From Paludibacter jiangxiensis (lineage in GTDB: Bacteria > Bacteroidota > Bacteroidia > Bacteroidales > Paludibacteraceae), in assembly GCF_001618385.1 (NCBI RefSeq), contig NZ_BDCR01000003.1, positions 496,001 through 560,000 of the forward strand: a stretch of 64,000 nt of DNA. Direction: 5' to 3'. Shown here piece after piece: positions 1 to 64,000 of the stretch. Numbering within the stretch: position 1 is the first letter of the stretch; each line of letters opens with the position of its first letter. The position numbers and the translations under genes are program-made. The notes beneath the pieces are model-generated. The model was not told the DNA's origin and made no database searches. It saw only the letters and a program-made list of their open reading frames with translations.

Positions 1-696
1 CTTTTAGGCTCTCAAGACAGTGCCATCGACGTTGTTAAACGATATGCAATATTTCCTCAAAAAGAAGGATTTACTGTTATTACAATGGAAACTCCAATAT
101 CCATTGCCCAAAAGCACCAAAACCTGTTTGAACTAGTTGTAAAGTCGCTTACTTTGAAGGAGAAACCAACGAAGAAGGCTACTCCAACTATCACTGATGC
201 TGAATATAAAGTTTTTGAAGGCTTCTTCAGTACCCCTACAAAAGAACAGGCAAACTATCCACCATACTTTGAGTATATGCTGAGATCCCGTTCTGTTTTT
301 GAAATGACATCAGTTATTAATGACAAAAACAAGACAATACCAAAGCTATTGAAAGATGTTTTGGGAAGCGATGCGAAGACAATGTTCGACAATTATCTAA
401 AAAATAATAGAATCGAACACCGGATTACAGACCGTATACTTGTGCCCGACTTTTCCATCTATACGGAAGAAGCTTACAGAAAAGAGAAAGAACAACATGG
501 CCTCAGTAGAACGCCGGGTATGTTTGGGCCAGGCACTTATATTTCCCGGGTGGGATTTAATGCCGCACAAAACAGAGCTATCTTTTATATATCAGGCAAC
601 TCTGCACCAATCACTGCATACTTTGTTATCATGAAGAAAACAGACGGACAATGGGAGTACGAAGATGCTCTTCTTGATAAGATGCTGATTCCTTAA
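1..696 (+). CDS. Hypothetical protein, 5' end outside the window
   Basis: The reading frame is open from the first base, so the gene starts upstream and the ATG at 85 is probably internal. At least 231 residues are present. The protein is not assigned to a named family. Its C-terminal part (SRVGFN, then an alternating hydrophobic strand, then FVIMKKTDGQWE) resembles a short motif seen in assorted uncharacterised proteins, where a strand with SRVGFN precedes a K-x-G-x-W strand; this is from memory. No membrane segment is seen in the visible part. It ends one base from the stop of the convergent NAD synthetase gene, so the two 3' ends abut with no room for a separate terminator. Confidence 0.6.
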   Translation, partial: LLGSQDSAIDVVKRYAIFPQKEGFTVITMETPISIAQKHQNLFELVVKSLTLKEKPTKKATPTITDAEYKVFEGFFSTPTKEQANYPPYFEYMLRSRSVFEMTSVINDKNKTIPKLLKDVLGSDAKTMFDNYLKNNRIEHRITDRILVPDFSIYTEEAYRKEKEQHGLSRTPGMFGPGTYISRVGFNAAQNRAIFYISGNSAPITAYFVIMKKTDGQWEYEDALLDKMLIP

Positions 697-697
697 A

Positions 698-2635
698 CTA
701 CAGTCGTTCTATATCCTGAAGCCACAATGCTGCAACAGCATCGCTGGGCATACGCCAGTCGCCCCGTGGTGAAAGATTGATAGAGCCGACTTTTGGCCCG
801 TCAGGCAAACACGAGCGTTTAAATTGTTGACTAAAGAAGCGTCGTATAAACGTCTTCAGCCATTTACGAATCACCTCGTTGGTATATTTGCCTTCAAAAG
901 CATGTTGTGCCAGGTAAAATATTTTAGCCGGTCTGAAGCCATAGCGAACCATGTAGAAAAGAAAAAAGTCGTGTAGTTCGTAAGGCCCAATGATATCTTC
1001 CGTCTTTTGAACTATTTCGTCGTTCTCGTCCATCGGGAGCAGTTCCGGACTCACGGGCGTATCCAGAATATCATGCAAAGTAGCTGCGCTTTCTCCGCTT
1101 ACCTTATGGTTGGCCACCCAGGTCACCAAGTAACGAATCAACGTTTTCGGAATGCCTGAATTGACACCGTACATCGACATATGGTCGCCATTATAAGTAC
1201 ACCACCCCATCGCCAGTTCGGATAAATCGCCGGTACCAATCACCAGTCCACCCTCTTTATTTGCAACATTCATCAGTATTTGCGTACGTTCACGAGCCTG
1301 CGTATTCTCGTAAGTCACATCATGAATATCTTCCGAATGCCCTATATCGCTAAAATGCTGAAGGCTGGCTTCCGTAATATCAATCTCACGAATTGTTATG
1401 CCCAATGAGTTCATCAGGTCGATAGCATTTTTATATGTCCGCCCGGTTGTACCAAAGCCCGGCATGGTTATCCCAATAATATTTTTTCTGGGCATCGCCA
1501 GTTTATCAAAAGTAAGGACGGTAACCAAAAGGGCAAGCGTAGAGTCCAATCCTCCGGAAATGCCTATAACAGCTATCTTGGATTGAGTATGAACAAAGCG
1601 TTTCGCCAAGCCTCCGATTTGTATAGAGAAAATCTCTTCACAACGTTTATCCAGTTCCAGGCCGGCAGGAATAAACGGTGTCGGAGAAACTTCACGGGAA
1701 AGTACGAAAGTTTCGATTTCGGGGACAGAACACTCAATCAGGCGATATTCAGGAAGGGATGGGAATAACGCAGTGCTATCCTGAGCAAAACCCGTGTTTT
1801 TTTGTCGTTCGTTAGCCAATAATTCAATGTCAATTTCGCTAACGAGCAACTGTTCTTCAAATGAAAAACGATCTGCCTGCGCAACAAGACGGCCATTTTC
1901 CGCCACAATGCCTTTGCCGGCAAACACCACATCCTGACTCGATTCTCCGAAACCAGCTCCGGCATATACATATCCCGCCATACAACGAGCTGATTGTTGA
2001 GATATTAGAGAAAGGAGATAATCGTTCTTAGAGATAATTTCGTTACTGGCCGACAAGTTAAAAATAACCTGAGCGCCCATGATTGAGTGCAAGGAACTTG
2101 GAGGGACAGTAACCCAAAGGTCTTCGCAGAGTTCTATCGCAAAACGGAAATCGACCTTACCAATCAGCAGATTAATACCAAACGGTGCGCGTTGCCCTGC
2201 CAGCTCAACCGAATCAACTATCGCATCTTTAGAGGAAACAAACCACCGTTTTTCGTAAAATTCATTGTAGTTGGGCAGATGAGTTTTCGGAACAACAGCA
2301 ATGATTTCGCCTGCCTTAAACACAACTGCACAATTAAACAAACGGCTTCCCACTTTAACCGGCAAACCTACAATTGAGATAATCTTCAGATGAGCCGTTT
2401 CCTTCACTAAATTCCGTAAAGCATTCTCAGCCTCTGAAATAAGCAATTGTTGATGAAAAAGATCCGCACATGTGTAAGCCGTTATACATAGTTCCGGAAA
2501 ACAAACGATCTGCACATCTTGCTGAGACGCTTTTTCAATTAATGCTTGAATGCGTGTTGCATTATAGGTACAATCAGCGACTTTGACATGCGGTATTGCA
2601 GTTGCAACTTTTAGGAATCCGTGGTTCATATACAT
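698..2635 (-). CDS. nadE: Glutamine-dependent NAD+ synthetase
   Basis: Catalyses the last step of NAD synthesis: deamido-NAD plus ATP and glutamine-derived ammonia gives NAD. The 645-residue two-domain form is typical of glutamine-using enzymes. The N-terminal nitrilase-type glutaminase domain shows the expected triad: Glu48 (FPELC), Lys117 (VPKTHLPN) and Cys170 (ELCEDLW). The C-terminal synthetase domain carries the pyrophosphatase loop SGGLDS at 360-365 and the later GTGDLSELAMGW segment. A -7 box (TACCTTTG) at 2658-2651 puts transcription start about 11-17 nt before either Met1 or Met3, so the start could be 2635 or 2629. The gene is monocistronic and convergent with the gene at the left edge. 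Confidence 0.95.
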   Translation of the reverse strand: MYMNHGFLKVATAIPHVKVADCTYNATRIQALIEKASQQDVQIVCFPELCITAYTCADLFHQQLLISEAENALRNLVKETAHLKIISIVGLPVKVGSRLFNCAVVFKAGEIIAVVPKTHLPNYNEFYEKRWFVSSKDAIVDSVELAGQRAPFGINLLIGKVDFRFAIELCEDLWVTVPPSSLHSIMGAQVIFNLSASNEIISKNDYLLSLISQQSARCMAGYVYAGAGFGESSQDVVFAGKGIVAENGRLVAQADRFSFEEQLLVSEIDIELLANERQKNTGFAQDSTALFPSLPEYRLIECSVPEIETFVLSREVSPTPFIPAGLELDKRCEEIFSIQIGGLAKRFVHTQSKIAVIGISGGLDSTLALLVTVLTFDKLAMPRKNIIGITMPGFGTTGRTYKNAIDLMNSLGITIREIDITEASLQHFSDIGHSEDIHDVTYENTQARERTQILMNVANKEGGLVIGTGDLSELAMGWCTYNGDHMSMYGVNSGIPKTLIRYLVTWVANHKVSGESAATLHDILDTPVSPELLPMDENDEIVQKTEDIIGPYELHDFFLFYMVRYGFRPAKIFYLAQHAFEGKYTNEVIRKWLKTFIRRFFSQQFKRSCLPDGPKVGSINLSPRGDWRMPSDAVAALWLQDIERL

Positions 2636-2650
2636 TGGAATTTTCTATTG

Positions 2651-2658
2651 CAAAGGTA
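2651..2658 (-). promoter_or_regulatory. -7 promoter box for nadE
   Basis: On the minus strand this reads TACCTTTG, an exact match to the Bacteroidota -7 consensus TAnnTTTG. Only a poor -33 element (TTTA, 18 nt away) is visible. It sits 15-22 bases before the nadE start codon. Confidence 0.55.
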
Positions 2659-2790
2659 GGGCATTTTTTTAATGATTAAATAATCTGGCATTTCAATAAA
2701 TATCGGATCATTGTTGACCGTTGCGTTTTGCCTATATCCAGAGAATGACGATCTTTCGTTGACCTTCAAATACATGTTTCTTCCAAGATA

Positions 2791-2822
2791 TTTGGATTTT
2801 GCTCCCGCCAAATGTATCTTTG
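2791..2822 (+). promoter_or_regulatory. Bacteroidota-type promoter for the DoxX gene
   Basis: TTTG (2791-2794), 20 nt spacer, TATCTTTG (2815-2822): an exact match to the -33/-7 consensus. Predicted transcription start is near 2827. This places the upstream ATG at 2711 outside the transcript and supports the start at 2873. Confidence 0.75.
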
Positions 2823-2872
2823 AGATATTAAAACATTATTTAGCACTTCATAATTCAACAAAAACTAACTGT

Positions 2873-3301
2873 ATGAACAGATCGTCTTTAATATTTTCAA
2901 CAGCCAACAGCATCACAATGGATGCCGCACTCTTTTTATTAAGATTGCTTACTGCCGGTTTTATGCTGACACACGGACTGGAAAAACTCAGTAATTTCAG
3001 CTCTCTTGCCGAAGAATTTCCAGATCCGCTTGGAGTCGGCCACTCTGCCTCCTTAATCATGATGCTTTTCTCTGAAGTTGGTTGTTCTCTGCTTATTTTG
3101 CTTGGTTTATTCACCCGCCTTGCAACATTGCCCTCCATCTTCGGAATGAGCATCGCATTTTTTGTCATCCATGCCGGTATGCCGTTTGCAGCAAAAGAAC
3201 TTGCGGGAATCTATCTACTGCTTTACATCATCATTTTATTAATGGGCCCGGGACGATATTCAGCCGACTACATTATTGACAAGTGGCTCAAGAGAGAGTA
3301 A
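2873..3301 (+). CDS. DoxX family membrane protein
   Basis: About 142 residues with four hydrophobic segments. The first has the DoxX-type opening (LLRLLTAGFMLTHGLEKL), followed by a short amphipathic stretch and segments around LIMMLFSEVGCSLLILLGL, TLPSIFGMSIAFFVIHAG and LLLYIIILLMG. DoxX proteins are small inner-membrane proteins; some relatives take part in sulfur or redox metabolism, but the function here is unknown. I chose the Met at 2873 because the promoter lies between it and the more upstream ATG at 2711, and the hydrophobic pattern only starts after it. A bidirectional terminator follows directly. Confidence 0.85.
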   Translation: MNRSSLIFSTANSITMDAALFLLRLLTAGFMLTHGLEKLSNFSSLAEEFPDPLGVGHSASLIMMLFSEVGCSLLILLGLFTRLATLPSIFGMSIAFFVIHAGMPFAAKELAGIYLLLYIIILLMGPGRYSADYIIDKWLKRE

Positions 3302-3345
3302 AAACAAATAAGGCGCCAAACTATGTTTAGCGCCTTATTTGTTTT
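3301..3345. terminator. Bidirectional intrinsic terminator between DoxX and batE
   Basis: A 16-bp inverted repeat (arms 3301-3316 and 3330-3345) with a GC core GGCGC/GCGCC and flanking A and T runs on both sides. It suits termination of the DoxX gene on the plus strand and of the Bat operon on the minus strand. Confidence 0.85.
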
Positions 3346-3356
3346 AATTAGAATGC

Positions 3357-4133
3357 TTATATTTTTTCGATACTTGTAGCAGGGATAAATCCGGCATTGC
3401 CGTCAGGCAGTTCCACTTCCGTCCATCCGGAAACGCTGTTTTTTATCGTTACCTTGGTACCGGCATGCATCACAAACATATCCTTTCCATTCAAAGCCGG
3501 AGAATCTTTGGCTGTAACAGAACCCACCATAATGATTCCATCAGTAGAGTTAACCACTTTATTGCTTTGCTTTACCGCATACCCAACCGATATCAATGCA
3601 ATTACAAATGAAGCAATTGCAACATTGAATGTGGTCTTCCGCAATGAACGGTAACGCCCGAAAATAAAAACAAGGAAAGCCGTAAGGGCCAGCATAAACA
3701 AAATAACGCTAAATACTGCCCATCCGTTGGACGACATAATATCGCCCAGATTATTGACCCATTGTTTCAAAAAGAAGACAGATGTTACATCAACATTATC
3801 CACGACCTTCTTCTGCGCTATTTCCAGATTAAACTCAGCATCATCATAATTCGGCTTTAGCAACAAAGCACGATTATAATTCAAAATAGCTTTTGCTATA
3901 TCACCCGAACGATAATAGGCGTTCCCGAGATTGTAATATAATTCAGCAGAAGAACCCTGCGACTGCAACACCATTTCATACTGCTGAACAGCCGCTGTAT
4001 AATTTTTCTGGGCATACAATACATTTGCTTCTTTCACAGATGCCTGTTGAGCAAACACGACCAACGTCATTAATGCAAATATGCAGATAACAAAAGGTCT
4101 TTTCATTCCGGTTTTATATCTTAACATTTCCAT
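3357..4133 (-). CDS. batE: BatE: TPR and SH3-like domain membrane protein
   Basis: Last gene of the Bat operon. It has a signal peptide (strongest from Met10, cleavage after FAQ), then TPR repeats over about residues 30-100 (ELYYNLGNAYYRSGDIAKAI, then LKPNYDDAEFNLEIA). Two transmembrane segments follow (around 138-158 and 168-185), then a C-terminal bacterial SH3-like domain ending in GFIPATSIEKI. Bat proteins are linked to oxygen or stress tolerance in Bacteroides; the molecular role is unresolved. The annotated start is 5 bases after the batD stop; Met10 (4106) is an alternative start that gives a cleaner signal peptide. Confidence 0.85.
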   Translation of the reverse strand: MEMLRYKTGMKRPFVICIFALMTLVVFAQQASVKEANVLYAQKNYTAAVQQYEMVLQSQGSSAELYYNLGNAYYRSGDIAKAILNYNRALLLKPNYDDAEFNLEIAQKKVVDNVDVTSVFFLKQWVNNLGDIMSSNGWAVFSVILFMLALTAFLVFIFGRYRSLRKTTFNVAIASFVIALISVGYAVKQSNKVVNSTDGIIMVGSVTAKDSPALNGKDMFVMHAGTKVTIKNSVSGWTEVELPDGNAGFIPATSIEKI

Positions 4134-4138
4134 TCTCG

Positions 4139-5965
4139 TTATTTTTTAATGCATCCTTCCAACGCTTCAATAACTGCAACTGCCTCTGCAAACACCTTGT
4201 CAAGGGCATCATTAGACGTTACAGGTGCATAACGTGCAAACTCACATGTATTGAGCAGTTCCATGTAACGACCGATAAGAGCCTCCTCTACTGAATGAGC
4301 TTCCAGTTCCGCTTTCATTGTTTCCTTCGTCAGATCAGCAACCGGAATGTTGAGCTTATAACTCAGATAACCCCAACAAGCTCTCAACACTTCATCGTAG
4401 AACGGTTCTTTTTTCTGGTCTTTGAGATATACAGATGCCTGTTTCAACCGTTTCAATGCCATTTTATTAGCTTTCCGGTTGCGAACCAAAGCAATATTTG
4501 CGTTATCGCGTGCTTGTTTGCGGAACAGGAAGTATAATATCACCGCAATTAACAGAGGTATGATATACAGCAACCAGAAACCAACTGATTTAATCAAAAA
4601 TTCAGGTTGCTTCGAGACACTAAAATCACCCGTATTGATATAACGAATATCTTTATTCAGCACCTTTATATTCTCCTTTTGTGTGTAGTTGTCAACTACT
4701 GTGGATGAACTACCCGATCCCTTATCTACATGAATCTTATATTGCGGTGTAGAAACGGTTTTATACGTATGGGTCGATACATCAAAATACGAGAACGAAA
4801 CGGGAGAGATGACAAAGTCACCCGGCTGACGGGGAATAGCAAGATATTCCATTGTCTTTGTACCGGTAACGCCCGATGCAGAAGGTCTGTAGTTATTATC
4901 CACCTTCGGTTCGTAAGCCTCAAAATCGGCCGGATATTTTAGTGGCAACGTATTTATCAGCTTCAGATTACCTGTACCGGAAATAGTAATACGAATCGTA
5001 ACAGGTTCGTTGGTTTTCATGGTGGTTTTATCAATCTGCGCATTCACATGAAAGTCGCCAACAGCGCCTGTGAATGTTGCAGGTTTACCTGCAAGAGGCA
5101 ACGGAGTGACGTTTATGCGGATTGACGGGGCAACCAGTGTACGTTTTACATCCTGGTACGTATCGAAGAAATCGTCGAATATACTTTTTACTTTCCGTTG
5201 GTTACGCAAACGAAAACCAAATGTTCCCGAAGCCTTTTCAATGTCATACGTTCCTGAGCGTTGAGGAAACAAAAGCACCTGATAGAGAACAAAGGTTGTA
5301 TAATTGTGCCCTTTGTAATTTTCAAGTTGCGGACGCTGATCTGTCGGCAGATCTATTTTCTGCATCACAAACCCTTTAAACTCGGGCAATTTAAAACTTT
5401 CCACTCCCAATACATCCGGCAAAGAATAAAGCTTGTAAGTAACAAGAAATGCTTCCTGTTCGTACACTTTTGTCTTGGTAACATTGGCCTTCAAAAAAGC
5501 GTCTCCCGACGAAAGGGAAACTGACGAACTTCCGCCGCCCTGAGGTTCTCCGCCGCCGCTATTACTATTTGCCTTTGCATTCTTATCCTGCGGGAGCACC
5601 TTGAGTGATAATCCATTGGAAACGAGACGCTGCTTAGCAACGGTTATAGTTGCGGGACCTACCGGAAACGTTCCGAGTTTACGGGCCATCAATGTATAAG
5701 TGATTGTCAACGAACCGCTATAATGACCATTAATCATCTGCTGCGAACTGGTGGTATATGGGCCTGCCAAAATTTCAAAATTACTCAGATCCGGCAACCT
5801 CAGTTCATCTGCATCTGCAGCAGTATTTATAACATACGATAGTTGGAACGGTGAACCTAAAACGACTGATGAAGGAGCCTTCGCCACAAAAGAAATTTTT
5901 TGTGCGCTCAGTTGACCGGCACCCAACAGTATCAGTGCGAATACCAATAGACTGTATTTCTTCAT
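4139..5965 (-). CDS. batD: BatD, BatD/DUF-type beta-rich exported membrane protein
   Basis: 608 residues with an N-terminal signal peptide (cleavage near LSAQ). A long periplasmic region of repeated immunoglobulin-like beta domains follows (for example a TMKTNEPVTIRITISGTGN segment). One transmembrane helix lies near 470-490 (FWLLYIIPLLIAVILYFLF), and a cytoplasmic helical tail follows. This is the usual BatD layout and length. A Gly/Ser-rich linker (GGGEPQGGGSSS) sits near residue 140. It lies between batC and batE. Known only as a partner of the VWA proteins BatA and BatB; a scaffold role is inference. Confidence 0.88.
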   Translation of the reverse strand: MKKYSLLVFALILLGAGQLSAQKISFVAKAPSSVVLGSPFQLSYVINTAADADELRLPDLSNFEILAGPYTTSSQQMINGHYSGSLTITYTLMARKLGTFPVGPATITVAKQRLVSNGLSLKVLPQDKNAKANSNSGGGEPQGGGSSSVSLSSGDAFLKANVTKTKVYEQEAFLVTYKLYSLPDVLGVESFKLPEFKGFVMQKIDLPTDQRPQLENYKGHNYTTFVLYQVLLFPQRSGTYDIEKASGTFGFRLRNQRKVKSIFDDFFDTYQDVKRTLVAPSIRINVTPLPLAGKPATFTGAVGDFHVNAQIDKTTMKTNEPVTIRITISGTGNLKLINTLPLKYPADFEAYEPKVDNNYRPSASGVTGTKTMEYLAIPRQPGDFVISPVSFSYFDVSTHTYKTVSTPQYKIHVDKGSGSSSTVVDNYTQKENIKVLNKDIRYINTGDFSVSKQPEFLIKSVGFWLLYIIPLLIAVILYFLFRKQARDNANIALVRNRKANKMALKRLKQASVYLKDQKKEPFYDEVLRACWGYLSYKLNIPVADLTKETMKAELEAHSVEEALIGRYMELLNTCEFARYAPVTSNDALDKVFAEAVAVIEALEGCIKK

Positions 5966-6067
5966 TTTATATTTCGATTTCTATACGCTGAATTGTAAAC
6001 TAAAACGGCAATATTAATTTCTTTGCTGTCAATAACTTCCAAATCGTTCTGTTATTAACAACACATA

Positions 6068-6796
6068 TTACCAGTCTTTTTCGGGATTTTGTGAACGTGC
6101 CTTGGCTTTTCGCTCATTCATTTTTTGCTGCACGTTCTTTTCATTTTGCTGAATAGCATCCAGAATCTGCTCTGCATTTTGTTTCGACATGCCACCACCC
6201 TGAGGCTGCTGTTGCTGGTTTTTATTTTGTTGGTCTTTATTGTTTTGATTCTGGTTATTATTCTGCTGATTGTTATTCTTCTGATCCTTCTTGTTCTGAT
6301 CTTTTTTATCCTGCTGCTTTTGCTGGTCTTTGTTCTTTTTATCTTTATTCTTGTTCTTGTTCTTGTTTTGCTGATTTTTCATCATGGCCTTTGCGAACGC
6401 ATAATTAAAGCGGGTTTCATTGTCATCCGGATTCAGCAGCAAAGATTGTTTGTAAGCTTCCAAAGCCTTATCATACTGTCTTTGTGTCATCAGCGAATTC
6501 CCAAGATTGTGCATTGCAGAAGCCATCCTCTTTTTATCCTGAGTAAGAGGCAATGCCTGTTTGTATGCATTTAATGCTTCTGCGTACTTGTTTTGTTTAT
6601 AGAGTGCATTTCCAAGATTGTAGTTCGCTTCAAACGACTTTTTATTCTTTTTCAGGGCATCTCTGTAAGCACTTTCTGCTTCAGTATATTTTTGCTTATT
6701 ATATAATTTGTTTCCGGCATTCACATTTGCACTTTCTTTCTGAGCAAAAGACGGTACAAATGCCAACATTCCGAGTAAAATAAAAAGAGTTCTCAT
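6068..6796 (-). CDS. batC: BatC: periplasmic TPR protein with Lys/Asn/Gln-rich tail
   Basis: 242 residues. A signal peptide ends near SFAQ. TPR motifs span about 25-135 (ANYNLGNALYKQNKYAEALN, AMHNLGNSLMTQRQYDKALE). A low-complexity segment at 141-198 is made almost only of Lys, Asn, Gln and Asp and is probably disordered. A short charged C-terminal helix follows. It sits between batB and batD, and in the Bat system it is thought to bridge the VWA proteins. The Leu/Ile-rich plus-strand reading frame opposite the repeat tract is a codon shadow, not a gene. Confidence 0.87.
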   Translation of the reverse strand: MRTLFILLGMLAFVPSFAQKESANVNAGNKLYNKQKYTEAESAYRDALKKNKKSFEANYNLGNALYKQNKYAEALNAYKQALPLTQDKKRMASAMHNLGNSLMTQRQYDKALEAYKQSLLLNPDDNETRFNYAFAKAMMKNQQNKNKNKNKDKKNKDQQKQQDKKDQNKKDQKNNNQQNNNQNQNNKDQQNKNQQQQPQGGGMSKQNAEQILDAIQQNEKNVQQKMNERKAKARSQNPEKDW

Positions 6797-6851
6797 AATT
6801 TTCTGCGATGATGTTTTATTACAACAAATTCAATTTCTGCATGTTGCAATA

Positions 6852-7868
6852 TTAAAACCATTTAAATCTGTTGACCCATTTATTCTGGCGGCCAAGGATA
6901 GCAATCTCAATGACTAACAGAAAAAAAGCCAACCATGCCATCGTCGTAAACTGTTCGTCACGCGAAGAATAAATTTTGCTTTCGACAGGTGCTGTTGCCA
7001 GTTTATCCAGTGAAGAAGTCAGCGCCTTTAACGCTCCGTTAGAATTATCGGCTCTTACATACATTCCTTTACCGGCAGCTGCAACTTCTTTTCCCATCTG
7101 CTCATCCAACTTTGAAATAATCACATTACCACTGAGATCTTTCTTATAGCTCATTGTCCCTGCGGCTGGGATAGGAGAACCTTCCGGAGTTCCAATACCC
7201 ACAACATTCACCATAATACCTTTTTCCGCTGCAAGTTTAGCAGCATCAATCGCATTATCCTCATGGTTTTCAACGTCTGTTATTACAATAATGGTCTTAC
7301 CTGTCTTTGCATTTGTTGATAATCCCTGAATTCCAAGATCAATAGCCGAACCGATGGCTGTTCCCTGCCGGGAAATCATTCCCGGTTCTATTGAAGAGAG
7401 GAACATCTTTGCTGCGACATAATCCGCCGTCAGTGGAATCTGCATTTGAGCCTCTCCGGCAAACACAATAACGCCAACTTTATCGTTGCTCAATGATTCG
7501 GACAGCTTCGACAACATTTGTTTGGCCTTTTCAAGCCGGCTTGGAGATACATCTTTCGCCAACATTGAGTTGGATACGTCAAGTGCAATCATGACTTCGA
7601 TACCTCTTCTTTTTACCGATTCGGTACTGGCCCCGAACTGAGGACGTGCAATAGCTAAGATTATAAGCGTAAGTGCTGCCAGTGTCAGGTAGAATTTAAT
7701 GCGTTGCCGTGTTTGCGATACATTGGGCATCAAATCCTTCAGCAATTCGTAATCGCCGAATTTTGCCAGTTTCCTTTTCCGAACCAAGTTACTGTAATAA
7801 AACAACCCAAGAAACAGAGGAACCAACAGCAATAAAAAAAGATAATTTGGTTGTGCAAAATGAAACAT
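6852..7868 (-). CDS. batB: BatB: VWA domain membrane protein
   Basis: 338 residues. Two N-terminal transmembrane segments (about 8-25 and 58-76), a von Willebrand A domain, and a final helix near 312-330. The metal-ion-dependent adhesion site is visible as DVSNS at 97-101, with the expected Thr (LTADYVAA) and Asp (VITDVENHEDNA) further on. It lies 41 bases downstream of batA, from which it is plausibly duplicated. Known of the family: VWA domains bind a divalent metal and partner proteins; the partner here is presumably BatA or BatC. Confidence 0.9.
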   Translation of the reverse strand: MFHFAQPNYLFLLLLVPLFLGLFYYSNLVRKRKLAKFGDYELLKDLMPNVSQTRQRIKFYLTLAALTLIILAIARPQFGASTESVKRRGIEVMIALDVSNSMLAKDVSPSRLEKAKQMLSKLSESLSNDKVGVIVFAGEAQMQIPLTADYVAAKMFLSSIEPGMISRQGTAIGSAIDLGIQGLSTNAKTGKTIIVITDVENHEDNAIDAAKLAAEKGIMVNVVGIGTPEGSPIPAAGTMSYKKDLSGNVIISKLDEQMGKEVAAAGKGMYVRADNSNGALKALTSSLDKLATAPVESKIYSSRDEQFTTMAWLAFFLLVIEIAILGRQNKWVNRFKWF

Positions 7869-7909
7869 CGTGTCTAATTTTTAATCATCTCCGGATTTTA
7901 GTTCGCTTA

Positions 7910-8899
7910 TTATGGTATTCTACGCAACATTGTATAGCGCAGTGCGAGTTCTCCGCCCAGTAAGAGTAACGCCAACAAAGCAAATCCTGTATAAACATCA
8001 CTCCGACGATTATATTCTTTTACTTCTAGCTTATGCTTTTCCAATTTATCAATATCCTGATAAATAGATTGCAGCGTATTATTGTCGGTTGCCCGGTAAT
8101 ATTTCCCATGTGTCATTTGAGCAATTTGGGCTAACGTACTTTCATCAAACTCCACAGGCATGTTCTGGTATTGCAATCCAAACGGAGTTTGAACCGGCAT
8201 TGGTGCTACACCTCGAGTACCGACCCCAATCGTATAAACTCTAATACCAAACTGTTTGGCTATTTCGGCCGCAGTCAAAGGAGCAATATCGCCGGTGTTA
8301 TTCGATCCGTCAGTCAAAAGAATAATAACTTTCGACTTTGCATGGCTATTGCGCAATCGGCTGACAGCACTTCCAAGTCCCATTCCGATTGCAGTACCGT
8401 CATCCACCATACCAAATTGCACACTGTGCAACAAACTGATCAATGCCGCGTGATTAGTAGTCAACGGACATTGGGTAAAGCTTTCGCTGGCAAAAATCAC
8501 CAAACCGATATTGTCGTTAGGACGACTGTTAATAAATTCAGTCGCTACTGCTTTTGCTGCATCAATACGGTTTGGACGAAAATCTTTAGCAAGCATTGTC
8601 CCCGATATATCTACCGCCATCATTATATCAATACCTTCAGAAGTAGAATCGGTCACTGAATCGGACGTTTGTGGACGCGCAATAACAATAATCAAAGCAA
8701 TAATTGTCAGCATACGCAGTGCAAACGGAACATGCCGCAGGTAAAGCCTCTTCGTCTTTTTAAAACCCGCAAAATAACGCGTTGATGAAATTTGCAGGCT
8801 GGCATCCGACTTGCTCAATCTCATAACATATCCCGCTATCAGAGGGATAAGAATAAGAAGCAAAAACAGATATTCCGGATTTTTAAAGATCATATCCAA
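7910..8899 (-). CDS. batA: BatA: VWA domain membrane protein
   Basis: 329 residues with N-terminal helices near 10-27 and 60-75, a VWA domain, and a C-terminal helix near 305-325. The MIDAS motif is DISGT at 97-101 (last Ser replaced by Thr, which still offers a hydroxyl), with TTNHAALISLL and LLTDGSNNTGD supplying the other metal ligands. The start may be Met1 or Met3. It is followed 41 bases later by batB. MoxR ATPase plus VWA protein pairs are generally regarded as chaperone-like systems; the substrate in Bacteroidota is unknown. Confidence 0.9.
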   Translation of the reverse strand: MDMIFKNPEYLFLLLILIPLIAGYVMRLSKSDASLQISSTRYFAGFKKTKRLYLRHVPFALRMLTIIALIIVIARPQTSDSVTDSTSEGIDIMMAVDISGTMLAKDFRPNRIDAAKAVATEFINSRPNDNIGLVIFASESFTQCPLTTNHAALISLLHSVQFGMVDDGTAIGMGLGSAVSRLRNSHAKSKVIILLTDGSNNTGDIAPLTAAEIAKQFGIRVYTIGVGTRGVAPMPVQTPFGLQYQNMPVEFDESTLAQIAQMTHGKYYRATDNNTLQSIYQDIDKLEKHKLEVKEYNRRSDVYTGFALLALLLLGGELALRYTMLRRIP

Positions 8900-8919
8900 G
8901 ATAATTTTTCAGTTCAACT

Positions 8920-9918
8920 TTAGTGAAGCTTCGGCACTGAAGCGTCTTCAGCAGCTTCAGTTTTGTCATCAACAACCGGCTCTTCCACAACGACGGTTTC
9001 TTCCACCTTTGTCTGGTTTACAAACAGATAACAAATATTCAGACTAAGTTCATTTTCTTCCGGCTGTGGATGCCATTTTGCAAACTTCACCAGATCACCT
9101 ATTTGCAAAAGCTTTTTCAGGCTATCATATGCCGCGGGATATTCTGTCTGAATCATCCGGGCTTCATCCAGTATCTCAGCAGAGGTCATTTCAAGAGCCG
9201 ATATATTGAATCGGGCTTCCATATACACCCTTATCACTTCTGTTAGGCGAGTATAATATTCTTTTTCCCGTCCATGCTGCCATAACTTTTGAGAACTGAT
9301 CTGGTCAAGTTCCTGAATAGCTTTCTGATAAGGAAGCAATACATGTACCGTCTTTTCAATAAACGGTATCGGTTTTTTCAGAACATATTTCCAAACCACA
9401 TATACAATTGCGGCCAAAACAATCAGAATCAAAGCAATGATGAGGATCATTCTGAAAAATGCAGCCCAATCGAACGGAGGCGCATAGACTTTTTTAATAT
9501 CGAAAATGGATTGTTTGGCGGTATCTACGCTGTAAGTGATAACCTTCAACGACAACGCATTAGTCTTGAAAGTATCGCGTCCTGAAATCAATTTATAGGA
9601 CGGGATATAGTAAAGAGCCGAATCGAAAGAAGTAACGGTATAGGTTTGTTTCACCTGAATGCGGTCATGCCCCAGGTCTACAGTATCCATTTTTGGTTTG
9701 CCAAGAATATTTACGCCAGTAACCAGCGTATCGGCAAGCAATGGAAACCGTACAACCATATGCTTTGGCTGAGCTACTTCAAAAGATAAATGCGATTGCT
9801 TTCCTATCAGAATCAAGGTCGAATCGATAGATGCCTTTACCGAAATCTGCTGACTATATCCATTATGAGCAAGCAACAGGGCAAAAAAGAAAAGCAATAA
9901 TCTGTAAAATGTTCTCAT
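8920..9918 (-). CDS. Bat operon membrane protein with BatD-like beta domain
   Basis: 332 residues: signal peptide (cleavage near GYSQ), a beta-rich periplasmic domain of about 120 residues (SIDSTLILIGKQSHLSFEV onwards), one transmembrane helix near 152-175, and a cytoplasmic helical domain with a charged acidic tail (EETVVVEEPVVDD). A protein of this kind regularly sits between the DUF58 gene and batA in Bacteroidota. Its layout is that of a shortened BatD. No catalytic residues are recognised. It is 20 bases upstream of batA and 35 bases downstream of the DUF58 gene, so it is co-transcribed. Confidence 0.75.
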   Translation of the reverse strand: MRTFYRLLLFFFALLLAHNGYSQQISVKASIDSTLILIGKQSHLSFEVAQPKHMVVRFPLLADTLVTGVNILGKPKMDTVDLGHDRIQVKQTYTVTSFDSALYYIPSYKLISGRDTFKTNALSLKVITYSVDTAKQSIFDIKKVYAPPFDWAAFFRMILIIALILIVLAAIVYVVWKYVLKKPIPFIEKTVHVLLPYQKAIQELDQISSQKLWQHGREKEYYTRLTEVIRVYMEARFNISALEMTSAEILDEARMIQTEYPAAYDSLKKLLQIGDLVKFAKWHPQPEENELSLNICYLFVNQTKVEETVVVEEPVVDDKTEAAEDASVPKLH

Positions 9919-9953
9919 GTTTTAAGCTTATTAAGCAGGGAATTCTCACAATA

Positions 9954-10820
9954 TCAACTTCTCAGCTTGAAAAGCCGCATTAATGATTTCACATAATCTT
10001 CGTCGGTACTGATCGACACTGAATCGACATTACATTTGGCCAGTACCTGTTGCAAGGATATTTGGTTTTCTCCCCACCAGTTATGATATGCCATACGCAA
10101 ACGGCGATCCGAGGTATCTACCCACAAACGTTCTCCCGTTTCGGCATCTTTCAGTTTTACCAAACCAATATCGGGCAATTCTGTTTCGCGCGGATCATAT
10201 ACCTGAAGAGCCACCACATCATGTTTGCGGTTGGCAATCATCATCGCGCGTTCAAATTCGCCGTCAATAAAGTCGGAAATGAGGAATGCCGTGCAACGAC
10301 GTTTGATGGCATTGGTAAAGTATTGCAGTACCTGCGACACATCTGTACGGGAACTTTCGGGCTGAAAATCGAGCAACTCCCGAATGATGTACAAAATATG
10401 TTTTTTCCCCTTTTGGGGAGGAATGAATTTTTCAATCTTGTCCGAAAAGAAGACCACCCCGATTTTATCTTTGTTCTGAATCGCAGAGAATGCAATCGTT
10501 GCGGCAATTTCCGTCATCAGGCTACGCTTGGTTTGGTTCACTGTACCAAAATCGCGGCTACCCGACACATCCACCAGCAACATCACGGTAAGCTCCCGTT
10601 CTTCTTCGAAAACTTTGACATAAGGATGATTGAAACGAGCCGTAACATTCCAGTCAATGCTACGAATATCGTCACCGAACTGATATTCGCGCACTTCCGA
10701 AAAGGTCATACCTCGCCCCTTGAAGGCCGAGTGGTATTCGCCGGCAAAAATATTGCGCGACAAGCCACGGGTCTTTATTTCAATCTGCCGGACTTTTTTT
10801 AGTAATTCCGATGTTTCCAT
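9954..10820 (-). CDS. DUF58 family protein (VWA-like)
   Basis: 288 residues, soluble. It has the DUF58 signature R-x-Y-x-x-G-D-x-x-R-x-I-D-W-x-x-x-A-R at about 45-62 (REYQFGDDIRSIDWNVTAR). A VWA-type fold follows, with an intact MIDAS DVSGS at 84-88 and a LISDF strand later. DUF58 proteins almost always follow a MoxR-type ATPase, as here (109 bases after its stop). Its role in the Bat complex is inferred to be that of an adaptor for the ATPase. Confidence 0.9.
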   Translation of the reverse strand: METSELLKKVRQIEIKTRGLSRNIFAGEYHSAFKGRGMTFSEVREYQFGDDIRSIDWNVTARFNHPYVKVFEEERELTVMLLVDVSGSRDFGTVNQTKRSLMTEIAATIAFSAIQNKDKIGVVFFSDKIEKFIPPQKGKKHILYIIRELLDFQPESSRTDVSQVLQYFTNAIKRRCTAFLISDFIDGEFERAMMIANRKHDVVALQVYDPRETELPDIGLVKLKDAETGERLWVDTSDRRLRMAYHNWWGENQISLQQVLAKCNVDSVSISTDEDYVKSLMRLFKLRS

Positions 10821-10929
10821 TCAATTGTTATTCCAATTTCAGGTTTCAAATTCCAAAATTCTATTGTGGCAGGCTTTCTAAGCCGTCACATTAGCACTTT
10901 GGCATATTGCCTCACTGGCACATTGAAAA

Positions 10930-11928
10930 TCAGGGTACTTCAACTGCGTTCAGAATTTCGCTGATAATTTCTTCCGAAGTCATATTGTTGGCTTCTGCTT
11001 CGTAGCTCAAGCCGATACGGTGGCGCAATACATCGAAGCAAACGGCACGAACATCCTCCGGAATCACATAACCGCGGCGTTTGATAAAGGCATACGCTTT
11101 TGCGGCCAGCGCCAGATTGATAGAAGCACGTGGCGAACCACCGAACGAAATCATGCTGGAAAGATTTTTGATTCCGTATTCATCCGGGAAACGGGTAGCA
11201 AATACGATATCAACGATGTAACGTTCGATTTTTTCGTCAATATACACTTCGCGAACCACATTACGGGCTGTTACAATATCTTCCGGTTTCAACATCGGTT
11301 TAATTGTAGGCAACGATTCCGACATATTGAGACGGATAATTGCTTTTTCTTCCTCTTTCTTCGGGTAATTGATAATCACCTTCAGCATAAAACGGTCAAC
11401 CTGAGCTTCCGGAAGAGGGTAAGTACCTTCCTGTTCGATAGGGTTTTGAGTTGCCAAAACGAGGAAAGGCTCTTCGAGTTTGAAAGTATGATCACCGATG
11501 GTCACCTGACGTTCCTGCATCGCTTCGAGCAAAGCACTCTGTACTTTTGCCGGAGCACGGTTAATTTCATCGGCCAATATGAAATGAGAAAAAATCGGGC
11601 CTTTTTTAATCGCAAACTCTTCTTTTTTCTGACTGTAAATCATTGTACCGATAACGTCAGCAGGTAAAAGGTCTGGAGTAAACTGAATACGGCTATAGTT
11701 GGCATCAATCAGTTGCGCCAGTGTTTTGATAGCAAGTGTTTTTGCCAAACCCGGCACACCTTCGAGCAATACGTGTCCGTTTGAAAGCATACCGATCAGC
11801 AAGGATTCTACCAGATGCTTCTGGCCGACAATCATCTGATTCATACCCATAGTCAGGGCATCGACAAACGCACTTTGCTTTTCTATGCGCTCATTTAATT
11901 CTCTGATATCAACTGTTGGATTCATCAT
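10930..11928 (-). CDS. moxR: MoxR-type AAA+ ATPase, first gene of the Bat operon
   Basis: 332 residues. Walker A is GVPGLAKT at 57-64, Walker B is ILADE around 117-121 followed by INRAPAKVQSALLEAM, and sensor 1 is ATQNPIEQEGTYPLPEAQ with an arginine finger region VDRF. These are all hallmarks of the MoxR branch. It heads an eight-gene minus-strand run (moxR, DUF58, BatD-like, batA, batB, batC, batD, batE). The start may be Met1 or Met2. MoxR proteins use ATP to mature or remodel protein complexes together with VWA proteins. Confidence 0.93.
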   Translation of the reverse strand: MMNPTVDIRELNERIEKQSAFVDALTMGMNQMIVGQKHLVESLLIGMLSNGHVLLEGVPGLAKTLAIKTLAQLIDANYSRIQFTPDLLPADVIGTMIYSQKKEEFAIKKGPIFSHFILADEINRAPAKVQSALLEAMQERQVTIGDHTFKLEEPFLVLATQNPIEQEGTYPLPEAQVDRFMLKVIINYPKKEEEKAIIRLNMSESLPTIKPMLKPEDIVTARNVVREVYIDEKIERYIVDIVFATRFPDEYGIKNLSSMISFGGSPRASINLALAAKAYAFIKRRGYVIPEDVRAVCFDVLRHRIGLSYEAEANNMTSEEIISEILNAVEVP

Positions 11929-12354
11929 AAATTTAGTTTGTTGATTATAGAATGAAGCGACCCGATTCTCCGGGATTCTCTTCTTTATTTATTCCAATAA
12001 AAGTATCTTTCGCCAATGGTTGTAATGTAAAACTCAACGGCGTGTAAATAAATGTTTACCCACTATTTCGTAAGCCGGCTACTCGTTTTAACATTTTACC
12101 TTCAAATACCAGCCTCTTTAGTTCGCACAAGCAACTAAATTTCAGAATAATACCAAACATTCCGATTTAACATTTGAGGCAGAAACAAAATTATTCGGCT
12201 ACTCACTAACATATCCATCGTTCCAGTTAAAAAACACTAAGCCAACTCATAATAAATACAAAAAGCTCATTTTCATTATCATATAAGTCCGCAATAATTA
12301 ACCGGAACTCAATAAAACATAAGCAAATCCTCAAAGAAGCTGTTTATTACGAAG
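11929..12354. other. Intergenic region, no gene seen
   Basis: The stretch lies between the start of the Bat operon and the end of yidD, both on the minus strand. The only promoter-like element is a weak minus-strand TACTTTTA at 12005-11998, seven of eight bases to the -7 consensus, with a poor -33 (TTTA, 22 nt away). It could serve moxR with a leader of about 65 nt. No convincing terminator, RNA or reading frame was found. Confidence 0.4.
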
Positions 12355-12576
12355 CTACGGAACAGGGTCATAACCATGTCCTCCCCAGGGATGACATCTC
12401 AATATTCGTTTCACTGCAAGAACCATTCCTTTCAAAGGCCCATGCTTTCGAACAGCTTCCACTGCATATTGAGAACAGGTTGGTGTATACCGGCAAGTTG
12501 GAGGCTTCAGAGGCGATATGCAATAGCGATAGAAATAGATAGGCAACAACACTATCAACGATAGAAATTTCCTCAT
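12355..12576 (-). CDS. yidD: Membrane protein insertion efficiency factor YidD
   Basis: 73 residues, typical of the family. An N-terminal hydrophobic/amphipathic segment ([17 protein letters not shown]) precedes the signature [15 protein letters not shown] and the [17 protein letters not shown] tail. YidD is a small membrane-associated protein that aids YidC-dependent insertion of inner-membrane proteins. It overlaps the end of rnpA by 4 bases, the classic rnpA-yidD arrangement, implying translational coupling. Confidence 0.95.
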
Positions 12577-12959
12577 ACTGCTTTTTCTTTCAAAATATTC
12601 AGCGCCTCAATCATTTTACGCTCAATAACACTAAAAGCAATTGGCTCGTTTGCGACATAGGTAAATGCCACATCAATTGTCAGGGCTTTTTGTGACAAAA
12701 CTCCGGTCAATGATGATTTATGCAAACGAAAAGCCTCGCGCATACGTCGTTTCAGCAAGTTTCGCTTATTGGCACGCTTAAACCTTCGCTTGGGAACACT
12801 AAACAATGCCTGCAAAGGAATTTCCCTCGGTTCATCAGGAAGAAACACAACCCGGAGCGGATATGCCAAAAAAGATTGTCCCTCAGTAAATAACCGTTTA
12901 ACACGAATCTCCCCAGTTAGATGTTCTTTTTTAGGAAATGAAAGCCCTGTATTCGACAT
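12573..12959 (-). CDS. rnpA: Ribonuclease P protein component
   Basis: 128 residues. Protein subunit of RNase P, which trims the 5' leaders of tRNA precursors. The RNA-binding signature is present as [20 protein letters not shown] (about residues 62-81), and the N-terminal [18 protein letters not shown] opening is also typical. Its stop overlaps the yidD start. A minus-strand promoter at 13024-12991 lies just upstream. dnaA and rpmH, often nearby in other phyla, are not present. Confidence 0.93.
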
Positions 12960-12990
12960 AGTTTTGCTTCAAAATCGTTTTCAACCATTG

Positions 12991-13024
12991 CAAAGATAAC
13001 TGTTTTTCCCAATCCCATTTCAAT
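12991..13024 (-). promoter_or_regulatory. Promoter for rnpA-yidD
   Basis: Minus strand: ATTG at 13024-13021, 22 nt spacer, TATCTTTG at 12998-12991. The -7 match is exact; the -33 is three of four and the spacing is one base long. It is 32 bases upstream of the rnpA start. Confidence 0.55.
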
Positions 13025-13177
13025 AAGAATGCCCTTTTCAGTAAAAACAACACTTCCGCTCGCTTTTAGCCACAAAAAGCCAAAAAAGCTTTACGATTAA
13101 TTTTCAAAAACTTACACAGAGCAACATTCAGCACCCAACAAAAAATGCATATTTCATTTCATTTTTCAGTCTTAACA

Positions 13178-13209
13178 TTTGCAGATATAAAATAAACCTC
13201 TTATCTTTG
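13178..13209 (+). promoter_or_regulatory. Consensus promoter for tRNA-Ser
   Basis: TTTG (13178-13181), 20 nt spacer, TATCTTTG (13202-13209). This is a full consensus match, with the tRNA beginning 12 bases after the -7 box, so the primary transcript would carry only about 7 nt of leader. Confidence 0.85.
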
Positions 13210-13220
13210 CACCCGCTTTT

Positions 13221-13308
13221 GGAGAGATGGCAGAGTGGTCGATTGCGGCGGTCTTGAAAACCGTTGAACTGAGAGGTTCCAGGGGTTCGAATCCCTTTCT
13301 CTCCGCCA
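13221..13308 (+). tRNA. tRNA-Ser (anticodon UGA)
   Basis: 88 bases including an encoded 3' CCA. The acceptor arms GGAGAGA and TCTCTCC pair fully. The anticodon loop is CTTGAAA, giving anticodon TGA, with stem GCGGT/ACCGT. A long variable arm (TTGAACTGAGAGGTTCC region) and T-arm GGTTCGAATCC are present. It reads UCN serine codons, chiefly UCA. A stand-alone gene with its own promoter and terminator. Confidence 0.97.
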
Positions 13309-13328
13309 AAAGAAAATCAGAAAATAAT

Positions 13329-13362
13329 AAAAGCTCGCAAAATCAATGATTTGCGAGCTTTT
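13329..13362 (+). terminator. Intrinsic terminator after tRNA-Ser
   Basis: Inverted repeat AAAGCTCGCAAA / TTTGCGAGCTTT with an 8-base loop, followed by a T-rich stretch. It lies about 20 bases after the tRNA. Confidence 0.8.
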
Positions 13363-13690
13363 CATTTTTAGAGAGAGGTACAAAATAATCCGTCAAAACG
13401 AATTATGGACAAAACCCACTGCAACAACCTCCTCTTTTCTTCTACACATTCACGATTTCCGCACCCCAAATTCAACCTTTTTAACCCTTCCTTAGCACGG
13501 TTAGTGCAAAACATGTGGTATATTTGCGCCCCGAAACCATTTTTATGTGCAAGCGGAGGCTACATGAATGTTGCCAATTCAAAAAAATGCTAAAATTCAG
13601 AGTTCTTTCTCAAATTAAGAGGGAATCCTTACACAACCAGGCATTTACACTTCCACATAACAAACCAATCAAACCCCAACATTTGTAAAT
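13363..13690 (+). promoter_or_regulatory. Leader and promoter region of the 2-oxoacid oxidoreductase operon
   Basis: A -7 box TATATTTG lies at 13519-13526 (exact TAnnTTTG). No clear -33 is seen; the bases about 20 upstream read GTTAG. Transcription from here would give a 5' leader of about 160 nt before the ferredoxin-like subunit at 13691. No open frame or obvious riboswitch is recognised in that leader. Confidence 0.5.
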
Positions 13691-13915
13691 ATGGCTAAAA
13701 ACAGAGGAGCTGTTGTAATCGACACCGAACGATGTAAAGGTTGCCAGCTATGTAAAGAGGCTTGCCCGTCCAAAGTGTTGAATATGAACATCGATGCCAA
13801 CTCCAAAGGTTACCATTATGCTTACATGGAAGCGGCAGAAGCTTGCACCGGATGCGCTTCATGCGCTTATGTATGTCCTGATGCCTGTATTACGGTTTAC
13901 AGAGTAAAAAACTGA
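13691..13915 (+). CDS. 2-oxoacid:ferredoxin oxidoreductase, ferredoxin-like (delta) subunit
   Basis: 74 residues with two [4Fe-4S] binding motifs of the C-x2-C-x2-C-x3-C type: CKGCQLCKEAC near 16-26 and CTGCASCAYVC near 54-64. It carries electrons from the thiamine-dependent active site to ferredoxin. It is 6 bases upstream of the alpha subunit gene, so this is the first gene of a delta-alpha-beta-gamma operon. Confidence 0.93.
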   Translation: MAKNRGAVVIDTERCKGCQLCKEACPSKVLNMNIDANSKGYHYAYMEAAEACTGCASCAYVCPDACITVYRVKN

Positions 13916-13921
13916 TTAATC

Positions 13922-15001
13922 ATGGAAGAAATTAAATTGATGAAAGGTAACGAAGCTGTTGCTGAAGCTGCGATTCGCTGTGGATGCGATGGTTATTTTG
14001 GTTACCCTATAACTCCCCAGTCGGAAATACTGGAAACCCTGATGGCGCTAGAGCCTTGGAAAACAACCGGAATGGTAGTTCTGCAAGCCGAAAGCGAAAC
14101 CGCATCCATCAATATGGTTTATGGAGGAGCTGGTTGCGGAAAGAAAGTAATGACTTCATCATCAAGCCCCGGCATCAGCCTGATGCAGGAAGGTTTATCC
14201 TATATCGCCGGTGCTGAATTGCCCTGCGTGGTGGTCAATGTTACCCGCGGGGGACCCGGCTTGGGAACAATCCAACCGAGTCAGGCCGATTATTTTCAGA
14301 CGGTAAAAGGCGGTGGACATGGCGACTACAAGCTTATCACCCTGGCTCCCGCGTCCGTTCAGGAAATGGCTGATCACACAGTCCTTGCTTTTGATCTGGC
14401 ATTCAAATACCGCAACCCGGTAATGGTACTTTCCGATGGCATCATCGGACAAATGATGGAGAAAGTTCAATTGCCGCCCTACCAGCCCAGACTTACCGAC
14501 GAACAGGTAAGAGAACAATGCCCTTGGGCTACGACAGGCAAACACGGACGCAAGCAACAAAACGTCATTACCTCATTGGAACTCCGTTCTGAGGAAATGG
14601 AAAAAATCAACAACCGCTTGCAGGAGAAATATAATCAGGTTGAACAAAACGAAGTTCGTTTCGAAGAATATTTTTGCGATGATGCTGAATACCTGATCAC
14701 AGCTTTCGGATCATGCGCACGTATTTGTCAGAAAACGATTGAAATATTGCGATCGGAAGGCATTAAAGCCGGCTTATTGAGACCAATAACACTCTACCCG
14801 TTCCCAACCGAAGCTATTGCTAAATTTGCAAAACAGGTAAAAGGCATTCTTTCGGTAGAGCTCAACGCAGGACAAATGGTTGAAGATGTTCGACTTGCCG
14901 TAAATGGCGTTACCCCTGTAGAATTTTACGGTCGTCAGGGCGGTATGACCCCGACACCCGATGAAGTAGTAAAGGCCTTGAAATCCAAATTGATTAAATA
15001 A
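13922..15001 (+). CDS. vorB: 2-oxoacid:ferredoxin oxidoreductase alpha subunit (VorB/KorA type)
   Basis: 359 residues. It starts with the pyrimidine-binding domain (EAAIRCGCDGYFGYPITPQSEI), continues with AESETASINMVYGGAGCGKK and the TSSSSPGISLMQEGLSYIAG segment, and ends with the transketolase C-terminal-like domain (LLRPITLYPFP). The enzyme decarboxylates a 2-oxoacid with CoA and reduces ferredoxin. Separate four-subunit enzymes act on 2-oxoglutarate or on branched-chain oxoacids. In Bacteroidota this gene is often labelled VorB, but substrate cannot be settled from sequence alone. Confidence 0.9.
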   Translation: MEEIKLMKGNEAVAEAAIRCGCDGYFGYPITPQSEILETLMALEPWKTTGMVVLQAESETASINMVYGGAGCGKKVMTSSSSPGISLMQEGLSYIAGAELPCVVVNVTRGGPGLGTIQPSQADYFQTVKGGGHGDYKLITLAPASVQEMADHTVLAFDLAFKYRNPVMVLSDGIIGQMMEKVQLPPYQPRLTDEQVREQCPWATTGKHGRKQQNVITSLELRSEEMEKINNRLQEKYNQVEQNEVRFEEYFCDDAEYLITAFGSCARICQKTIEILRSEGIKAGLLRPITLYPFPTEAIAKFAKQVKGILSVELNAGQMVEDVRLAVNGVTPVEFYGRQGGMTPTPDEVVKALKSKLIK

Positions 15002-15047
15002 AATCAGTCTGGCAGAAAGCTTTTTTCACCCAGTAAATTTTACTACT

Positions 15048-15809
15048 ATGACTTTAGAAGAAATTATCAAACCCGAGAATCAAATATACGGCAAAACTCC
15101 CTTATTGACAGAAACTCCGATGCACTATTGCCCGGGGTGTAGTCACGGCGTCGTTCATAAACTCATCGCCGAGGTGATTGAAGAGATGAACATTGCCGAT
15201 AAAACCGTAGGTATAGCGCCTGTTGGCTGTGCCGTATTTGCTTACAACTATATAGACATCGACTGGCAGGAAGCTGCTCACGGACGGGCACCAGCTTTAG
15301 CAACAGCTGTCAAACGTCTCAACCCTGAAAATTGCGTTTTCACTTATCAGGGCGACGGCGACTTGGCTGCAATTGGTACTGCCGAAACTATTCATGCCTG
15401 CAATCGTGGCGAGAATATTGCCATCTTTTTCATAAACAATGGAATCTATGGTATGACTGGCGGCCAGATGGCTCCTACCACCTTGGAGGGAATGAAAACC
15501 GCTACTTGTCCCAACGGACGCGATGTTTCAATGGAAGGTTATCCATTAAAGATCAGCGAAATGCTTGCCCTCTTGGATGGCACTTGCTACGTAACCCGTC
15601 AGGCCGTTCACACAGCAGCTTCAACAGTGAGAGCCAAAAAGGCAATTCGCAAAGCGCTCGAAAATTCCATGGCCAGCAAAGGGACTTCCATTGTAGAGGT
15701 AGTATCTACATGTAATTCCGGATGGAAAATGACTCCACACCAGGCCAACAAATGGATGGTGGAAAATATGTTTCCCGCTTATCCATTAGGAGATATAAAA
15801 GACAGATAA
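15048..15809 (+). CDS. 2-oxoacid:ferredoxin oxidoreductase beta subunit (TPP-binding)
   Basis: 253 residues. It has the CPGCSHG Fe-S/TPP motif near 28-34 and the thiamine diphosphate Mg-binding motif GDGDLAAIG followed by NNGIYGMTGGQMAPTT. Together with the alpha subunit it forms the active site. It is 46 bases after the alpha gene. Length and motifs match the KorB/VorA family. Confidence 0.92.
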   Translation: MTLEEIIKPENQIYGKTPLLTETPMHYCPGCSHGVVHKLIAEVIEEMNIADKTVGIAPVGCAVFAYNYIDIDWQEAAHGRAPALATAVKRLNPENCVFTYQGDGDLAAIGTAETIHACNRGENIAIFFINNGIYGMTGGQMAPTTLEGMKTATCPNGRDVSMEGYPLKISEMLALLDGTCYVTRQAVHTAASTVRAKKAIRKALENSMASKGTSIVEVVSTCNSGWKMTPHQANKWMVENMFPAYPLGDIKDR

Positions 15810-15874
15810 GAAAATCTTGATCAGAGACTCTACTCCATGGGTTTCTGATCTTTTGATTACAAACTGCAATACAG

Positions 15875-16429
15875 ATGAAAGAAGAAATAATTATAGCCGG
15901 CTTTGGAGGACAAGGAGTCCTGTCCATGGGTAAAATCCTCGCCTATTCAGGCCTTATGCAAGGTAAAGAAGTATCCTGGATGCCTTCATATGGCCCCGAA
16001 CAACGAGGTGGTACTGCAAATGTTACTGTAATTTTGAGTGACGAACGTATCAGTTCACCTATTTTGTACGAATTTGATACAGCTATTATCCTGAACCAGC
16101 CATCGTTGGATAAATTCGAAAGCCGCATTAAACCCGGTGGAACATTGATATATGATGGTCATGGTTTTGTTCACCCACCAAAACGGACAGATATAAACAT
16201 CTATCGAATTGATGCTCTTGAACAATCCATCGCCTTGAACATGGCAAAGACATTTAACATGTTCATTCTTGGAGGATTTCTCAAAGTTCGTCCGATTGTA
16301 AAAATTGAAGATGTTCTGTTAGGCTTAAAGAAATCATTGCCTGAACGCCACCATCACCTTCTGCCTCAAAACGAAAAAGCGCTACGTAAAGGCATGGAAA
16401 TACTTGTTCCCGTGCATGTTATAGCATAA
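15875..16429 (+). CDS. 2-oxoacid:ferredoxin oxidoreductase gamma subunit
   Basis: 184 residues. The N-terminal GFGGQGVLSMGKILAYSG motif is the signature of the gamma (CoA-binding) domain, followed by SWMPSYGPEQRGGTANV. It completes the four-subunit complex and is the last gene of the operon. The complex fits an anaerobe that runs oxoacid oxidation or reductive carboxylation through ferredoxin. Confidence 0.92.
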   Translation: MKEEIIIAGFGGQGVLSMGKILAYSGLMQGKEVSWMPSYGPEQRGGTANVTVILSDERISSPILYEFDTAIILNQPSLDKFESRIKPGGTLIYDGHGFVHPPKRTDINIYRIDALEQSIALNMAKTFNMFILGGFLKVRPIVKIEDVLLGLKKSLPERHHHLLPQNEKALRKGMEILVPVHVIA

Positions 16430-16497
16430 CCAAGTGTTTCTATTTTCAAAAAAAGCAGAAATAAAACAAAAACTATTACAATCACTAAAAAAAATAC

Positions 16498-16505
16498 TAC
16501 TTTTG
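16498..16505 (+). promoter_or_regulatory. -7 promoter box before the small membrane protein gene
   Basis: TACTTTTG matches TAnnTTTG. Nineteen bases upstream is ATTA, a weak -33. It would start transcription near 16510, about 100 nt before the next gene. Confidence 0.45.
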
Positions 16506-16608
16506 TCTTATTGTTGCTCCTTTGAATAGGAACAATAAAATTATAGTGATTTTAGCTTTCAGTTTATAACAACCCTACGGTAAACCAAAACCTAAGTAAA
16601 AAGAACAA

Positions 16609-16848
16609 ATGCAGAAGTTTGGAAAATACATTTCTTTTGCTGTAATCCTCATGTATTTCATTCTTGGATTATTGCTTCTCATTAATCCTCAGTATATTAT
16701 TTTTAATCATCAATTTTATCTTGGAGGATTACAAAGTGAACTTCGAATAATCATTGGTGTCATTTTACTTTTATATGGAGGCTACCGTCTGGCTCGTATT
16801 CTGACAAAAAAAGACAGAAACAAATCTGCTCAAGAAGGAGAAGAGTAA
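16609..16848 (+). CDS. Small two-helix membrane protein of unknown function
   Basis: 79 residues with two hydrophobic segments (about 7-27 and 46-62) and a charged C-terminus rich in Lys, Arg and Glu. No family is recognised. It lies 45 bases before the PstS-like gene and just after a promoter-like box, so it may be the first gene of the PstS-TPR unit that precedes the TonB energising genes. Confidence 0.7.
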   Translation: MQKFGKYISFAVILMYFILGLLLLINPQYIIFNHQFYLGGLQSELRIIIGVILLLYGGYRLARILTKKDRNKSAQEGEE

Positions 16849-16893
16849 AATACGATTTTATATTATCTCTTACTAAACTAAAATCATCTTATC

Positions 16894-17853
16894 ATGAAGC
16901 GCAATGCAATCCGCCCGTTTATTATTGTCTTATTTTCCACTGCACTTTTTGGCATTGTTATGTTATCGTGCGGACAACGTAATACTAATAAGAGTTTAGA
17001 CACTCCCACATCCGGAAAAATCAAGGTTGGTATCGATGATTCATACAAACTCATGATGGAAGCTCAGTTTGACTTGTTTACCAATTTCTACAAGAATGCT
17101 TCTTTCGACACCATCTATGATGCTGAAACCAATATTGTAAACCTTTTCCTAAAAGACTCTATACAAACGATGGTCATTGGAAAACAGTTATCTAAAAAAC
17201 AGATAGCTGACTTACGTGCCAATTTAATCGTTCCTACAACAACATTAATTGCGCATGATGCAATCGCTTTTATTGTAAACAAAAACAATAAGACGAATAA
17301 ATTCCTTTATGATCAGATAAGAGACATTTTCCTGGGAAAAATCAAAAGCTGGAATCAGATAGATTCAAAATCCGGTCTTGGCAACATCAAAATGGTATTT
17401 GACAAAAACGGATCAGCCAATGTTCGTTATTTCATGGAAAAATTCAAAATTAAAGAATTTCCTTCAACATTTTCTGCATCCACGTCAAATAATCAGGTAA
17501 TTAATGCGGTCGAAAAAGACAAAGGTACAATAGGAATTATAAGCGTTAACTGGATCAGCGATCCTCAGGACTCTATTTCGCATAATTTCCTGCAGAGAAC
17601 TCAGGTTGCAGGTATTACGGCATTTGAAGGAAGCACTGATGCAGACACATACTACAAACCATTCCAGGCATACATATTAGACCAGTCATATCCTTTTGTC
17701 AGAGATGTATATTTCATCAACAGACAAACTTACAATGGGTTAGGCATTGGATTAGCATCCTTTATTGCCGGAGAAAAAGGTCAGACAGTTATCCTTCGTT
17801 CAGGAATGGTTCCTGCTTCGGCTCCAATAAGAGTTATCGAATTAAAGAAATAA
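16894..17853 (+). CDS. PstS-like substrate-binding lipoprotein
   Basis: 319 residues. Lipoprotein signal peptide with lipobox LSC, acylated Cys at residue 26. The mature part has the PstS-like periplasmic fold: KIKVGIDDSY opening, AFIVNKNNKTNKFLYDQIRDIFLGKIKSWNQI (split motif of the phosphate-binding family) and a GTIGIISVNWI strand. No pstC, pstA or pstB gene is next to it. Instead a TPR protein and ExbB-ExbD-ExbD-TonB follow. Whether it binds phosphate is unknown; the usual Ser/Thr-Gly loop is not clearly intact. Confidence 0.8.
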   Translation: MKRNAIRPFIIVLFSTALFGIVMLSCGQRNTNKSLDTPTSGKIKVGIDDSYKLMMEAQFDLFTNFYKNASFDTIYDAETNIVNLFLKDSIQTMVIGKQLSKKQIADLRANLIVPTTTLIAHDAIAFIVNKNNKTNKFLYDQIRDIFLGKIKSWNQIDSKSGLGNIKMVFDKNGSANVRYFMEKFKIKEFPSTFSASTSNNQVINAVEKDKGTIGIISVNWISDPQDSISHNFLQRTQVAGITAFEGSTDADTYYKPFQAYILDQSYPFVRDVYFINRQTYNGLGIGLASFIAGEKGQTVILRSGMVPASAPIRVIELKK

Positions 17854-17885
17854 ACATAAGCTACTAATATTCAATTTGAACATCT

Positions 17886-19589
17886 ATGTCATCAAAAACA
17901 AAAACAATCGGACTTTTTATTTGCGTAGCCTTGTGGGTAGCAGGCGTGAGCATCACGAAAGCTCAAACCTTACAAGACGCCATCCGTTTTACGCAAAGTG
18001 AACAATTTGAGAATGCAAACAAAGCCTATCAATCGCTCATTGGGCAACAACCTCAGAATGGCACCAACTATTTCTATTACGGTGATTATTACATCCGTAA
18101 ATATTTGGCTGACACTGTAGCTGTTAATATTAAAAAAGCGACAGCGGATGCAACTAAAACCTTTGAAAAAGGAGTAAGTGTTGATCCTGTTAATCCATTG
18201 AACTTTATTGGTATGGCTGAATCGGCTCTGTTTCTAAAGAACACAGCTAAAGCTCAGGAATATCTGAATCAGGCTAAAGCTTTACTGCCCAGCAAGCAGA
18301 ATAAAGTAAAAATGGCCAAAGAAGATCAGGCTACTGCTTATATTAAAATCGCTGAAGCTTACGTTATCAGCATGACAAATGACACAGCGGTTATCTTCTC
18401 AGCTTTACGTCAGGCTGAAAAACTGAATCCGAAAGACTTTAATATCTATTTGGTTGAGGGAGACGCATATATTTATCTATTGAATGATGGATCCAATGCG
18501 ATCAATAATTACAACAAGGCATACAGAATCAATCCTAAATCTCCGGCAGCTCAGTTACGCATCGGCCGTCTGTGGGTTCGTTCAAAAAATTATCCTGACG
18601 GTTTGACCGCTTACAAGCAAGTCGTTCAACTGGATGCTTCTTATGCTCCTGCATATAAAGAACTCGGATTCCTTAACGCTCAGTTAGGTAATTCAAACGA
18701 AGCAAAACAAAATTTCCAGAAATTCCTTGAATTGTCTTCAGGAAACACTGATGCTCAAATGCAGTATATCAATACATTGTTTGAACTAAAAGATTTTGCC
18801 GAAGTTGCAAAACAAGCACAAAATGCAATTTCTTCAAACGCGTCAAATACTGACCTTTATCGCGCTCTTGCATATTCAAACTATGAAATTGGCAAATATT
18901 CAGAAGCAAAAGATGCGTTGGAAACTTTTCTCAAAAAAGCACCTGAAGAAAGCGTACGTCCTTCAGACTATGCTTACCTGGGTCGTTCATTTGCAAAAAT
19001 GAAACAAGATTCAATTGCCGGCACATTCCTGATGAAAGCTTACTCGTTAGATACTATTCGTGTAGAATATCTTTCAGAAGCTGCAGCTTCCTTTACCATA
19101 TGTAAAGCGTACAGCAAAGCAATAGAAGCTTACCAAAAGAAACTTGCTACACCTTTCAAAACTGTTCAGGATTACTATTACTTAGGCACAGCCTATTACA
19201 CAACTCAGCAATTCCTGAAAGCCGATAGCACTTTCACCATGTTGATTGAAAAAGTTCCGACATTTATTGGTGGCTACCTTTGGAAAGCAAGATCTCTTTC
19301 TCAGACTGACCCTGATAGTAAAACCGGAGCTGCATTAACTGCATATCAAACTTTGATTGAAAAAACTCAAGCTGAAGCTGATAAATATAAATCGGAAAGA
19401 AAAGAGGCTTATTCATACCTGAATTATTACTATTTCGTGCAGTTCAATGCTACAAAATCTCACGAAATCGGTCGTAAATCAATTGAATACGGGAATAAAG
19501 TACTAGAAATCGATCCTAACGACACCAATGCGAAAAAGATCAATGACGCGATCGAGAAAACCATGAACCGTCCCGTAGTCAAAAAATAA
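17886..19589 (+). CDS. Exported TPR-repeat protein
   Basis: 567 residues. The signal peptide ends near ITKAQ. Many tetratricopeptide repeats cover most of the length (AQLRIGRLWVRSKNYPDGLT, APAYKELGFLNAQLGNSNEA, DYAYLGRSFAKMKQDSIA and others). No enzyme motif is seen. It is 32 bases downstream of the PstS-like gene, so the two are co-transcribed. The context upstream of ExbB/ExbD/TonB suggests a periplasmic scaffold linked to outer-membrane transport, which is inference. Confidence 0.85.
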   Translation: MSSKTKTIGLFICVALWVAGVSITKAQTLQDAIRFTQSEQFENANKAYQSLIGQQPQNGTNYFYYGDYYIRKYLADTVAVNIKKATADATKTFEKGVSVDPVNPLNFIGMAESALFLKNTAKAQEYLNQAKALLPSKQNKVKMAKEDQATAYIKIAEAYVISMTNDTAVIFSALRQAEKLNPKDFNIYLVEGDAYIYLLNDGSNAINNYNKAYRINPKSPAAQLRIGRLWVRSKNYPDGLTAYKQVVQLDASYAPAYKELGFLNAQLGNSNEAKQNFQKFLELSSGNTDAQMQYINTLFELKDFAEVAKQAQNAISSNASNTDLYRALAYSNYEIGKYSEAKDALETFLKKAPEESVRPSDYAYLGRSFAKMKQDSIAGTFLMKAYSLDTIRVEYLSEAAASFTICKAYSKAIEAYQKKLATPFKTVQDYYYLGTAYYTTQQFLKADSTFTMLIEKVPTFIGGYLWKARSLSQTDPDSKTGAALTAYQTLIEKTQAEADKYKSERKEAYSYLNYYYFVQFNATKSHEIGRKSIEYGNKVLEIDPNDTNAKKINDAIEKTMNRPVVKK

Positions 19590-19607
19590 ATCTATTTAAC
19601 ATGTCAT

Positions 19608-19653
19608 CTAAGATTCTTTTATTTAGTAATACCTCTAAATAAAAGAATCTTAG
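19608..19653. terminator. Perfect 19-bp inverted repeat after the TPR gene
   Basis: Arms 19608-19626 and 19635-19653 are exact reverse complements (CTAAGATTCTTTTATTTAG) around an 8-base loop. Unlike other terminators in the window it is AT-rich and lacks a T run after the 3' arm. It may terminate, protect the 3' end, or have another role. Confidence 0.6.
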
Positions 19654-19723
19654 ACACTCTTTGAGCTGACTTCAAAAAAAATAAAAAAAGTAATTTTCTA
19701 CGTACAAAAACAAAATTACGTGC

Positions 19724-19753
19724 ATTGGGATAATAAATATTTTTTTACCTTTG
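19724..19753 (+). promoter_or_regulatory. Promoter for exbB-exbD-exbD-tonB
   Basis: ATTG (19724-19727), 18 nt spacer, TACCTTTG (19746-19753). The -7 is exact, and the leader to the exbB start is about 46 nt. Confidence 0.7.
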
Positions 19754-19803
19754 CATTCGTAAGAAAACAAATTATCAACTCAAACCATTAAATTTTTTTT
19801 ACA

Positions 19804-20628
19804 ATGAGCAAGACAAATCAAAAAAAAGAACAGAAATTGGGGGATGCACTAAGATCCACCATGACTATCGTCGCCATTCTAGTTGCTTTTGTGGTGTGCG
19901 CATTAGTTTACCATTTCATCATGGGTAACCCCATTAACTTTGAAGGTGGCAACCCTGAAGGAAAAGGTTTACCTGGCAACTATTTAGCTATTATCTACAA
20001 AGGTGGATTTATCGTACCTCTGTTGATGACCATCAACTTGGTATTGATCATCTTCACAATCGAACGTTTTATTTCTTTAGGTCAAGCTGCCGGTAAAGGT
20101 CGTTTGAACGTATTCGTTAAAAACATTCAGGAAGACCTGAAAAACGATAAAATCGAAGAAGCTCTCGTTCGTTGCGACAAACAAAAAGGTTCATTGGCTA
20201 ACGTATTGAAAGCTGGTCTTCTCCGTTACCGTGCACTTCAATCAGAATCTACACTGACAAAAGATCAGAAAATTTTGGCTTTGCAGAAAGAATTCGAAGA
20301 AGCTACAGCTCTTGAATTGCCTATCCTTTCTCGTAACGTTGTAATCATTTCTACTATTGCTTCTATTTCAGTGTTAACCGGTCTTATGGGAACTGTAATG
20401 GGTATGATCCGTGCGTTTGCTGCTTTGGCAACTGCAGGTGCTCCTGATGCTGTTGCTTTGTCAACTGGTATCTCTGAAGCTCTTATCAACACAGCATTCG
20501 GTATCGGTGGTTCTTTGTTGGCAATCATTTTGTACAACTACTTCTCAACCCGTATTGACAACTTCACATATAAAATTGACGAAGCAGGTTTTAGCTTAGT
20601 ACAATCGTTTGCAGCTTCCACAAAATAA
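19804..20628 (+). CDS. exbB: ExbB/TolQ/MotA-family proton channel
   Basis: 274 residues. Membrane segments lie near 20-42, 64-86, 175-200 and 217-240. The conserved ExbB region is visible: IASISVLTGLMGTVMGMIRAF and GISEALINTAFGIGGSLLAIILYNYF. ExbB with ExbD uses the proton-motive force to drive TonB-dependent import. It is the first gene of the exbB-exbD-exbD-tonB operon. The extra N-terminal membrane segment compared with E. coli ExbB is common in Bacteroidota. Confidence 0.94.
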   Translation: MSKTNQKKEQKLGDALRSTMTIVAILVAFVVCALVYHFIMGNPINFEGGNPEGKGLPGNYLAIIYKGGFIVPLLMTINLVLIIFTIERFISLGQAAGKGRLNVFVKNIQEDLKNDKIEEALVRCDKQKGSLANVLKAGLLRYRALQSESTLTKDQKILALQKEFEEATALELPILSRNVVIISTIASISVLTGLMGTVMGMIRAFAALATAGAPDAVALSTGISEALINTAFGIGGSLLAIILYNYFSTRIDNFTYKIDEAGFSLVQSFAASTK

Positions 20629-20691
20629 AGAGGGAATAAGCAGGCGGACTTATTAAAAAATTAATTAGAAGAACAATTAAATAATAATTCC

Positions 20692-21330
20692 ATGCCAAAA
20701 ATAAAATCAATTGCGAGATCACCACACATAGACATGACGCCTATGGTGGACTTATTTTCGCTGCTGCTTACTTTCTTTATTTTGACTGCTACGTTTCGTC
20801 CTGTTGATCCGGCAAAATTGACAATACCTAATTCAGTTTCGGAGAAAGTTGCTCCGGATAATGACATTATGACTATTTTCATTTCTACGGATAAAAAAAT
20901 CTATTTCAATTTCGACAACGGGAAAGACACTTCCAAACATTTTCGTGCGGAACTTTTAAAAGCAATGGCTACCCAATACAAGATCAACTTTACTCCAAAG
21001 GAAATTACACAATTTTCAAGAAAAAGTTCTTTCGGTATGCCAATGGCTTATTTGAAACAATGGCTCAACACTGAAGATTCGAAAGAATCCGATAAATTTC
21101 AGGTTGGTATTCCTACAGACTCTATTGACAACCAATTTGCTTGGTGGGTACGTTCAGCACGTACTGTAAACTCTCAGGCACAAGTGGCTATCAAGGCTGA
21201 TGGAGACGCACCCTATCCTGTTGTTAAGAAAGTGTTGGACTTGATTCAAAAGAACGGAATTAACAAGTTTAATTTCGTAACAACGTACGACAAACAAGAA
21301 GTCGGAATAAAAGATATTCCTAAACAATAG
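20692..21330 (+). CDS. exbD: ExbD/TolR-type protein, first copy
   Basis: 212 residues. The N-terminus HIDMTPMVDLFSLLLTFFIL carries the essential membrane Asp of ExbD. The rest is periplasmic and longer than E. coli ExbD (about 140 residues), with an inserted region around 75-140 before the C-terminal QVAIKADGDAPYPVVKKVLDLI fold. It pairs with ExbB. Having two ExbD genes in tandem is usual in Bacteroidota. Confidence 0.92.
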   Translation: MPKIKSIARSPHIDMTPMVDLFSLLLTFFILTATFRPVDPAKLTIPNSVSEKVAPDNDIMTIFISTDKKIYFNFDNGKDTSKHFRAELLKAMATQYKINFTPKEITQFSRKSSFGMPMAYLKQWLNTEDSKESDKFQVGIPTDSIDNQFAWWVRSARTVNSQAQVAIKADGDAPYPVVKKVLDLIQKNGINKFNFVTTYDKQEVGIKDIPKQ

Positions 21331-21376
21331 GATAACTGAGAAAAGATTTATCTAACAGATATAACATAAAAAAATT

Positions 21377-22003
21377 ATGGGTGAAGTAGTTACAGAAGAA
21401 AAAGCGCAGAAAGGTGCAAAGAAACGCCCCAAAAAACATCCTGGCCGGATCGATATGACACCGATGGTGGACTTGATGTGTCTTTTGTTGACGTTCTTTA
21501 TTCTTACCGCCGCGTTCAGTAAGCCCAAAATAATGACGATAACAATGCCTGAGAAGGATGATAACACCGTACCGCCTAAGATTGATGCTAGACGTACGTT
21601 GAACATTCTTTTAACAGACAGCGATCGTGTATATTATTATGTGGGTGCTATTGAACCGGGAAAACCCCAGCCTCAATTTGTAAGATCTAATTTCAGTAAA
21701 GATGGTATCAGAAAAGTTCTCTTGTTGAAAAACAAAGATCTGTTCACCAAAATTACAGAATACAACGAAAGCCGGGTTAAAGGTAAAATTCACGTATCGG
21801 ATGCTGCTGCAGATGAACACATTAAAAGCCTGAAAAAGGATGATAATGTTGGTCCTATCATTTTGATAAAAGCAGATGAATCCGCTAAGTACAAAGATAT
21901 CGTCTCGATTGTAGATGAAATGGCAATTACAAACATAGCTAGCTATGCGATTGTTGATTTGAGTAGTGTTGAAAAAACATTGCTTAAAGCACAACCCAGA
22001 TAG
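21377..22003 (+). CDS. exbD: ExbD/TolR-type protein, second copy
   Basis: 208 residues. A basic N-terminus (KKRPKKHPGR) precedes RIDMTPMVDLMCLLLTFFIL with the conserved Asp, then a periplasmic domain ending in DIVSIVDEMAITNIASYAIVDLS. It shares the membrane motif with the first copy, while the periplasmic parts diverge, suggesting a heteromeric pair. It is 46 bases after the first copy and 23 bases before tonB. Confidence 0.92.
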   Translation: MGEVVTEEKAQKGAKKRPKKHPGRIDMTPMVDLMCLLLTFFILTAAFSKPKIMTITMPEKDDNTVPPKIDARRTLNILLTDSDRVYYYVGAIEPGKPQPQFVRSNFSKDGIRKVLLLKNKDLFTKITEYNESRVKGKIHVSDAAADEHIKSLKKDDNVGPIILIKADESAKYKDIVSIVDEMAITNIASYAIVDLSSVEKTLLKAQPR

Positions 22004-22026
22004 TTGTGAATTAATACTGAAAGAAA

Positions 22027-22791
22027 ATGGCTATGACTAATGAAAAACAGTATATAGAATCACTTGAAGAAATGGTCTTCAAGAATCGTAACAAAGAATA
22101 CGGTTCTTATCAGCTCCGGAAAAAGTACAAGAAATATGTACTTATTTCCTTGGCTATCGGACTTTTCCTTCTGGGAGCTGTAATTGCTTACCCTCTGATA
22201 AAAAGTTTCCTTGATAAGGAAAACATAGGAAAAAAAGTACAGGTTGAAACTTCGGTTGAAATTACCAATCAAAAGGATGCTCCTCCTCCTCCTCCTCCTC
22301 CTCCTCCCGCAGAGAAGATTGTTGAGCAGGTGAAGTTTGTGGCTCCTAAAGTTACTACTGACACAACTCAGGTTACTAAAGACTTTGGTAAACAGGTGAT
22401 CATGGTAGAAACAGGTGGACCTCCTCCTGTGGTAGAAGCTCCGAAAGTAGAACCGGTAGTTGAAGTAAAACAAGCTCCGGAAGAAGTATTTACTATTGTA
22501 GAAGAAATGCCGGCATTCCCGGATGGCGATGTTGCAAGCTATTTGGCTAAAAACATCAAATACCCGGTAGTTGCTCAGGAAAACGGTATTCAAGGACGCG
22601 TTATTTGTCAGTTTGTGGTTAATAAAGACGGTTCTATCGTCGATGTACAAGTTGTACGTGGTGTTGACCCAAGCCTCGATAAAGAAGCTGTACGTGTAAT
22701 CCAAAGCATGCCCAGATGGACACCTGGAAAACAACGTAACCAACCCGTTCGTGTAAAATATACTCTTCCTGTAAACTTTAAGTTGCAGTAG
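22027..22791 (+). CDS. tonB: TonB energy transducer
   Basis: 254 residues. A short cytoplasmic N-terminus, one transmembrane helix near 40-60, a proline run (nine consecutive Pro around residue 90), a Val/Pro/Glu-rich spacer, and a C-terminal TonB domain (YPVVAQENGIQGRVICQFVV, DKEAVRVIQSMPRWTPGKQR, VKYTLPVNFKL). It transmits energy from ExbB/ExbD to outer-membrane TonB-dependent receptors. Last gene of the operon, followed by a strong terminator. The N-terminal FKNRNKEYGSYQLRKKY is typical of Bacteroidota TonB. Confidence 0.94.
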   Translation: MAMTNEKQYIESLEEMVFKNRNKEYGSYQLRKKYKKYVLISLAIGLFLLGAVIAYPLIKSFLDKENIGKKVQVETSVEITNQKDAPPPPPPPPPAEKIVEQVKFVAPKVTTDTTQVTKDFGKQVIMVETGGPPPVVEAPKVEPVVEVKQAPEEVFTIVEEMPAFPDGDVASYLAKNIKYPVVAQENGIQGRVICQFVVNKDGSIVDVQVVRGVDPSLDKEAVRVIQSMPRWTPGKQRNQPVRVKYTLPVNFKLQ

Positions 22792-22810
22792 TCTTTACAC
22801 TTGATATTAG

Positions 22811-22846
22811 AAAAAACCGTTTGGCTTAATGTCAAACGGTTTTTTT
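22811..22846 (+). terminator. Intrinsic terminator after tonB
   Basis: Stem AAAAAACCGTTTG / CAAACGGTTTTTT with a short loop and a run of T. It may work in both directions. Confidence 0.85.
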
Positions 22847-22859
22847 ACTTGAATAATAT

Positions 22860-24077
22860 ATGATTGAACAAACCGAAATTTATTCAGAACAAACGGTTCT
22901 CGTTGGCTTAATCACCAGAGAACAAAACGAACAGCAGGCAAAAGAATATTTGTCTGAACTGGCTTTTCTTGCCGAAACAGCAGGTGCTATTCCTGTAAAA
23001 AAATTCTTCCAGCGATTGGATTATCCTCATCCTAAAACATTTGTGGGACAAGGAAAACTGGAGGAAATTAAAAATTACATCATCGACAATGAAGAGATCG
23101 GAATGATTGTGTTTGATGATGAACTTACTCCGGCACAACTCAAAAATATTGAAGACGCTCTCCAAATAAAAGTCTTAGACAGAACAAATCTGATTTTGGA
23201 CATTTTTGCTAAGAGAGCCCAAACGGCTCATGCCAAGACCCAGGTGGAGCTTGCCCAATACCAATACTTGTTACCCCGTCTGACCAGAATGTGGACTCAC
23301 CTTGAGCGTCAAAGAGGTGGTATCGGTATGCGTGGTCCGGGTGAAGCTCAGATTGAAACCGATAGACGTATCATTCTCACAAAGATTTCCTTACTCAAGG
23401 AAGAACTTAAAGCTATTGATAAGCAAAAGGCCTCTCAACGAAAAAACAGAGGCAAAATGGTGAGGGTTGCTTTAGTAGGTTACACCAACGTTGGGAAATC
23501 TACCATGATGAACTTATTGAGCAAATCGGATGTTTTTGCAGAAAACAAATTATTTGCCACTCTTGATACCACCGTCAGAAAAGTCATCATTGATAACTTA
23601 CCATTTCTTCTGACCGATACTGTTGGTTTTATAAGAAAACTCCCCCACCATCTGGTAGAATCGTTCAAATCAACGTTAGATGAAGTGCGTGAAGCTGACT
23701 TACTCATACATGTTGTCGACATTTCGCATCCGAACTTTGAAGAACAGTATGAGATTGTGAATAAAACGCTTATTGACATCAATAAAGAAGAAAAACCAAC
23801 TATTGTTGTCTTTAATAAAACTGACGCATTCACATACACGCCAAAAGCAGAAGATGACCTCACTCCTCTCACAAAAGAGAACATTAGCCTTGAAGAATTA
23901 GAGCAAACGTGGATGGCAAAAATGCACGACAATTGTATTTTTATATCTGCCAAAAACCGAACAAACATAGAAGCTTTAAGGTCTCTTTTCTATGGGAAGG
24001 TCAAAGAAATTCATATTACCCGTTTTCCTTACAACGACTTTCTATATCAAAATTATACAGAAGAGGATTTTGAATAA
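22860..24077 (+). CDS. hflX: GTPase HflX
   Basis: 405 residues. The HflX N-terminal domain (ILDIFAKRAQTAHAKTQVELAQYQYLLPRL, residues 112-141) and linker RGGIGMRGPGEAQIETDRR precede the G domain, with G1 GYTNVGKST at 207-215, G3 DTVGF and G4 NKTD. HflX binds the 50S ribosomal subunit and splits stalled ribosomes under stress. It begins 14 bases after the tonB terminator and no strong promoter box is evident in that gap, so it may depend on read-through or on a promoter inside tonB. Confidence 0.94.
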   Translation: MIEQTEIYSEQTVLVGLITREQNEQQAKEYLSELAFLAETAGAIPVKKFFQRLDYPHPKTFVGQGKLEEIKNYIIDNEEIGMIVFDDELTPAQLKNIEDALQIKVLDRTNLILDIFAKRAQTAHAKTQVELAQYQYLLPRLTRMWTHLERQRGGIGMRGPGEAQIETDRRIILTKISLLKEELKAIDKQKASQRKNRGKMVRVALVGYTNVGKSTMMNLLSKSDVFAENKLFATLDTTVRKVIIDNLPFLLTDTVGFIRKLPHHLVESFKSTLDEVREADLLIHVVDISHPNFEEQYEIVNKTLIDINKEEKPTIVVFNKTDAFTYTPKAEDDLTPLTKENISLEELEQTWMAKMHDNCIFISAKNRTNIEALRSLFYGKVKEIHITRFPYNDFLYQNYTEEDFE

Positions 24078-24110
24078 CGATAAACTTTCTCTTCAAACTG
24101 TAAAAAACAT

Positions 24111-25004
24111 ATGACCATGAGACCTCCATATCTACAATATGGTGATAAGATCGCCATTATATCACCATCCGGAAATATTGATCCGACCCTGATTGACAAT
24201 GCTGCCGGTGTGCTTGAATCCTGGGGATTGACTCCCGTAATAGGTAAAAATGCTAAAAATCAATACGGAAGATACGCCGGTACCCGTGATGAAAGATTGG
24301 AAGACCTACAATGGGCTTTTGACCAAAAAGACATTAAAGCTGTACTTTGCAGCCGGGGTGGATATGGTCTTGTGCAGATAATTGACGATGTCGATTTTTC
24401 TCATTTTGAACTATATCCCAAATGGTTAATCGGTTTTAGTGACATCACTATTCTCCATCTTGCAATTGCTGCTTATGACATATCTTCGCTTCATGGCGTT
24501 ATGGCAAAAGACATTAGCGCTAACGGAGAGGCGGCTGACCGTCTGAAACAATTACTTTTTGGTGAACTGTCGGAATATTCGGACATTACCCCGCATCCGC
24601 TAAACAGAACCGGGAAGTGTCAGGGCAAAATAATAGGAGGAAATCTGTCTGTAATGTGCGGCATGAGAGGAACACATTTCGACCTGGATCCGGTAGAGAA
24701 AATTCTATTTATTGAAGATATTGGAGAACAACCATATCAAATTGACCGGTTTATCTGGAATCTTAAAATTGGAGGCATTTTTGAACAAATTTCAGGTCTC
24801 ATTGTTGGTCAATTTAATGAATATGACGAAGATGAAGATATGAAAACTACAGTTTACGAGCTAATAGCTGATGCTGTCGCTGAGTACAACTATCCTACCA
24901 TCTTTGGGTTTCCGGCAGGACATATTGACGATAATTGTTCAATTCCCTTTGGAGTTCAAACCACAATGAATGTCACAAATGATGGGGCTATATTGAAATT
25001 CTAA
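24111..25004 (+). CDS. ldcA: LD-carboxypeptidase (muramoyltetrapeptide carboxypeptidase, family S66)
   Basis: 297 residues. It starts PPYLQYGDKIAIISPSG, has the LCSRGGYGLVQIIDDVDF segment, and the nucleophile motif GFSDIT (Ser near residue 114), followed by Glu (FIEDIGEQPYQIDR) and His (GFPAGHIDDN) for the Ser-Glu-His triad. It removes the terminal D-Ala from cytoplasmic murein tetrapeptides during cell-wall recycling. It lies 33 bases after hflX and is probably co-transcribed; a terminator follows. Confidence 0.9.
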   Translation: MTMRPPYLQYGDKIAIISPSGNIDPTLIDNAAGVLESWGLTPVIGKNAKNQYGRYAGTRDERLEDLQWAFDQKDIKAVLCSRGGYGLVQIIDDVDFSHFELYPKWLIGFSDITILHLAIAAYDISSLHGVMAKDISANGEAADRLKQLLFGELSEYSDITPHPLNRTGKCQGKIIGGNLSVMCGMRGTHFDLDPVEKILFIEDIGEQPYQIDRFIWNLKIGGIFEQISGLIVGQFNEYDEDEDMKTTVYELIADAVAEYNYPTIFGFPAGHIDDNCSIPFGVQTTMNVTNDGAILKF

Positions 25005-25703
25005 ATTCCCTTTTTCTGCACGAAAAGTCCATCTGACACTAGATTACACAAAGAGATCTGAGCACATAACTCAGGTCTCTTTTTTTATGGGGCCAATTTA
25101 GGGTAACCTTCCTGAAATCGAAGTTGTAAAATCCATAAAACTCATATCTGGCGCTCTACTTAATTTTTTCTGTCGTTGAAGGCTATTACATTTCTAATTT
25201 GTACTTGCACAAATCCGGGTATTCATGATTATAGATACAATCTAAAATCCATTGATCAGTATCATCTTCCCAATTCTATATAAAGTATAAAGACCTAAAT
25301 CTGTTAACATAACTTACATTCTTATCATCGTTCGGATTTTATAAAGTGGTATCCCAATTTACAAGCCTGTTTTACTGATATTTAAACGTATATAGACATC
25401 CAATTACACCATATCAATTTTAACATTAATAAAGAATAAAGAATCGGCGTTTATCCAAACAATTTGCTACTTTTGAAACTATGATTTTCTTGAAAGCTGT
25501 AGATAAGTAAGTTGTAGGTAAGGACTCAAAATTTAGCAAAAAACGCACCTTTACTACAACAATATCATCTTCAGATATTAATACCATAATAATGAAAAGG
25601 ATATACAAAAAATGTATAATCCGAAATATTATGGTTCAGCATTACGACCTGTGTGACTTTTTAATCTTAACCAATACTTTCTAATTATCACAAACACGTT
25701 ATT
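25005..25703. other. Long intergenic region before ppdK
   Basis: It begins with an intrinsic terminator (25052-25087). The rest is AT-rich. A -7-like box TACTTTTG (25468-25475, plus strand) without a clear -33 could start a 5' leader of about 220 nt for ppdK. No reading frame longer than chance was supported, and no riboswitch class is recognised. Confidence 0.45.
25052..25087 (+). terminator. Intrinsic terminator after ldcA
   Basis: Stem AGAGATCTGAG / CTCAGGTCTCT (one wobble pair) followed by a run of seven to eight T. Confidence 0.85.
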
Positions 25704-28424
25704 ATGAGTACAAAAAATGTTTATTCTTTCGGTAATAAAACCGCCGAAGGAGACGGAAAGATGAGAGATTTGCTTGGAGGCAAAGGTGCAAATCTGGCTG
25801 AAATGAATCTAATCGGAATTCCGGTACCTCCGGGTTTTACCATTACTACCGAAATGTGTAATGAATATTATAGAATCGGGCAAGATGCTGTTGTTCAACT
25901 TATCAAACCGGAAGTAGAAGCCGCGATGAAACAAGTTGAGGACGCTGTTGCTGGTCCGAAATTCGGAGACAATACCAATCCTTTACTCGTTTCTGTACGT
26001 TCAGGCGCACGCGCATCCATGCCGGGTATGATGGACACTATCCTCAATCTCGGTTTGAACGATGCCGCTGTGGAAACTTTAGCTGCTAAAAGCGGCAATC
26101 CCCGTTTTGCATGGGACTCTTACCGTCGCTTTGTTCAAATGTATGGTGATGTTGTTTTAGGAATGAAACCCGTCAGCAAAGAAGATGAAGATCCTTTTGA
26201 AGTAATCATCCACAAAGCCAAACACGATAAAGGCATAGTAAACGATACAGATCTCACAACTGAAGATCTCCGCGAATTGGTGGTTAAATTCAAAGCTGCC
26301 GTAAAAGAAAATACCGGTAAAGACTTTCCTACCGATCCATGGGAACAACTATGGGGAGCCGTTATGGCTGTATTTGACAGCTGGATGAACGAACGTGCAA
26401 TTCTCTACCGCAAACTGAATAAAATTCCTGCAGAATGGGGAACTGCCGTAAATGTTCAAGCGATGGTATTCGGTAACATGGGCAATAACTCAGCTACAGG
26501 TGTTGCTTTCACCCGTGACGCATCCACCGGAGAAGATCTTTTTAACGGTGAATACCTTATCAACGCTCAGGGAGAAGACGTGGTAGCCGGTATCCGCACG
26601 CCTCAACAAATTACCATAGAAGGTTCACGCCGCTGGGCTGCTCTGCAAAACATCAGTGAAGATGTGCGCAAAGAGCAATACCCATCGCTTGAAGAAGCTA
26701 TGCCGGCTGCATATGCAGAGCTAAATGAAATTCAGCAAAAACTGGAAAACCATAGCGCTGATATGCAGGATATCGAATTTACTATTCAGGACGGTAAACT
26801 GTGGTTACTCCAAACCCGTAACGGGAAACGTACCGGTGCGGCTATGGTTCGCATTGCCAATGAAATGTTAAAAGAAGGAATGATTGACGAAAAGACAGCC
26901 CTCTTGCGCATTGAACCTCAGAAACTGGACGAACTCTTGCACCCTATTTTTGATCCTAAAGCAGTAAAATCCGCCAAAGTGATGGCAAAAGGTTTACCTG
27001 CATCTCCGGGCGCTGCTACCGGCCGTATCGTTTTCTTTGCCGATGACGCTGAAGAATGGGCCGAAAAACGCGAAAAAGTTATCCTTGTTCGTATTGAAAC
27101 ATCTCCCGAAGACCTTCGTGGTATGCACGTCGCTCAGGGTATCCTTACAGCCCGTGGAGGTATGACCTCTCACGCTGCCGTTGTTGCAAGAGGCATGGGT
27201 AAATGCTGTGTTTCCGGAGCCGGAGAAATAAAAATAGATTACAAAGCCCGTACAATTACAATGCGTGGCACAACCTATAATGAAGGTGACTGGATTTCAT
27301 TGAATGGATCTACCGGTGATGTTTATGATGGTAAAGTAAATACAAAAGATGCCGAAGTTAGTGGCGACTTTGCTGAAATCATGACATTGGCCGACAAATA
27401 CACAAAAATGGATGTTCGCACGAATGCTGACACCCCTAACGATGCAAGAGTTGCTCGTGGATTCGGTGCAAAAGGTATCGGATTATGCCGCACAGAGCAC
27501 ATGTTCTTCGAAGGAGTCCGCATCAAAGCAATGCGCGAAATGATCCTTTCGAAAGATGAAGCCGGACGTCGCGAAGCCCTTAAAAAGCTGTTGCCAATGC
27601 AAAGAGGTGACTTTGAAGGTATTTTTGAAGCAATGGACGGCTTTGGTGTCACAATCCGTTTGCTCGATCCTCCTCTTCACGAATTTGTTCCTCACCAACT
27701 GGCTACTCAAAAAGAGCTTGCTACAGAAATGGGCTTAACTCTCGACGAAGTTGTAGCTGCCTGCAATTCGCTGGAAGAATTTAACCCAATGCTCGGACAC
27801 CGTGGATGCCGCTTAGGAAACACATACCCTGAAATTACGGAAATGCAGGCTCGTGCCATTATCGAAGCTGCTTTGAATGTACAAGAAAAAGGCATTGACG
27901 TTCATCCTGAAATCATGGTACCTTTGGTTGGTGTTATTGAAGAGCTGAAACTTCAGGCTCAAATCATCAATGAGACAGCCGAAAAAGTATTTGCCGAAAG
28001 AGGTAAACGCATTGCATATAAAATTGGCACAATGATTGAAGTTCCCCGCGCAGCAGTTACAGCAGGCAAAATTGCTGAAGTTGCCGAATTCTTCTCTTTC
28101 GGAACCAATGACCTCACTCAGATGACCTTCGGTTATTCACGTGACGATGCCGGCAAGTTCCTGAAAGTTTATCAGGATTTAGGCATTCTGAAGAATGATC
28201 CGTTTGAAGTCCTTGATCAGGAAGGCGTTGGCGGCCTGATGCGTCAGGCTGTAGCCGGAGGACGTGCCACGAAGCCCGAATTGAAAGTGGGTATTTGCGG
28301 AGAACATGGCGGAGAACCTTCTTCTGTAGAATTCTGTCACACCCTTGGCATGAACTACGTAAGTTGCTCACCTTTCCGTGTGCCCATTGCACGCATAGCC
28401 GCAGCACAAGCCGCAGTACGCTAA
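25704..28424 (+). CDS. ppdK: Pyruvate, phosphate dikinase
   Basis: 906 residues, full length. Interconverts pyruvate, ATP and phosphate with phosphoenolpyruvate, AMP and PPi. The N-terminal ATP-binding domain opens FGNKTAEGDGKMRDLLGGKGANLAEM. The phosphohistidine motif GGMTSHAAVVARGMGKCCVSG lies near 485. The C-terminal PEP/pyruvate domain has GLCRTEHMF, GTMIEVPRAA, FSFGTNDLTQM and the catalytic Cys in GICGEHGG. In anaerobic Bacteroidota it often works towards pyruvate and ATP using PPi, consistent with the PPi-dependent phosphofructokinase in this window. Confidence 0.96.
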   Translation: MSTKNVYSFGNKTAEGDGKMRDLLGGKGANLAEMNLIGIPVPPGFTITTEMCNEYYRIGQDAVVQLIKPEVEAAMKQVEDAVAGPKFGDNTNPLLVSVRSGARASMPGMMDTILNLGLNDAAVETLAAKSGNPRFAWDSYRRFVQMYGDVVLGMKPVSKEDEDPFEVIIHKAKHDKGIVNDTDLTTEDLRELVVKFKAAVKENTGKDFPTDPWEQLWGAVMAVFDSWMNERAILYRKLNKIPAEWGTAVNVQAMVFGNMGNNSATGVAFTRDASTGEDLFNGEYLINAQGEDVVAGIRTPQQITIEGSRRWAALQNISEDVRKEQYPSLEEAMPAAYAELNEIQQKLENHSADMQDIEFTIQDGKLWLLQTRNGKRTGAAMVRIANEMLKEGMIDEKTALLRIEPQKLDELLHPIFDPKAVKSAKVMAKGLPASPGAATGRIVFFADDAEEWAEKREKVILVRIETSPEDLRGMHVAQGILTARGGMTSHAAVVARGMGKCCVSGAGEIKIDYKARTITMRGTTYNEGDWISLNGSTGDVYDGKVNTKDAEVSGDFAEIMTLADKYTKMDVRTNADTPNDARVARGFGAKGIGLCRTEHMFFEGVRIKAMREMILSKDEAGRREALKKLLPMQRGDFEGIFEAMDGFGVTIRLLDPPLHEFVPHQLATQKELATEMGLTLDEVVAACNSLEEFNPMLGHRGCRLGNTYPEITEMQARAIIEAALNVQEKGIDVHPEIMVPLVGVIEELKLQAQIINETAEKVFAERGKRIAYKIGTMIEVPRAAVTAGKIAEVAEFFSFGTNDLTQMTFGYSRDDAGKFLKVYQDLGILKNDPFEVLDQEGVGGLMRQAVAGGRATKPELKVGICGEHGGEPSSVEFCHTLGMNYVSCSPFRVPIARIAAAQAAVR

Positions 28425-28438
28425 GCGTCAATATAGCC

Positions 28439-28475
28439 AAAGGCCGCCTCTGAATACAGAGGTGGCCTTTTTTTT
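28439..28475 (+). terminator. Intrinsic terminator after ppdK
   Basis: Stem AAAGGCCGCCTCTG / CAGAGGTGGCCTTT with one G-T pair, followed by eight T in total. Confidence 0.9.
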
Positions 28476-28541
28476 AAACTTTTGCAGACCAAACAAACGC
28501 GTATTTTCCATTATTGACACATAACATAATTTCAAAAGACG

Positions 28542-29663
28542 ATGAAAGAAAATGAAGAGTTGATCATAAGTGGTGTTGACATCTACAAATCGCCTATCAA
28601 ATTAAAAGAACCGTTTGTAATATCACTCGGGCCATTGACCCATGCACAAAATGTGGTCGTAGTAATTCACACCAACAAAGGAATTTCCGGTTTTGGAGAA
28701 TGCAGTCCGTTCATGACTATCAATGGAGAGAGCATGGAGACTGGATTTATCGTAGGGCAGTATCTTGCAAAGGCTTTGAAAGGAAAGAATGCCCTCGACA
28801 TTGCCGGATGTACCTCAACCATGACTAAAACCATTTATGCAAACTACAGCATCAAAAGCGCGTTTGATATTGCTTTATACGACATTGTATCCCAGCATGC
28901 CGGTTTACCTCTCTACAAATTCCTTGGAGGATCTAAAACTAAAAGCATATACACCGACTATACAGTCAGCATTGGCAACCCGCAAAAGATGGTGCAAGAT
29001 GCAATTAAGATAAAAGAGCAAGGCTTTACTGTAATCAAAATCAAGTTGGGAGAATCAAAAGAGGCTGATATAGAACGCATACGGCTAATCAGGGAAGCCA
29101 TTGGAATGGAGTTGCCCATGCGCATAGATGCCAACCAGGGATGGAAAACTGAGGAAGCAGCTGAAATATTGCAAGCCATGAAGCAATATAATATTCAACT
29201 GTGTGAGGAGCCAATCCTTCGGGAAGAATTCATGGAATTACCACGTATCAAACAAATGAGCCCCATACCGATAATGACTGACGAATCGTGCTGTAACAGC
29301 TATGATGCAAAGCGATTGAACAAACTAAACGCCTGCGATTTTTTCAACATCAAACTTGGAAAGTCGGGAGGAATTTTTGAAGCATTGAAAATAATTGACA
29401 TCGCAAAACAAAACAACACGCAAATTCAAATTGGGGGCTTCCTGGAATCGCGACTTGCCTTTACAGCCTCTGCCCATCTCGCATTAACAAGCGATTTAAT
29501 TATCCACTATGATTTCGACACACCACTGATGTTTGTTGAAGATCCGGTGGTAGGCGGAATCGTTTATGGAGAAAACGGAAAAGTCTCTTTGCCCGAAACA
29601 CCCGGGCTTGGAGCCAGAATGGAAGATGACTATCTTTCCAAACTGGAGAAAACGAGCATTTAA
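28542..29663 (+). CDS. Enolase-superfamily enzyme, dipeptide epimerase-like
   Basis: 373 residues of the muconate-lactonizing subgroup. Catalytic residues are in place: KIK at 166-168, metal ligands Asp196 (MRIDANQG), Glu222 (CEEP) and Asp247 (MTDES), and Lys271 (NIKLGKSGG) opposite. The two-lysine pattern with a conserved Asp fits 1,1-proton-transfer epimerases such as L-Ala-D/L-Glu epimerase. It starts about 70 bases after the ppdK terminator. Substrate is not certain; a murein-peptide epimerase would fit the nearby LD-carboxypeptidase. Confidence 0.82.
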   Translation: MKENEELIISGVDIYKSPIKLKEPFVISLGPLTHAQNVVVVIHTNKGISGFGECSPFMTINGESMETGFIVGQYLAKALKGKNALDIAGCTSTMTKTIYANYSIKSAFDIALYDIVSQHAGLPLYKFLGGSKTKSIYTDYTVSIGNPQKMVQDAIKIKEQGFTVIKIKLGESKEADIERIRLIREAIGMELPMRIDANQGWKTEEAAEILQAMKQYNIQLCEEPILREEFMELPRIKQMSPIPIMTDESCCNSYDAKRLNKLNACDFFNIKLGKSGGIFEALKIIDIAKQNNTQIQIGGFLESRLAFTASAHLALTSDLIIHYDFDTPLMFVEDPVVGGIVYGENGKVSLPETPGLGARMEDDYLSKLEKTSI

Positions 29664-29675
29664 GATCAAAAACAA

Positions 29676-29710
29676 AAATGGGTATCCGAACGTCTCGCAT
29701 ACCCATTTAT
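29676..29710 (+). terminator. Intrinsic terminator after the epimerase gene
   Basis: Stem AAATGGGTAT / ATACCCATTT around a loop of about 14 bases, followed by an AT-rich stretch; the T run is short. Confidence 0.6.
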
Positions 29711-29775
29711 AAGATTTCCAATTATCAACCCTGGCAAAGCCGGGCCTTGACAGTGCATTTTACCATTCATAATTT

Positions 29776-30141
29776 TTACTTTTCACCAAGAGCTATTTCC
29801 TGATATCTGTTTGTAAGTGTAATATTAATCATTGACAGATATTTGATGTACTGAGAATGAGTAAGAATATTTCTGGCATTTGCAAGATTGAAATTTACAG
29901 CTTTACTATAAGCAACGTCATTGTCGCTTTTGGCTGCTGTTTGCATTTTACTTGCAGTTGTTTCGAAGATATACTTCAGGTTATCAGCCTGTTCGTCATC
30001 CACATTCAAATACTTCATCAAACGATTAAATACCGGTTCGTTGTTAAAGGTATAAAATACTCCTGTTTCTACCGGGTTAATGGCATAAGTTGAAACTACA
30101 CCTGCTACGAACACTACTAAAACTAACATCATCTTTTTCAT
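29776..30141 (-). CDS. Small exported protein of unknown function
   Basis: 121 residues. Signal peptide with a hydrophobic core (MMLVLVVFVAGVVSTYA) and likely cleavage before INP. The mature part is mainly helical, with repeated short segments (NLKYIFETTASKMQTAAKS, NLANARNILTHSQYIKYLSM). The general look (helical, exported, with NARNILT and QYIKYL) resembles small Bacteroidota secreted proteins sometimes placed near stress genes, but no family name can be given. It has its own promoter and an unusual leader containing a terminator, described separately. Confidence 0.75.
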   Translation of the reverse strand: MKKMMLVLVVFVAGVVSTYAINPVETGVFYTFNNEPVFNRLMKYLNVDDEQADNLKYIFETTASKMQTAAKSDNDVAYSKAVNFNLANARNILTHSQYIKYLSMINITLTNRYQEIALGEK

Positions 30142-30201
30142 AACCTAAATAATTAAAAGTTACACAATCTTTTTGTCTAAAACTAAATAAAACTACAATC
30201 T

Positions 30202-30281
30202 AAAAAAAAATACAAAGTTCACCCGGTGTTTTTCAGGTAAGCTTTGTATTAGAAATCTATCAACTACTTGTTTCTTTTTGA
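30202..30281 (-). ncRNA. Predicted short terminated leader transcript (attenuator or small RNA)
   Basis: From a predicted start near 30281, the minus-strand transcript of about 80 nt ends in an intrinsic terminator. The outer stem AATACAAAG / CTTTGTATT uses arms 30250-30242 and 30217-30209, with a further inner pairing between TTACC and GGTGA type segments, and is followed by a run of eight or nine U. The next gene starts 61 bases further on. This could be a small RNA or a leader that controls read-through into that gene. No start codon with a credible leader peptide was identified. Confidence 0.5.
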
Positions 30282-30286
30282 CAATG

Positions 30287-30319
30287 CAAATTTATATGTT
30301 GTACAACATGTTTTCCAAA
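30287..30319 (-). promoter_or_regulatory. Promoter with a palindromic operator-like spacer
   Basis: Minus strand: TTTG at 30319-30316, 21 nt spacer, TAAATTTG at 30294-30287, both exact consensus matches. The spacer holds the perfect 14-bp palindrome ATGTTGTACAACAT at 30296-30309, placed where a dimeric repressor would block RNA polymerase. The transcript reads through the short terminated leader towards the exported protein gene. Confidence 0.65.
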
Positions 30320-30870
30320 TATTTTTTGTTTTATTTGCTATATATCCTGTTTTTTATTTTTCGTTAGTATTTATAATTTTGACATATATTATTACATATC
30401 AATACATTACACACTTTTACATATAGTGTATCATATACACTTATAAAAACAGCAAACAGAGGCCAATTTTGACACATTTCCATTCTTAATAATATATTAA
30501 TATCATTTTAACACAATCGAAATTTATTCAATATCCATTTGACATTTCACTTTATGCCATATTTGTTCCATTTTCAAACATGCTGACCATTTTGCCGGAA
30601 AAATTGAATAAACCGCAAGAATCCCCATGCTATCAAACGCTTAGTCCGATCATTTTCCAATCGTCATACAAAAAACAAGCGAGGCTTCCTTTTGCTTGAA
30701 AGTCCCGCTTAAACCGACGCTCTGATTGGTAAAATCAGACAGGTTGTATTCCTATGTATATGTTATTCCGTAATTTGTCCTGCAAAAAAGGAGAAAAGAA
30801 CCTGAAAGATAGTCCTCATCGCAGGAATAGAGAAGAAGGTGGAATTCAATGCTTGCTTGAGAAGCAGGCA
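30320..30870. other. AT-rich intergenic region, no gene seen
   Basis: The left part is very AT-rich; the right part (about 30590-30870) has more mixed composition. No open frame with coding character, no tRNA and no clear terminator were found. An unrecognised RNA in the right half cannot be excluded. Confidence 0.35.
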
Positions 30871-31437
30871 TCAGCTTAAAGAAATAAGTCCATTCATGGC
30901 AGCATACATCGTAAAACCCGAAACCGTTTTAATACCCAGTTTGGATGCAATGTTCTTTCGGTGCGAAATCACAGTATGCAAACTTATCCCCAACTGATCA
31001 GCAATTTCTTTATTAAGCAGTCCTTTGGCGACCAACGTCAACACTTCTGTTTCACGAACAGTCAATCCATCATTATTATCCTGAGAAATAGACTTATTAA
31101 GCAAGTTATCAATCTGTTTCACAAAATCAGACTCAGAAGTATTTACATTGAGAAACGGCAATGAAGAGTGCTGAAGTTCAGCTGAAAAGGTATTTCCAAA
31201 AACAACAACTTTGTTTTTCCTGGGCAAGAGATACTCAAAATGAAGAACAAACAAGTCTGCAGACACAAGAAACAGATCACAGCTATTACACTCAGAATCT
31301 GACAATTCTACCGGAGAAGTCAATAACCGAATCCCGATTCCACTGAAATTTTCGGTCAGCAGAGAACACAATCCCCTGCCTTCCAGAAAATGGCTTGTAA
31401 TAACAGCTATTTTTCTATCTTTCAGCATTCTTTTCAA
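30871..31437 (-). CDS. LuxR-type response regulator with degenerate receiver-like domain
   Basis: 188 residues. The C-terminal helix-turn-helix of the LuxR/NarL type spans about 122-180 (LTVRETEVLTLVAKGLLNKEIADQLGI then HTVISHRKNIASKLGI). The N-terminal 115 residues show a receiver-like alternation (KIAVITSHFL, CDLFLVSADLF, KVVVFGNT), but no clear cluster of acidic residues or phospho-acceptor Asp as in active receivers. It overlaps the end of the RIC-like gene by 23 bases, so the two proteins are translated together and probably act together. Confidence 0.82.
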   Translation of the reverse strand: MKRMLKDRKIAVITSHFLEGRGLCSLLTENFSGIGIRLLTSPVELSDSECNSCDLFLVSADLFVLHFEYLLPRKNKVVVFGNTFSAELQHSSLPFLNVNTSESDFVKQIDNLLNKSISQDNNDGLTVRETEVLTLVAKGLLNKEIADQLGISLHTVISHRKNIASKLGIKTVSGFTMYAAMNGLISLS

Positions 31438-32107
31438 GATTATTTATAGCCGGATTAAGAAGCCGTTCGCAGATCTTGTTGTACTGGCGAATATCGTTTT
31501 CGAGGGTAAACAGGGCAAAGAAGACTGCATAGCAAAGATTTTGATCTGCCTCACCGGTCAGGTACTTCATCAACATACTGCGCAGATCGAATATTTTTTC
31601 ATCCACCGGTTCTTTTACCGGAGAATCGGCTGGCTTTTGCGCCCATGCCTCCGGCTTGCCACTACATAAAAGCTCGATATAAGGAAATCGTTGCTTGTTA
31701 TCATATTCAATTCCAGCCAACAACTCGCTTTTTATTTCCTGAAAGAAATTATTAATCACCCCAATTGTCTTGTTGTGTTCAAAACTATTGGACATCAGCG
31801 CACGCAAGTGCCGCTCCACATTAGGAAACTGCGATTGCATGATAAGATTGTTGGTATTTTGAAGATATTCGACCGTTGCAGCAACCTGACCAACCGTCAG
31901 TGGACGCTCCATCACGTACGTTTGCTGAATATACAAATTGATTACTGCCAAAAAAAGGTCGGTATCCAGATTATATTCTTCGCACACCCTCTTAATCGTT
32001 TTTTCTCCAAAACCCAGTTTGATATTAAAACGACGAATAACCGGCATCAACACATAATGCTGAAGGATTACCTCGCTGAGTTTCATATCCGATAAAATCA
32101 TTGACAT
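31415..32107 (-). CDS. RIC/YtfE-like (DUF542-hemerythrin fold) protein lacking iron ligands
   Basis: 230 residues. The N-terminal segment at about 10-50 (LSEVILQHYVLMPVIRRFNI, then LGFGEKTIKRVCEEYNLD) follows the DUF542/ScdA_N pattern seen in RIC iron-sulfur repair proteins, without the usual cysteine pair. The rest fits the hemerythrin-like four-helix domain, but the ligand positions look replaced: TN at 85-86 where RIC proteins have HH, AGIEYDN near 131-137 where they have H-x3-E, and DIRQYN near 205-210 in place of the last His/Glu pair. The assignment rests on pattern matching from memory. It has its own promoter and overlaps the LuxR-type gene. Confidence 0.6.
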   Translation of the reverse strand: MSMILSDMKLSEVILQHYVLMPVIRRFNIKLGFGEKTIKRVCEEYNLDTDLFLAVINLYIQQTYVMERPLTVGQVAATVEYLQNTNNLIMQSQFPNVERHLRALMSNSFEHNKTIGVINNFFQEIKSELLAGIEYDNKQRFPYIELLCSGKPEAWAQKPADSPVKEPVDEKIFDLRSMLMKYLTGEADQNLCYAVFFALFTLENDIRQYNKICERLLNPAINNLEKNAER

Positions 32108-32125
32108 ATCAAATCATTTTTGTTG

Positions 32126-32158
32126 CAAAGGTAATGAAATGCTTCAAATCACAGCAAA
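32126..32158 (-). promoter_or_regulatory. Promoter for the RIC-like and LuxR-type gene pair
   Basis: Minus strand: TTTG at 32158-32155, 21 nt spacer, TACCTTTG at 32133-32126; both elements are exact. The -33 lies inside the end of pgl. Predicted start near 32121 leaves about 14 nt before the first ATG; Met3 (32101) and Met8 (32086) are alternatives. Confidence 0.75.
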
Positions 32159-32850
32159 GAAGCCGCGTCCTTATCCAGCAGCCAGAGCAGGTTGCCGGAT
32201 GCGGGATGCACTTTGGCTGCCGGATATTTATTAAAACAGTTCCTCCTTTGCAATACTATTTCTCTCACTTTAATTGCTTTATTGCTACCCGTCACCAAAA
32301 AAGCCACATAATTGGCTGCATTCACCACCTTTCCTGTAATCGTTATCCGTTTCATCCCACTATCAGGATGCGAATTAACGACACAAATATGCGGATCATT
32401 CCAAAGCTTTATTGACGAAGGAAAAATGGAAACGGTGTGACCATCATCTCCCAACCCCAGAAGAATCAGATCAAAAGAAGGGGTTTTCTGTTCGATTAGA
32501 TGGGCATATCGCGCAGCCTCCTTCTCCGGATCATTCTCACCCATGATGCGAAAGACATTTTCCGCCGGAATGGGAATTTCATCGAGCAGATGCGTTTTTG
32601 TCATGCCATAATTACTCATTTCATGATCAGGAGGCACACAACGTTCATCGCCCCAAAAGAGACAAATCCGCTTCCAGTAGCCAGGTTCTTGTTTTACCTT
32701 AGCCCAGTAATCAAACAGTGCTTTCGGGGTAGAACCTCCCGAAAGACTGATATTGACCACCGGCCTGGATTCCAGTAGAAAATCCACCAAATTGACCACT
32801 TCCCGGTTCAATTCGTCGCTGGTTTCAAATATCGAAACTCCCTTCATCAT
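32149..32850 (-). CDS. pgl: 6-phosphogluconolactonase
   Basis: 233 residues of the DevB/SOL type. Motifs are VNISLSGGSTPKALFDYW near 34-50, LFWGDERCVPPDH, and LILLGLGDDGHTVSIFP. It hydrolyses 6-phosphogluconolactone, the second step of the oxidative pentose phosphate pathway. The start overlaps the zwf stop by 4 bases, so translation is coupled. Last gene of gnd-zwf-pgl. Confidence 0.95.
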   Translation of the reverse strand: MMKGVSIFETSDELNREVVNLVDFLLESRPVVNISLSGGSTPKALFDYWAKVKQEPGYWKRICLFWGDERCVPPDHEMSNYGMTKTHLLDEIPIPAENVFRIMGENDPEKEAARYAHLIEQKTPSFDLILLGLGDDGHTVSIFPSSIKLWNDPHICVVNSHPDSGMKRITITGKVVNAANYVAFLVTGSNKAIKVREIVLQRRNCFNKYPAAKVHPASGNLLWLLDKDAASLL

Positions 32851-34376
32851 AATTCACAGTAAATTCCATCATCTGCAAGATTCTTACACGGATAACGCCA
32901 TGTTTGTTTCTCTCCTCCAATCAATTTATCGGCACAATCAGGTCCCCATGTTCCAGCCGGATATCCATAGAGCGGAGCATTCGGATTGTGTTTCCAAAAA
33001 TCAAGAATAGGCTGTACGAAACACCATGCTGCCTCCAAACCATCGCCACGGGTATAAAGCGTTGCATCTCCCATCATTCCATCCAGTAAAAGACGTTCGT
33101 AAGCTCCCGGCACATAGGTCTCCTGCAAGTCTTTGTAATGAAAATCCATATTCACGGTTTTCACCTCAAAGCCGGCACCGGGCACTTTCATGCCGGTTTT
33201 CAACAGAATTCCCTCATCGGGGTGAATGCGCAGTACGAGCTGATTGCCCATTGTCCAGAAATCGGGATTGCTTACAAAGAGCTTATGCGGAGTTGGCTTA
33301 AAATGAATGACAATTTCAGACACACGCGTCGGCATACGTTTTCCGGTACGGATATAAAACGGCACCCCACCCCAGCGCCAGTTGTCGATAAAGAATTTCA
33401 GGGCCACGTAAGTTTCGGTTCGCGACATCGGATCGACCCCGACTTCCTCACGATAACCTTTGAAGTGACCACCCCGAATGTTCGATGACATGTATTGGCC
33501 GCGTATCACGCTGTTGAATAAATCGTGTTCCTTCAGCGGTCGAAGTGACTGAAACACTTTCATTTTTTCATTGCGGATAGCTCCGGCACTTATTTCCGTA
33601 GGAGGTTCCATCGCAACCAGGGCAACCAGTTGCAACAGGTGATTTTGCACCATATCACGAAGCGCTCCCGCGTGGTCGTAATAGCCCCCACGACCTTCCA
33701 CACCGAGACTTTCGGCCGCGGTAATCTCCACCCGATCGATATAGTTCCGATTCCAAAGCGGTTCATAAATACCATTTGCAAAACGGGTTACAAGCACATT
33801 CTGAACAGTCTCCTTGCCAAGATAATGGTCGATGCGGTAAATCTGTTCTTCCTTGAAAAACTCCAGCAATAATTTATTGAGTTGGAAAGCCGAATAAACA
33901 TCTTCACCAAACGGTTTTTCAATAATCAGCCGCGGAAAACCGTTGTGTCCTTTGTTGAGTCCGAATTTTGCCAGAAACTGAGGAATCAAACCATACAAAG
34001 CCGGTGGCGTGGAGAGATAAAACAGATAATTTCCTCCTGTTTGATGGTCGTGGTCAATTTTTTTGAGTTTATGTTGCAGCTTTACATATTCACTTGCTTC
34101 TTTCGTTTCAATGGCAAGATAATGAAGTTTTTCATCAAAAACGGTAAGCTTTTCTTTGCTCGGATTTTTGAAGTAGGCAAACTGACGAATGCCATCGTTC
34201 ATTTTGTCGCGGAAAGTCGCATCCGTGAATTCTGTGCGGCTCACACCCAGAATAGTAAAATTTCTGGGCAACAAATCCTGCATAAAGAGATCGAACAATG
34301 CAGGAATCAATTTACGATAAGTTAGGTCGCCCGATGCTCCGAAGATCACCAGCACCTGGTCTTGTATTTGTCCCAT
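32847..34376 (-). CDS. zwf: Glucose-6-phosphate 1-dehydrogenase
   Basis: 509 residues. The nucleotide-binding fold is FGASGDLTYRKLIPALFDL near 12-30, and the active-site signature is RIDHYLGKE (Asp-His pair) near 180. It oxidises glucose-6-phosphate and makes NAD(P)H. It is between gnd and pgl, 12 bases after the gnd stop. Confidence 0.97.
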   Translation of the reverse strand: MGQIQDQVLVIFGASGDLTYRKLIPALFDLFMQDLLPRNFTILGVSRTEFTDATFRDKMNDGIRQFAYFKNPSKEKLTVFDEKLHYLAIETKEASEYVKLQHKLKKIDHDHQTGGNYLFYLSTPPALYGLIPQFLAKFGLNKGHNGFPRLIIEKPFGEDVYSAFQLNKLLLEFFKEEQIYRIDHYLGKETVQNVLVTRFANGIYEPLWNRNYIDRVEITAAESLGVEGRGGYYDHAGALRDMVQNHLLQLVALVAMEPPTEISAGAIRNEKMKVFQSLRPLKEHDLFNSVIRGQYMSSNIRGGHFKGYREEVGVDPMSRTETYVALKFFIDNWRWGGVPFYIRTGKRMPTRVSEIVIHFKPTPHKLFVSNPDFWTMGNQLVLRIHPDEGILLKTGMKVPGAGFEVKTVNMDFHYKDLQETYVPGAYERLLLDGMMGDATLYTRGDGLEAAWCFVQPILDFWKHNPNAPLYGYPAGTWGPDCADKLIGGEKQTWRYPCKNLADDGIYCEL

Positions 34377-34388
34377 AATCGTCCTCCC

Positions 34389-35285
34389 TTATGATTTTTT
34401 CACCTCGTGACCGCCAAACTGATTCCGCATGGCTGCCAGTAATTTCATGGCATACGAATTTTCCTGACGCGACTGAAAGCGGGCAAAAAGCGAAGAGGTG
34501 ATAACCTGTGCGGGAACGTCAAAATCCATAGCGGTTTGTACTGTCCAGCGACCTTCGCCGCTATCAGCCACCCATGGTTGCAAATCGCTCAATTCCTGAT
34601 CTTTTTCAAGCGCATTTCCGATCAGTTCGAGCAGCCACGAACGCACTACCGAACCGTTCATCCAGACTTTAGCCACCTTTTCCAAATCGACATTGTAAGG
34701 CGAATTCTTCATTATTTCAAAACCTTCGGCATAGGCCTGCATCATACCGTATTCGATGCCGTTATGCACCATCTTGGTCATGTGACCGGCACCGCCTTCG
34801 CCGCAGTAGATATATCCGTTTTCGGGAGCCAGGCTTTTAAAGATTGGTTCTGCAAAATCGCAAGCCTTTTTTGGCCCGCCATACATCAGACAATAACCGT
34901 TTTGCAAGCCCCACACACCACCGCTGGTACCGCAATCGATATACTGAATTCCCTTTTCTTTAAGTTTCTCTCCACGAGCAACAGAATCGCGCCAGTAGCT
35001 ATTACCTCCGTCCACAATAATATCGCCTTCCAGAAGCAATTCTGACAATGCTTCCAAATTGATATCCACCGGTTTCCCGGAAGGTACCATCAGCCATACC
35101 AGTTTTTTACCTTCCAGTTTGCCAACCAAATCTTTCAGACCGGAAGCTGCTATAGCGCCGGCTGCAACAGCCTCATCGACTTCGGGTTGAGTAAGATTAT
35201 ATACCACCACCTGATGACCATCATTCAACAGGCGTTGTACCATCTTACCGCCCATCTTGCCTAAACCTATAAATCCTATTTTCAT
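34389..35285 (-). CDS. gnd: 6-phosphogluconate dehydrogenase (decarboxylating), short form
   Basis: 298 residues, the short YqeC/GntZ-type rather than the usual form of about 470 residues. Rossmann motif GFIGLGKMGGKMVQRLL at the N-terminus, substrate motif DGGNSYWRDS, DCGTSGGVWGL, and catalytic Lys in GAGHMTKMVHNGIEYG. It oxidises 6-phosphogluconate to ribulose-5-phosphate and CO2. The short form is often NAD-preferring; cofactor use here is inferred only from family. First gene of the gnd-zwf-pgl operon. Confidence 0.94.
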   Translation of the reverse strand: MKIGFIGLGKMGGKMVQRLLNDGHQVVVYNLTQPEVDEAVAAGAIAASGLKDLVGKLEGKKLVWLMVPSGKPVDINLEALSELLLEGDIIVDGGNSYWRDSVARGEKLKEKGIQYIDCGTSGGVWGLQNGYCLMYGGPKKACDFAEPIFKSLAPENGYIYCGEGGAGHMTKMVHNGIEYGMMQAYAEGFEIMKNSPYNVDLEKVAKVWMNGSVVRSWLLELIGNALEKDQELSDLQPWVADSGEGRWTVQTAMDFDVPAQVITSSLFARFQSRQENSYAMKLLAAMRNQFGGHEVKKS

Positions 35286-35485
35286 ACTATAATAATTTTT
35301 TGTTTAAAGTAGCATGGAACTCCATGTTGCTCAAATTATTCCCCGATAGTCATCGGGAACCCTTAGGTATTTTAACGCAACATGATCGTTTCATTGTTAC
35401 GAATCTTTTATACAATAAATATTGAACGGGATTTACCCGATAAAAAATATTCCGGCATTGCCTAAAACAAGCCGGATGAGTGATA

Positions 35486-35517
35486 CAAAGATACGTTACG
35501 GAGAAGCGAAATGCAAT
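35486..35517 (-). promoter_or_regulatory. Promoter for gnd-zwf-pgl
   Basis: Minus strand: ATTG at 35517-35514, 20 nt spacer, TATCTTTG at 35493-35486. The leader to gnd would be about 195 nt and includes small hairpins (CCCGAT/ATCGGG near 35342-35357 and AGCATGGA/TCCATGTTGCT near 35311-35331). Confidence 0.7.
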
Positions 35518-35593
35518 TTAGAAGGGTAAAAAAACGTAAAGAACCAGTCAGAAATCTACCTCTCATACATCCCTGATTTATTACTTTGAAAAG

Positions 35594-35840
35594 GGGGCTT
35601 CCGCCCCTATAACCCCGACTTACTTTTTGTCTTAAAACAAAAAGTAAGCAAAAAATTCAAGACTTCGCCCGCTTCGCTCAAAAAACAGGCGTTCATGAGC
35701 GGAAGTCGCTCAAACTTGCTTCCTCCTTACGTCGGAATCTTCAAACAAGAGCGACTCTACCCGCTCTCTCACTTTGTTTTTAGCTTGCGCTGACCGTTGG
35801 TTGGCTCATCGGACGAGGTCGATCCTAATCTGCCACAGCA
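35594..35840. repeat. Structured dispersed repeat, copy 1
   Basis: About 247 bp sharing a common backbone with 61995-62220. Stem A is GGGGC-TTCC-GCCCC (35594-35607). Stem B is CTTACTTTTTGT / ACAAAAAGTAAG (35619-35630 with 35637-35648). A conserved core GCCCGCTTCGCTCAAAAAAC follows, starting at about 35668. Stem C pairs 35697-35702 with 35761-35766 (GAGCGG/CCGCTC) and 35704-35711 with 35749-35756 (AGTCGCTC/GAGCGACT), with a bulged TAC on the 3' side. The 3' end is GATCCTAATCTG. It lies between the divergent gnd and sdaA promoters. No reading frame is credible in it. Confidence 0.85.
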
Positions 35841-35903
35841 ATCAAAAATTTATTATTCCATTTTCCCTGAAATGTATACCCGCAGACTACTTTGCAGAAT
35901 AAA

Positions 35904-35934
35904 TTTGATAATGGTCGAAAAACCTCTATTTTTG
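35904..35934 (+). promoter_or_regulatory. Promoter for sdaA
   Basis: TTTG (35904-35907), 19 nt spacer, TATTTTTG (35927-35934); exact match for both elements. It is 16 bases before the start codon at 35951, so the leader is only about 12 nt. Confidence 0.8.
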
Positions 35935-35950
35935 TGAAAAAATATACAGA

Positions 35951-37150
35951 ATGGATTCAATTACCGAATTATACCGGATAGGATACGGACCTTCCAGCAG
36001 TCACACGATGGCTCCTTCAAAAGCAGCTGCCATGTTTATGGAAAAACATCCTGAAACTGACCATTTCAGAGTGACTTTATACGGAAGTCTGGCTGCAACA
36101 GGCAAAGGGCACCTTACCGACAAAGCGATTATCGACCAGATGAAAGGCAGACAGGTAGAGATTGAGTGGCAACCAAAAATATTCCTACCCTTCCACCCGA
36201 ATGGCATGAAATTCGACGCTCTGGATGCAAATAAAAACATCACAGACAGCTGGCAGGTTTTCAGCGTAGGCGGCGGAGCTCTTGCAGAAGAAGGGCAATC
36301 CCAAATTAAAAACGCGATCTATCCATTCACCACCATGGAAGAAGTTCTTGATTACTGCGACAAAGAAGGACTGGCATTCTGGCAAGTCGTTGAACAATTT
36401 GAAGGGACTTCAATCAATGATTTTCTCAAGAAGGTTTGGAAAACCATGTGCGATGCCGTGGAACGGGGAATTGAAAACGAAGGAACGTTGCCCGGCATAT
36501 TAAAACTACAACGGAAAGCACCCAACTACTATGTGAAAGCAAAAGGATACAGCGAATCATTGCAACGCCGTGGAATGGTATATGCCTTTGCTTTGGCAGT
36601 AGCCGAAGAAAATGCAGCGGGAGGACTTATCGTAACGGCTCCTACCTGCGGTGCCTGTGCGGTAGTTCCGGCTGTACTGTACCAGCTAAAAAAATACCAC
36701 AACTTCTCCGAAGCCCGCATTTTAAGAGCTTTAGCAACTGCCGGCCTGATCGGAAATTTAGTGAAAACAAATGCCTCCATTTCGGGTGCCGATGTAGGAT
36801 GTCAGGGAGAAATAGGCACCGCCTGTTCCATGGCAGCAGCCGCGGCGACCCAACTTTTCGGAGGCACAAATACTCAAATAGAATATGCAGCAGAAATGGG
36901 CATGGAGCATCATCTGGGGCTCACCTGCGATCCGGTGGCAGGATTGGTACAAATCCCCTGCATAGAGAGAAATGCTATGGCTGCCGATCGTGCTTTCAAC
37001 TGTTGCACCTATTCTTTGCTTTCGGATGGGAAACACCGTATTTCCTTCGACCAAATTTGCAAAACGATGCTGCGTACCGGCAAAGATCTTGCCGCATCAT
37101 ATAAAGAAACAGCGCAAGGTGGTCTGGCTATATTGAAGAATATCTGCTGA
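35951..37150 (+). CDS. sdaA: L-serine dehydratase, iron-sulfur type, single chain
   Basis: 399 residues with the alpha and beta parts fused. Substrate motif GPSSSHTM at 13-20. The [4Fe-4S] cysteines are in TAPTCGACAVVP, in the GCQGEIGTACSMA region and in LTCDPVAGLVQIPC. It converts L-serine to pyruvate and ammonia; the oxygen-sensitive cluster fits an anaerobe. It has a consensus promoter immediately upstream and a terminator shared with the convergent copper locus. Confidence 0.95.
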   Translation: MDSITELYRIGYGPSSSHTMAPSKAAAMFMEKHPETDHFRVTLYGSLAATGKGHLTDKAIIDQMKGRQVEIEWQPKIFLPFHPNGMKFDALDANKNITDSWQVFSVGGGALAEEGQSQIKNAIYPFTTMEEVLDYCDKEGLAFWQVVEQFEGTSINDFLKKVWKTMCDAVERGIENEGTLPGILKLQRKAPNYYVKAKGYSESLQRRGMVYAFALAVAEENAAGGLIVTAPTCGACAVVPAVLYQLKKYHNFSEARILRALATAGLIGNLVKTNASISGADVGCQGEIGTACSMAAAAATQLFGGTNTQIEYAAEMGMEHHLGLTCDPVAGLVQIPCIERNAMAADRAFNCCTYSLLSDGKHRISFDQICKTMLRTGKDLAASYKETAQGGLAILKNIC

Positions 37151-37172
37151 TTGCCAGCCTAAATTTAAAAAT

Positions 37173-37202
37173 GCGGCTAACTTTTATACTTAAGTTAGCC
37201 GC
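37173..37202. terminator. Bidirectional terminator between sdaA and the copper locus
   Basis: Perfect 11-bp stem GCGGCTAACTT / AAGTTAGCCGC, loop of 8 bases, AT-rich flanks including an A run on the left that reads as U run on the minus strand. Confidence 0.75.
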
Positions 37203-37219
37203 CTTTCCCTTTCTGTCAT

Positions 37220-37426
37220 TTATTTTTTAACCAGATCCATGCCGCACTTCGGACATTTGCCGGGATGATCAGATACCACATCCGTATCCATCGGACAAGT
37301 ATAAATCACCTTTGCGGTTGGAGCCGATTCTTTGACAGCCTCGCTTTTTTGAGCCGATTTGCTACAAGAAGCAGTTGCAACCACACCCGCAATTGCCATC
37401 ATCATGAAAATTGTTTTAGTCTTCAT
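37220..37426 (-). CDS. Small lipoprotein with heavy-metal-binding domain
   Basis: About 68 residues from the Met at 37426. The ORF extends 4 codons further to 37438, but the signal peptide looks natural from MKTKTIFMMMAIAGV. A lipobox ends ATASC. The mature part is a single heavy-metal-binding domain with CPMDTDVVSDHPGKCPKCGM, having Cys, Met and His ligands. It is the last gene of the Cus locus, 6 bases from the cusB stop, and carries the same domain that CusB has at both ends. A periplasmic metal chaperone role, like CusF, is inferred. Confidence 0.8.
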   Translation of the reverse strand: MKTKTIFMMMAIAGVVATASCSKSAQKSEAVKESAPTAKVIYTCPMDTDVVSDHPGKCPKCGMDLVKK

Positions 37427-37444
37427 AATTATTTGCATTACAAT

Positions 37445-38836
37445 TTATAATTCTTTCTTCACCAAGCTCATACCACACTTCGGACATTTGCCGGGATGAT
37501 CCGAGACAACGTCAGCATCTTCTTTCATCGGACAAACGTAAACAATCTTTTTATGCTGTGTGCTCTTGTTCTTTGCCGGCTTTTCACCGACAACCACAGG
37601 CGCCGTTTCAGGATGGTTCATCATACTCTGTTTACCGGCCAATTGTGCTGCCGCATCGACACTGAACACACCGTTGGTGACCACATTTTCACCTTCGTGT
37701 AAACCCGCCGTTACGATAATGCTCTCGCCCAAATCGGTGCCGAGAGTTACACTCCGCATTTCAAAAGAGGGTGTAGTGGCATTCGGCACTTTGACGTAAA
37801 CCACCGAGCGTGTGCCGGTCCAAAGCACTGCCGAACGCGGAACGATCAGGTCGGAAGCATTGCCTTTCAACTTTGCTTTCAACACGCCCGAAGCCAGCAT
37901 TCCCGGTTTGAAAAGTGAATTTCGGTTCGGAGCTTCCACTCTGATTTTGACCGTGCGCGAACGGCTGTCGACCATCGGAGAGACGAACGACACTCTGCCG
38001 GAAAACTCTTTACCAGGCATCGACTGAAGTTCGTACGAAAGATTATCGCCTGCCTTAATCCAGGGCAGATCCGTTTCGTAAACATCAAACAACACCCACA
38101 GCCGCGACAAATCAGTCACCTCATACAATGCGGCTCCCTGCGACACATAATCGCCCTGATTGACCATTTTTTTGGTAACCACACCCGAGGTAGTCGCTTT
38201 TACGGCAAACTCCGTCACCGGACGCCCGCCATTTTCCACCACGTTGATTTGAGCCGGTGTCAATTTCCACTGGCGAAGCTTTTCGCGGGCAGCCTCTAAT
38301 GCTCCGGGCACGCTGCCGTTGAGTTTCTTCGCCTCCAGCAATTCCTGTTGAGCCTGTACCAGTTCGGGTGAATAGACAATGGCAATGGTTTGCCCCTGCA
38401 CTACCCTGTCGCCGGTAAAATTGATCAACAGTTTGTCGATGCGCCCCGGTAGATGCGCCGGTAGTACCGATACGGCACGTTCGTCATTTTCCACCCGCCC
38501 GTAAAGCCGGATATCTTTTGCTGCAGCGCCTTTCATAACCTGTGAAGTCTGAATATTGGCCATCTGCACAGCATCTTCCGACAAAGTAATCACTGCCGGA
38601 TTCTGAGCTTCACTGTTTTGCTGCAACGGAATAAGATCCATGCCACAAAGAGGACATTTCCCCGGATGATCCTGCCGGATCTGCGGGTGCATGGAACAAG
38701 TCCATATTTGTTTGGCGCTTTCGGACTTTTGAGCGGTAACCGGATTATTTTGGAATGAATGAGAGAAGAACAACCATCCCAATCCCAGCCCGACCACAAA
38801 AATCAACGCCCATTGGATATATTTATTTCGAATCAT
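37445..38836 (-). CDS. cusB: CusB-type periplasmic adaptor with two metal-binding domains
   Basis: 463 residues. N-terminal membrane anchor (about 9-26), a heavy-metal-binding domain at 45-70 (CSMHPQIRQDHPGKCPLCGM), the membrane-fusion barrel-sandwich and beta-barrel body (LPAHLPGRIDKLLINFTGD, TSGVVTKKMVNQGDYVSQG), and a second metal-binding domain at the C-terminus (CPMKEDADVVSDHPGKCPKC). It joins the RND pump CusA to the TolC-like channel. The C-terminal domain resembles the neighbouring small lipoprotein, suggesting fusion or duplication. Confidence 0.92.
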   Translation of the reverse strand: MIRNKYIQWALIFVVGLGLGWLFFSHSFQNNPVTAQKSESAKQIWTCSMHPQIRQDHPGKCPLCGMDLIPLQQNSEAQNPAVITLSEDAVQMANIQTSQVMKGAAAKDIRLYGRVENDERAVSVLPAHLPGRIDKLLINFTGDRVVQGQTIAIVYSPELVQAQQELLEAKKLNGSVPGALEAAREKLRQWKLTPAQINVVENGGRPVTEFAVKATTSGVVTKKMVNQGDYVSQGAALYEVTDLSRLWVLFDVYETDLPWIKAGDNLSYELQSMPGKEFSGRVSFVSPMVDSRSRTVKIRVEAPNRNSLFKPGMLASGVLKAKLKGNASDLIVPRSAVLWTGTRSVVYVKVPNATTPSFEMRSVTLGTDLGESIIVTAGLHEGENVVTNGVFSVDAAAQLAGKQSMMNHPETAPVVVGEKPAKNKSTQHKKIVYVCPMKEDADVVSDHPGKCPKCGMSLVKKEL

Positions 38837-38850
38837 AATTTTTTAGATCA

Positions 38851-38876
38851 AAGAGTCAAGAACCAAGATTCAAGAC
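38851..38876. repeat. Short direct-repeat tract (AAGA/TCAAGA units), copy 1
   Basis: AAGAGTCAAGAACCAAGATTCAAGAC type sequence lying 15 bases before the cusB start codon. A related tract is at 44629-44660, also 15 bases before a minus-strand start. Related shorter matches occur elsewhere (49790-49802). Confidence 0.5.
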
Positions 38877-38914
38877 CGTCATTTTACTGAATACTGTTTA
38901 CTGAGTACCGGACC

Positions 38915-40297
38915 CTATTTTGCCACCAGTTTCTGCAATTCCGCATATGCAATCCGTTTGTCGGTTTGAGCCTGCAACAAAGAGATCCGGTAGTCGAGCA
39001 ACGATTGTTGCGTGCGCAGCAGCTCGTCGAAACCACTGCCGGAAACGGCAAACTGCGTTCGCTGCAGATTGAACCGTTGCTGCGTCAATTCACTGTTTTG
39101 CGTTGCAAGCCGCAGGTTTCGGTTGGCTTCGTCGATGGCCAGCTGCGTATCAGTCAATTCCATAAAAAGCATATTCTGCACGTTCACTGCATTTTCAGAG
39201 GCCGATTGCTCCAGTAATTGCGCTTCACGCACTGCAGCCGTATACTTTTTCCGGTAAAGCGGCAACTTGACCGACAACATAGGCATCACCATATCCTTGC
39301 CATTCATCGACGAAGTGCTCATCTCACTCTTTTGCACCACCGTATAATTCAGTCCAAGTCCCACCATCGGATACCCCATTTTCCGGTTCATCACCTGACG
39401 GTAGCGATAGGCTGCAATATCGGATTGTGGCATTTTCAGCATAGGATTGTTCTGCTTGATGGAATCAAACAAAGCAGCACTCTGATAATCGCCATCAGGT
39501 ACAGCAAGCTCTGTCGGCAAATCGACCGGTGCATCCGGTTGTCGGTTGAGCAGCAAATTGAACTGCGTTGCCATCACCATCCGGCGCTGTTTCAACGAAG
39601 CAATCGCGTTTTCGAGTGTTCCAGTTTCTGTCCGCAATTGCAATAAATCATTCAAAGCCGAACCTGCTTTGCTCATAGAACTTCCTCCTCCCATTGCCGG
39701 AGACGGACGGACACTATTGTCGGGATTACCATCGGGATTCATGCCCATAGCCCCTTTTTGCGGCGACAGTTCGCTCGTTGCTGATCTCGAAGCGGTTGCC
39801 GCAATACTGCCATTCTCACTGCCCAGTTTCGCCAGCAGTAATTTTTCGAGGCTTTGTAGCAGCACCAACGTCGAATCATTGACGATGATTTGCCGGTCGG
39901 TAAACCAGAGTTGAAAATAGCTCTTTCTTACGTTGTAGAACAATTCCTCTTTCTCGGCACGGAAAGCCTCAAAATCAGATTGCGCCATCTGAGCCGCCTC
40001 GTTTTTAGCTGCTTTCAGTGTACCCGACCATGGGAACATCTGCATCAACTGGATCTGCGCCCGCTGCTTTCCTCCCAACACCTCCATCGGTTCGATAAAG
40101 TAACCGAACGACAGATCGGGATCGGGCAATGCACCTACCTGAGGCACCTTCTGCAACGAAGCCAGGTACTTGTTGTACTTAGACTTCAATGCCGGATTAT
40201 TTTGAGCGGCAATCTTCAAATAGCCATCCAATGAATCCTGCGCCTTAGTCGTTCCAGCAATAAAAACAAATAGCATAAAAATTAATATCGTTCTCAT
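38915..40297 (-). CDS. cusC: TolC-family outer-membrane channel (CusC-like)
   Basis: About 460 residues. Signal peptide MRTILIFMLFVFIAGTTKAQ starts at Met9 of the open frame (40297); the upstream ATG at 40321 lies inside an intergenic palindrome and is probably not used. It has TolC-family features: long helical stretches (EAAQMAQSDFEAFRAEKEEL, QRRMVMATQFNLLLNRQPDAP) in two repeats. A Ser/Met/Gly-rich insert around 190-225 (MGMNPDGNPDNSVRPSPAMGG) could bind metal. It forms the outer-membrane exit of the CusABC efflux pump. Confidence 0.88.
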   Translation of the reverse strand: MRTILIFMLFVFIAGTTKAQDSLDGYLKIAAQNNPALKSKYNKYLASLQKVPQVGALPDPDLSFGYFIEPMEVLGGKQRAQIQLMQMFPWSGTLKAAKNEAAQMAQSDFEAFRAEKEELFYNVRKSYFQLWFTDRQIIVNDSTLVLLQSLEKLLLAKLGSENGSIAATASRSATSELSPQKGAMGMNPDGNPDNSVRPSPAMGGGSSMSKAGSALNDLLQLRTETGTLENAIASLKQRRMVMATQFNLLLNRQPDAPVDLPTELAVPDGDYQSAALFDSIKQNNPMLKMPQSDIAAYRYRQVMNRKMGYPMVGLGLNYTVVQKSEMSTSSMNGKDMVMPMLSVKLPLYRKKYTAAVREAQLLEQSASENAVNVQNMLFMELTDTQLAIDEANRNLRLATQNSELTQQRFNLQRTQFAVSGSGFDELLRTQQSLLDYRISLLQAQTDKRIAYAELQKLVAK

Positions 40298-40315
40298 TTT
40301 CAAGTTGTTTATTTC

Positions 40316-40356
40316 AACCATTAAGACATTAAGAATTTTCTTAATTCCTTAATGGT
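40316..40356. repeat. Intergenic palindrome of the ACCATTAAG type, copy 1
   Basis: Arms AACCATTAAG (40316-40325) and CTTAATGGT (40348-40356), with further CATTAAG/CTTAAT pairing inside. A second member is at 50541-50600. It separates cusA from cusC. Confidence 0.55.
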
Positions 40357-43300
40357 GTATATTGCTGTTTTTCACTTCCCGCTCTCTCCAAATTGCCTGC
40401 AAAACCGGCACCACATACATGGTCATGATCTGGATAATCATACCCCCGAAGGTTGGTATAGCCATCGGAACCATTATATCGGCACCTTTGCCGGTCGATG
40501 TCAGAACAGGCAATAAGGCAATAATAGCCACGGCGGCCGTCATCATTGCAGGACGCACCCGCTTTTTACCGGCTTCCACCACCGCTTCACGAACGGCAAG
40601 CACAGAGTCGGGTTTCCGTTCTTCAAAAATCTGATGAATGTAGGTTCCCATAATCACGCCGTCGTTGGTAGCCAGTCCGAACAGGGCAATAAAACCGACC
40701 CAAACCGCCACGCTCAGGTTGATCGGATGCATCTGAAAGAGGTCGCGCATGTTGACTCCGGCAAACGAAAAGTTGAGAAACCATCCCTGACCATACAGCC
40801 ACAGCAAAATGAATCCTCCGGCAAAAGCCACAAAAACACCCGAAAAGTGGATACATGAGGCAGTTATGGTTTTGAATTGTCGGTACAAAATCAGGAATAT
40901 CAGCAATAAACTGATCGGAATAACAATCGACAACCGTTTGGTTGCACGGATCTCCTGCTCGTAATTTCCGGCAAATTGATAGGTAACACCTTTGCCGAGT
41001 TTGAGCTTGCCTGCGTCGATCTGCTGCTTCAGGAACTTATCGGCCTGATTGACCACGTCCACTTCTGCAAATTCCGGTTTGCGGTCAAAAGTAACATATC
41101 CGGTCAGGAACGTATTCTCGCTCCGGATCATCTGCGGGCCACTGGCATACTCAATTTTAGCCAGTTCTCCCAGCGGAATCTGCGAACCGTCGGTCATGGC
41201 CGGAACAAGAATATGCTTCAGGTCTTCGGGTGTAGAGCGTAACTCGCGGGCATAGCGCACCCGTACCGGAAAGCGTTCGCGGCCTTCCACGGTAGTGCTC
41301 AAGGCCATTCCGCCCACAGCCGATTGAATCACATCCTGCACCTCTTTTACACTCAATCCGTAACGGGCAATCGCCTCTCGATCAATATTTATCAAAAGAT
41401 AAGGCGCTGCAACCCCGCGTTCGGCAAAAACGGACGAAGCTTCGATGGATGGCATCTGCTTCAGATGCTGTTCGATGGCAATGCCCGTCTTTTCTATCGT
41501 CTCCAAGTCAGGCCCATAGATTTTAATGCCCATCGGTGCGCGCATTCCCGTGGAAAGCATCACCAAACGCGTTTCAATCGGCTGCAGTTTTGGAGCCGAA
41601 GTCAGCCCCGGCAACTGCGTCACCTTTACAATCTCCTGCCATATGTCGTCCGGTTTATGAATCTGCGGCCGCCATTGACGAAAGTAATTGCCATGAACCG
41701 CAGGGATCAACAACGATGTATCGATAACAGCAAAGCCCTGTTTTTCTGGATTGTAGGTCATATTATTTTTCAGGACATACGCACCTGAGGAATTTGTCTT
41801 GAACCGACGCCGATGTCCGTCCTGATCCAGAATATATTCCGGTTTGTAATTGATCACATTTTCAAACATCTGAGTGTTCGCCGGATCGAGTGCGGAATTG
41901 ACACGCCCCCATTTTCCAACCGAAATCTCCACTTCGGGGATAGAAGCCAATCGCCGATCGAGTTGTTTTTCGTACTCGATATTGCGTTCCACTCCGGCAT
42001 GAGGCATACTGGTAGGCATCAGCAAAAACGAACCTTCGTTGAGCGATGGCATAAATTCCTTGCCAATACCCGGAAAAACGGAAGTCGCCTTTTGCCAACC
42101 ATTGCTTTGGCGAATGTGCCAGCCCGTTTTTTCAATGCCGTCGAAAGCAAAACCCAAAATACGATCGACACCCAACCATATCACAATGCCAAACAAAAGT
42201 GTAATTACCGGAATTGCCAGAAATTTCATTTTGTTCGCCAGACACCAGCGCAACACCGGTTCGTAGTAATGTACCATCAACGACAACAGGGTCAGCACAA
42301 TGCCAACTATCAGAATGATAAAGATAAAATTGAGCGCAAAATGGTTTTGAGCGCCCAAAGGCAACCACTCTTCCGTCAGATAATACAGTGCAAACAAAAT
42401 GGCGATGCCCAGGTTGACATACTTCTGATACCGTTGCCATGGTTCTTTCCACAAGTGAGCGGTCAGATTATTGATACCGACCAAGGTCAGGGCCAAAGCC
42501 GTCCAGGTTCCCCAAACGATGGAGAAAAGGAGTCCAGCTACGATCAAAATACCGTTGACGATTTTTCGCAATTTAGGGGTATTCAATTTAAACGAGAATA
42601 TCCATTTGGCAAGGGTCGGCAATACCATCAGACCAAGCAGCATGGACGCCACAATGGCAAAGGTTTTGGTAAAAGCCAACGGCCGGAACAGTTTTCCTTC
42701 GGCGGCTTCCATGGCAAATACCGGCAAAAAGCTGATAATGGTGGTCAGCAAAGCCGTTATGATTGCCGGAGCCACTTCTGTGGTTGCCGTGAGAATGAGG
42801 TCGTCGTATTGTTTCTTCGAGAGATTTTTGTTTTCAGGCAGTTCGAGATGCCGGACAATATTTTCAGTAAAGACAATGCCAATATCGACCATCACTCCGA
42901 TGGCAATGGCAATACCCGACAGCGCCACGATATTGGCATCCACCCCGACCAACCGCATCACAATAAAGGTCATCAACACAGCAATTGGCAAGAGCCCCGA
43001 GATGATGGCCGATGCCCGCAGGTTGGTGACAAGTACGATAATAACAATGATACATATCAGGATTTCGTGCGTTAGCGCCGTTTCCAGCGTACCAATGGTT
43101 TCGCGGATCAAGCCTGTACGATCATAAAACGGCACAACCGTCACTTTGCTCACCGTTCCGTCAGGCAGGGTTTTCGACGGCAGCGACTGCTCCATTTCCG
43201 CAATCTTCTTTTTGACATTGGAAATCACCTCCAGCGGATTCGATTTGTAGCGCGCCACCACCACTCCACCGACCGCTTCGATGCCGTTTTTATCCAATCC

Positions 43301-44179
43301 GCCACGACGCGTTGCCGGTCCGAATGTAACATTCCCAATCTGTTTGATCGTGATCGGCGTATTGTCTTCACTGACGGCAACAACGGCTTTTTCAATGTCT
43401 GCCAGCGATTTGACATATCCCAATCCTCGGATCACATACTCCACCTGGTTCATTTCCATGGTTTCGGCACCAATGTCGAGGTTGGAATTTTGCACCGCTT
43501 TCATTACGTCCATCACCGTCACGCCATAGGTTTTCATGGCATCGGGATTGAGATCAATCTGATACTCTTTGACATAACCTCCGATGCTACCCACTTCCGA
43601 CACTCCGTCGGCCGATGCGAGCGAATATTTCACATAATAATCCTGAAGGGTACGTAGCTCCTGCGGATCCCACCCGCCGGTGGGCTTGCCGGTTTTGGGA
43701 TTCCGCCCTTCGAGCGTATACCAATAGACCTGTCCGAGTGCCGTAGCATCGGGGCCCAACGAGGGCTTGACGCCTTCGGGCAATGTGCCGGGCGGCAGCG
43801 AACTCAACTTTTCGAGCACCCGCGAACGACTCCAGTAAAACTCAACGTTATCCTTGAAAATGATGTAGATAAACGACATGCCGAACATGGAAGTACTCCG
43901 TATCGTTTTCACGCCGGGCATTCCCATCAGCGCAGTTGTCAAAGGATAAGTGATTTGATCCTGAATGTCTTTCGGTGAGCGTCCCATCCATTCGGTGGCT
44001 ACAATCTGCTGATTCTCCCCGTAATCCGGTATGGCATCCACCGGTACCGGATCGCGCGGCAGAAATGAGATGTTCCAATCGAAGGGAGCCGTAATAATTC
44101 CCCAGACAACAAAAATAACGAGCAAAATGATCGTTATCAGTTTATTCCGGAGAAAGAAACCGATAATCCGATTGTTCAT
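40349..44179 (-). CDS. cusA: CusA-type RND heavy-metal efflux pump
   Basis: 1276 residues, over 200 longer than E. coli CusA (about 1047). N-terminal helix, then PVPVDAIPDYGENQQIVATEWMGRSP and the porter domains. The proton-relay segment is SGIAIAIGVMVDIGIVFTEN with the expected Asp. The excess length includes about four more hydrophobic segments between the first half and the second porter domain (roughly 545-690). Methionine-rich clusters expected for Cu(I)/Ag(I) occur (LMPTSMPHAGVERN). It exports monovalent copper or silver from periplasm and cytoplasm. It starts 96 bases after the HMA-domain gene. Confidence 0.93.
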   Translation of the reverse strand: MNNRIIGFFLRNKLITIILLVIFVVWGIITAPFDWNISFLPRDPVPVDAIPDYGENQQIVATEWMGRSPKDIQDQITYPLTTALMGMPGVKTIRSTSMFGMSFIYIIFKDNVEFYWSRSRVLEKLSSLPPGTLPEGVKPSLGPDATALGQVYWYTLEGRNPKTGKPTGGWDPQELRTLQDYYVKYSLASADGVSEVGSIGGYVKEYQIDLNPDAMKTYGVTVMDVMKAVQNSNLDIGAETMEMNQVEYVIRGLGYVKSLADIEKAVVAVSEDNTPITIKQIGNVTFGPATRRGGLDKNGIEAVGGVVVARYKSNPLEVISNVKKKIAEMEQSLPSKTLPDGTVSKVTVVPFYDRTGLIRETIGTLETALTHEILICIIVIIVLVTNLRASAIISGLLPIAVLMTFIVMRLVGVDANIVALSGIAIAIGVMVDIGIVFTENIVRHLELPENKNLSKKQYDDLILTATTEVAPAIITALLTTIISFLPVFAMEAAEGKLFRPLAFTKTFAIVASMLLGLMVLPTLAKWIFSFKLNTPKLRKIVNGILIVAGLLFSIVWGTWTALALTLVGINNLTAHLWKEPWQRYQKYVNLGIAILFALYYLTEEWLPLGAQNHFALNFIFIILIVGIVLTLLSLMVHYYEPVLRWCLANKMKFLAIPVITLLFGIVIWLGVDRILGFAFDGIEKTGWHIRQSNGWQKATSVFPGIGKEFMPSLNEGSFLLMPTSMPHAGVERNIEYEKQLDRRLASIPEVEISVGKWGRVNSALDPANTQMFENVINYKPEYILDQDGHRRRFKTNSSGAYVLKNNMTYNPEKQGFAVIDTSLLIPAVHGNYFRQWRPQIHKPDDIWQEIVKVTQLPGLTSAPKLQPIETRLVMLSTGMRAPMGIKIYGPDLETIEKTGIAIEQHLKQMPSIEASSVFAERGVAAPYLLINIDREAIARYGLSVKEVQDVIQSAVGGMALSTTVEGRERFPVRVRYARELRSTPEDLKHILVPAMTDGSQIPLGELAKIEYASGPQMIRSENTFLTGYVTFDRKPEFAEVDVVNQADKFLKQQIDAGKLKLGKGVTYQFAGNYEQEIRATKRLSIVIPISLLLIFLILYRQFKTITASCIHFSGVFVAFAGGFILLWLYGQGWFLNFSFAGVNMRDLFQMHPINLSVAVWVGFIALFGLATNDGVIMGTYIHQIFEERKPDSVLAVREAVVEAGKKRVRPAMMTAAVAIIALLPVLTSTGKGADIMVPMAIPTFGGMIIQIMTMYVVPVLQAIWREREVKNSNIHH

Positions 44180-44275
44180 AAAATGTACGATTTACAATTG
44201 ACCATGTACCATTAAATCTGCATTCACATTACGCAAATTCAATTGGCACATTGGCATATTAAAGCATTAGCACAT

Positions 44276-44614
44276 TTATTTACCTCTCGGATATTTGCAG
44301 CAGCCAGGCAACGCATTGTAGGTTTTCGCATCGGCTTTATACTTTTCGGTATCATGACCGACAGCTGCAATTGCCTTGCTTACTTTATCGATATTGGTTT
44401 TACTGGCATCGAAAGTAATTTTCAGCACCTTAGTCAACTGACTCCAGTTGGCGGTAGTCACACCGGCTGTTTTGGCTGCCTTTTCGATACGGACTTTGCA
44501 CGATTCGCAATTGCCGGATACTTTCAGGGAGGCAGTTTGCACTGTTTTCTGAGCGTTGAGTTGAGCTGAAAATGCCACGATTATGGCTACGAGGATAAAT
44601 TTGATTGATTTCAT
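44276..44614 (-). CDS. Exported HMA-domain protein (copper chaperone-like)
   Basis: 112 residues. Signal peptide MKSIKFILVAIIVAFSAQLNAQ, then a heavy-metal-associated fold. The metal loop is GNCESCKVRIEKAAK near 33-47 (C-x2-C), followed by the usual beta-alpha-beta elements (VLKITFDASKTNIDKVSKAI). A C-terminal LPGCCKYPRGK adds two more cysteines. It could hand Cu(I) to the CusABC pump. It is upstream of cusA in the same direction. Confidence 0.88.
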   Translation of the reverse strand: MKSIKFILVAIIVAFSAQLNAQKTVQTASLKVSGNCESCKVRIEKAAKTAGVTTANWSQLTKVLKITFDASKTNIDKVSKAIAAVGHDTEKYKADAKTYNALPGCCKYPRGK

Positions 44615-44628
44615 GATTATTTTTTTTT

Positions 44629-44660
44629 AGAACCAAGAGTCAAGACATAAGAATCAAGAC
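44629..44660. repeat. Short direct-repeat tract (AAGA/TCAAGA units), copy 2
   Basis: AGAACCAAGAGTCAAGACATAAGAATCAAGAC style tract 15 bases before the start of the HMA-domain gene, similar to 38851-38876. Confidence 0.5.
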
Positions 44661-44774
44661 TATTGAGTTCGATTCTTGTTTGTTGAATTATAAAAATAAC
44701 GTATTGCTTCGACGTGTTACACGCGAAGATACAACAAGAGATTCCGGATCGGTACAATCCGAATAATCATTCAA

Positions 44775-45248
44775 TCAAATCAAAAGGACGGATTTCAGGC
44801 TAAGCAGGTGCCTGGAGGAGTATAAAGGGGGTGGATAAACGTGTTCTGTCGTTACGACCGGACATTCGAAAATTGCAGATAACAGCTGACTGCTGGGTAA
44901 ATCAACATGCCACGTAAAATCGGCATTGACGGAAATCTTAGCTATCTGATCGTTCAGATCTATTTGCAGTCGGGTGATTTTACAGCAATCTTTCGTTCCG
45001 GCGTGTGACATATGTCCGCACGACATCGGTTTTGGGGTCGAGTGCTTTGCTGCACAACAATCGGGGTCAGCAGTTTTTTCGACAGGCGCAGCCGGCTGAC
45101 TGGCCATGGAAAGCTCCTTTGCAATTTTACCAATACCCTTTGCGCTGCATTCATGACAACAGTAATGAATGTAGTTGACACCACTGCCTACCAGAAATAC
45201 AACACCGGCCAGCAAGGTGATGGTTAAATATCGGAACAATTGCTTCAT
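44775..45248 (-). CDS. HYC_CC_PP family protein, Cys/His-rich
   Basis: About 157 residues from Met4 of the open frame (45248). N-terminal hydrophobic segment (LTITLLAGVVFLVGSGVNY). The family's name motifs are all present: HYC (HYCCHEC near 31-37), CC pairs (DPDCCAAK, TKDCCKI) and PP (VYPPPLYSS). Further metal-type ligands are CGHMSHAG. This Bacteroidota family is often next to copper genes and is likely a metal sensor or carrier at the membrane, but its activity is not known. I prefer Met4 because the -7 promoter box overlaps Met1. Confidence 0.8.
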   Translation of the reverse strand: MKQLFRYLTITLLAGVVFLVGSGVNYIHYCCHECSAKGIGKIAKELSMASQPAAPVEKTADPDCCAAKHSTPKPMSCGHMSHAGTKDCCKITRLQIDLNDQIAKISVNADFTWHVDLPSSQLLSAIFECPVVTTEHVYPPPLYSSRHLLSLKSVLLI

Positions 45249-45254
45249 CGGGTG

Positions 45255-45262
45255 CAAAGATA
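45255..45262 (-). promoter_or_regulatory. -7 promoter box at the start of the HYC_CC_PP gene
   Basis: Minus strand TATCTTTG (exact), -33 poor (TTTA at 22 nt). Predicted transcription start near 45250 would leave only about 2 nt before the ATG at 45248, so the mRNA may be close to leaderless. Confidence 0.5.
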
Positions 45263-45333
45263 CATTCCGGAAAGAGGCTATTAATAAACAACCGGTATGC
45301 TTTTATGTTTTTTTGAGAAAAAGGAGGAGTGAA

Positions 45334-45360
45334 AAATAAAAAAGTCCCGATAAACGGGAC
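45334..45360 (-). terminator. Terminator of the GNAT gene pair
   Basis: Minus strand: stem GTCCCG/CGGGAC (arms 45355-45360 and 45344-45349) around a 5-base loop, followed by a run of six T. It lies directly after the GNAT stop. Confidence 0.85.
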
Positions 45361-45365
45361 CTTCA

Positions 45366-45902
45366 TTATAATTCTTCCAAACGCTTTAAATCGTAGTACA
45401 TGATGCGGGCATCGGAGTCTACGTCGTCGTTGGTAATGTAGTAAAAACCGTTTTTTTCGTAGAAGGGAAGCGATTCCTTGATTCCTTCCACCGTAAGGAA
45501 ACGGCAACCTGTAAAGCGGTTTGTCATCAGCCAGCGTTTCACAAAATCGACCACGGCCGTACCGACTTGTTGGTTTTGATAATATTTGGAAACACCCAGC
45601 TGAACCATTTTCACTGCCGGATAACTAATATATTTTTTCCCGATAGGCAGGTATTCGAAAAAATATTTTTTCCATCTACCGGTGATTGGCGTCGACTCAA
45701 GCGTAATTCTGTCGTTTGTCAGAGCCACAAAAGCAATTGTTTCGTCAGCGTTTTCTATTAAATAAGTAACCGACAACAACTGTTTGTCGTACGATTTGGC
45801 TCCGTCAAAAAGGTATGAATTAACGTCTTCACGTCCACAATCGAAAGGCTTCAATTGAAGATCCTGAGTAAGACGAATCATCTTGCATGTGGAAAAATCC
45901 AT
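45366..45902 (-). CDS. GNAT family acetyltransferase
   Basis: 178 residues. The GNAT acetyl-CoA loop appears as QLGVSKYYQNQQVGTAVVDF (V-x-x-x-x-Q-x-x-G-T type) around 100-120, followed by FLTVEGIKESLPFYEKNGF, typical of motif B. Residues 14-40 (LKPFDCGREDVNSYLFDGAK) resemble the opening of the toxin-like GNAT enzymes (TacT type: FDCGxxxLNxYL). A small protein gene lies 3 bases upstream. Substrate (aminoacyl-tRNA or small molecule) is not known. Confidence 0.82.
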   Translation of the reverse strand: MDFSTCKMIRLTQDLQLKPFDCGREDVNSYLFDGAKSYDKQLLSVTYLIENADETIAFVALTNDRITLESTPITGRWKKYFFEYLPIGKKYISYPAVKMVQLGVSKYYQNQQVGTAVVDFVKRWLMTNRFTGCRFLTVEGIKESLPFYEKNGFYYITNDDVDSDARIMYYDLKRLEEL

Positions 45903-45905
45903 GGC

Positions 45906-46067
45906 TTATCGAAAATTAGAAATAGCAGCTAACTGAGCAAAGTGATTAAATGTGCGTTCTTTTTCCACACGACATGCTTTATTCACATCTGCTTCTTTCA
46001 TTTCATTGATAAAATTAATCGCATCAATCCCTTTCAACACGGGAGTTTCTTTGTTCGGTTTGGTCAT
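45906..46067 (-). CDS. Small protein upstream of the GNAT gene, possible antitoxin
   Basis: 53 residues from the Met at 46067, beginning MTKPNKETPVLKG and containing FINEMKEADVNKACRVEKER. The longer open frame to 46169 is not favoured, as a -7 box sits at 46102-46095, just before this start. It ends 3 bases before the GNAT start. No known antitoxin family is recognised; the pairing with a TacT-like GNAT is the only reason to suspect one. Confidence 0.6.
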   Translation of the reverse strand: MTKPNKETPVLKGIDAINFINEMKEADVNKACRVEKERTFNHFAQLAAISNFR

Positions 46068-46094
46068 ACTTTTGGTTAGATGAAAAAAGTCGGA

Positions 46095-46102
46095 CAAAAT
46101 TA
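46095..46102 (-). promoter_or_regulatory. -7 promoter box for the GNAT gene pair
   Basis: Minus strand TAATTTTG, exact match to TAnnTTTG; no good -33 seen. It is 28 bases before the small protein start. Confidence 0.5.
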
Positions 46103-46391
46103 CAGCAAATAGTTTACAATGATGTTGCCGTATTGCAAAAAATAGAGCACCAGGACATGCAAAAAACATTAACTAATTCAAACTGAATTAAAAATATCCG
46201 CATACATTTCAACAAATGGCTAAAATCAATTAATTGACATTTTGTCCGTTATAAAATTGGCAAACACATCCCGTTTGTAGTTTTTAAAGAATAGAAATTT
46301 AAGAAAACATAAGTTCAAAAACGCTATCAAAAACTCCCCCGCATAAGATTCCAAAAGCAGGAAGCAACAACCTCTATTGAAAACTAATGCG

Positions 46392-46399
46392 TAACTTTG
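46392..46399 (+). promoter_or_regulatory. -7 promoter box for uvrA
   Basis: TAACTTTG, exact -7 match; no clear -33. Its end is one base from the ATG at 46401, so that ATG lies upstream of the likely transcription start (about 46404). Confidence 0.55.
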
Positions 46400-46421
46400 C
46401 ATGTTTCATAATCAAGCATCC

Positions 46422-49223
46422 ATGTCCAATAAAGGAAATATTATAATCAAAGGAGCCAGAGTCAATAATCTCAAAAACATCGACGTTGAGATTCCCCGCA
46501 ACTCTCTGGTAGTCATCACCGGACTGTCCGGTTCCGGCAAATCATCATTAGCGTTCGACACGCTGTATGCCGAAGGACAACGCCGCTACGTAGAAAGTCT
46601 CTCTTCATATGCCCGTCAGTTTTTGGGGCGTATGAACAAACCCGAAGTTGACTACATAAAAGGGCTCCCCCCCGCCATTGCCATTCAGCAAAAGGTAAAC
46701 ACCCGCAATCCGCGCTCCACGGTAGGAACCTCAACCGAAATTTACGAATACATCAAGCTGCTTTACTCCCGCGTTGGTAAAACTTATTCACCCGTATCGG
46801 GCGAACCGGTCAAGAAACACACGGTGGAAGACGTGATTAACTATTTCACCGCCTTACAGGAAGGGACTCCTGTCATTGTCATGGTGCCCTTTATTGTTCC
46901 CGAAGGCAGAACAGTTGAAAAACACGCGGAAATTCTACAAAAGGAAGGTTTCAACCGTTTGAAAGTTGGTGAAGAGTTTATGCGTATTGCCGATGCCGTA
47001 AAAAACGGAGCTTTGAAAACGAAAGCCGGGATTTTTGTGGTGGTCGACCGCCTTGCATCACAAACCGACAAAGAGACCCTCAGCCGACTCGCCGACTCCG
47101 TCGAAACTGCCTTCTTTGAAGGGAAAAACAGTTGCGTCCTTGAAGTACTGGGCGAAGAAGAAACCCACCAACAACTCTTCTCGAAATCGTTCGAGGCCGA
47201 TGGCATCACCTTTGAAGAACCATCGGAACAGTTATTCAGTTTCAACAGCCCGGTAGGTGCCTGTCCCCGTTGCGAAGGATTCGGCAAAGTGATCGGCATT
47301 GACGAAAATCTGGTAATCCCTAACAAACAACTCTCGGTATACGAAGACGCCGTGCTTTGCTGGCGCGGTGAGGTGATGGGCGAATGGAAAAAACAGGTGG
47401 TAGCTGGAGCCCGCAAAGCAGGTTTCCCTATTCACCATCCCTACATCGACCTGACCAAAGAGGAGAAAAAGATGCTTTGGGAAGGATGCAAATATTTTGA
47501 AGGGATAGACGCGTTCTTCCGCTTTCTGGAAACCAATCAGTACAAAATCCAATACCGGGTGATGCTGGCTCGTTACAGAGGCAAAACCATTTGTCCCGAA
47601 TGCCACGGCACCCGCCTGAAAAAAGAGGCTCAATGGGTAAAAATCGGCGGCAAATCCATTTCCGAGCTGGTAGAACTCCCTATGTCGGAACTCAAGCAGT
47701 TTTTCGACACGCTGGAACTGAACGAACAAGAGATGCAGATCACCAAACGACTGCTTATCGAGATCAACAACCGCATACAGTTCCTGCTCGATGTGGGATT
47801 AAGTTACCTCACCCTAAACCGGCTCTCCAACACACTGTCGGGCGGTGAAAGCCAGCGCATCAACTTAGCCACTTCGCTGGGAAGCAGCCTTGTGGGCTCT
47901 CTCTACATCCTCGACGAACCGAGCATCGGGCTTCACTCGCGCGACACTGCCCTGCTGGTGAAAGTACTGAAACAGTTGCGTGATCTGGGCAACACCGTTG
48001 TGGTAGTGGAGCACGACGAAGATATTATCCGTGCTGCCGACTACATCATCGACATCGGTCCAAATGCAGGACGATTGGGCGGAGAAGTAGTACTGACGTC
48101 GCCCCTGCCGGTACCGCAGGAGACCATTGCCAAAACAAAACAATCGCACACACTCAATTACCTTGCCGGAACAGAGAAGATTCCGGTACCGGCCAAGCGC
48201 CGCAAGTGGAACAACTACATTGAGGTAAAGGGAGCCAATGAAAACAACCTGAAAAATATTTCAGTACGCTTCCCACTCAACGTGATGACGGTGGTTACCG
48301 GCGTGAGCGGTAGCGGCAAGTCGTCGCTGGTGCGCGACATTCTGTACCCTGCCCTGAAAAAACATTACGGCGGCGTGGCCGAACATGTGGGCGTGTATGG
48401 CCAACTCGACGGCAGTATGCACCTCGCTAATGACATCGAGTTTGTGGATCAGAATCCGATCGGCAAGTCGTCGCGCTCCAACCCAGTGACCTACATGAAG
48501 GCCTACGACGAAATCCGGCGTCTTTTTGCCGAACAACAGTTGGCCAAACAGATGGGCTTTTCCGCATCGCACTTCTCATTCAACGTGGAGGGCGGACGCT
48601 GTGAAGAGTGCCAGGGCGAGGGAACAATCACTGTAGAGATGCAGTTTATGGCTGACATCACGCTCGAATGCGAACATTGCCATGGCAAACGGTTCAAATC
48701 GGATGTGCTGGAGGTGATGTATAACGGTGCCAGTATCTTCGACGTGCTGGAGATGACCGTCGACCAGTCCATCGAGTTCTTCGCCGCAGGCAAAGGACTC
48801 ACCGAAAAGAAAATTGTAAAACGATTGAAACCTCTGCAAGACGTGGGGCTTGGCTATATCAAACTGGGACAGGCATCAAGCACCCTCTCTGGCGGTGAAA
48901 GCCAGCGCGTGAAACTGGCCTCGTTCCTCTCCGAAGAGAAAACATCGCCGATGCTCTTCGTGTTCGACGAACCGACCACCGGGTTGCACTTCCACGACAT
49001 CAAGACGCTGATGAAAGCCTTCGACGCCCTGATCGACCGCGGACACACGGTCATCATCATCGAGCACAACATGGAGGTGATTAAATGCGCTGACCACATT
49101 ATCGATCTCGGTCCCGAAAGCGGTGCCGGTGGTGGTGAAATTGTATTCGAGGGAACTCCCGAAAAATTGGTACTGTGTGAGAAGTCGCATACCGGACTGT
49201 TTTTGGAAAAGGAGTTGAAATAA
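46422..49223 (+). CDS. uvrA: UvrABC excinuclease subunit A
   Basis: 933 residues from Met at 46422 ([20 protein letters not shown]), preferred over the ATG at 46401, which abuts the -7 box. Two ABC ATPase modules: Walker [10 protein letters not shown] and GVSGSGKSS, signatures [12 protein letters not shown] and [12 protein letters not shown]. Zinc-binding C-x2-C pairs occur in [19 protein letters not shown] and [18 protein letters not shown]. It recognises bulky DNA damage in nucleotide excision repair. uvrB and uvrC are not nearby. Confidence 0.96.
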
Positions 49224-49302
49224 AAGAAATTATTGGATATTACACCGAAATAAAACGCATCCATTATATTCGTTTTCCTCAGCGGTCTTTGCGAAAAACT
49301 TT

Positions 49303-49345
49303 GCGTTCTTTGCGGTAAAAATCTGAGATTAACCGCAAAGAACGC
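49303..49345. repeat. Intergenic palindrome, CTTTGCG family
   Basis: Perfect 14-bp arms GCGTTCTTTGCGGT (49303-49316) and ACCGCAAAGAACGC (49332-49345), with outer CTTTGCG/CGCAAAG pairing extending it to about 49288-49360. Sequences of this kind are common between genes in many bacteria. It lies just after uvrA. Confidence 0.8.
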
Positions 49346-49428
49346 TGAGAATGCGCAAAGCACACAAAGCATAGGTGTATCAGGCAAATAAACATAGCCC
49401 TAAATAGAATAACCTGAAGGTAAAAGAC

Positions 49429-49779
49429 ATGGCATATTACATCATCAAGGTATTGATCTCGGCCATCCTGATTGTGGCCATCTCCGAAATATCGAAACGA
49501 AGTTCGCTGGTAGGCAGCATCTTTGCTTCCATCCCACTCCTCTCGTTGATGGCTTTCGTGTGGATGCATATCGACACCAAGGATGTACATAAAATTGCCG
49601 ACCTTTCGTCAGGCATCTTTTGGCTGGTGATACCGTCACTGAGTTTTTTTATCCTGTTTCCGGTACTGCTGCGCAAAGGGATGAACTTTTACCTATCGCT
49701 AACGCTTTCCACTCTGGTGATGGTGTTGTTCTATTTTGGAATGATCTATCTTTTGAAAAGGTGCGGGGTGAATTTGTGA
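49429..49779 (+). CDS. DUF3147 family membrane protein
   Basis: 116 residues with about four hydrophobic segments (YIIKVLISAILIVAISEI, SIFASIPLLSLMAFVW, GIFWLVIPSLSFFILFPVLL, LTLSTLVMVLFYFGMIYLL). This matches the small integral membrane family DUF3147 in length and pattern. Function unknown. It is 56 bases before the DUF523 gene. Confidence 0.8.
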   Translation: MAYYIIKVLISAILIVAISEISKRSSLVGSIFASIPLLSLMAFVWMHIDTKDVHKIADLSSGIFWLVIPSLSFFILFPVLLRKGMNFYLSLTLSTLVMVLFYFGMIYLLKRCGVNL

Positions 49780-49835
49780 GAAGAATAACAGAACCAAGAG
49801 ATACACAAAAATAATTATTTTCAAACAACCATCGC

Positions 49836-50249
49836 ATGAAACTTTGTAGTGCCTGCCTGTTGGGACTTGCCTGCCGATATAACGGCGAGAGCGTTCCCCC
49901 TGAAAAAGTATTGCGTCTGGCCAAAGAAGAGGTATTGATACCGGTCTGCCCCGAACAGATGGGCGGCTTGTCCACACCTCGTCCGGCGGTAGAGCTCAAA
50001 AACGGCCGCGCGGTTACCGCCGACGGAGAAGACGTAACCGAGAATTTTGAAGCTGGAGCCCGTCAGGTACTGGAAATTGCACGGCTGTATGGCATTGACA
50101 CCATAATTCTCAAGCAACGAAGCCCTTCATGCGGATGCGGACAAGTGTACGACGGCACCTTTTCTGGATCGGTCGTCCCCGGCAATGGAATCACAGCAAA
50201 GCTGCTTTTGGAAAACGGAGTGAAAGTGCTGACGGAAGAAGATTTGTAA
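49836..50249 (+). CDS. DUF523 domain protein
   Basis: 137 residues. Cysteine-containing motifs CSACLLGLACRYNG (3-16), VCPEQMGGLSTPRP, and KQRSPSCGCGQVYDG are all as in DUF523. The cysteines could bind metal. The family is widespread and its function not established. A structured intergenic region follows. Confidence 0.88.
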   Translation: MKLCSACLLGLACRYNGESVPPEKVLRLAKEEVLIPVCPEQMGGLSTPRPAVELKNGRAVTADGEDVTENFEAGARQVLEIARLYGIDTIILKQRSPSCGCGQVYDGTFSGSVVPGNGITAKLLLENGVKVLTEEDL

Positions 50250-50272
50250 GAGTTCATTTCAACCATTACAGC

Positions 50273-50462
50273 TTTAATCTATTCAGACAAAAATCAGGGA
50301 CGGAGTCCTGTTGTCTTGGTAGAAAAGACAAAAACAGATATCCAAGGGGCATAGCCCTGTCGTCTGGAATATCAAACAGATTAAAATTGAGACATCAGGG
50401 CTAAAGCCCCTCAAAATAGGACGTGTCGATTGGAGCTACCAAGATGCCGGGGCTACGCCCCT
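50273..50462. repeat. Cluster of GC hairpins in an intergenic region
   Basis: Within about 190 bases: CAGGGACGGAGTCCTG (50295-50310), TTGTCTT/AAGACAA (50311-50331), GGGGC-ATA-GCCCT (50345-50358), GGGCTAAAGCCC (50397-50408) and GGGGC-TAC-GCCCC (50449-50461). Outer arms TTTAATCT (50273-50280) and AGATTAAA (50378-50385), and CTTGGT (50315-50320) with ACCAAG (50438-50443), suggest higher-order folding. No reading frame or transposase; function unknown. Confidence 0.6.
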
Positions 50463-50540
50463 TGAAAACGACTTTATGCTGATGAATATTTATTTTTGAC
50501 AAGACGTATAAAAGCTCATACATACAAAAGAACATTTTTC

Positions 50541-50600
50541 AACCATTAAGGCATTTAGGAAATAAAGAACATCACTTAATCACCTCAATTTCTTAATGGT
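50541..50600. repeat. Intergenic palindrome of the ACCATTAAG type, copy 2
   Basis: Arms AACCATTAAG (50541-50550) and CTTAATGGT (50592-50600), related to 40316-40356. It lies 36 bases before the AICAR transformylase gene. Confidence 0.55.
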
Positions 50601-50635
50601 AAAATAAGAAACAACAACATAAACCTCACTATATT

Positions 50636-51721
50636 ATGAAACTGAAATACGGAATGAATCCTTATCAGGATTATGCGGAAATAATTGACCCGAAAGGTGC
50701 TTTGACGCTGAAAAACGGCAACCCGAGTGTAATTAACGTGCTGGATGCCCTCAACTCGTGGCAACTGGTAAAAGAGGCAAGCGCTACGCTGAACACCGAA
50801 GCAGCCACCTCGTTCAAACACGTAACGCCATCGGGTGTAGCAATTGCGAAAACGCTGACCGAAGCCGAAAAGCAGGCCTACCTGATTAAGAACGAGCTCT
50901 CACCGCTGGCATCGGCATACGCCCGGGCACGCGGTACCGACCGACTGGCATCATTCGGCGATTTTATAGCCCTCAGCCATCCGGTGGATAAGGCAACAGC
51001 GCTGCTTATCAAGTCGGAAGTATGCGACGGCATCGTGGCTCCGGGCTACGAACCCGAAGCTTTGGAAATTCTTGCCGCCAAGAAAAAGGGAGGCTTCGTG
51101 GTATTCGAAATCGATGCTACCTATGAACCCGAAGAGGTGGAATCGCGTGAAGTGTTCGGCATCACCGTAAAGCAGAAACGTAACAACCTTCACGTGTCGG
51201 ACGAAATGTTCTCTAAAGTGGTTACCGCCAACAAGAACGTACCGGCTAAAATTCTGAACGACCTGAAACTGGGTTTCATCACCCTGAAATATACCATGTC
51301 GAACTCCATTTGCGTGGTCAACAACGGACATGTGATCGGTATCGGCTCCGGCCAGCAGTCGCGCATCCTCTGCTCGGGACTGGCACTGGGCAAAGCCAAT
51401 ATCTGGTATCAGAAGTCGCAACTCGACTACTCGTTTCTGAACGAACAGACCGACCTGAAACGCACCGACCTCGACCAATTGATCGAGCAAAAACGCGAAG
51501 AGGCTTTCGGCAACCAAATCATGTTGAACCAGCTTCCAGACTCTTGCCTGTTGTCGGACGGATTTTTCCCGCAGAAAGATAACATCGAACTGGCTCACAA
51601 ATACGGTGTAAAATATATTGCCACGCCGATGGGTTCCATCCGCGATCAGGAAATCATCGATACTTGCGATAAGCTGGGTATCACGCTCATCAATACCGGT
51701 GTGCGGTTGTTCCACCACTAA
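50636..51721 (+). CDS. Phosphoribosylaminoimidazolecarboxamide formyltransferase, stand-alone
   Basis: 361 residues that cover only the AICAR transformylase domain of PurH; the IMP cyclohydrolase domain is absent. The catalytic Lys-His pair is in SFKHVTPSGVA near 60-70, and the tail DGFFPQKDNIELA, MGSIRDQEIIDTCDK and TGVRLFHH match the family. It transfers a formyl group from 10-formyl-THF to AICAR in purine synthesis, so closing the ring to IMP needs another protein. Stand-alone forms are known in several bacteria. Confidence 0.88.
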   Translation: MKLKYGMNPYQDYAEIIDPKGALTLKNGNPSVINVLDALNSWQLVKEASATLNTEAATSFKHVTPSGVAIAKTLTEAEKQAYLIKNELSPLASAYARARGTDRLASFGDFIALSHPVDKATALLIKSEVCDGIVAPGYEPEALEILAAKKKGGFVVFEIDATYEPEEVESREVFGITVKQKRNNLHVSDEMFSKVVTANKNVPAKILNDLKLGFITLKYTMSNSICVVNNGHVIGIGSGQQSRILCSGLALGKANIWYQKSQLDYSFLNEQTDLKRTDLDQLIEQKREEAFGNQIMLNQLPDSCLLSDGFFPQKDNIELAHKYGVKYIATPMGSIRDQEIIDTCDKLGITLINTGVRLFHH

Positions 51722-51781
51722 TTCTGTAAGTGCCGGGTTGTGTAAGTAAACCCGGCACCCATTTTCATAGAAACAAAACTT

Positions 51782-52684
51782 ATGAAACAGCTTACGGTCT
51801 ATCAGATCGATTCGTTTACCAAAGAGAAATTCAAAGGAAATCCGGCAGGCGTTGTCGTGAATGCCGATGGGTTGAGCGAAACAGAGATGCTCGCTATTGC
51901 AAGAGAACTGAATAATTCCGAAACGGCCTTTCTGTTTTCTTCCGACGACAGCAGCTGCGACGGAAAGATTCGTTATTTCACGCCCACCAGAGAGGTTCCC
52001 ACTTGTGGACACGCGACCATTGCAGCCATGTATGCCAGGGCGTTGGAAGAAAATCTCGGCTCATGTGCGCTGAAATACAAAACACAGATCGGCATTCTTC
52101 CCTTTGAAATCATCCGAAATAACGTAGATTATCAGGTTATTATGACCCAAGGCAAATTCGAATTAAGTCCTTTGTTTGATCACGAAACGGCTCAACGAAT
52201 TGTAACCGCATTGGGATTGACCGACGATGACATCGACCGCAGGTGTCCGATACAAATTGCCTCAACCGGGCATTCCAAAGTGATGATTGGTATCAAAAGC
52301 CGAAAAGCCCTGAATCGCCTGACGCCCAATTTTAATGATCTGGCAGCATTAAGCAAAGTAATCAATTGCAATGGCTTTTTTGCATTTACCTTTGACTCGA
52401 ACACCGAAAATATACTGACCCACGGCCGTATGTTTGCGCCAGCCATCGGCATCAATGAAGACCCGGTAACCGGAAATGCAAACGGACCTTTAGGCGGTTA
52501 CCTGATTGCCAACAAACTGGCCAAAACTGACAACTCCGTTTTTGAATTCAACGGAATGCAAGGTGAACAAATAGGTAGACCGGGCATCATTGCCGTAAAA
52601 GTAACTGCCACCGATGATGATCATCTTTCCATACAGATCAAAGGCGATGCAACTGTGGCTTTCAAAACGACAATCGAAATATAA
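51782..52684 (+). CDS. PhzF family isomerase/epimerase
   Basis: 300 residues. Opens YQIDSFTKEKFKGNPAGVVV, with the catalytic Glu in NNSETAFLF near 46, then TREVPTCGHATIAAMY and a duplicated second half with GNANGPLGGYLI. PhzF proteins have a diaminopimelate-epimerase-like fold; here a biosynthetic partner is lacking, so the substrate is unknown. It is 60 bases after the transformylase gene, likely in the same transcript. Confidence 0.88.
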   Translation: MKQLTVYQIDSFTKEKFKGNPAGVVVNADGLSETEMLAIARELNNSETAFLFSSDDSSCDGKIRYFTPTREVPTCGHATIAAMYARALEENLGSCALKYKTQIGILPFEIIRNNVDYQVIMTQGKFELSPLFDHETAQRIVTALGLTDDDIDRRCPIQIASTGHSKVMIGIKSRKALNRLTPNFNDLAALSKVINCNGFFAFTFDSNTENILTHGRMFAPAIGINEDPVTGNANGPLGGYLIANKLAKTDNSVFEFNGMQGEQIGRPGIIAVKVTATDDDHLSIQIKGDATVAFKTTIEI

Positions 52685-52730
52685 ATCTATTGATTGAAGC
52701 TATATTCTTCTAAACACTGCAAAAACAACT

Positions 52731-53189
52731 ATGCTACAAGACAAAATAATAACGCAAATGCAACGCGACCGTTTTATTCAGACGGTATGTGAATCCGGAA
52801 TTGTATGGGGACTTCAAAGCGAAGAAGGATTTGCAGTCACAGGCTCGAACGACTACGAAGATGAAAGCGGAGAACCCTTGCCATTGATTTGTTTCTGGTC
52901 GGGGAAAGCCCTTGCCAAAGCATGTGCAAAAGAAGAATGGTCGGGTTACGAACCGGTTGAAATTTCGCTGGGTGAATTTATTGAAACCTGGTGCATCGGT
53001 ATGGCCAACGACAACATGATGGCTGGCCCCGATTTCGATCCGAATATGCACGGCTTTGAAATCGACCCTCTTGAGTTGATTGTAGAACTGGCAAAAGAAC
53101 TAAATGCTCAGGAGAAAACACTTGTACTTCAAAATTACGCTCACCTGAACGACCTTGTGACCGAAGTCGAAAAGATTCTGAACGAGTAA
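52731..53189 (+). CDS. DUF2750 domain protein
   Basis: 152 residues, soluble. The pattern FWSGKALAKACAKEEWSGYEP, then SLGEFIETWCIGMANDNMMAGPDF matches DUF2750. The C-terminal 35 residues form a charged helix (EKTLVLQNYAHLNDL). Function unknown. It is 46 bases after phzF-like and 77 bases before nnr. Confidence 0.8.
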   Translation: MLQDKIITQMQRDRFIQTVCESGIVWGLQSEEGFAVTGSNDYEDESGEPLPLICFWSGKALAKACAKEEWSGYEPVEISLGEFIETWCIGMANDNMMAGPDFDPNMHGFEIDPLELIVELAKELNAQEKTLVLQNYAHLNDLVTEVEKILNE

Positions 53190-53266
53190 AAATGAGTTAT
53201 CTTTATCTGCTGAAACATTCCCTGTTTTTATTGATGAAGCTTATTCATTCCTAAATATTTAGTTAC

Positions 53267-54799
53267 ATGAAAATTCCGGCATCTTATCAAATAAAGGGCA
53301 TCGACGCTTATACCATCGAGCACGAGCCTGTCTCTTCGGCCGACCTGATGATGCGGGCCGCCGGAACAGTTGCCGAATGGTTATGGCAACACGTGGAATA
53401 TGACACCTCGTTTAAGGTAATGGCCGGCAACGGCAATAATGGCGGCGACGCTCTGGTGGTTGCTATGCTGTTAGCCAAAGCCGGTTTCAACGTCGAGTGT
53501 TTTCTATTCAATTATTCACAGAAATTATCTCCGGATTGCGCTTTTTACAAGGAAGAAATCGCAAAAAGAACTAACCTTCGGTTTGCAGAGGTCACCGACC
53601 CGGGGTTCCGTCCAGATATCAAAGCGGATGAGTGGGTGATCGACGGACTTTTCGGCACCGGACTAAACCGTCCTTTGGAGGAGCCTTTTGTTTCACTGAT
53701 CCGGCATATCAACACCTCTGACGCTACAGTCGTTTCCATCGACATACCTTCGGGCCTGTTTGGTGAGGATAACCGGCAAAACAATCCGGAGCATTGCATC
53801 CATGCGACTTACACCTTATCGTTTCAGTTTCCGAAGCTCGCTTTCCTGTTTGCCGAAAACAGCAAAGTAGTCGGCGACTGGCAGGTATTGCCTATCGGAT
53901 TACACCCGAAGGCAATCGAGAAGTGCCAGACAGCTTATAACTTTGCGACTCGCGAGGAAATGGCGCAGTTGCTGAAACCGAAAGACAAATTTGCCCACAA
54001 AGGAATATTCGGTCATGCCCTACTCGCTGGTGGCAGTAAGGGGAAAATTGGCGCCATCGTATTGGCTGCTAAGAGTTGCCTTCGAAGCGGTGTAGGTTTA
54101 CTAACGGTACAGGTTCCTGCTTCGGGCAACGACATTCTACAGATCAGCGTTCCGGAAGCAATGACGATACCCGATGAAGGAGAAAATACCATCACGGCTG
54201 TGCAAATAGGAGAAAAAATCAATGCGGTGGGAATCGGTTGCGGCATGGGAACATCGGTCGAGGCGGCACAGGCATTGCATCAACTGCTGCAAACCTGCGA
54301 CAAACCGATGGAGATAGATGCCGATGCGTTGAATATTTTGGCGCAACATCCGGAATGGATAAAACTGATCCCCACAAACTCCATCCTGACACCCCACCCT
54401 GCGGAGTTCGACCGCTTGGCCGGAAAATCGGCAACGGGCTACGAGCGTTTGGAGAAAGCGCGCGATTTTGCCGCTAAAAACAAGGTAACGGTAGTTCTCA
54501 AAGGAGCCTATACCGCAGTTATAAACGCAGACGGAGAAGTCAGTTTCAACAGCACCGGTAATCCGGGCATGGCAACCGCCGGCAGTGGCGACACTTTAAC
54601 AGGAATTTTAGTAGCTTTGCAGGCGCAAGGATACCAGGCTTTCGATGCCGCCCGACTGGGTGTATTCCTGCATGGACTGGCAGGAGACATAGCTGCCCGA
54701 ACCATTGCTTTTGAAAGCATTACAGCAAGCGACATAACGGCCAGTCTCGGATTTGCATTCAATGAATTGAGAAGTAAAACATCAAACAAACATAGTTGA
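53267..54799 (+). CDS. nnr: Bifunctional NAD(P)H-hydrate epimerase / ADP-dependent dehydratase
   Basis: 510 residues. N-terminal NnrE (YjeF_N) domain: SADLMMRAAGTVAEWLW, AGNGNNGGDALVVA, DGLFGTGLNRPL. C-terminal NnrD (carbohydrate kinase-like) domain: HKGIFGHALLAGGSKGKIGA, LTPHPAEFDRL and NPGMATAGSGDTLTGIL with catalytic Asp. It repairs hydrated NADH and NADPH. It is followed one base later by the DUF4831 gene, so the two are co-transcribed. Confidence 0.94.
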   Translation: MKIPASYQIKGIDAYTIEHEPVSSADLMMRAAGTVAEWLWQHVEYDTSFKVMAGNGNNGGDALVVAMLLAKAGFNVECFLFNYSQKLSPDCAFYKEEIAKRTNLRFAEVTDPGFRPDIKADEWVIDGLFGTGLNRPLEEPFVSLIRHINTSDATVVSIDIPSGLFGEDNRQNNPEHCIHATYTLSFQFPKLAFLFAENSKVVGDWQVLPIGLHPKAIEKCQTAYNFATREEMAQLLKPKDKFAHKGIFGHALLAGGSKGKIGAIVLAAKSCLRSGVGLLTVQVPASGNDILQISVPEAMTIPDEGENTITAVQIGEKINAVGIGCGMGTSVEAAQALHQLLQTCDKPMEIDADALNILAQHPEWIKLIPTNSILTPHPAEFDRLAGKSATGYERLEKARDFAAKNKVTVVLKGAYTAVINADGEVSFNSTGNPGMATAGSGDTLTGILVALQAQGYQAFDAARLGVFLHGLAGDIAARTIAFESITASDITASLGFAFNELRSKTSNKHS

Positions 54800-54800
54800 T

Positions 54801-55850
54801 ATGATAAAATATTATTTGTTAACTGCAGCAATGTGCGTTGCACCCTTTCTGTTTGCTCAGACAGAAGTGGTAAGCAGTCAGGAAAGAGCCGGATTTTCCA
54901 ATGGAGTCATCTACAATTTGCCCAAAACGGTTTTAGGGGTTGAAGTGGAAGCTGTAAAAACGATCAAACTGGCAGGACCATACTACCGCTATTCGGAACG
55001 GTATCTGGGTACAAAAGATGTAATTACCGAGAACAGCACTACCTGGTCGGTAAAATCGGTTAAAATAGTGCTCAAGTCAAAACCGGATCCTAACAACAGT
55101 TTCATGGTAAAACTGGATCCTGCATCCGGTGCATCGTATATAACCCTGACCCCCAACGGCACTTTGTTTGGAGTAAATATTCCTTTCAATCAGAACAAAA
55201 TGAATGCTTCTCCGGCTCCACAAAATGACACTAATCCGAACCTTAGTTTCAGCGGGGCTGTGCTAAATGAAGAAGCATTGCAGGCCAATTCGGTCGCAAA
55301 AATGGCAGAACTTTCGGCCAAACAGATCTACCGCATCCGCGACAGCCGTCTTAACCTGATTACCGGCGACAACGACAAACTACCCGACGGAGACGCTCTT
55401 GCTCTGATGCTTTCTAATCTCGACAAATCGGAAAAAGAGCTGACTGCCCTTTTCGTTGGTAAAACAGTATCCGTATCGTCAACCATCACATTTGACGTGA
55501 CACCGGAGAAACAGATGAAGAATGAGGTACTATTCAGACTTTCAACCTTAGGAGGCGTGGTATCAAAAGATGATCTCAGCGGACAACCTTACTATATAAA
55601 CGTGCTGGATATTTCCGACAAGAATATTCAGGTCAGAGAAAAAAGCGGTCCAAGCGGATTGTATTACAGAATACCCGGAGTGGCAGACGTTTCTGTGATT
55701 GACCCGACAGGCAATGTCCTCATCAACAAAAAAATAAATCTGGGACAATTTGGTACGGTACAAGCCTTATCCGCTTCAATCTTCAACAAAAACACAGTTA
55801 AAATCCAATTCGATCCTCTCACAGGCGCATTGATTTCAATTGAAAAATAG
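54801..55850 (+). CDS. DUF4831 family exported protein
   Basis: 349 residues. Signal peptide ends near FLFAQ. The GVIYNLPKTVLGVEVEAVKT opening, a segment with IYRIRDSRLNLITGDNDKLPDGDAL and a YYRIPG strand match DUF4831, a Bacteroidota-specific family of unknown function. The start codon follows the nnr stop by one base. The terminator after it is strong. Confidence 0.85.
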   Translation: MIKYYLLTAAMCVAPFLFAQTEVVSSQERAGFSNGVIYNLPKTVLGVEVEAVKTIKLAGPYYRYSERYLGTKDVITENSTTWSVKSVKIVLKSKPDPNNSFMVKLDPASGASYITLTPNGTLFGVNIPFNQNKMNASPAPQNDTNPNLSFSGAVLNEEALQANSVAKMAELSAKQIYRIRDSRLNLITGDNDKLPDGDALALMLSNLDKSEKELTALFVGKTVSVSSTITFDVTPEKQMKNEVLFRLSTLGGVVSKDDLSGQPYYINVLDISDKNIQVREKSGPSGLYYRIPGVADVSVIDPTGNVLINKKINLGQFGTVQALSASIFNKNTVKIQFDPLTGALISIEK

Positions 55851-55868
55851 CCTGAGAGCAGGCAAAAT

Positions 55869-55900
55869 AAAGGCGTCTTCCCGATAAAGGAAGGCGCCTT
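55869..55900. terminator. Bidirectional terminator after DUF4831
   Basis: Stem AAGGCG(T)CTTCC / GGAAGGCGCCTT, with A run to the left and T-rich right flank (GTTTGTTTTC). Serves the plus-strand operon and the Lys/Ala-rich gene on the minus strand. Confidence 0.8.
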
Positions 55901-55925
55901 GTTTGTTTTCTCTGAAGATGAGTGC

Positions 55926-56303
55926 TTATTTCTTAACAGCTTCTTTTGCAGCTTTTACAGTTTTGTCTGCACTCTTTTTTACTTCAGTAGCTTTTTCTGC
56001 TTTTTTACCTGCTTTTGTTTCAACGGCTTTAACTTCGCCTGCTTTTTTCACTTCACCTGCTTTAGCTTTTGCAGCTTCCTTGGTAGTTTTGGTTGTTGCT
56101 TCAGCAGCTTTTTTAGTTTCTGCTTTTTTTACTTCTTTAGCAGCTTTCACGTCTGTTTTTGCTGCTTCTTTCACTGTCTTAGCGTCTTTCTTTGTTTGAG
56201 TTACTGTAGCTTTAGCTGCATCTTTAGCAGTTTTTGGGGTTTGTGCATTAGCAGCAAAAATGAAAGCTGCAGCAACCATTACGGAAACAATTAATTTTTT
56301 CAT
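55926..56303 (-). CDS. Exported Lys/Ala-rich protein (histone H1-like composition)
   Basis: 125 residues from Met4 of the open frame. Signal peptide MKKLIVSVMVAAAFIFAANA then QTPK. The mature part consists almost only of Lys, Ala, Thr, Glu and Val, arranged as approximate heptad-like repeats (KTAKDAAKATVTQTKKDAKT, KTDVKAAKEVKKAETKKAA) and is likely helical or disordered. It resembles histone H1 or KA-rich proteins in composition but is exported. No enzyme motif is present. A minus-strand -7 box lies upstream at 56343-56336. Confidence 0.8.
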   Translation of the reverse strand: MKKLIVSVMVAAAFIFAANAQTPKTAKDAAKATVTQTKKDAKTVKEAAKTDVKAAKEVKKAETKKAAEATTKTTKEAAKAKAGEVKKAGEVKAVETKAGKKAEKATEVKKSADKTVKAAKEAVKK

Positions 56304-56335
56304 TCGATACAATTTTAAGGGTTAAACATGCGGAA

Positions 56336-56343
56336 CAAAAATA
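56336..56343 (-). promoter_or_regulatory. -7 promoter box for the Lys/Ala-rich gene
   Basis: Minus strand TATTTTTG, exact -7 match; the nearest TTTG (56360-56357) is too close for a -33. It is 33 bases before the Met4 start. Confidence 0.45.
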
Positions 56344-56420
56344 CATTCAAAAATCACAAATTGTTTTCCGGTAAATACTTCTTTCAAGGTTTTAATAGTT
56401 AATTTAACTTAAATATATTT

Positions 56421-56834
56421 TCAATTAGCTTTACTTTCTTCGCAAATATATTTCCACCGACCTCCCGATTTTACCAACGGAATGATTTCGTCTAAAGAAG
56501 ATCCGTTTCCCAGTTCATATCTAATTCTGACAAACGCTTTCGATTCGTCGGGTGTTACGGCCTCATCAACAACTGTATAACTTGTCAAACCACCATTTTT
56601 AGCAAAATATTTTGCACTCTTTTCTTTCAGAGTAGCAATAAATTCTTTTTTGCATTGCTCTTTCTGAGCGGGTGTCGCATCAGGGGACGTTGCAAGATTT
56701 TCGGCTGCCCGTTCATACTCGCCCGATTGCATACATTCAGCCAAATTTTCGACTGCAGATGAAGGTGTAATACCCACACAACCAACTAAAACAAGAACAA
56801 AAAACGCAACAAGCAATCCCGGATAAAGTTTCAT
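56421..56834 (-). CDS. Small lipoprotein, DUF4878-like
   Basis: 137 residues from Met12 of the open frame (56834), which gives a standard lipoprotein signal peptide ending LVLVGC. The mature part is an NTF2-like fold: SSAVENLAECMQSGEYERAAENL, then a C-terminal SGGRWKYICEE strand. DUF4878 proteins are common small lipoproteins in Bacteroidota, with unknown roles. Confidence 0.75.
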   Translation of the reverse strand: MKLYPGLLVAFFVLVLVGCVGITPSSAVENLAECMQSGEYERAAENLATSPDATPAQKEQCKKEFIATLKEKSAKYFAKNGGLTSYTVVDEAVTPDESKAFVRIRYELGNGSSLDEIIPLVKSGGRWKYICEESKAN

Positions 56835-56870
56835 ACAGCGTGGATTTAGGTGTAAAATATTCTTCAAAAA

Positions 56871-56904
56871 TAAAAAAAGGAAACCGAAGCTTTCAGTTTC
56901 CTTT
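56871..56904 (-). terminator. Terminator of mscL
   Basis: Minus strand: stem AAAGGAAAC / GTTTCCTTT (arms 56896-56904 and 56876-56884), followed by a T run (56880-56872 region). Confidence 0.75.
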
Positions 56905-56926
56905 AAAAGATGAGACTACGGAGAAT

Positions 56927-57355
56927 TTATTTTTTCAACAAATCACGTATTTCAGCAAGGAGTTGTTCCTGTGCCGTAGGAGCCGGAGGCGCGGCAGGAG
57001 CTGCTTCCTGTTTCTTTTTCAGAGTATTAATACCCTTTATCAATAAAAATATCACTAACGCCAAAAGCATGAAGTTGATAGCGATAGTAATAAAGTTACC
57101 GTAAGCAAAAATAGAAGATCCGGCAACTTTACGAGCCTCTGCCAAAGGAGTTCCCTCAACAATAGTTCCCTTCAGAACAATATAAAGGCTGCTAAAATCA
57201 GGTTTTCCGATAATTGCAGATATCAATGGCATAACCAAATCGTTTACCACAGAATCAACAATCTTTCCAAAAGCGCCACCAATGATCACACCGACTGCCA
57301 GGTCGATCACATTCCCTCTCATGGCAAATTCCTTGAACTCTTTAATTAATCCCAT
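56927..57355 (-). CDS. mscL: Large-conductance mechanosensitive channel
   Basis: 142 residues from Met16 of the open frame (57355): [33 protein letters not shown] is the canonical MscL start with TM1. TM2 is near 82-102 ([19 protein letters not shown]), and the C-terminal helix is [14 protein letters not shown]. It releases solutes on hypo-osmotic shock. The short periplasmic loop between helices and the Pro/Ala spacer before the C-terminus are typical. Confidence 0.94.
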
Positions 57356-57548
57356 AGACTTATGATTTAGAAGGTTTACAACTGAAGACTTTACAAACAA
57401 AACGCGACAAATTATTATTTATTGTCCTTAATTTTAAACATTAATTTATTTGCAAAAATGCAATATTATTTTCAGCAAAACAAGTGAAACGTGTAATATT
57501 GTATTTTGATATTTGATGTTAATTTTACAAAATACACAATTCTGACAA

Positions 57549-58034
57549 CTACATTTTACGAATCAGGGTCGCATCATCACACTCCATAAGCAGAGTTTTG
57601 ATGGTTTTGTGTAATATGGGATGCATCAGCTGTGGCGCTATTTCGTTCATTGGAACCAAAACGAACAACCGCAAATGAAGTCGTGGATGAGGAACAGTGA
57701 GTGACTCCGAATCAATTATCGAATTGTCGTAAAACAATATATCAATATCCAAAGGCCGGTCTTCATAACCGCTTTTCGCGTTTTGCTGACGTCCGGCATC
57801 CTGTTCGATATGCTTCAAAGCATTCAATAAAGCCAACGGTTCAAGAGCCGTTGTTATTGAAAGAGCAATATTGACAAACTCATTATCGGAGTCAAAACCC
57901 CATGGAGAAGTAGAGTAGAAGGAAGAGCACAATTCAACCTTTCCGCAACGTTGTTCTATTTCGCTGATTGCAAAACGAAGATTACGTTGCTTGTCGCCCA
58001 GATTGGATCCCAGACTAAGATAGACTTTGCTCAT
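57549..58034 (-). CDS. folK: Dihydropterin pyrophosphokinase (HPPK)
   Basis: 161 residues. N-terminal YLSLGSNLGDKQRNL, then SSFYSTSPWGF, and the signature RPLDIDILFYDN (two Asp that bind Mg) and VPHPRLHLRLFVLVPMNEIAP. It makes 6-hydroxymethyldihydropterin diphosphate in folate synthesis. folP is not adjacent. It lies 83 bases downstream of the PFP gene, with a hairpin terminator between them. Confidence 0.95.
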   Translation of the reverse strand: MSKVYLSLGSNLGDKQRNLRFAISEIEQRCGKVELCSSFYSTSPWGFDSDNEFVNIALSITTALEPLALLNALKHIEQDAGRQQNAKSGYEDRPLDIDILFYDNSIIDSESLTVPHPRLHLRLFVLVPMNEIAPQLMHPILHKTIKTLLMECDDATLIRKM

Positions 58035-58047
58035 AATGCGTGGTGGT

Positions 58048-58093
58048 AAAAAAAGATAGTGAACAAACAGGCTTCCGCCATTTGTTCACTATC
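58048..58093 (-). terminator. Terminator of the PFP gene
   Basis: Minus strand: 13-bp stem GATAGTGAACAAA / TTTGTTCACTATC (arms 58081-58093 and 58055-58067), followed by a run of five T. It sits between the PFP stop and folK start. Confidence 0.85.
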
Positions 58094-58117
58094 GAAGAAA
58101 TTTATTTGAATACCGGA

Positions 58118-59779
58118 TTATTCAGCGTTATGTTCCAGTTGCAGCGTGCGGGTAGGTTGTTCGCACACTTCAGCAGGACCATAATACTGGATAGGGCCAG
58201 GATAAACGAAACTTGTAGTGGTTGCCCATGTTTCGCGTTTTGAAGCGAAATATTTGAAAGGAGCACCATCCAAAAGCACCAATGCTTTCTGGATTACAGG
58301 TTTCATTGCCCCGTGACGACGTTCCATGTTCATCATCATTGTGATAGGCACACCGCCTGCGATCCATTCTTCTGCAGGAGCAGTCAGGTTACGTACAGAT
58401 GACATGTAACCGGTTTTGCCGGCAGAAATCAACAGAGCTGCTGTATAACCCAATGAATAGGTGTAGTTAGCATCAAAATTAGATGGGATAGCGCAACGTC
58501 CTTCGTAACCGAAGAAATGGTTGATTGCAGAGAATTTCCCTTTGTAAGAGCCTGCTGCTTTCAATTTTGCCAAACGTTTAGCCACCATTTCGATCAATAA
58601 TTTTTCTGTTTCGATCAAAGAAACCTGAACGTTACCGTGCGGGTCACGATCGAGTGTAAGCTGACGCGCAATACCCTTAGGCAGATCACGATAAACCTCG
58701 CGGCTTTCAGGAGAAAGCAAACCTTTCACATACTGACGTTTTTCGTCTTCTGTTTCCAGCGCATTGAAGTCATCGTTGTGAGCCAACAGGTCATTCAACT
58801 CAGCAATCAGTTTCTTCATTGCAGGGATGAATTCTATCAAACCTTCCGGAATCAGGATCGTTCCAAAATTAAGACCCTGGCTTGCACGGTCTACAATCAC
58901 TTTTACGATTTGTTCAACAACATCGCTCAGTGTCAGATTTTTTGCTTCTACCTCTTCCGAAACAATACAAACGTTAGGTTGGCTTTGCAAAGCACATTCA
59001 AGAGCGATGTGCGAAGCAGAACGACCCATCAAACGGATGAAATGGTAATATTTTTTTGCAGAGTTAGCATCGCGCTGAATGTTACCGATCAACTCAGAGT
59101 AAACCTTACAAGCGGTATCGAAACCAAAAGAAGTTTCGATCATTTCGTTTTTCAGGTCACCGTCAATTGTTTTAGGGCAACCAATCACCTGAATACCGGT
59201 TTTCTTTTGTGCATAGTATTCTGCAAGAACACAAGCATTTGTATTTGAATCGTCACCACCGATAATCACGATAGCGTTGATACCTAATTCTTTGCAAATT
59301 TCAGCACCTTTATCAAACTGTTCAGTTTCTTCGAGTTTTGTACGACCAGAACCGATAATATCAAAACCACCGGTATTACGGTATTCGTCAATAATATCTG
59401 CTGTCAGTTCAACATATTTATGATCAACCAATCCGCTTGGGCCGCCCAAAAAGCCGTAGAGTTTGCTTTCCGGATTGAGGGCTTTGATACCATCGAAAAT
59501 ACCTGAAATAACGTTGTGACCACCGGGAGCCTGACCACCGGAAAGAATAACGCCAACATTCACTGCAGGAGCAGCTACTTTTTCAGTTGCCGGTTCGAAT
59601 GTGATCAATGGCATTCCGTACGTATTCGGGAAAAGTTCTTTAATTGCAGCCTGATCGGCTACCGATTCGGTTGCTTTGCCTTCTTTCAGGACAACAGGGC
59701 CACCTAATGCTTTTGGCATTTTTGGGTGATAAAGTGACCGGGAAATCTGTAACGGACTTTTTTCGATGGATTTCATCAT
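58118..59779 (-). CDS. pfp: PPi-dependent phosphofructokinase, long form
   Basis: 553 residues, the long PFP type found in plants, spirochaetes and Bacteroidota. Motifs: [42 protein letters not shown] and the PFP signature [10 protein letters not shown] (Asp in TIDGD is catalytic), then [14 protein letters not shown]. It converts fructose-6-phosphate and PPi to fructose-1,6-bisphosphate reversibly. With PPDK in the same window this suggests a PPi-based glycolysis. The start may be Met1 or Met2. Confidence 0.95.
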
Positions 59780-59965
59780 AAATTTAATTTATATAACCGG
59801 ATAAGTTCCATATAGACAAGTAAAAGTCAATGGTTCTCATTTGGTTATGAGTTGTTAGGTTTGTTTGAAAAATGATTGCGAATTTACTAATTTTCCAACA
59901 GAAAAACGCAAAAAACGCCGATTTTTTATCCGAATGATCTCATCTCCGGTTCATCGGCTGTTTCT

Positions 59966-61948
59966 TTACCGAGCTACCATCTGATTACGGATAAGCCGGT
60001 TATTGTACTGCTGAAGTATCGCTTTGATTTTCTGCGTCATCCGATTTACCACGACTGGTTCTTTATTCAACAGGTTATTGGTTAGCATTACGTCTTCTCT
60101 GAAGCGATAGAGCCCGATCGGATTTTTACCGTCGAACCGCAACATATAATCGCCTTCCATATATTGCATTACCCCACCATCGTCGTTCACCACAAAAGGA
60201 GCTCCATTCTTATCAAGCATATCGGCACCAAAGGCAAAATAGGGTTTCGGATAATGCAGGTAATCCAAAAGCGTAGGCATCACATTCAGCTGTTGCATCA
60301 CCCGGGTATCCTGCACCGGTGGCAGCGAATGATCGGGCGTGAAGAACACAATAGGAATTGCGAAATCGCCCAAGCCGTTCTTATATTCGTTGTGAACAAC
60401 TGCCGGCAACGAATGGTCAGCAGTGATTACGAAAATTGTATTCTTGTACCATGATTGTTGCGAAGCTGTTTTAAAGAAGCGTCGCAAAGCATAATCGGAG
60501 TAGCGGAGACATTTGTGCAAAGGAATTTTTCCCTCGGGAAATACATGCTGGTATTTTTCAGGTACGTGAAACGGATGATGCGACGAAAGAGTGAAAACGG
60601 TTGTCAGGAAAGGCTGACGAAAACTTCCCATTTTATTCGCAAAATACTGCAAAAATTCCTCGTCTTTTATCCCCCAAAAGCCATCAAAATCGGCATTATT
60701 ACCATATTCGTTCATCCCGTAATAGGCATCATATCCCAGCAATTTTGACATCGCATCAAAACCCATTGAACCATTGGGGGCACCATGAAAGAATGCAGTC
60801 TGATATCCTTCGTCTTTGAGTAGTGCCGCCAAACCTTTCATGTGATTACTGGCATAGCGACTAATAGCAAAAGGCTGATACAAAGAAGGAACGCTCGCCA
60901 GAACCGAAGGCATAGCTTCAATCGACTTGCGGCCGTTGGCAAAAGCATCGTAGTATGAGTGGCTGACCGAAATCAGAGAATCGAGAAATGGAGTATAACC
61001 TTTGTAGGTACCGTTTTCAAGGTAACGGTTCATCGATCCTACGTTTTCGCGGGCAAAACTCTCGAGAATAAGAATCACTACATTCTTTTTCTGAAATTTT
61101 TCATCCGTAAGATTCTTATGTATAGGAGAATAAATTGACTCAACCTCACTATCCGAATAATAGTGCTTTTCTTCCAGCACTTTCGCATTGATGGTACGCA
61201 GCATTGAAAACGGAGTATTGAGCACAATGCCCAGTTCGGCAGGATTATTCGCCTTGGCACCGGCATCAGCCAACGTGATCGGACGTGTGGTGCGGGTAAA
61301 CCCTCCACGGATTCCGGCAACAGACAAGCCGATGACCAATAAAAGAACGGCAAGCGTGACCGGATAAAAAAGCACCGGTTTCTTCGTCAGTTTGGAAGGT
61401 TCTGCCTTGCCGTAACTTTTCACCAGCACCACCATGAAGAAGATGAAGATGAATACCAGATACCAATACTGAAGGCAACCGGCGCCCAATATGGAGAGAA
61501 GATTGTTATTATTGCCGAATTCGGTAAAGAACGACCAGTCGGTACGGTGCAACGTAAAAGGAAAGTACGCAATATCAATCAAATTGACCATAATGGCCAC
61601 CCCGTTGGTTATAAAGAAGAGCCACTTGGTGACAGACTGGTAAATAGTGTGATAACGTATCCGCAAAGGGATGGATTGCAAGGCTATATTGAGAATATTG
61701 ACATAAAGAGCACCCGCCAAATCGAAACGCAACCCCTGCAACATCAACTCACCCAAATGACCCGGCGTCATATCTACAAACAAATGCCGGTTGAATACAT
61801 AAAACAGTAATCTGGTTACCGAAAAAAGCAGCATCACTACCAGGAAACGCCAGGCGATCATGACGTTAGCATTACTTATTATCAATGGGTTGATCCAAAA
61901 ACGTTTCCAGAATTTATTATCTCTCATCTTATTTCTTTTCGAAGTCAT
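59966..61948 (-). CDS. LTA synthase-like membrane phosphotransferase/sulfatase
   Basis: About 660 residues from Met32 of the open frame (61948; Met39 at 61927 also possible). The preceding codons to 62041 lie mostly in the dispersed repeat or its edge and are not likely translated. Five N-terminal transmembrane helices span about 20-220 from the start, then an alkaline-phosphatase-superfamily domain: NVVILILESFARENVG, nucleophile region FANGRKSIEAMPS (Ser where Gram-positive LtaS has Thr), and TADHSLPAV. Gram-negatives lack lipoteichoic acid; members often transfer phosphoglycerol or phosphoethanolamine to surface glycans. Substrate unknown. Confidence 0.87.
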   Translation of the reverse strand: MTSKRNKMRDNKFWKRFWINPLIISNANVMIAWRFLVVMLLFSVTRLLFYVFNRHLFVDMTPGHLGELMLQGLRFDLAGALYVNILNIALQSIPLRIRYHTIYQSVTKWLFFITNGVAIMVNLIDIAYFPFTLHRTDWSFFTEFGNNNNLLSILGAGCLQYWYLVFIFIFFMVVLVKSYGKAEPSKLTKKPVLFYPVTLAVLLLVIGLSVAGIRGGFTRTTRPITLADAGAKANNPAELGIVLNTPFSMLRTINAKVLEEKHYYSDSEVESIYSPIHKNLTDEKFQKKNVVILILESFARENVGSMNRYLENGTYKGYTPFLDSLISVSHSYYDAFANGRKSIEAMPSVLASVPSLYQPFAISRYASNHMKGLAALLKDEGYQTAFFHGAPNGSMGFDAMSKLLGYDAYYGMNEYGNNADFDGFWGIKDEEFLQYFANKMGSFRQPFLTTVFTLSSHHPFHVPEKYQHVFPEGKIPLHKCLRYSDYALRRFFKTASQQSWYKNTIFVITADHSLPAVVHNEYKNGLGDFAIPIVFFTPDHSLPPVQDTRVMQQLNVMPTLLDYLHYPKPYFAFGADMLDKNGAPFVVNDDGGVMQYMEGDYMLRFDGKNPIGLYRFREDVMLTNNLLNKEPVVVNRMTQKIKAILQQYNNRLIRNQMVAR

Positions 61949-61994
61949 TAATTGTACAGCGTCATCAGAAATTACGCATTTCAGAATTATGTAA

Positions 61995-62220
61995 GGGGCT
62001 TCCGCCCCTTTGACCCCGACTTCCTTTTTGTCTTGCCACAAAAAGGAAGCAAAAAGGTCAAGGCTATGCCCGCTTCGCTCAAAAAACCGGCGCTCGTCAA
62101 GCTAAATTGTCCAAACTTGCTCCTTCCTTTCGTCAGGAGCTTCAAACAATGGACAATTTTACGCTTGCCTCTCTGGTTTTTTGGCTCTCCGGACAAGGCC
62201 GATCCTAATCTGACGTAGCA
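61995..62220. repeat. Structured dispersed repeat, copy 2
   Basis: 226 bp, related to 35594-35840. Stem A GGGGC-TTCC-GCCCC (61995-62008). Stem B CTTCCTTTTTGT / ACAAAAAGGAAG (62020-62031 with 62038-62049). The core GCCCGCTTCGCTCAAAAAAC is identical to copy 1. Stem C pairs 62098-62102 with 62163-62167 (CAAGC/GCTTG) and 62104-62112 with 62151-62159 (AAATTGTCC/GGACAATTT), again with a bulged TAC on the 3' side. It ends GATCCTAATCTG. It is 82 bases before the mutL stop, between two minus-strand genes. Confidence 0.85.
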
Positions 62221-62301
62221 TCCTTTCGAAATTCAGTGTCTATTATTTGCCAAAATCTCAAATACGTAATCTTTGGTAGCGTCATCACGACACTGCCATT
62301 A

Positions 62302-64000
62302 TCAGAATTTTTTTTCAATCTCTTCGTTGCTCAGCACCACCACAATTTTCTTTCCATCCGGAGTATAATTGGGGTTTGAACAGGCAAACAGCTGCCCCAC
62401 CAAATGATCCATTTCTTCAAAAGCCATTGGTTGGCCATAGCCTACCGCAGCCGCTTTGGCCAGTGTAAGGGCTATGTTTTCGTGCAATACCTCTTTCACA
62501 TTGGCATCTTTATTTTTGATGCAGTCAATGATACTCTCCACAATAGGAAGAACATCCTTACCTTCGAGTCCGGCCGGAATACCGTTGATTGAGAACGTTT
62601 GTTTACCAAACAATGCTATATCAAGACCAACGCACCCCAGTTCGTCAATAGCCGTCTGTAACACAAGGGCATCTGCAGCATTTAGTTCCACTATTTCGGG
62701 GAAAAGCAACTGCTGCGAAATACCATGACGACTGTTGAGCTGTTCCATAAACTGCTCGAACAACACACGTACATGGGCTCTTTGCTTATCAATGAGCATT
62801 ACGCCTGATTTACCGCCGGTAATGATGTAACGGCCTTTGTACAAAAGGTAATTGCTTGTCTCCGGCAAAGGATCGGACTGATCTATCACTGACGAAAGTA
62901 AAGAAGGTACAACCATCGGTTCCATTTCGGCAACCGGAGGTTCGTACGATGGCTGTGATACCGGCTTTTCGAAATCCTGATACAATTTTTCCCAATTCAT
63001 AGGCGGACGGGAATAATTAGGTCGTTCCGAATGAGTCTCGAACGGATTGTAGGCAGGATTCACCTTTATCTGAGGCGGAATAGCAGGACGGCTCCTGTCG
63101 ATTACAGGAATATCGATGGCACCTTCCACATCAAATTCAATGCTTGGTACCGCATTCGACTTGCCGAGCACTTCTTTGATTGCAGCGGTAATAATCGGCC
63201 AGATAGCAGCTTCATTCTCAAATTTGATTTCTGTCTTTGTCGGGTGAATATTCACATCGATGCTACCCGGATCAATATCGAAATAGATGAAATAGTTTGG
63301 TCCTGCATCGTTTGCCAAAAGCCTGTCGTAAGCCTGCATTACCGCTTTGTGAAAATAGGGATGGCGCATATACCGTCCGTTCACAAAGAAATATTGATTG
63401 GCATTTCGCAGGGCAGTTTCTGGCGTCCCCACATAACCCGAGATATTGACTAACGTGGTAGTGGTGTCAATCGGAAGAAGCTGGCGGCTAAAATTATTGT
63501 TTTTGTTACCAAAAATATGCGCAATTCGCTGTCTTCTGTTAGTGGCAGCAAGTTCGTAAATCTCCGTATCGTTGTGTGTTAGCGAAAAATGCAATTCCGG
63601 GTATACCAAGGCAATCCGTATAAATTCCGTGATAATATGCCGGAGCTCGGTTTCGTTCGATTTGAGAAATTTTCTTCGGGCCGGAACGTTAAAAAAGAGA
63701 TTCTTAATAAAAAAAGAAGTCCCTGTCGGACAATTGCCCGGCTGCTGGCTTTCAACCTGCGACCCTGCAATATTGATGAAAGTTCCCAGTTCATCTTCTT
63801 TACGGCGTGTTCTCAATTCGACCTGCGCTACGGCAGCAATAGAAGCGAGCGCCTCTCCCCGAAATCCCATCGTACGCAGGGCAAACAAATCGGCAGCCGA
63901 ACTGATCTTTGAAGTAGCATGACGTTCGAATGCCATACGGGCATCCATTTCTGACATTCCCTTACCATCGTCTGTCACCTGAATCAGTGTTCGTCCTGCA
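62302..64000 (-). CDS. mutL: DNA mismatch repair protein MutL, 5' end outside the window
   Basis: At least 566 residues are visible and the frame is still open at the right edge, so the apparent GTG start at 63978 is internal. GHKL ATPase motifs: VTDDGKGM (Asp for Mg), HATSKI, TMGFRGEALASIAAV, then a GTSFFIKNLFFNVPARRKFLKS element and the DVNIHPTKTEIKF motif. A C-terminal dimerisation domain follows a Pro-rich linker. It couples mismatch recognition to strand incision. The endonuclease motif DQHA(x)2E is replaced by IDKQRAHVRVLFEQF, with His kept but context altered, so nuclease activity is uncertain. Confidence 0.94.
   Translation of the reverse strand, partial: AGRTLIQVTDDGKGMSEMDARMAFERHATSKISSAADLFALRTMGFRGEALASIAAVAQVELRTRRKEDELGTFINIAGSQVESQQPGNCPTGTSFFIKNLFFNVPARRKFLKSNETELRHIITEFIRIALVYPELHFSLTHNDTEIYELAATNRRQRIAHIFGNKNNNFSRQLLPIDTTTTLVNISGYVGTPETALRNANQYFFVNGRYMRHPYFHKAVMQAYDRLLANDAGPNYFIYFDIDPGSIDVNIHPTKTEIKFENEAAIWPIITAAIKEVLGKSNAVPSIEFDVEGAIDIPVIDRSRPAIPPQIKVNPAYNPFETHSERPNYSRPPMNWEKLYQDFEKPVSQPSYEPPVAEMEPMVVPSLLSSVIDQSDPLPETSNYLLYKGRYIITGGKSGVMLIDKQRAHVRVLFEQFMEQLNSRHGISQQLLFPEIVELNAADALVLQTAIDELGCVGLDIALFGKQTFSINGIPAGLEGKDVLPIVESIIDCIKNKDANVKEVLHENIALTLAKAAAVGYGQPMAFEEMDHLVGQLFACSNPNYTPDGKKIVVVLSNEEIEKKF

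Follow-up and report, generated by a model that had tools for sequence, protein, structure and literature searches.

A putative folded module carried by ISAs1-type MITEs of Paludibacter jiangxiensis and by an unrelated transposon backbone

Results

Layout of the two window copies

The window, a stretch of 64,000 nucleotides from Paludibacter jiangxiensis (contig NZ_BDCR01000003.1, positions 496,001 to 560,000), holds two forward-strand copies of a repeat. Copy 1 (window 34389-37150) is flanked by two genes, one with 6-phosphogluconate dehydrogenase and the other with serine dehydratase domains; of the genes on either side of copy 2 (59966-63978), one has a sulfatase domain and the other mismatch-repair (MutL) domains. 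Copy 1 starts with hairpin A (GGGGC..GCCCC, 35593-35608; also present in relatives), followed by the stem B hairpin (35619-35648, loop CTTAAA at 35631-35636), the probable pseudoknot partner TTCAAG of this loop (35656-35661, 5/6 pairs), the long hairpin C (35661-35820) with an apical AAACTTG...TTCAAACA loop, a TAC bulge and an insertion of ~21 nt in its 3' strand, and the conserved tail GATCCTAATCTG (35821-35832). The same parts in copy 2 are hairpin A (61995-62008), stem B (62020-62049, loop CTTGCC at 62032-62037), the probable partner GTCAAG (62057-62062, 5/6 pairs), hairpin C with an apical internal loop (62062-62200) and the tail GATCCTAATCTG (62201-62212). Hairpins and tails were read directly in the sequence; hairpin A of copy 1 and stem B and hairpin C of both copies are additionally supported by folding, stem B also by covariation. 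Both copies fold better than 200 of 200 dinucleotide shuffles (z -5.2 for copy 1, -6.9 for copy 2).

A preliminary description of this DNA had pointed out a common scaffold (GGGGC/GCCCC hairpin, stem B, an identical 20-base core and the GATCCTAATCTG end), a TAC bulge in both copies and a compensatory pair (A35622-T35645 in copy 1, C62023-G62046 in copy 2); all of these are present, and the stem C arms, unlike between the copies, are each complementary to their own partner. Both copies are real, but the borders given for copy 2 fall short: it is the interior of a complete 310-bp MITE (61966-62275). This element has a left terminal inverted repeat (61966-61988, 20/23 to CAGGGATTACGCATTTAAGAATT) and a right one on the reverse strand (62253-62275, 18/23), and lies between the target-site duplications ACAGCGTCAT (61956-61965) and GTAGCGTCAT (62276-62285), which are identical at 8 of 10 positions. 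Copy 1 has neither recognisable terminal repeats nor a target duplication, and it is probably an older or decayed copy. Three other copies share its stem C insertion of ~21 bases on the 3' side; this TTAGCTTGCGCTGACCGTTGG-like segment varies in presence (L018, L020, L024 and L023, which is window copy 1).

A multi-copy intergenic family

The own genome comprises 3.66 Mb in 4 contigs; BLAST found 28 matches in it, which represent 26 distinct places, the best match apart from itself being 96% identical to copy 2. The repeat, for which a family had been proposed as one possibility, thus occurs at many places and not just two. In the alignment of the 26 places similarity often extends beyond the first-described borders into the inverted ends CAGGGATTACGCATTTAAGAATT. 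All 24 copies compared with a simple frame caller are intergenic when overlaps of up to 60 bases are tolerated (four overlap a neighbour by 34-51 bases). The surrounding genes are divergent in ten cases, tandem in 8 + 5 and convergent in one, so that most of the 24 are located on the promoter side of a gene.

The 310-bp element contains only short frames and no transposase. The earlier statement that no reading frame is present has to be qualified, as open frames of 88-107 aa do cross some copies: short frames cross 7 of 24 copies, and copy 2 is crossed by one of 88 aa (61952-62218), which could get annotated as a spurious protein. Since cores from different genera differ in length by 1-2 bases, we take these frames as spurious, and a protein-coding reading was rejected on the same ground. 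Three copies of the own genome (L011, L020, L025) carry an extra segment with GTCGGGATGT or a close variant directly 5' of the stem B loop CTTG; a GTCGGGATGT-containing segment occurs also in L193 and L224 from two other genomes and resembles a nested element or an alternative loop.

Ends, target duplications and transposases

All 18 sites of the end pattern in the own genome fall at element copies, compared to none in the reversed control. In 11 of the 24 copies the left and the right terminal repeat each have at least 15 of 23 positions matching, a level reached by 0.2% of random 126-base windows; the other 13 have no two clear terminal repeats. In the 11 two-ended copies the 10-bp duplications agree at 7.9/10 positions on average versus 2.8 with ends swapped, and in eight of them at 7/10 or more. 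Copy 2 shows both features of a MITE, terminal repeats and a duplication (8/10), whereas copy 1 has no terminal repeats. Terminal inverted repeats, target duplications and the lack of an internal transposase bear out the proposal of a non-autonomous mobile element.

ISAs1-type duplications span 8-10 bp. A genome of the same genus (G005) has a complete ISAs1-family IS of ~1.24 kb with a 377-aa transposase frame; its ends are CAGGGAAAACGCTTTTA, and its 10-bp duplication reads TTATGAATCA. The element ends resemble those of this IS, and both make a 10-bp duplication; the comparison thus finds in the element the CAGGG-type ends and the duplication of the ISAs1 type. A copy from another family (L101/L296, genome G516) has CAGGGCAAACGCATTTAA ends, flanked by a 10-bp duplication, CTTATTGCCC. 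Ends and duplication together indicate an ISAs1-type DDE transposase, and we infer that such an enzyme, supplied in trans, probably moved the element. Matches to the ISAs1 transposase are present in 10 of 101 genomes of the bacterial family, four of them above the curated cut-off. The own genome has no match to this transposase (NF033564), which counts against our preferred explanation, and we do not claim current mobility.

A scan for terminal repeats at 30 loci in other genomes brought three past the threshold, and L101 and L062 have recognisable ends; no clear termini were found at the Thermodesulfobacteriota copies searched for them. By eye, L063/L142/L071 and L061/L073 have further types of terminal repeat.

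Fold and covariation

From 42 loci tried, 33 were extracted, and 32 distinct Bacteroidota copies, 11 of them from the own genome, were aligned; L063 was dropped as it has no pseudoknot strand. The structure tested was written by hand and included the pseudoknot. Paired cells amounted to 88.2% (80.1 shuffled), pairs changed on both sides to 27 of 52 (19.0 shuffled), cells with changes on both sides to 176 (65.2 shuffled) and the covariation score to 0.269 (0.132 shuffled), values which none of 500 shuffles reached in any of the four measures, although these controls ignore relatedness among the copies. Further pair types numbered 49, below the shuffled mean of 54.9. Sliding the partners by one column lowered pairing to 55-57%. 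The covariation of the stems postulated from two copies is therefore borne out on the set of 32, and the figures support selection on the fold.

Stem C pairs at 64% in its lower and 72% in its upper part, partly because the alignment register is one base off in some rows. For the 12 distinct 5' arms of stem C in the own genome (core L020 left out) the contiguous run is 5.4 with the own 3' arm and 3.0 with swapped arms, and does not exceed four in six of the 12 arm pairs. The arms of stem B pair at 6.2/9 versus 3.6 swapped (0/20000 permutations; 25 representatives, false anchors kept). Many of the variants hence pair above swapped controls, as had been expected for arms in further copies. The AAACTC/TCAAACA loop and the A-rich spacer are unpaired and nearly invariant. 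G.T and A.C wobbles number 4 versus 12 in outer stem B and 23 versus 15 in stem C, so that no strand is favoured; a second wobble count was likewise mixed. Twelve loci of other genomes fold as long hairpins, with MFE of -98.6 to -255.2 kcal/mol for the stretches folded, given without a shuffle control.

A probable pseudoknot

The loop of stem B is complementary to a 6-base stretch downstream, a feature absent from the earlier description. Our main test used an anchor independent of the pseudoknot (113 anchors; 48 distinct copies in which the hairpin loop has six bases). Loop and partner pair at 6/6 in 27 copies, at 5/6 in 17 and at 4/6 or less in four (L063, L065, L117, L291); the mean is 5.40/6 versus 4.79 swapped (0/20000 permutations), and over the 15 distinct loop/partner combinations 4.73 versus 4.15 (29/20000). 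In the own genome 8 of 18 copies reach 6/6 and 10 of 18 reach 5/6; the two window copies belong to the 5/6 group. In a narrower test, whose anchor demands CTTGA/CCTGA-type loops plus TCAAG and so omits copies like window copy 2 (CTTGCC), the sixth loop base was matched in 20 of 25 cases versus 8.6 expected. Changes on both sides affect one of five pseudoknot pairs in the 32-copy alignment (A3), whose anchors demand CTTGA-like loops and mostly TCAAG, and three pairs never vary. Taken together, a pseudoknot is supported as probable, if imperfect.

One interior in unrelated backbones

By BLAST the core was found in 14 of the 101 genomes of the family, the own included. In one of these, G038, which has the same site positions as Paludibacter sp. 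221, it lies in MITEs with AGTACATGACAAAAA ends and 9-bp duplications at all 12 places fetched, which account for 23 of the 40 end sites listed there. The 9-bp duplications agree at 8.3/9 versus 3.1 swapped. A script matched the intact apical pattern in five of the 12 places, and six have one or more N (three of them a single N). Two of the places (L286, L288) have the distal part of stem C swapped for another GC-rich hairpin, with the outer parts and the ends kept. L137 and L142, from different Paludibacter genomes, align over 195 columns with 94% identity, a span bounded by hairpin A and the closing pair of hairpin C, whereas their flanks are unrelated. On sequence comparison, then, no fewer than two unrelated transposon backbones carry this interior. 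Since MITEs with unrelated ends have the same interior, the core is a passenger separable from the transposon, suggestive of a structured nucleic acid that hitch-hikes on jumping elements.

At L072 and L082 (genome G007) the core sits within tandem units of ~450 bp, and in L117 and L177 tens of inserted bases separate stem B from the sequence normally 3' of the pseudoknot strand.

Occurrence in other genomes

A covariance model with eight candidates scored per genome detected the element in 5 of 395 genomes of the phylum, the own included; the search beyond the own genome that had been suggested did turn up other carriers, but few of them. An order-wide pattern matched 2 of 295 genomes, again including the own. 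A looser apical pattern, which also misses copies of the own genome, gave 35 matches in 23 of 296 phylum genomes versus 36 in the reversed control, and is therefore at chance except in G319 (8 matches). No element match was obtained in phage, plasmid and E. coli collections, and carriage by phages or plasmids was rejected on this ground; viral_contigs gave one stretch.

Scanning named genome contigs for the apical motif yielded at least 119 stretches. Among the 80 matches listed, a single Thermodesulfobacteriota genome contributes 30, and the remainder include Bacteroidota, Betaproteobacteria, Elusimicrobia and further groups; some hits are plainly coding coincidences. The arms beside the motif form runs of 4.4 with their own partner versus 1.6 swapped (0/20000; 38 representatives of the at least 119 stretches, coincidences kept), a contiguous-run score adopted after the weak outcome of an earlier swap of fixed 10-base arms (7.3/10 versus 6.2) was known. 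Loop and following stretch share 4.1 complementary bases versus 3.3 swapped (0/20000; 30 representatives of 70 with an upstream hairpin), and complementarity reaches five in 12 of these 30 versus 10% swapped. This suggests a similar architecture in Betaproteobacteria and one Thermodesulfobacteriota genome. Due to the selection by a single motif and the chance level of the looser motif in 296 phylum genomes, we claim neither homology across phyla nor a wide spread.

In line with the preliminary description, which knew of no named family, the Rfam searches gave no match to the element: Rfam 15 at gathering scores found one tRNA only in the window, eight loci elsewhere had no match at E<=1, and a set of eight such loci had none at gathering.

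Discussion

We moderately favour the explanation that the repeat is a non-autonomous ISAs1-type MITE carrying a structured module, whose RNA, made by read-through, would insulate or stabilise the insert. The module consists of the GC hairpin A, a probable H-type pseudoknot (stem B with its loop, plus the A-rich spacer on its 3' side), and a long irregular hairpin C with a conserved unpaired AAACTC/TCAAACA cap. We infer that it acts single-stranded, somewhat likelier as transcribed RNA, although this falls a little short of an even chance, than as ssDNA or a cruciform hairpin, which has roughly a third of our confidence. Transcribed RNA is favoured on steric grounds, since the pseudoknot and its A-rich third loop would fit that strand, a matter of reasoning and not of computation. 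Neighbouring promoters may read through into the insert, the resulting RNA may fold into the pseudoknot and the capped hairpin, and the folded RNA could then insulate or stabilise the inserted stretch. Insertions between genes would thereby become tolerable, and this would account for the presence of the module in unrelated transposons. The placement of copies on the promoter side of genes means that a role in insulation is not singled out.

The interiors of MITEs are commonly treated as filler, whereas here the interior retains its fold through compensatory changes. With two unrelated backbones sharing one interior, the advantage of a folded RNA or DNA module to mobile elements becomes testable, and so does the idea of an overlooked structured element common to several phyla. 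Rather doubtful at present is the broader proposal that Bacteroidota, Betaproteobacteria and Thermodesulfobacteriota have one module class in common (a pseudoknot and a long hairpin with a cap), which spreads through capture by unrelated DNA transposons and has a conserved function at the RNA level. If true, the module would be a transposon-independent RNA, selfish or useful, with other elements as its vehicles.

Several known systems resemble the element in part. MITEs of Porphyromonas gingivalis (BrickBuilt, MITE239, MITE464/PgRS) are, according to passages of PMC4596501, likewise small and without transposase, with terminal repeats resembling the ends of full IS. Those MITEs, however, have similar ends and unrelated interiors, while the present element has one interior and unrelated ends; the interiors of BrickBuilt and 464/PgRS consist of 23- and 41-nt tandem repeats, unlike our module, and their matching IS belong to the IS5 family instead of ISAs1 (same source). 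ISAs1-family IS (NCBIfam NF033564) share with the element the CAGGG..ACGC.TTTA end type and the 10-bp duplication; the IS of G005 has no room for the module, as its 377-aa frame fills ~1.24 kb. IStrons, described in PMC4227781 as a group I intron joined to an IS, also place a structured nucleic acid on a DNA transposon; unlike in IStrons, no group I intron is recognised here, since there is no Rfam match. Passages of PMC2864571 list the candidate RNAs Burkholderiales-1, Bacteroides-2 and Transposase-resistance without an Rfam accession, in taxa that overlap partly with those of the module; the comparison with them is by description only. With this proviso the structured module is uncatalogued. 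The open literature covered, including passages of PMC9769881, PMC3733652, PMC4596501, PMC2267715 and PMC2864571, gave no account of the element.

As an alternative to the RNA, the fold may function as DNA, with ssDNA or cruciform hairpins that bring transposon ends together, pause replication or serve as recombination substrate. This is possible but on balance unlikely: the pairs are mostly Watson-Crick with wobbles free of strand bias, the twelve loci of other genomes form long predicted hairpins and the module travels together with transposon ends, but conserved unpaired loops are not needed for a simple end synapsis, and the pseudoknot with its A-rich third loop suits one strand and, on the steric reasoning given above, looks RNA-like. 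Alternatively, mutation by itself could keep the stems complementary, with template switching perfecting inverted repeats in the absence of selection. Rare wobble intermediates would agree with this; nevertheless we consider it quite improbable, as perfecting would erase the AAACTC/TCAAACA loop and the A-rich spacer.

REP repeats are associated with a Y1 transposase. The preliminary description had considered such an origin, in which a RAYT (Y1) enzyme moves a REP/REPIN-type element, and the genome does have seven Y1_Tnp matches, three of them partial ones in frames of 184-204 aa that we take as RAYT-like. None of the seven has an element within 1.5 kb, and the terminal inverted repeats, together with duplications of a fixed 10 bp or 9 bp, point to DDE-type transposition, so the Y1_Tnp search and flank check led us to reject this origin as very improbable. 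REPs are, in passages of PMC3733652, dispersed hairpins with complementary stem changes like our element. They measure 20-40 bp and have GTAG or CGTC tags, compared to 195-310 bp and DDE-type ends here.

Equally remote is a guide-RNA-like partner of a TnpB or similar nuclease acting in trans, which a structured sequence within a mobile element might bring to mind, but which has against it the lack of an Rfam match, a TnpB domain in only 1 of 13 module- or motif-bearing genomes and the 14 largest clusters of neighbour proteins, where no transposon or nuclease protein was recognised. TnpB and reverse transcriptase, the latter present in 7 of the 13 genomes, were both rejected as consistent partners. 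The two largest neighbour clusters cover seven loci each; one comprises response regulators, as judged by reading, and the other repeat-derived frames of a single genome.
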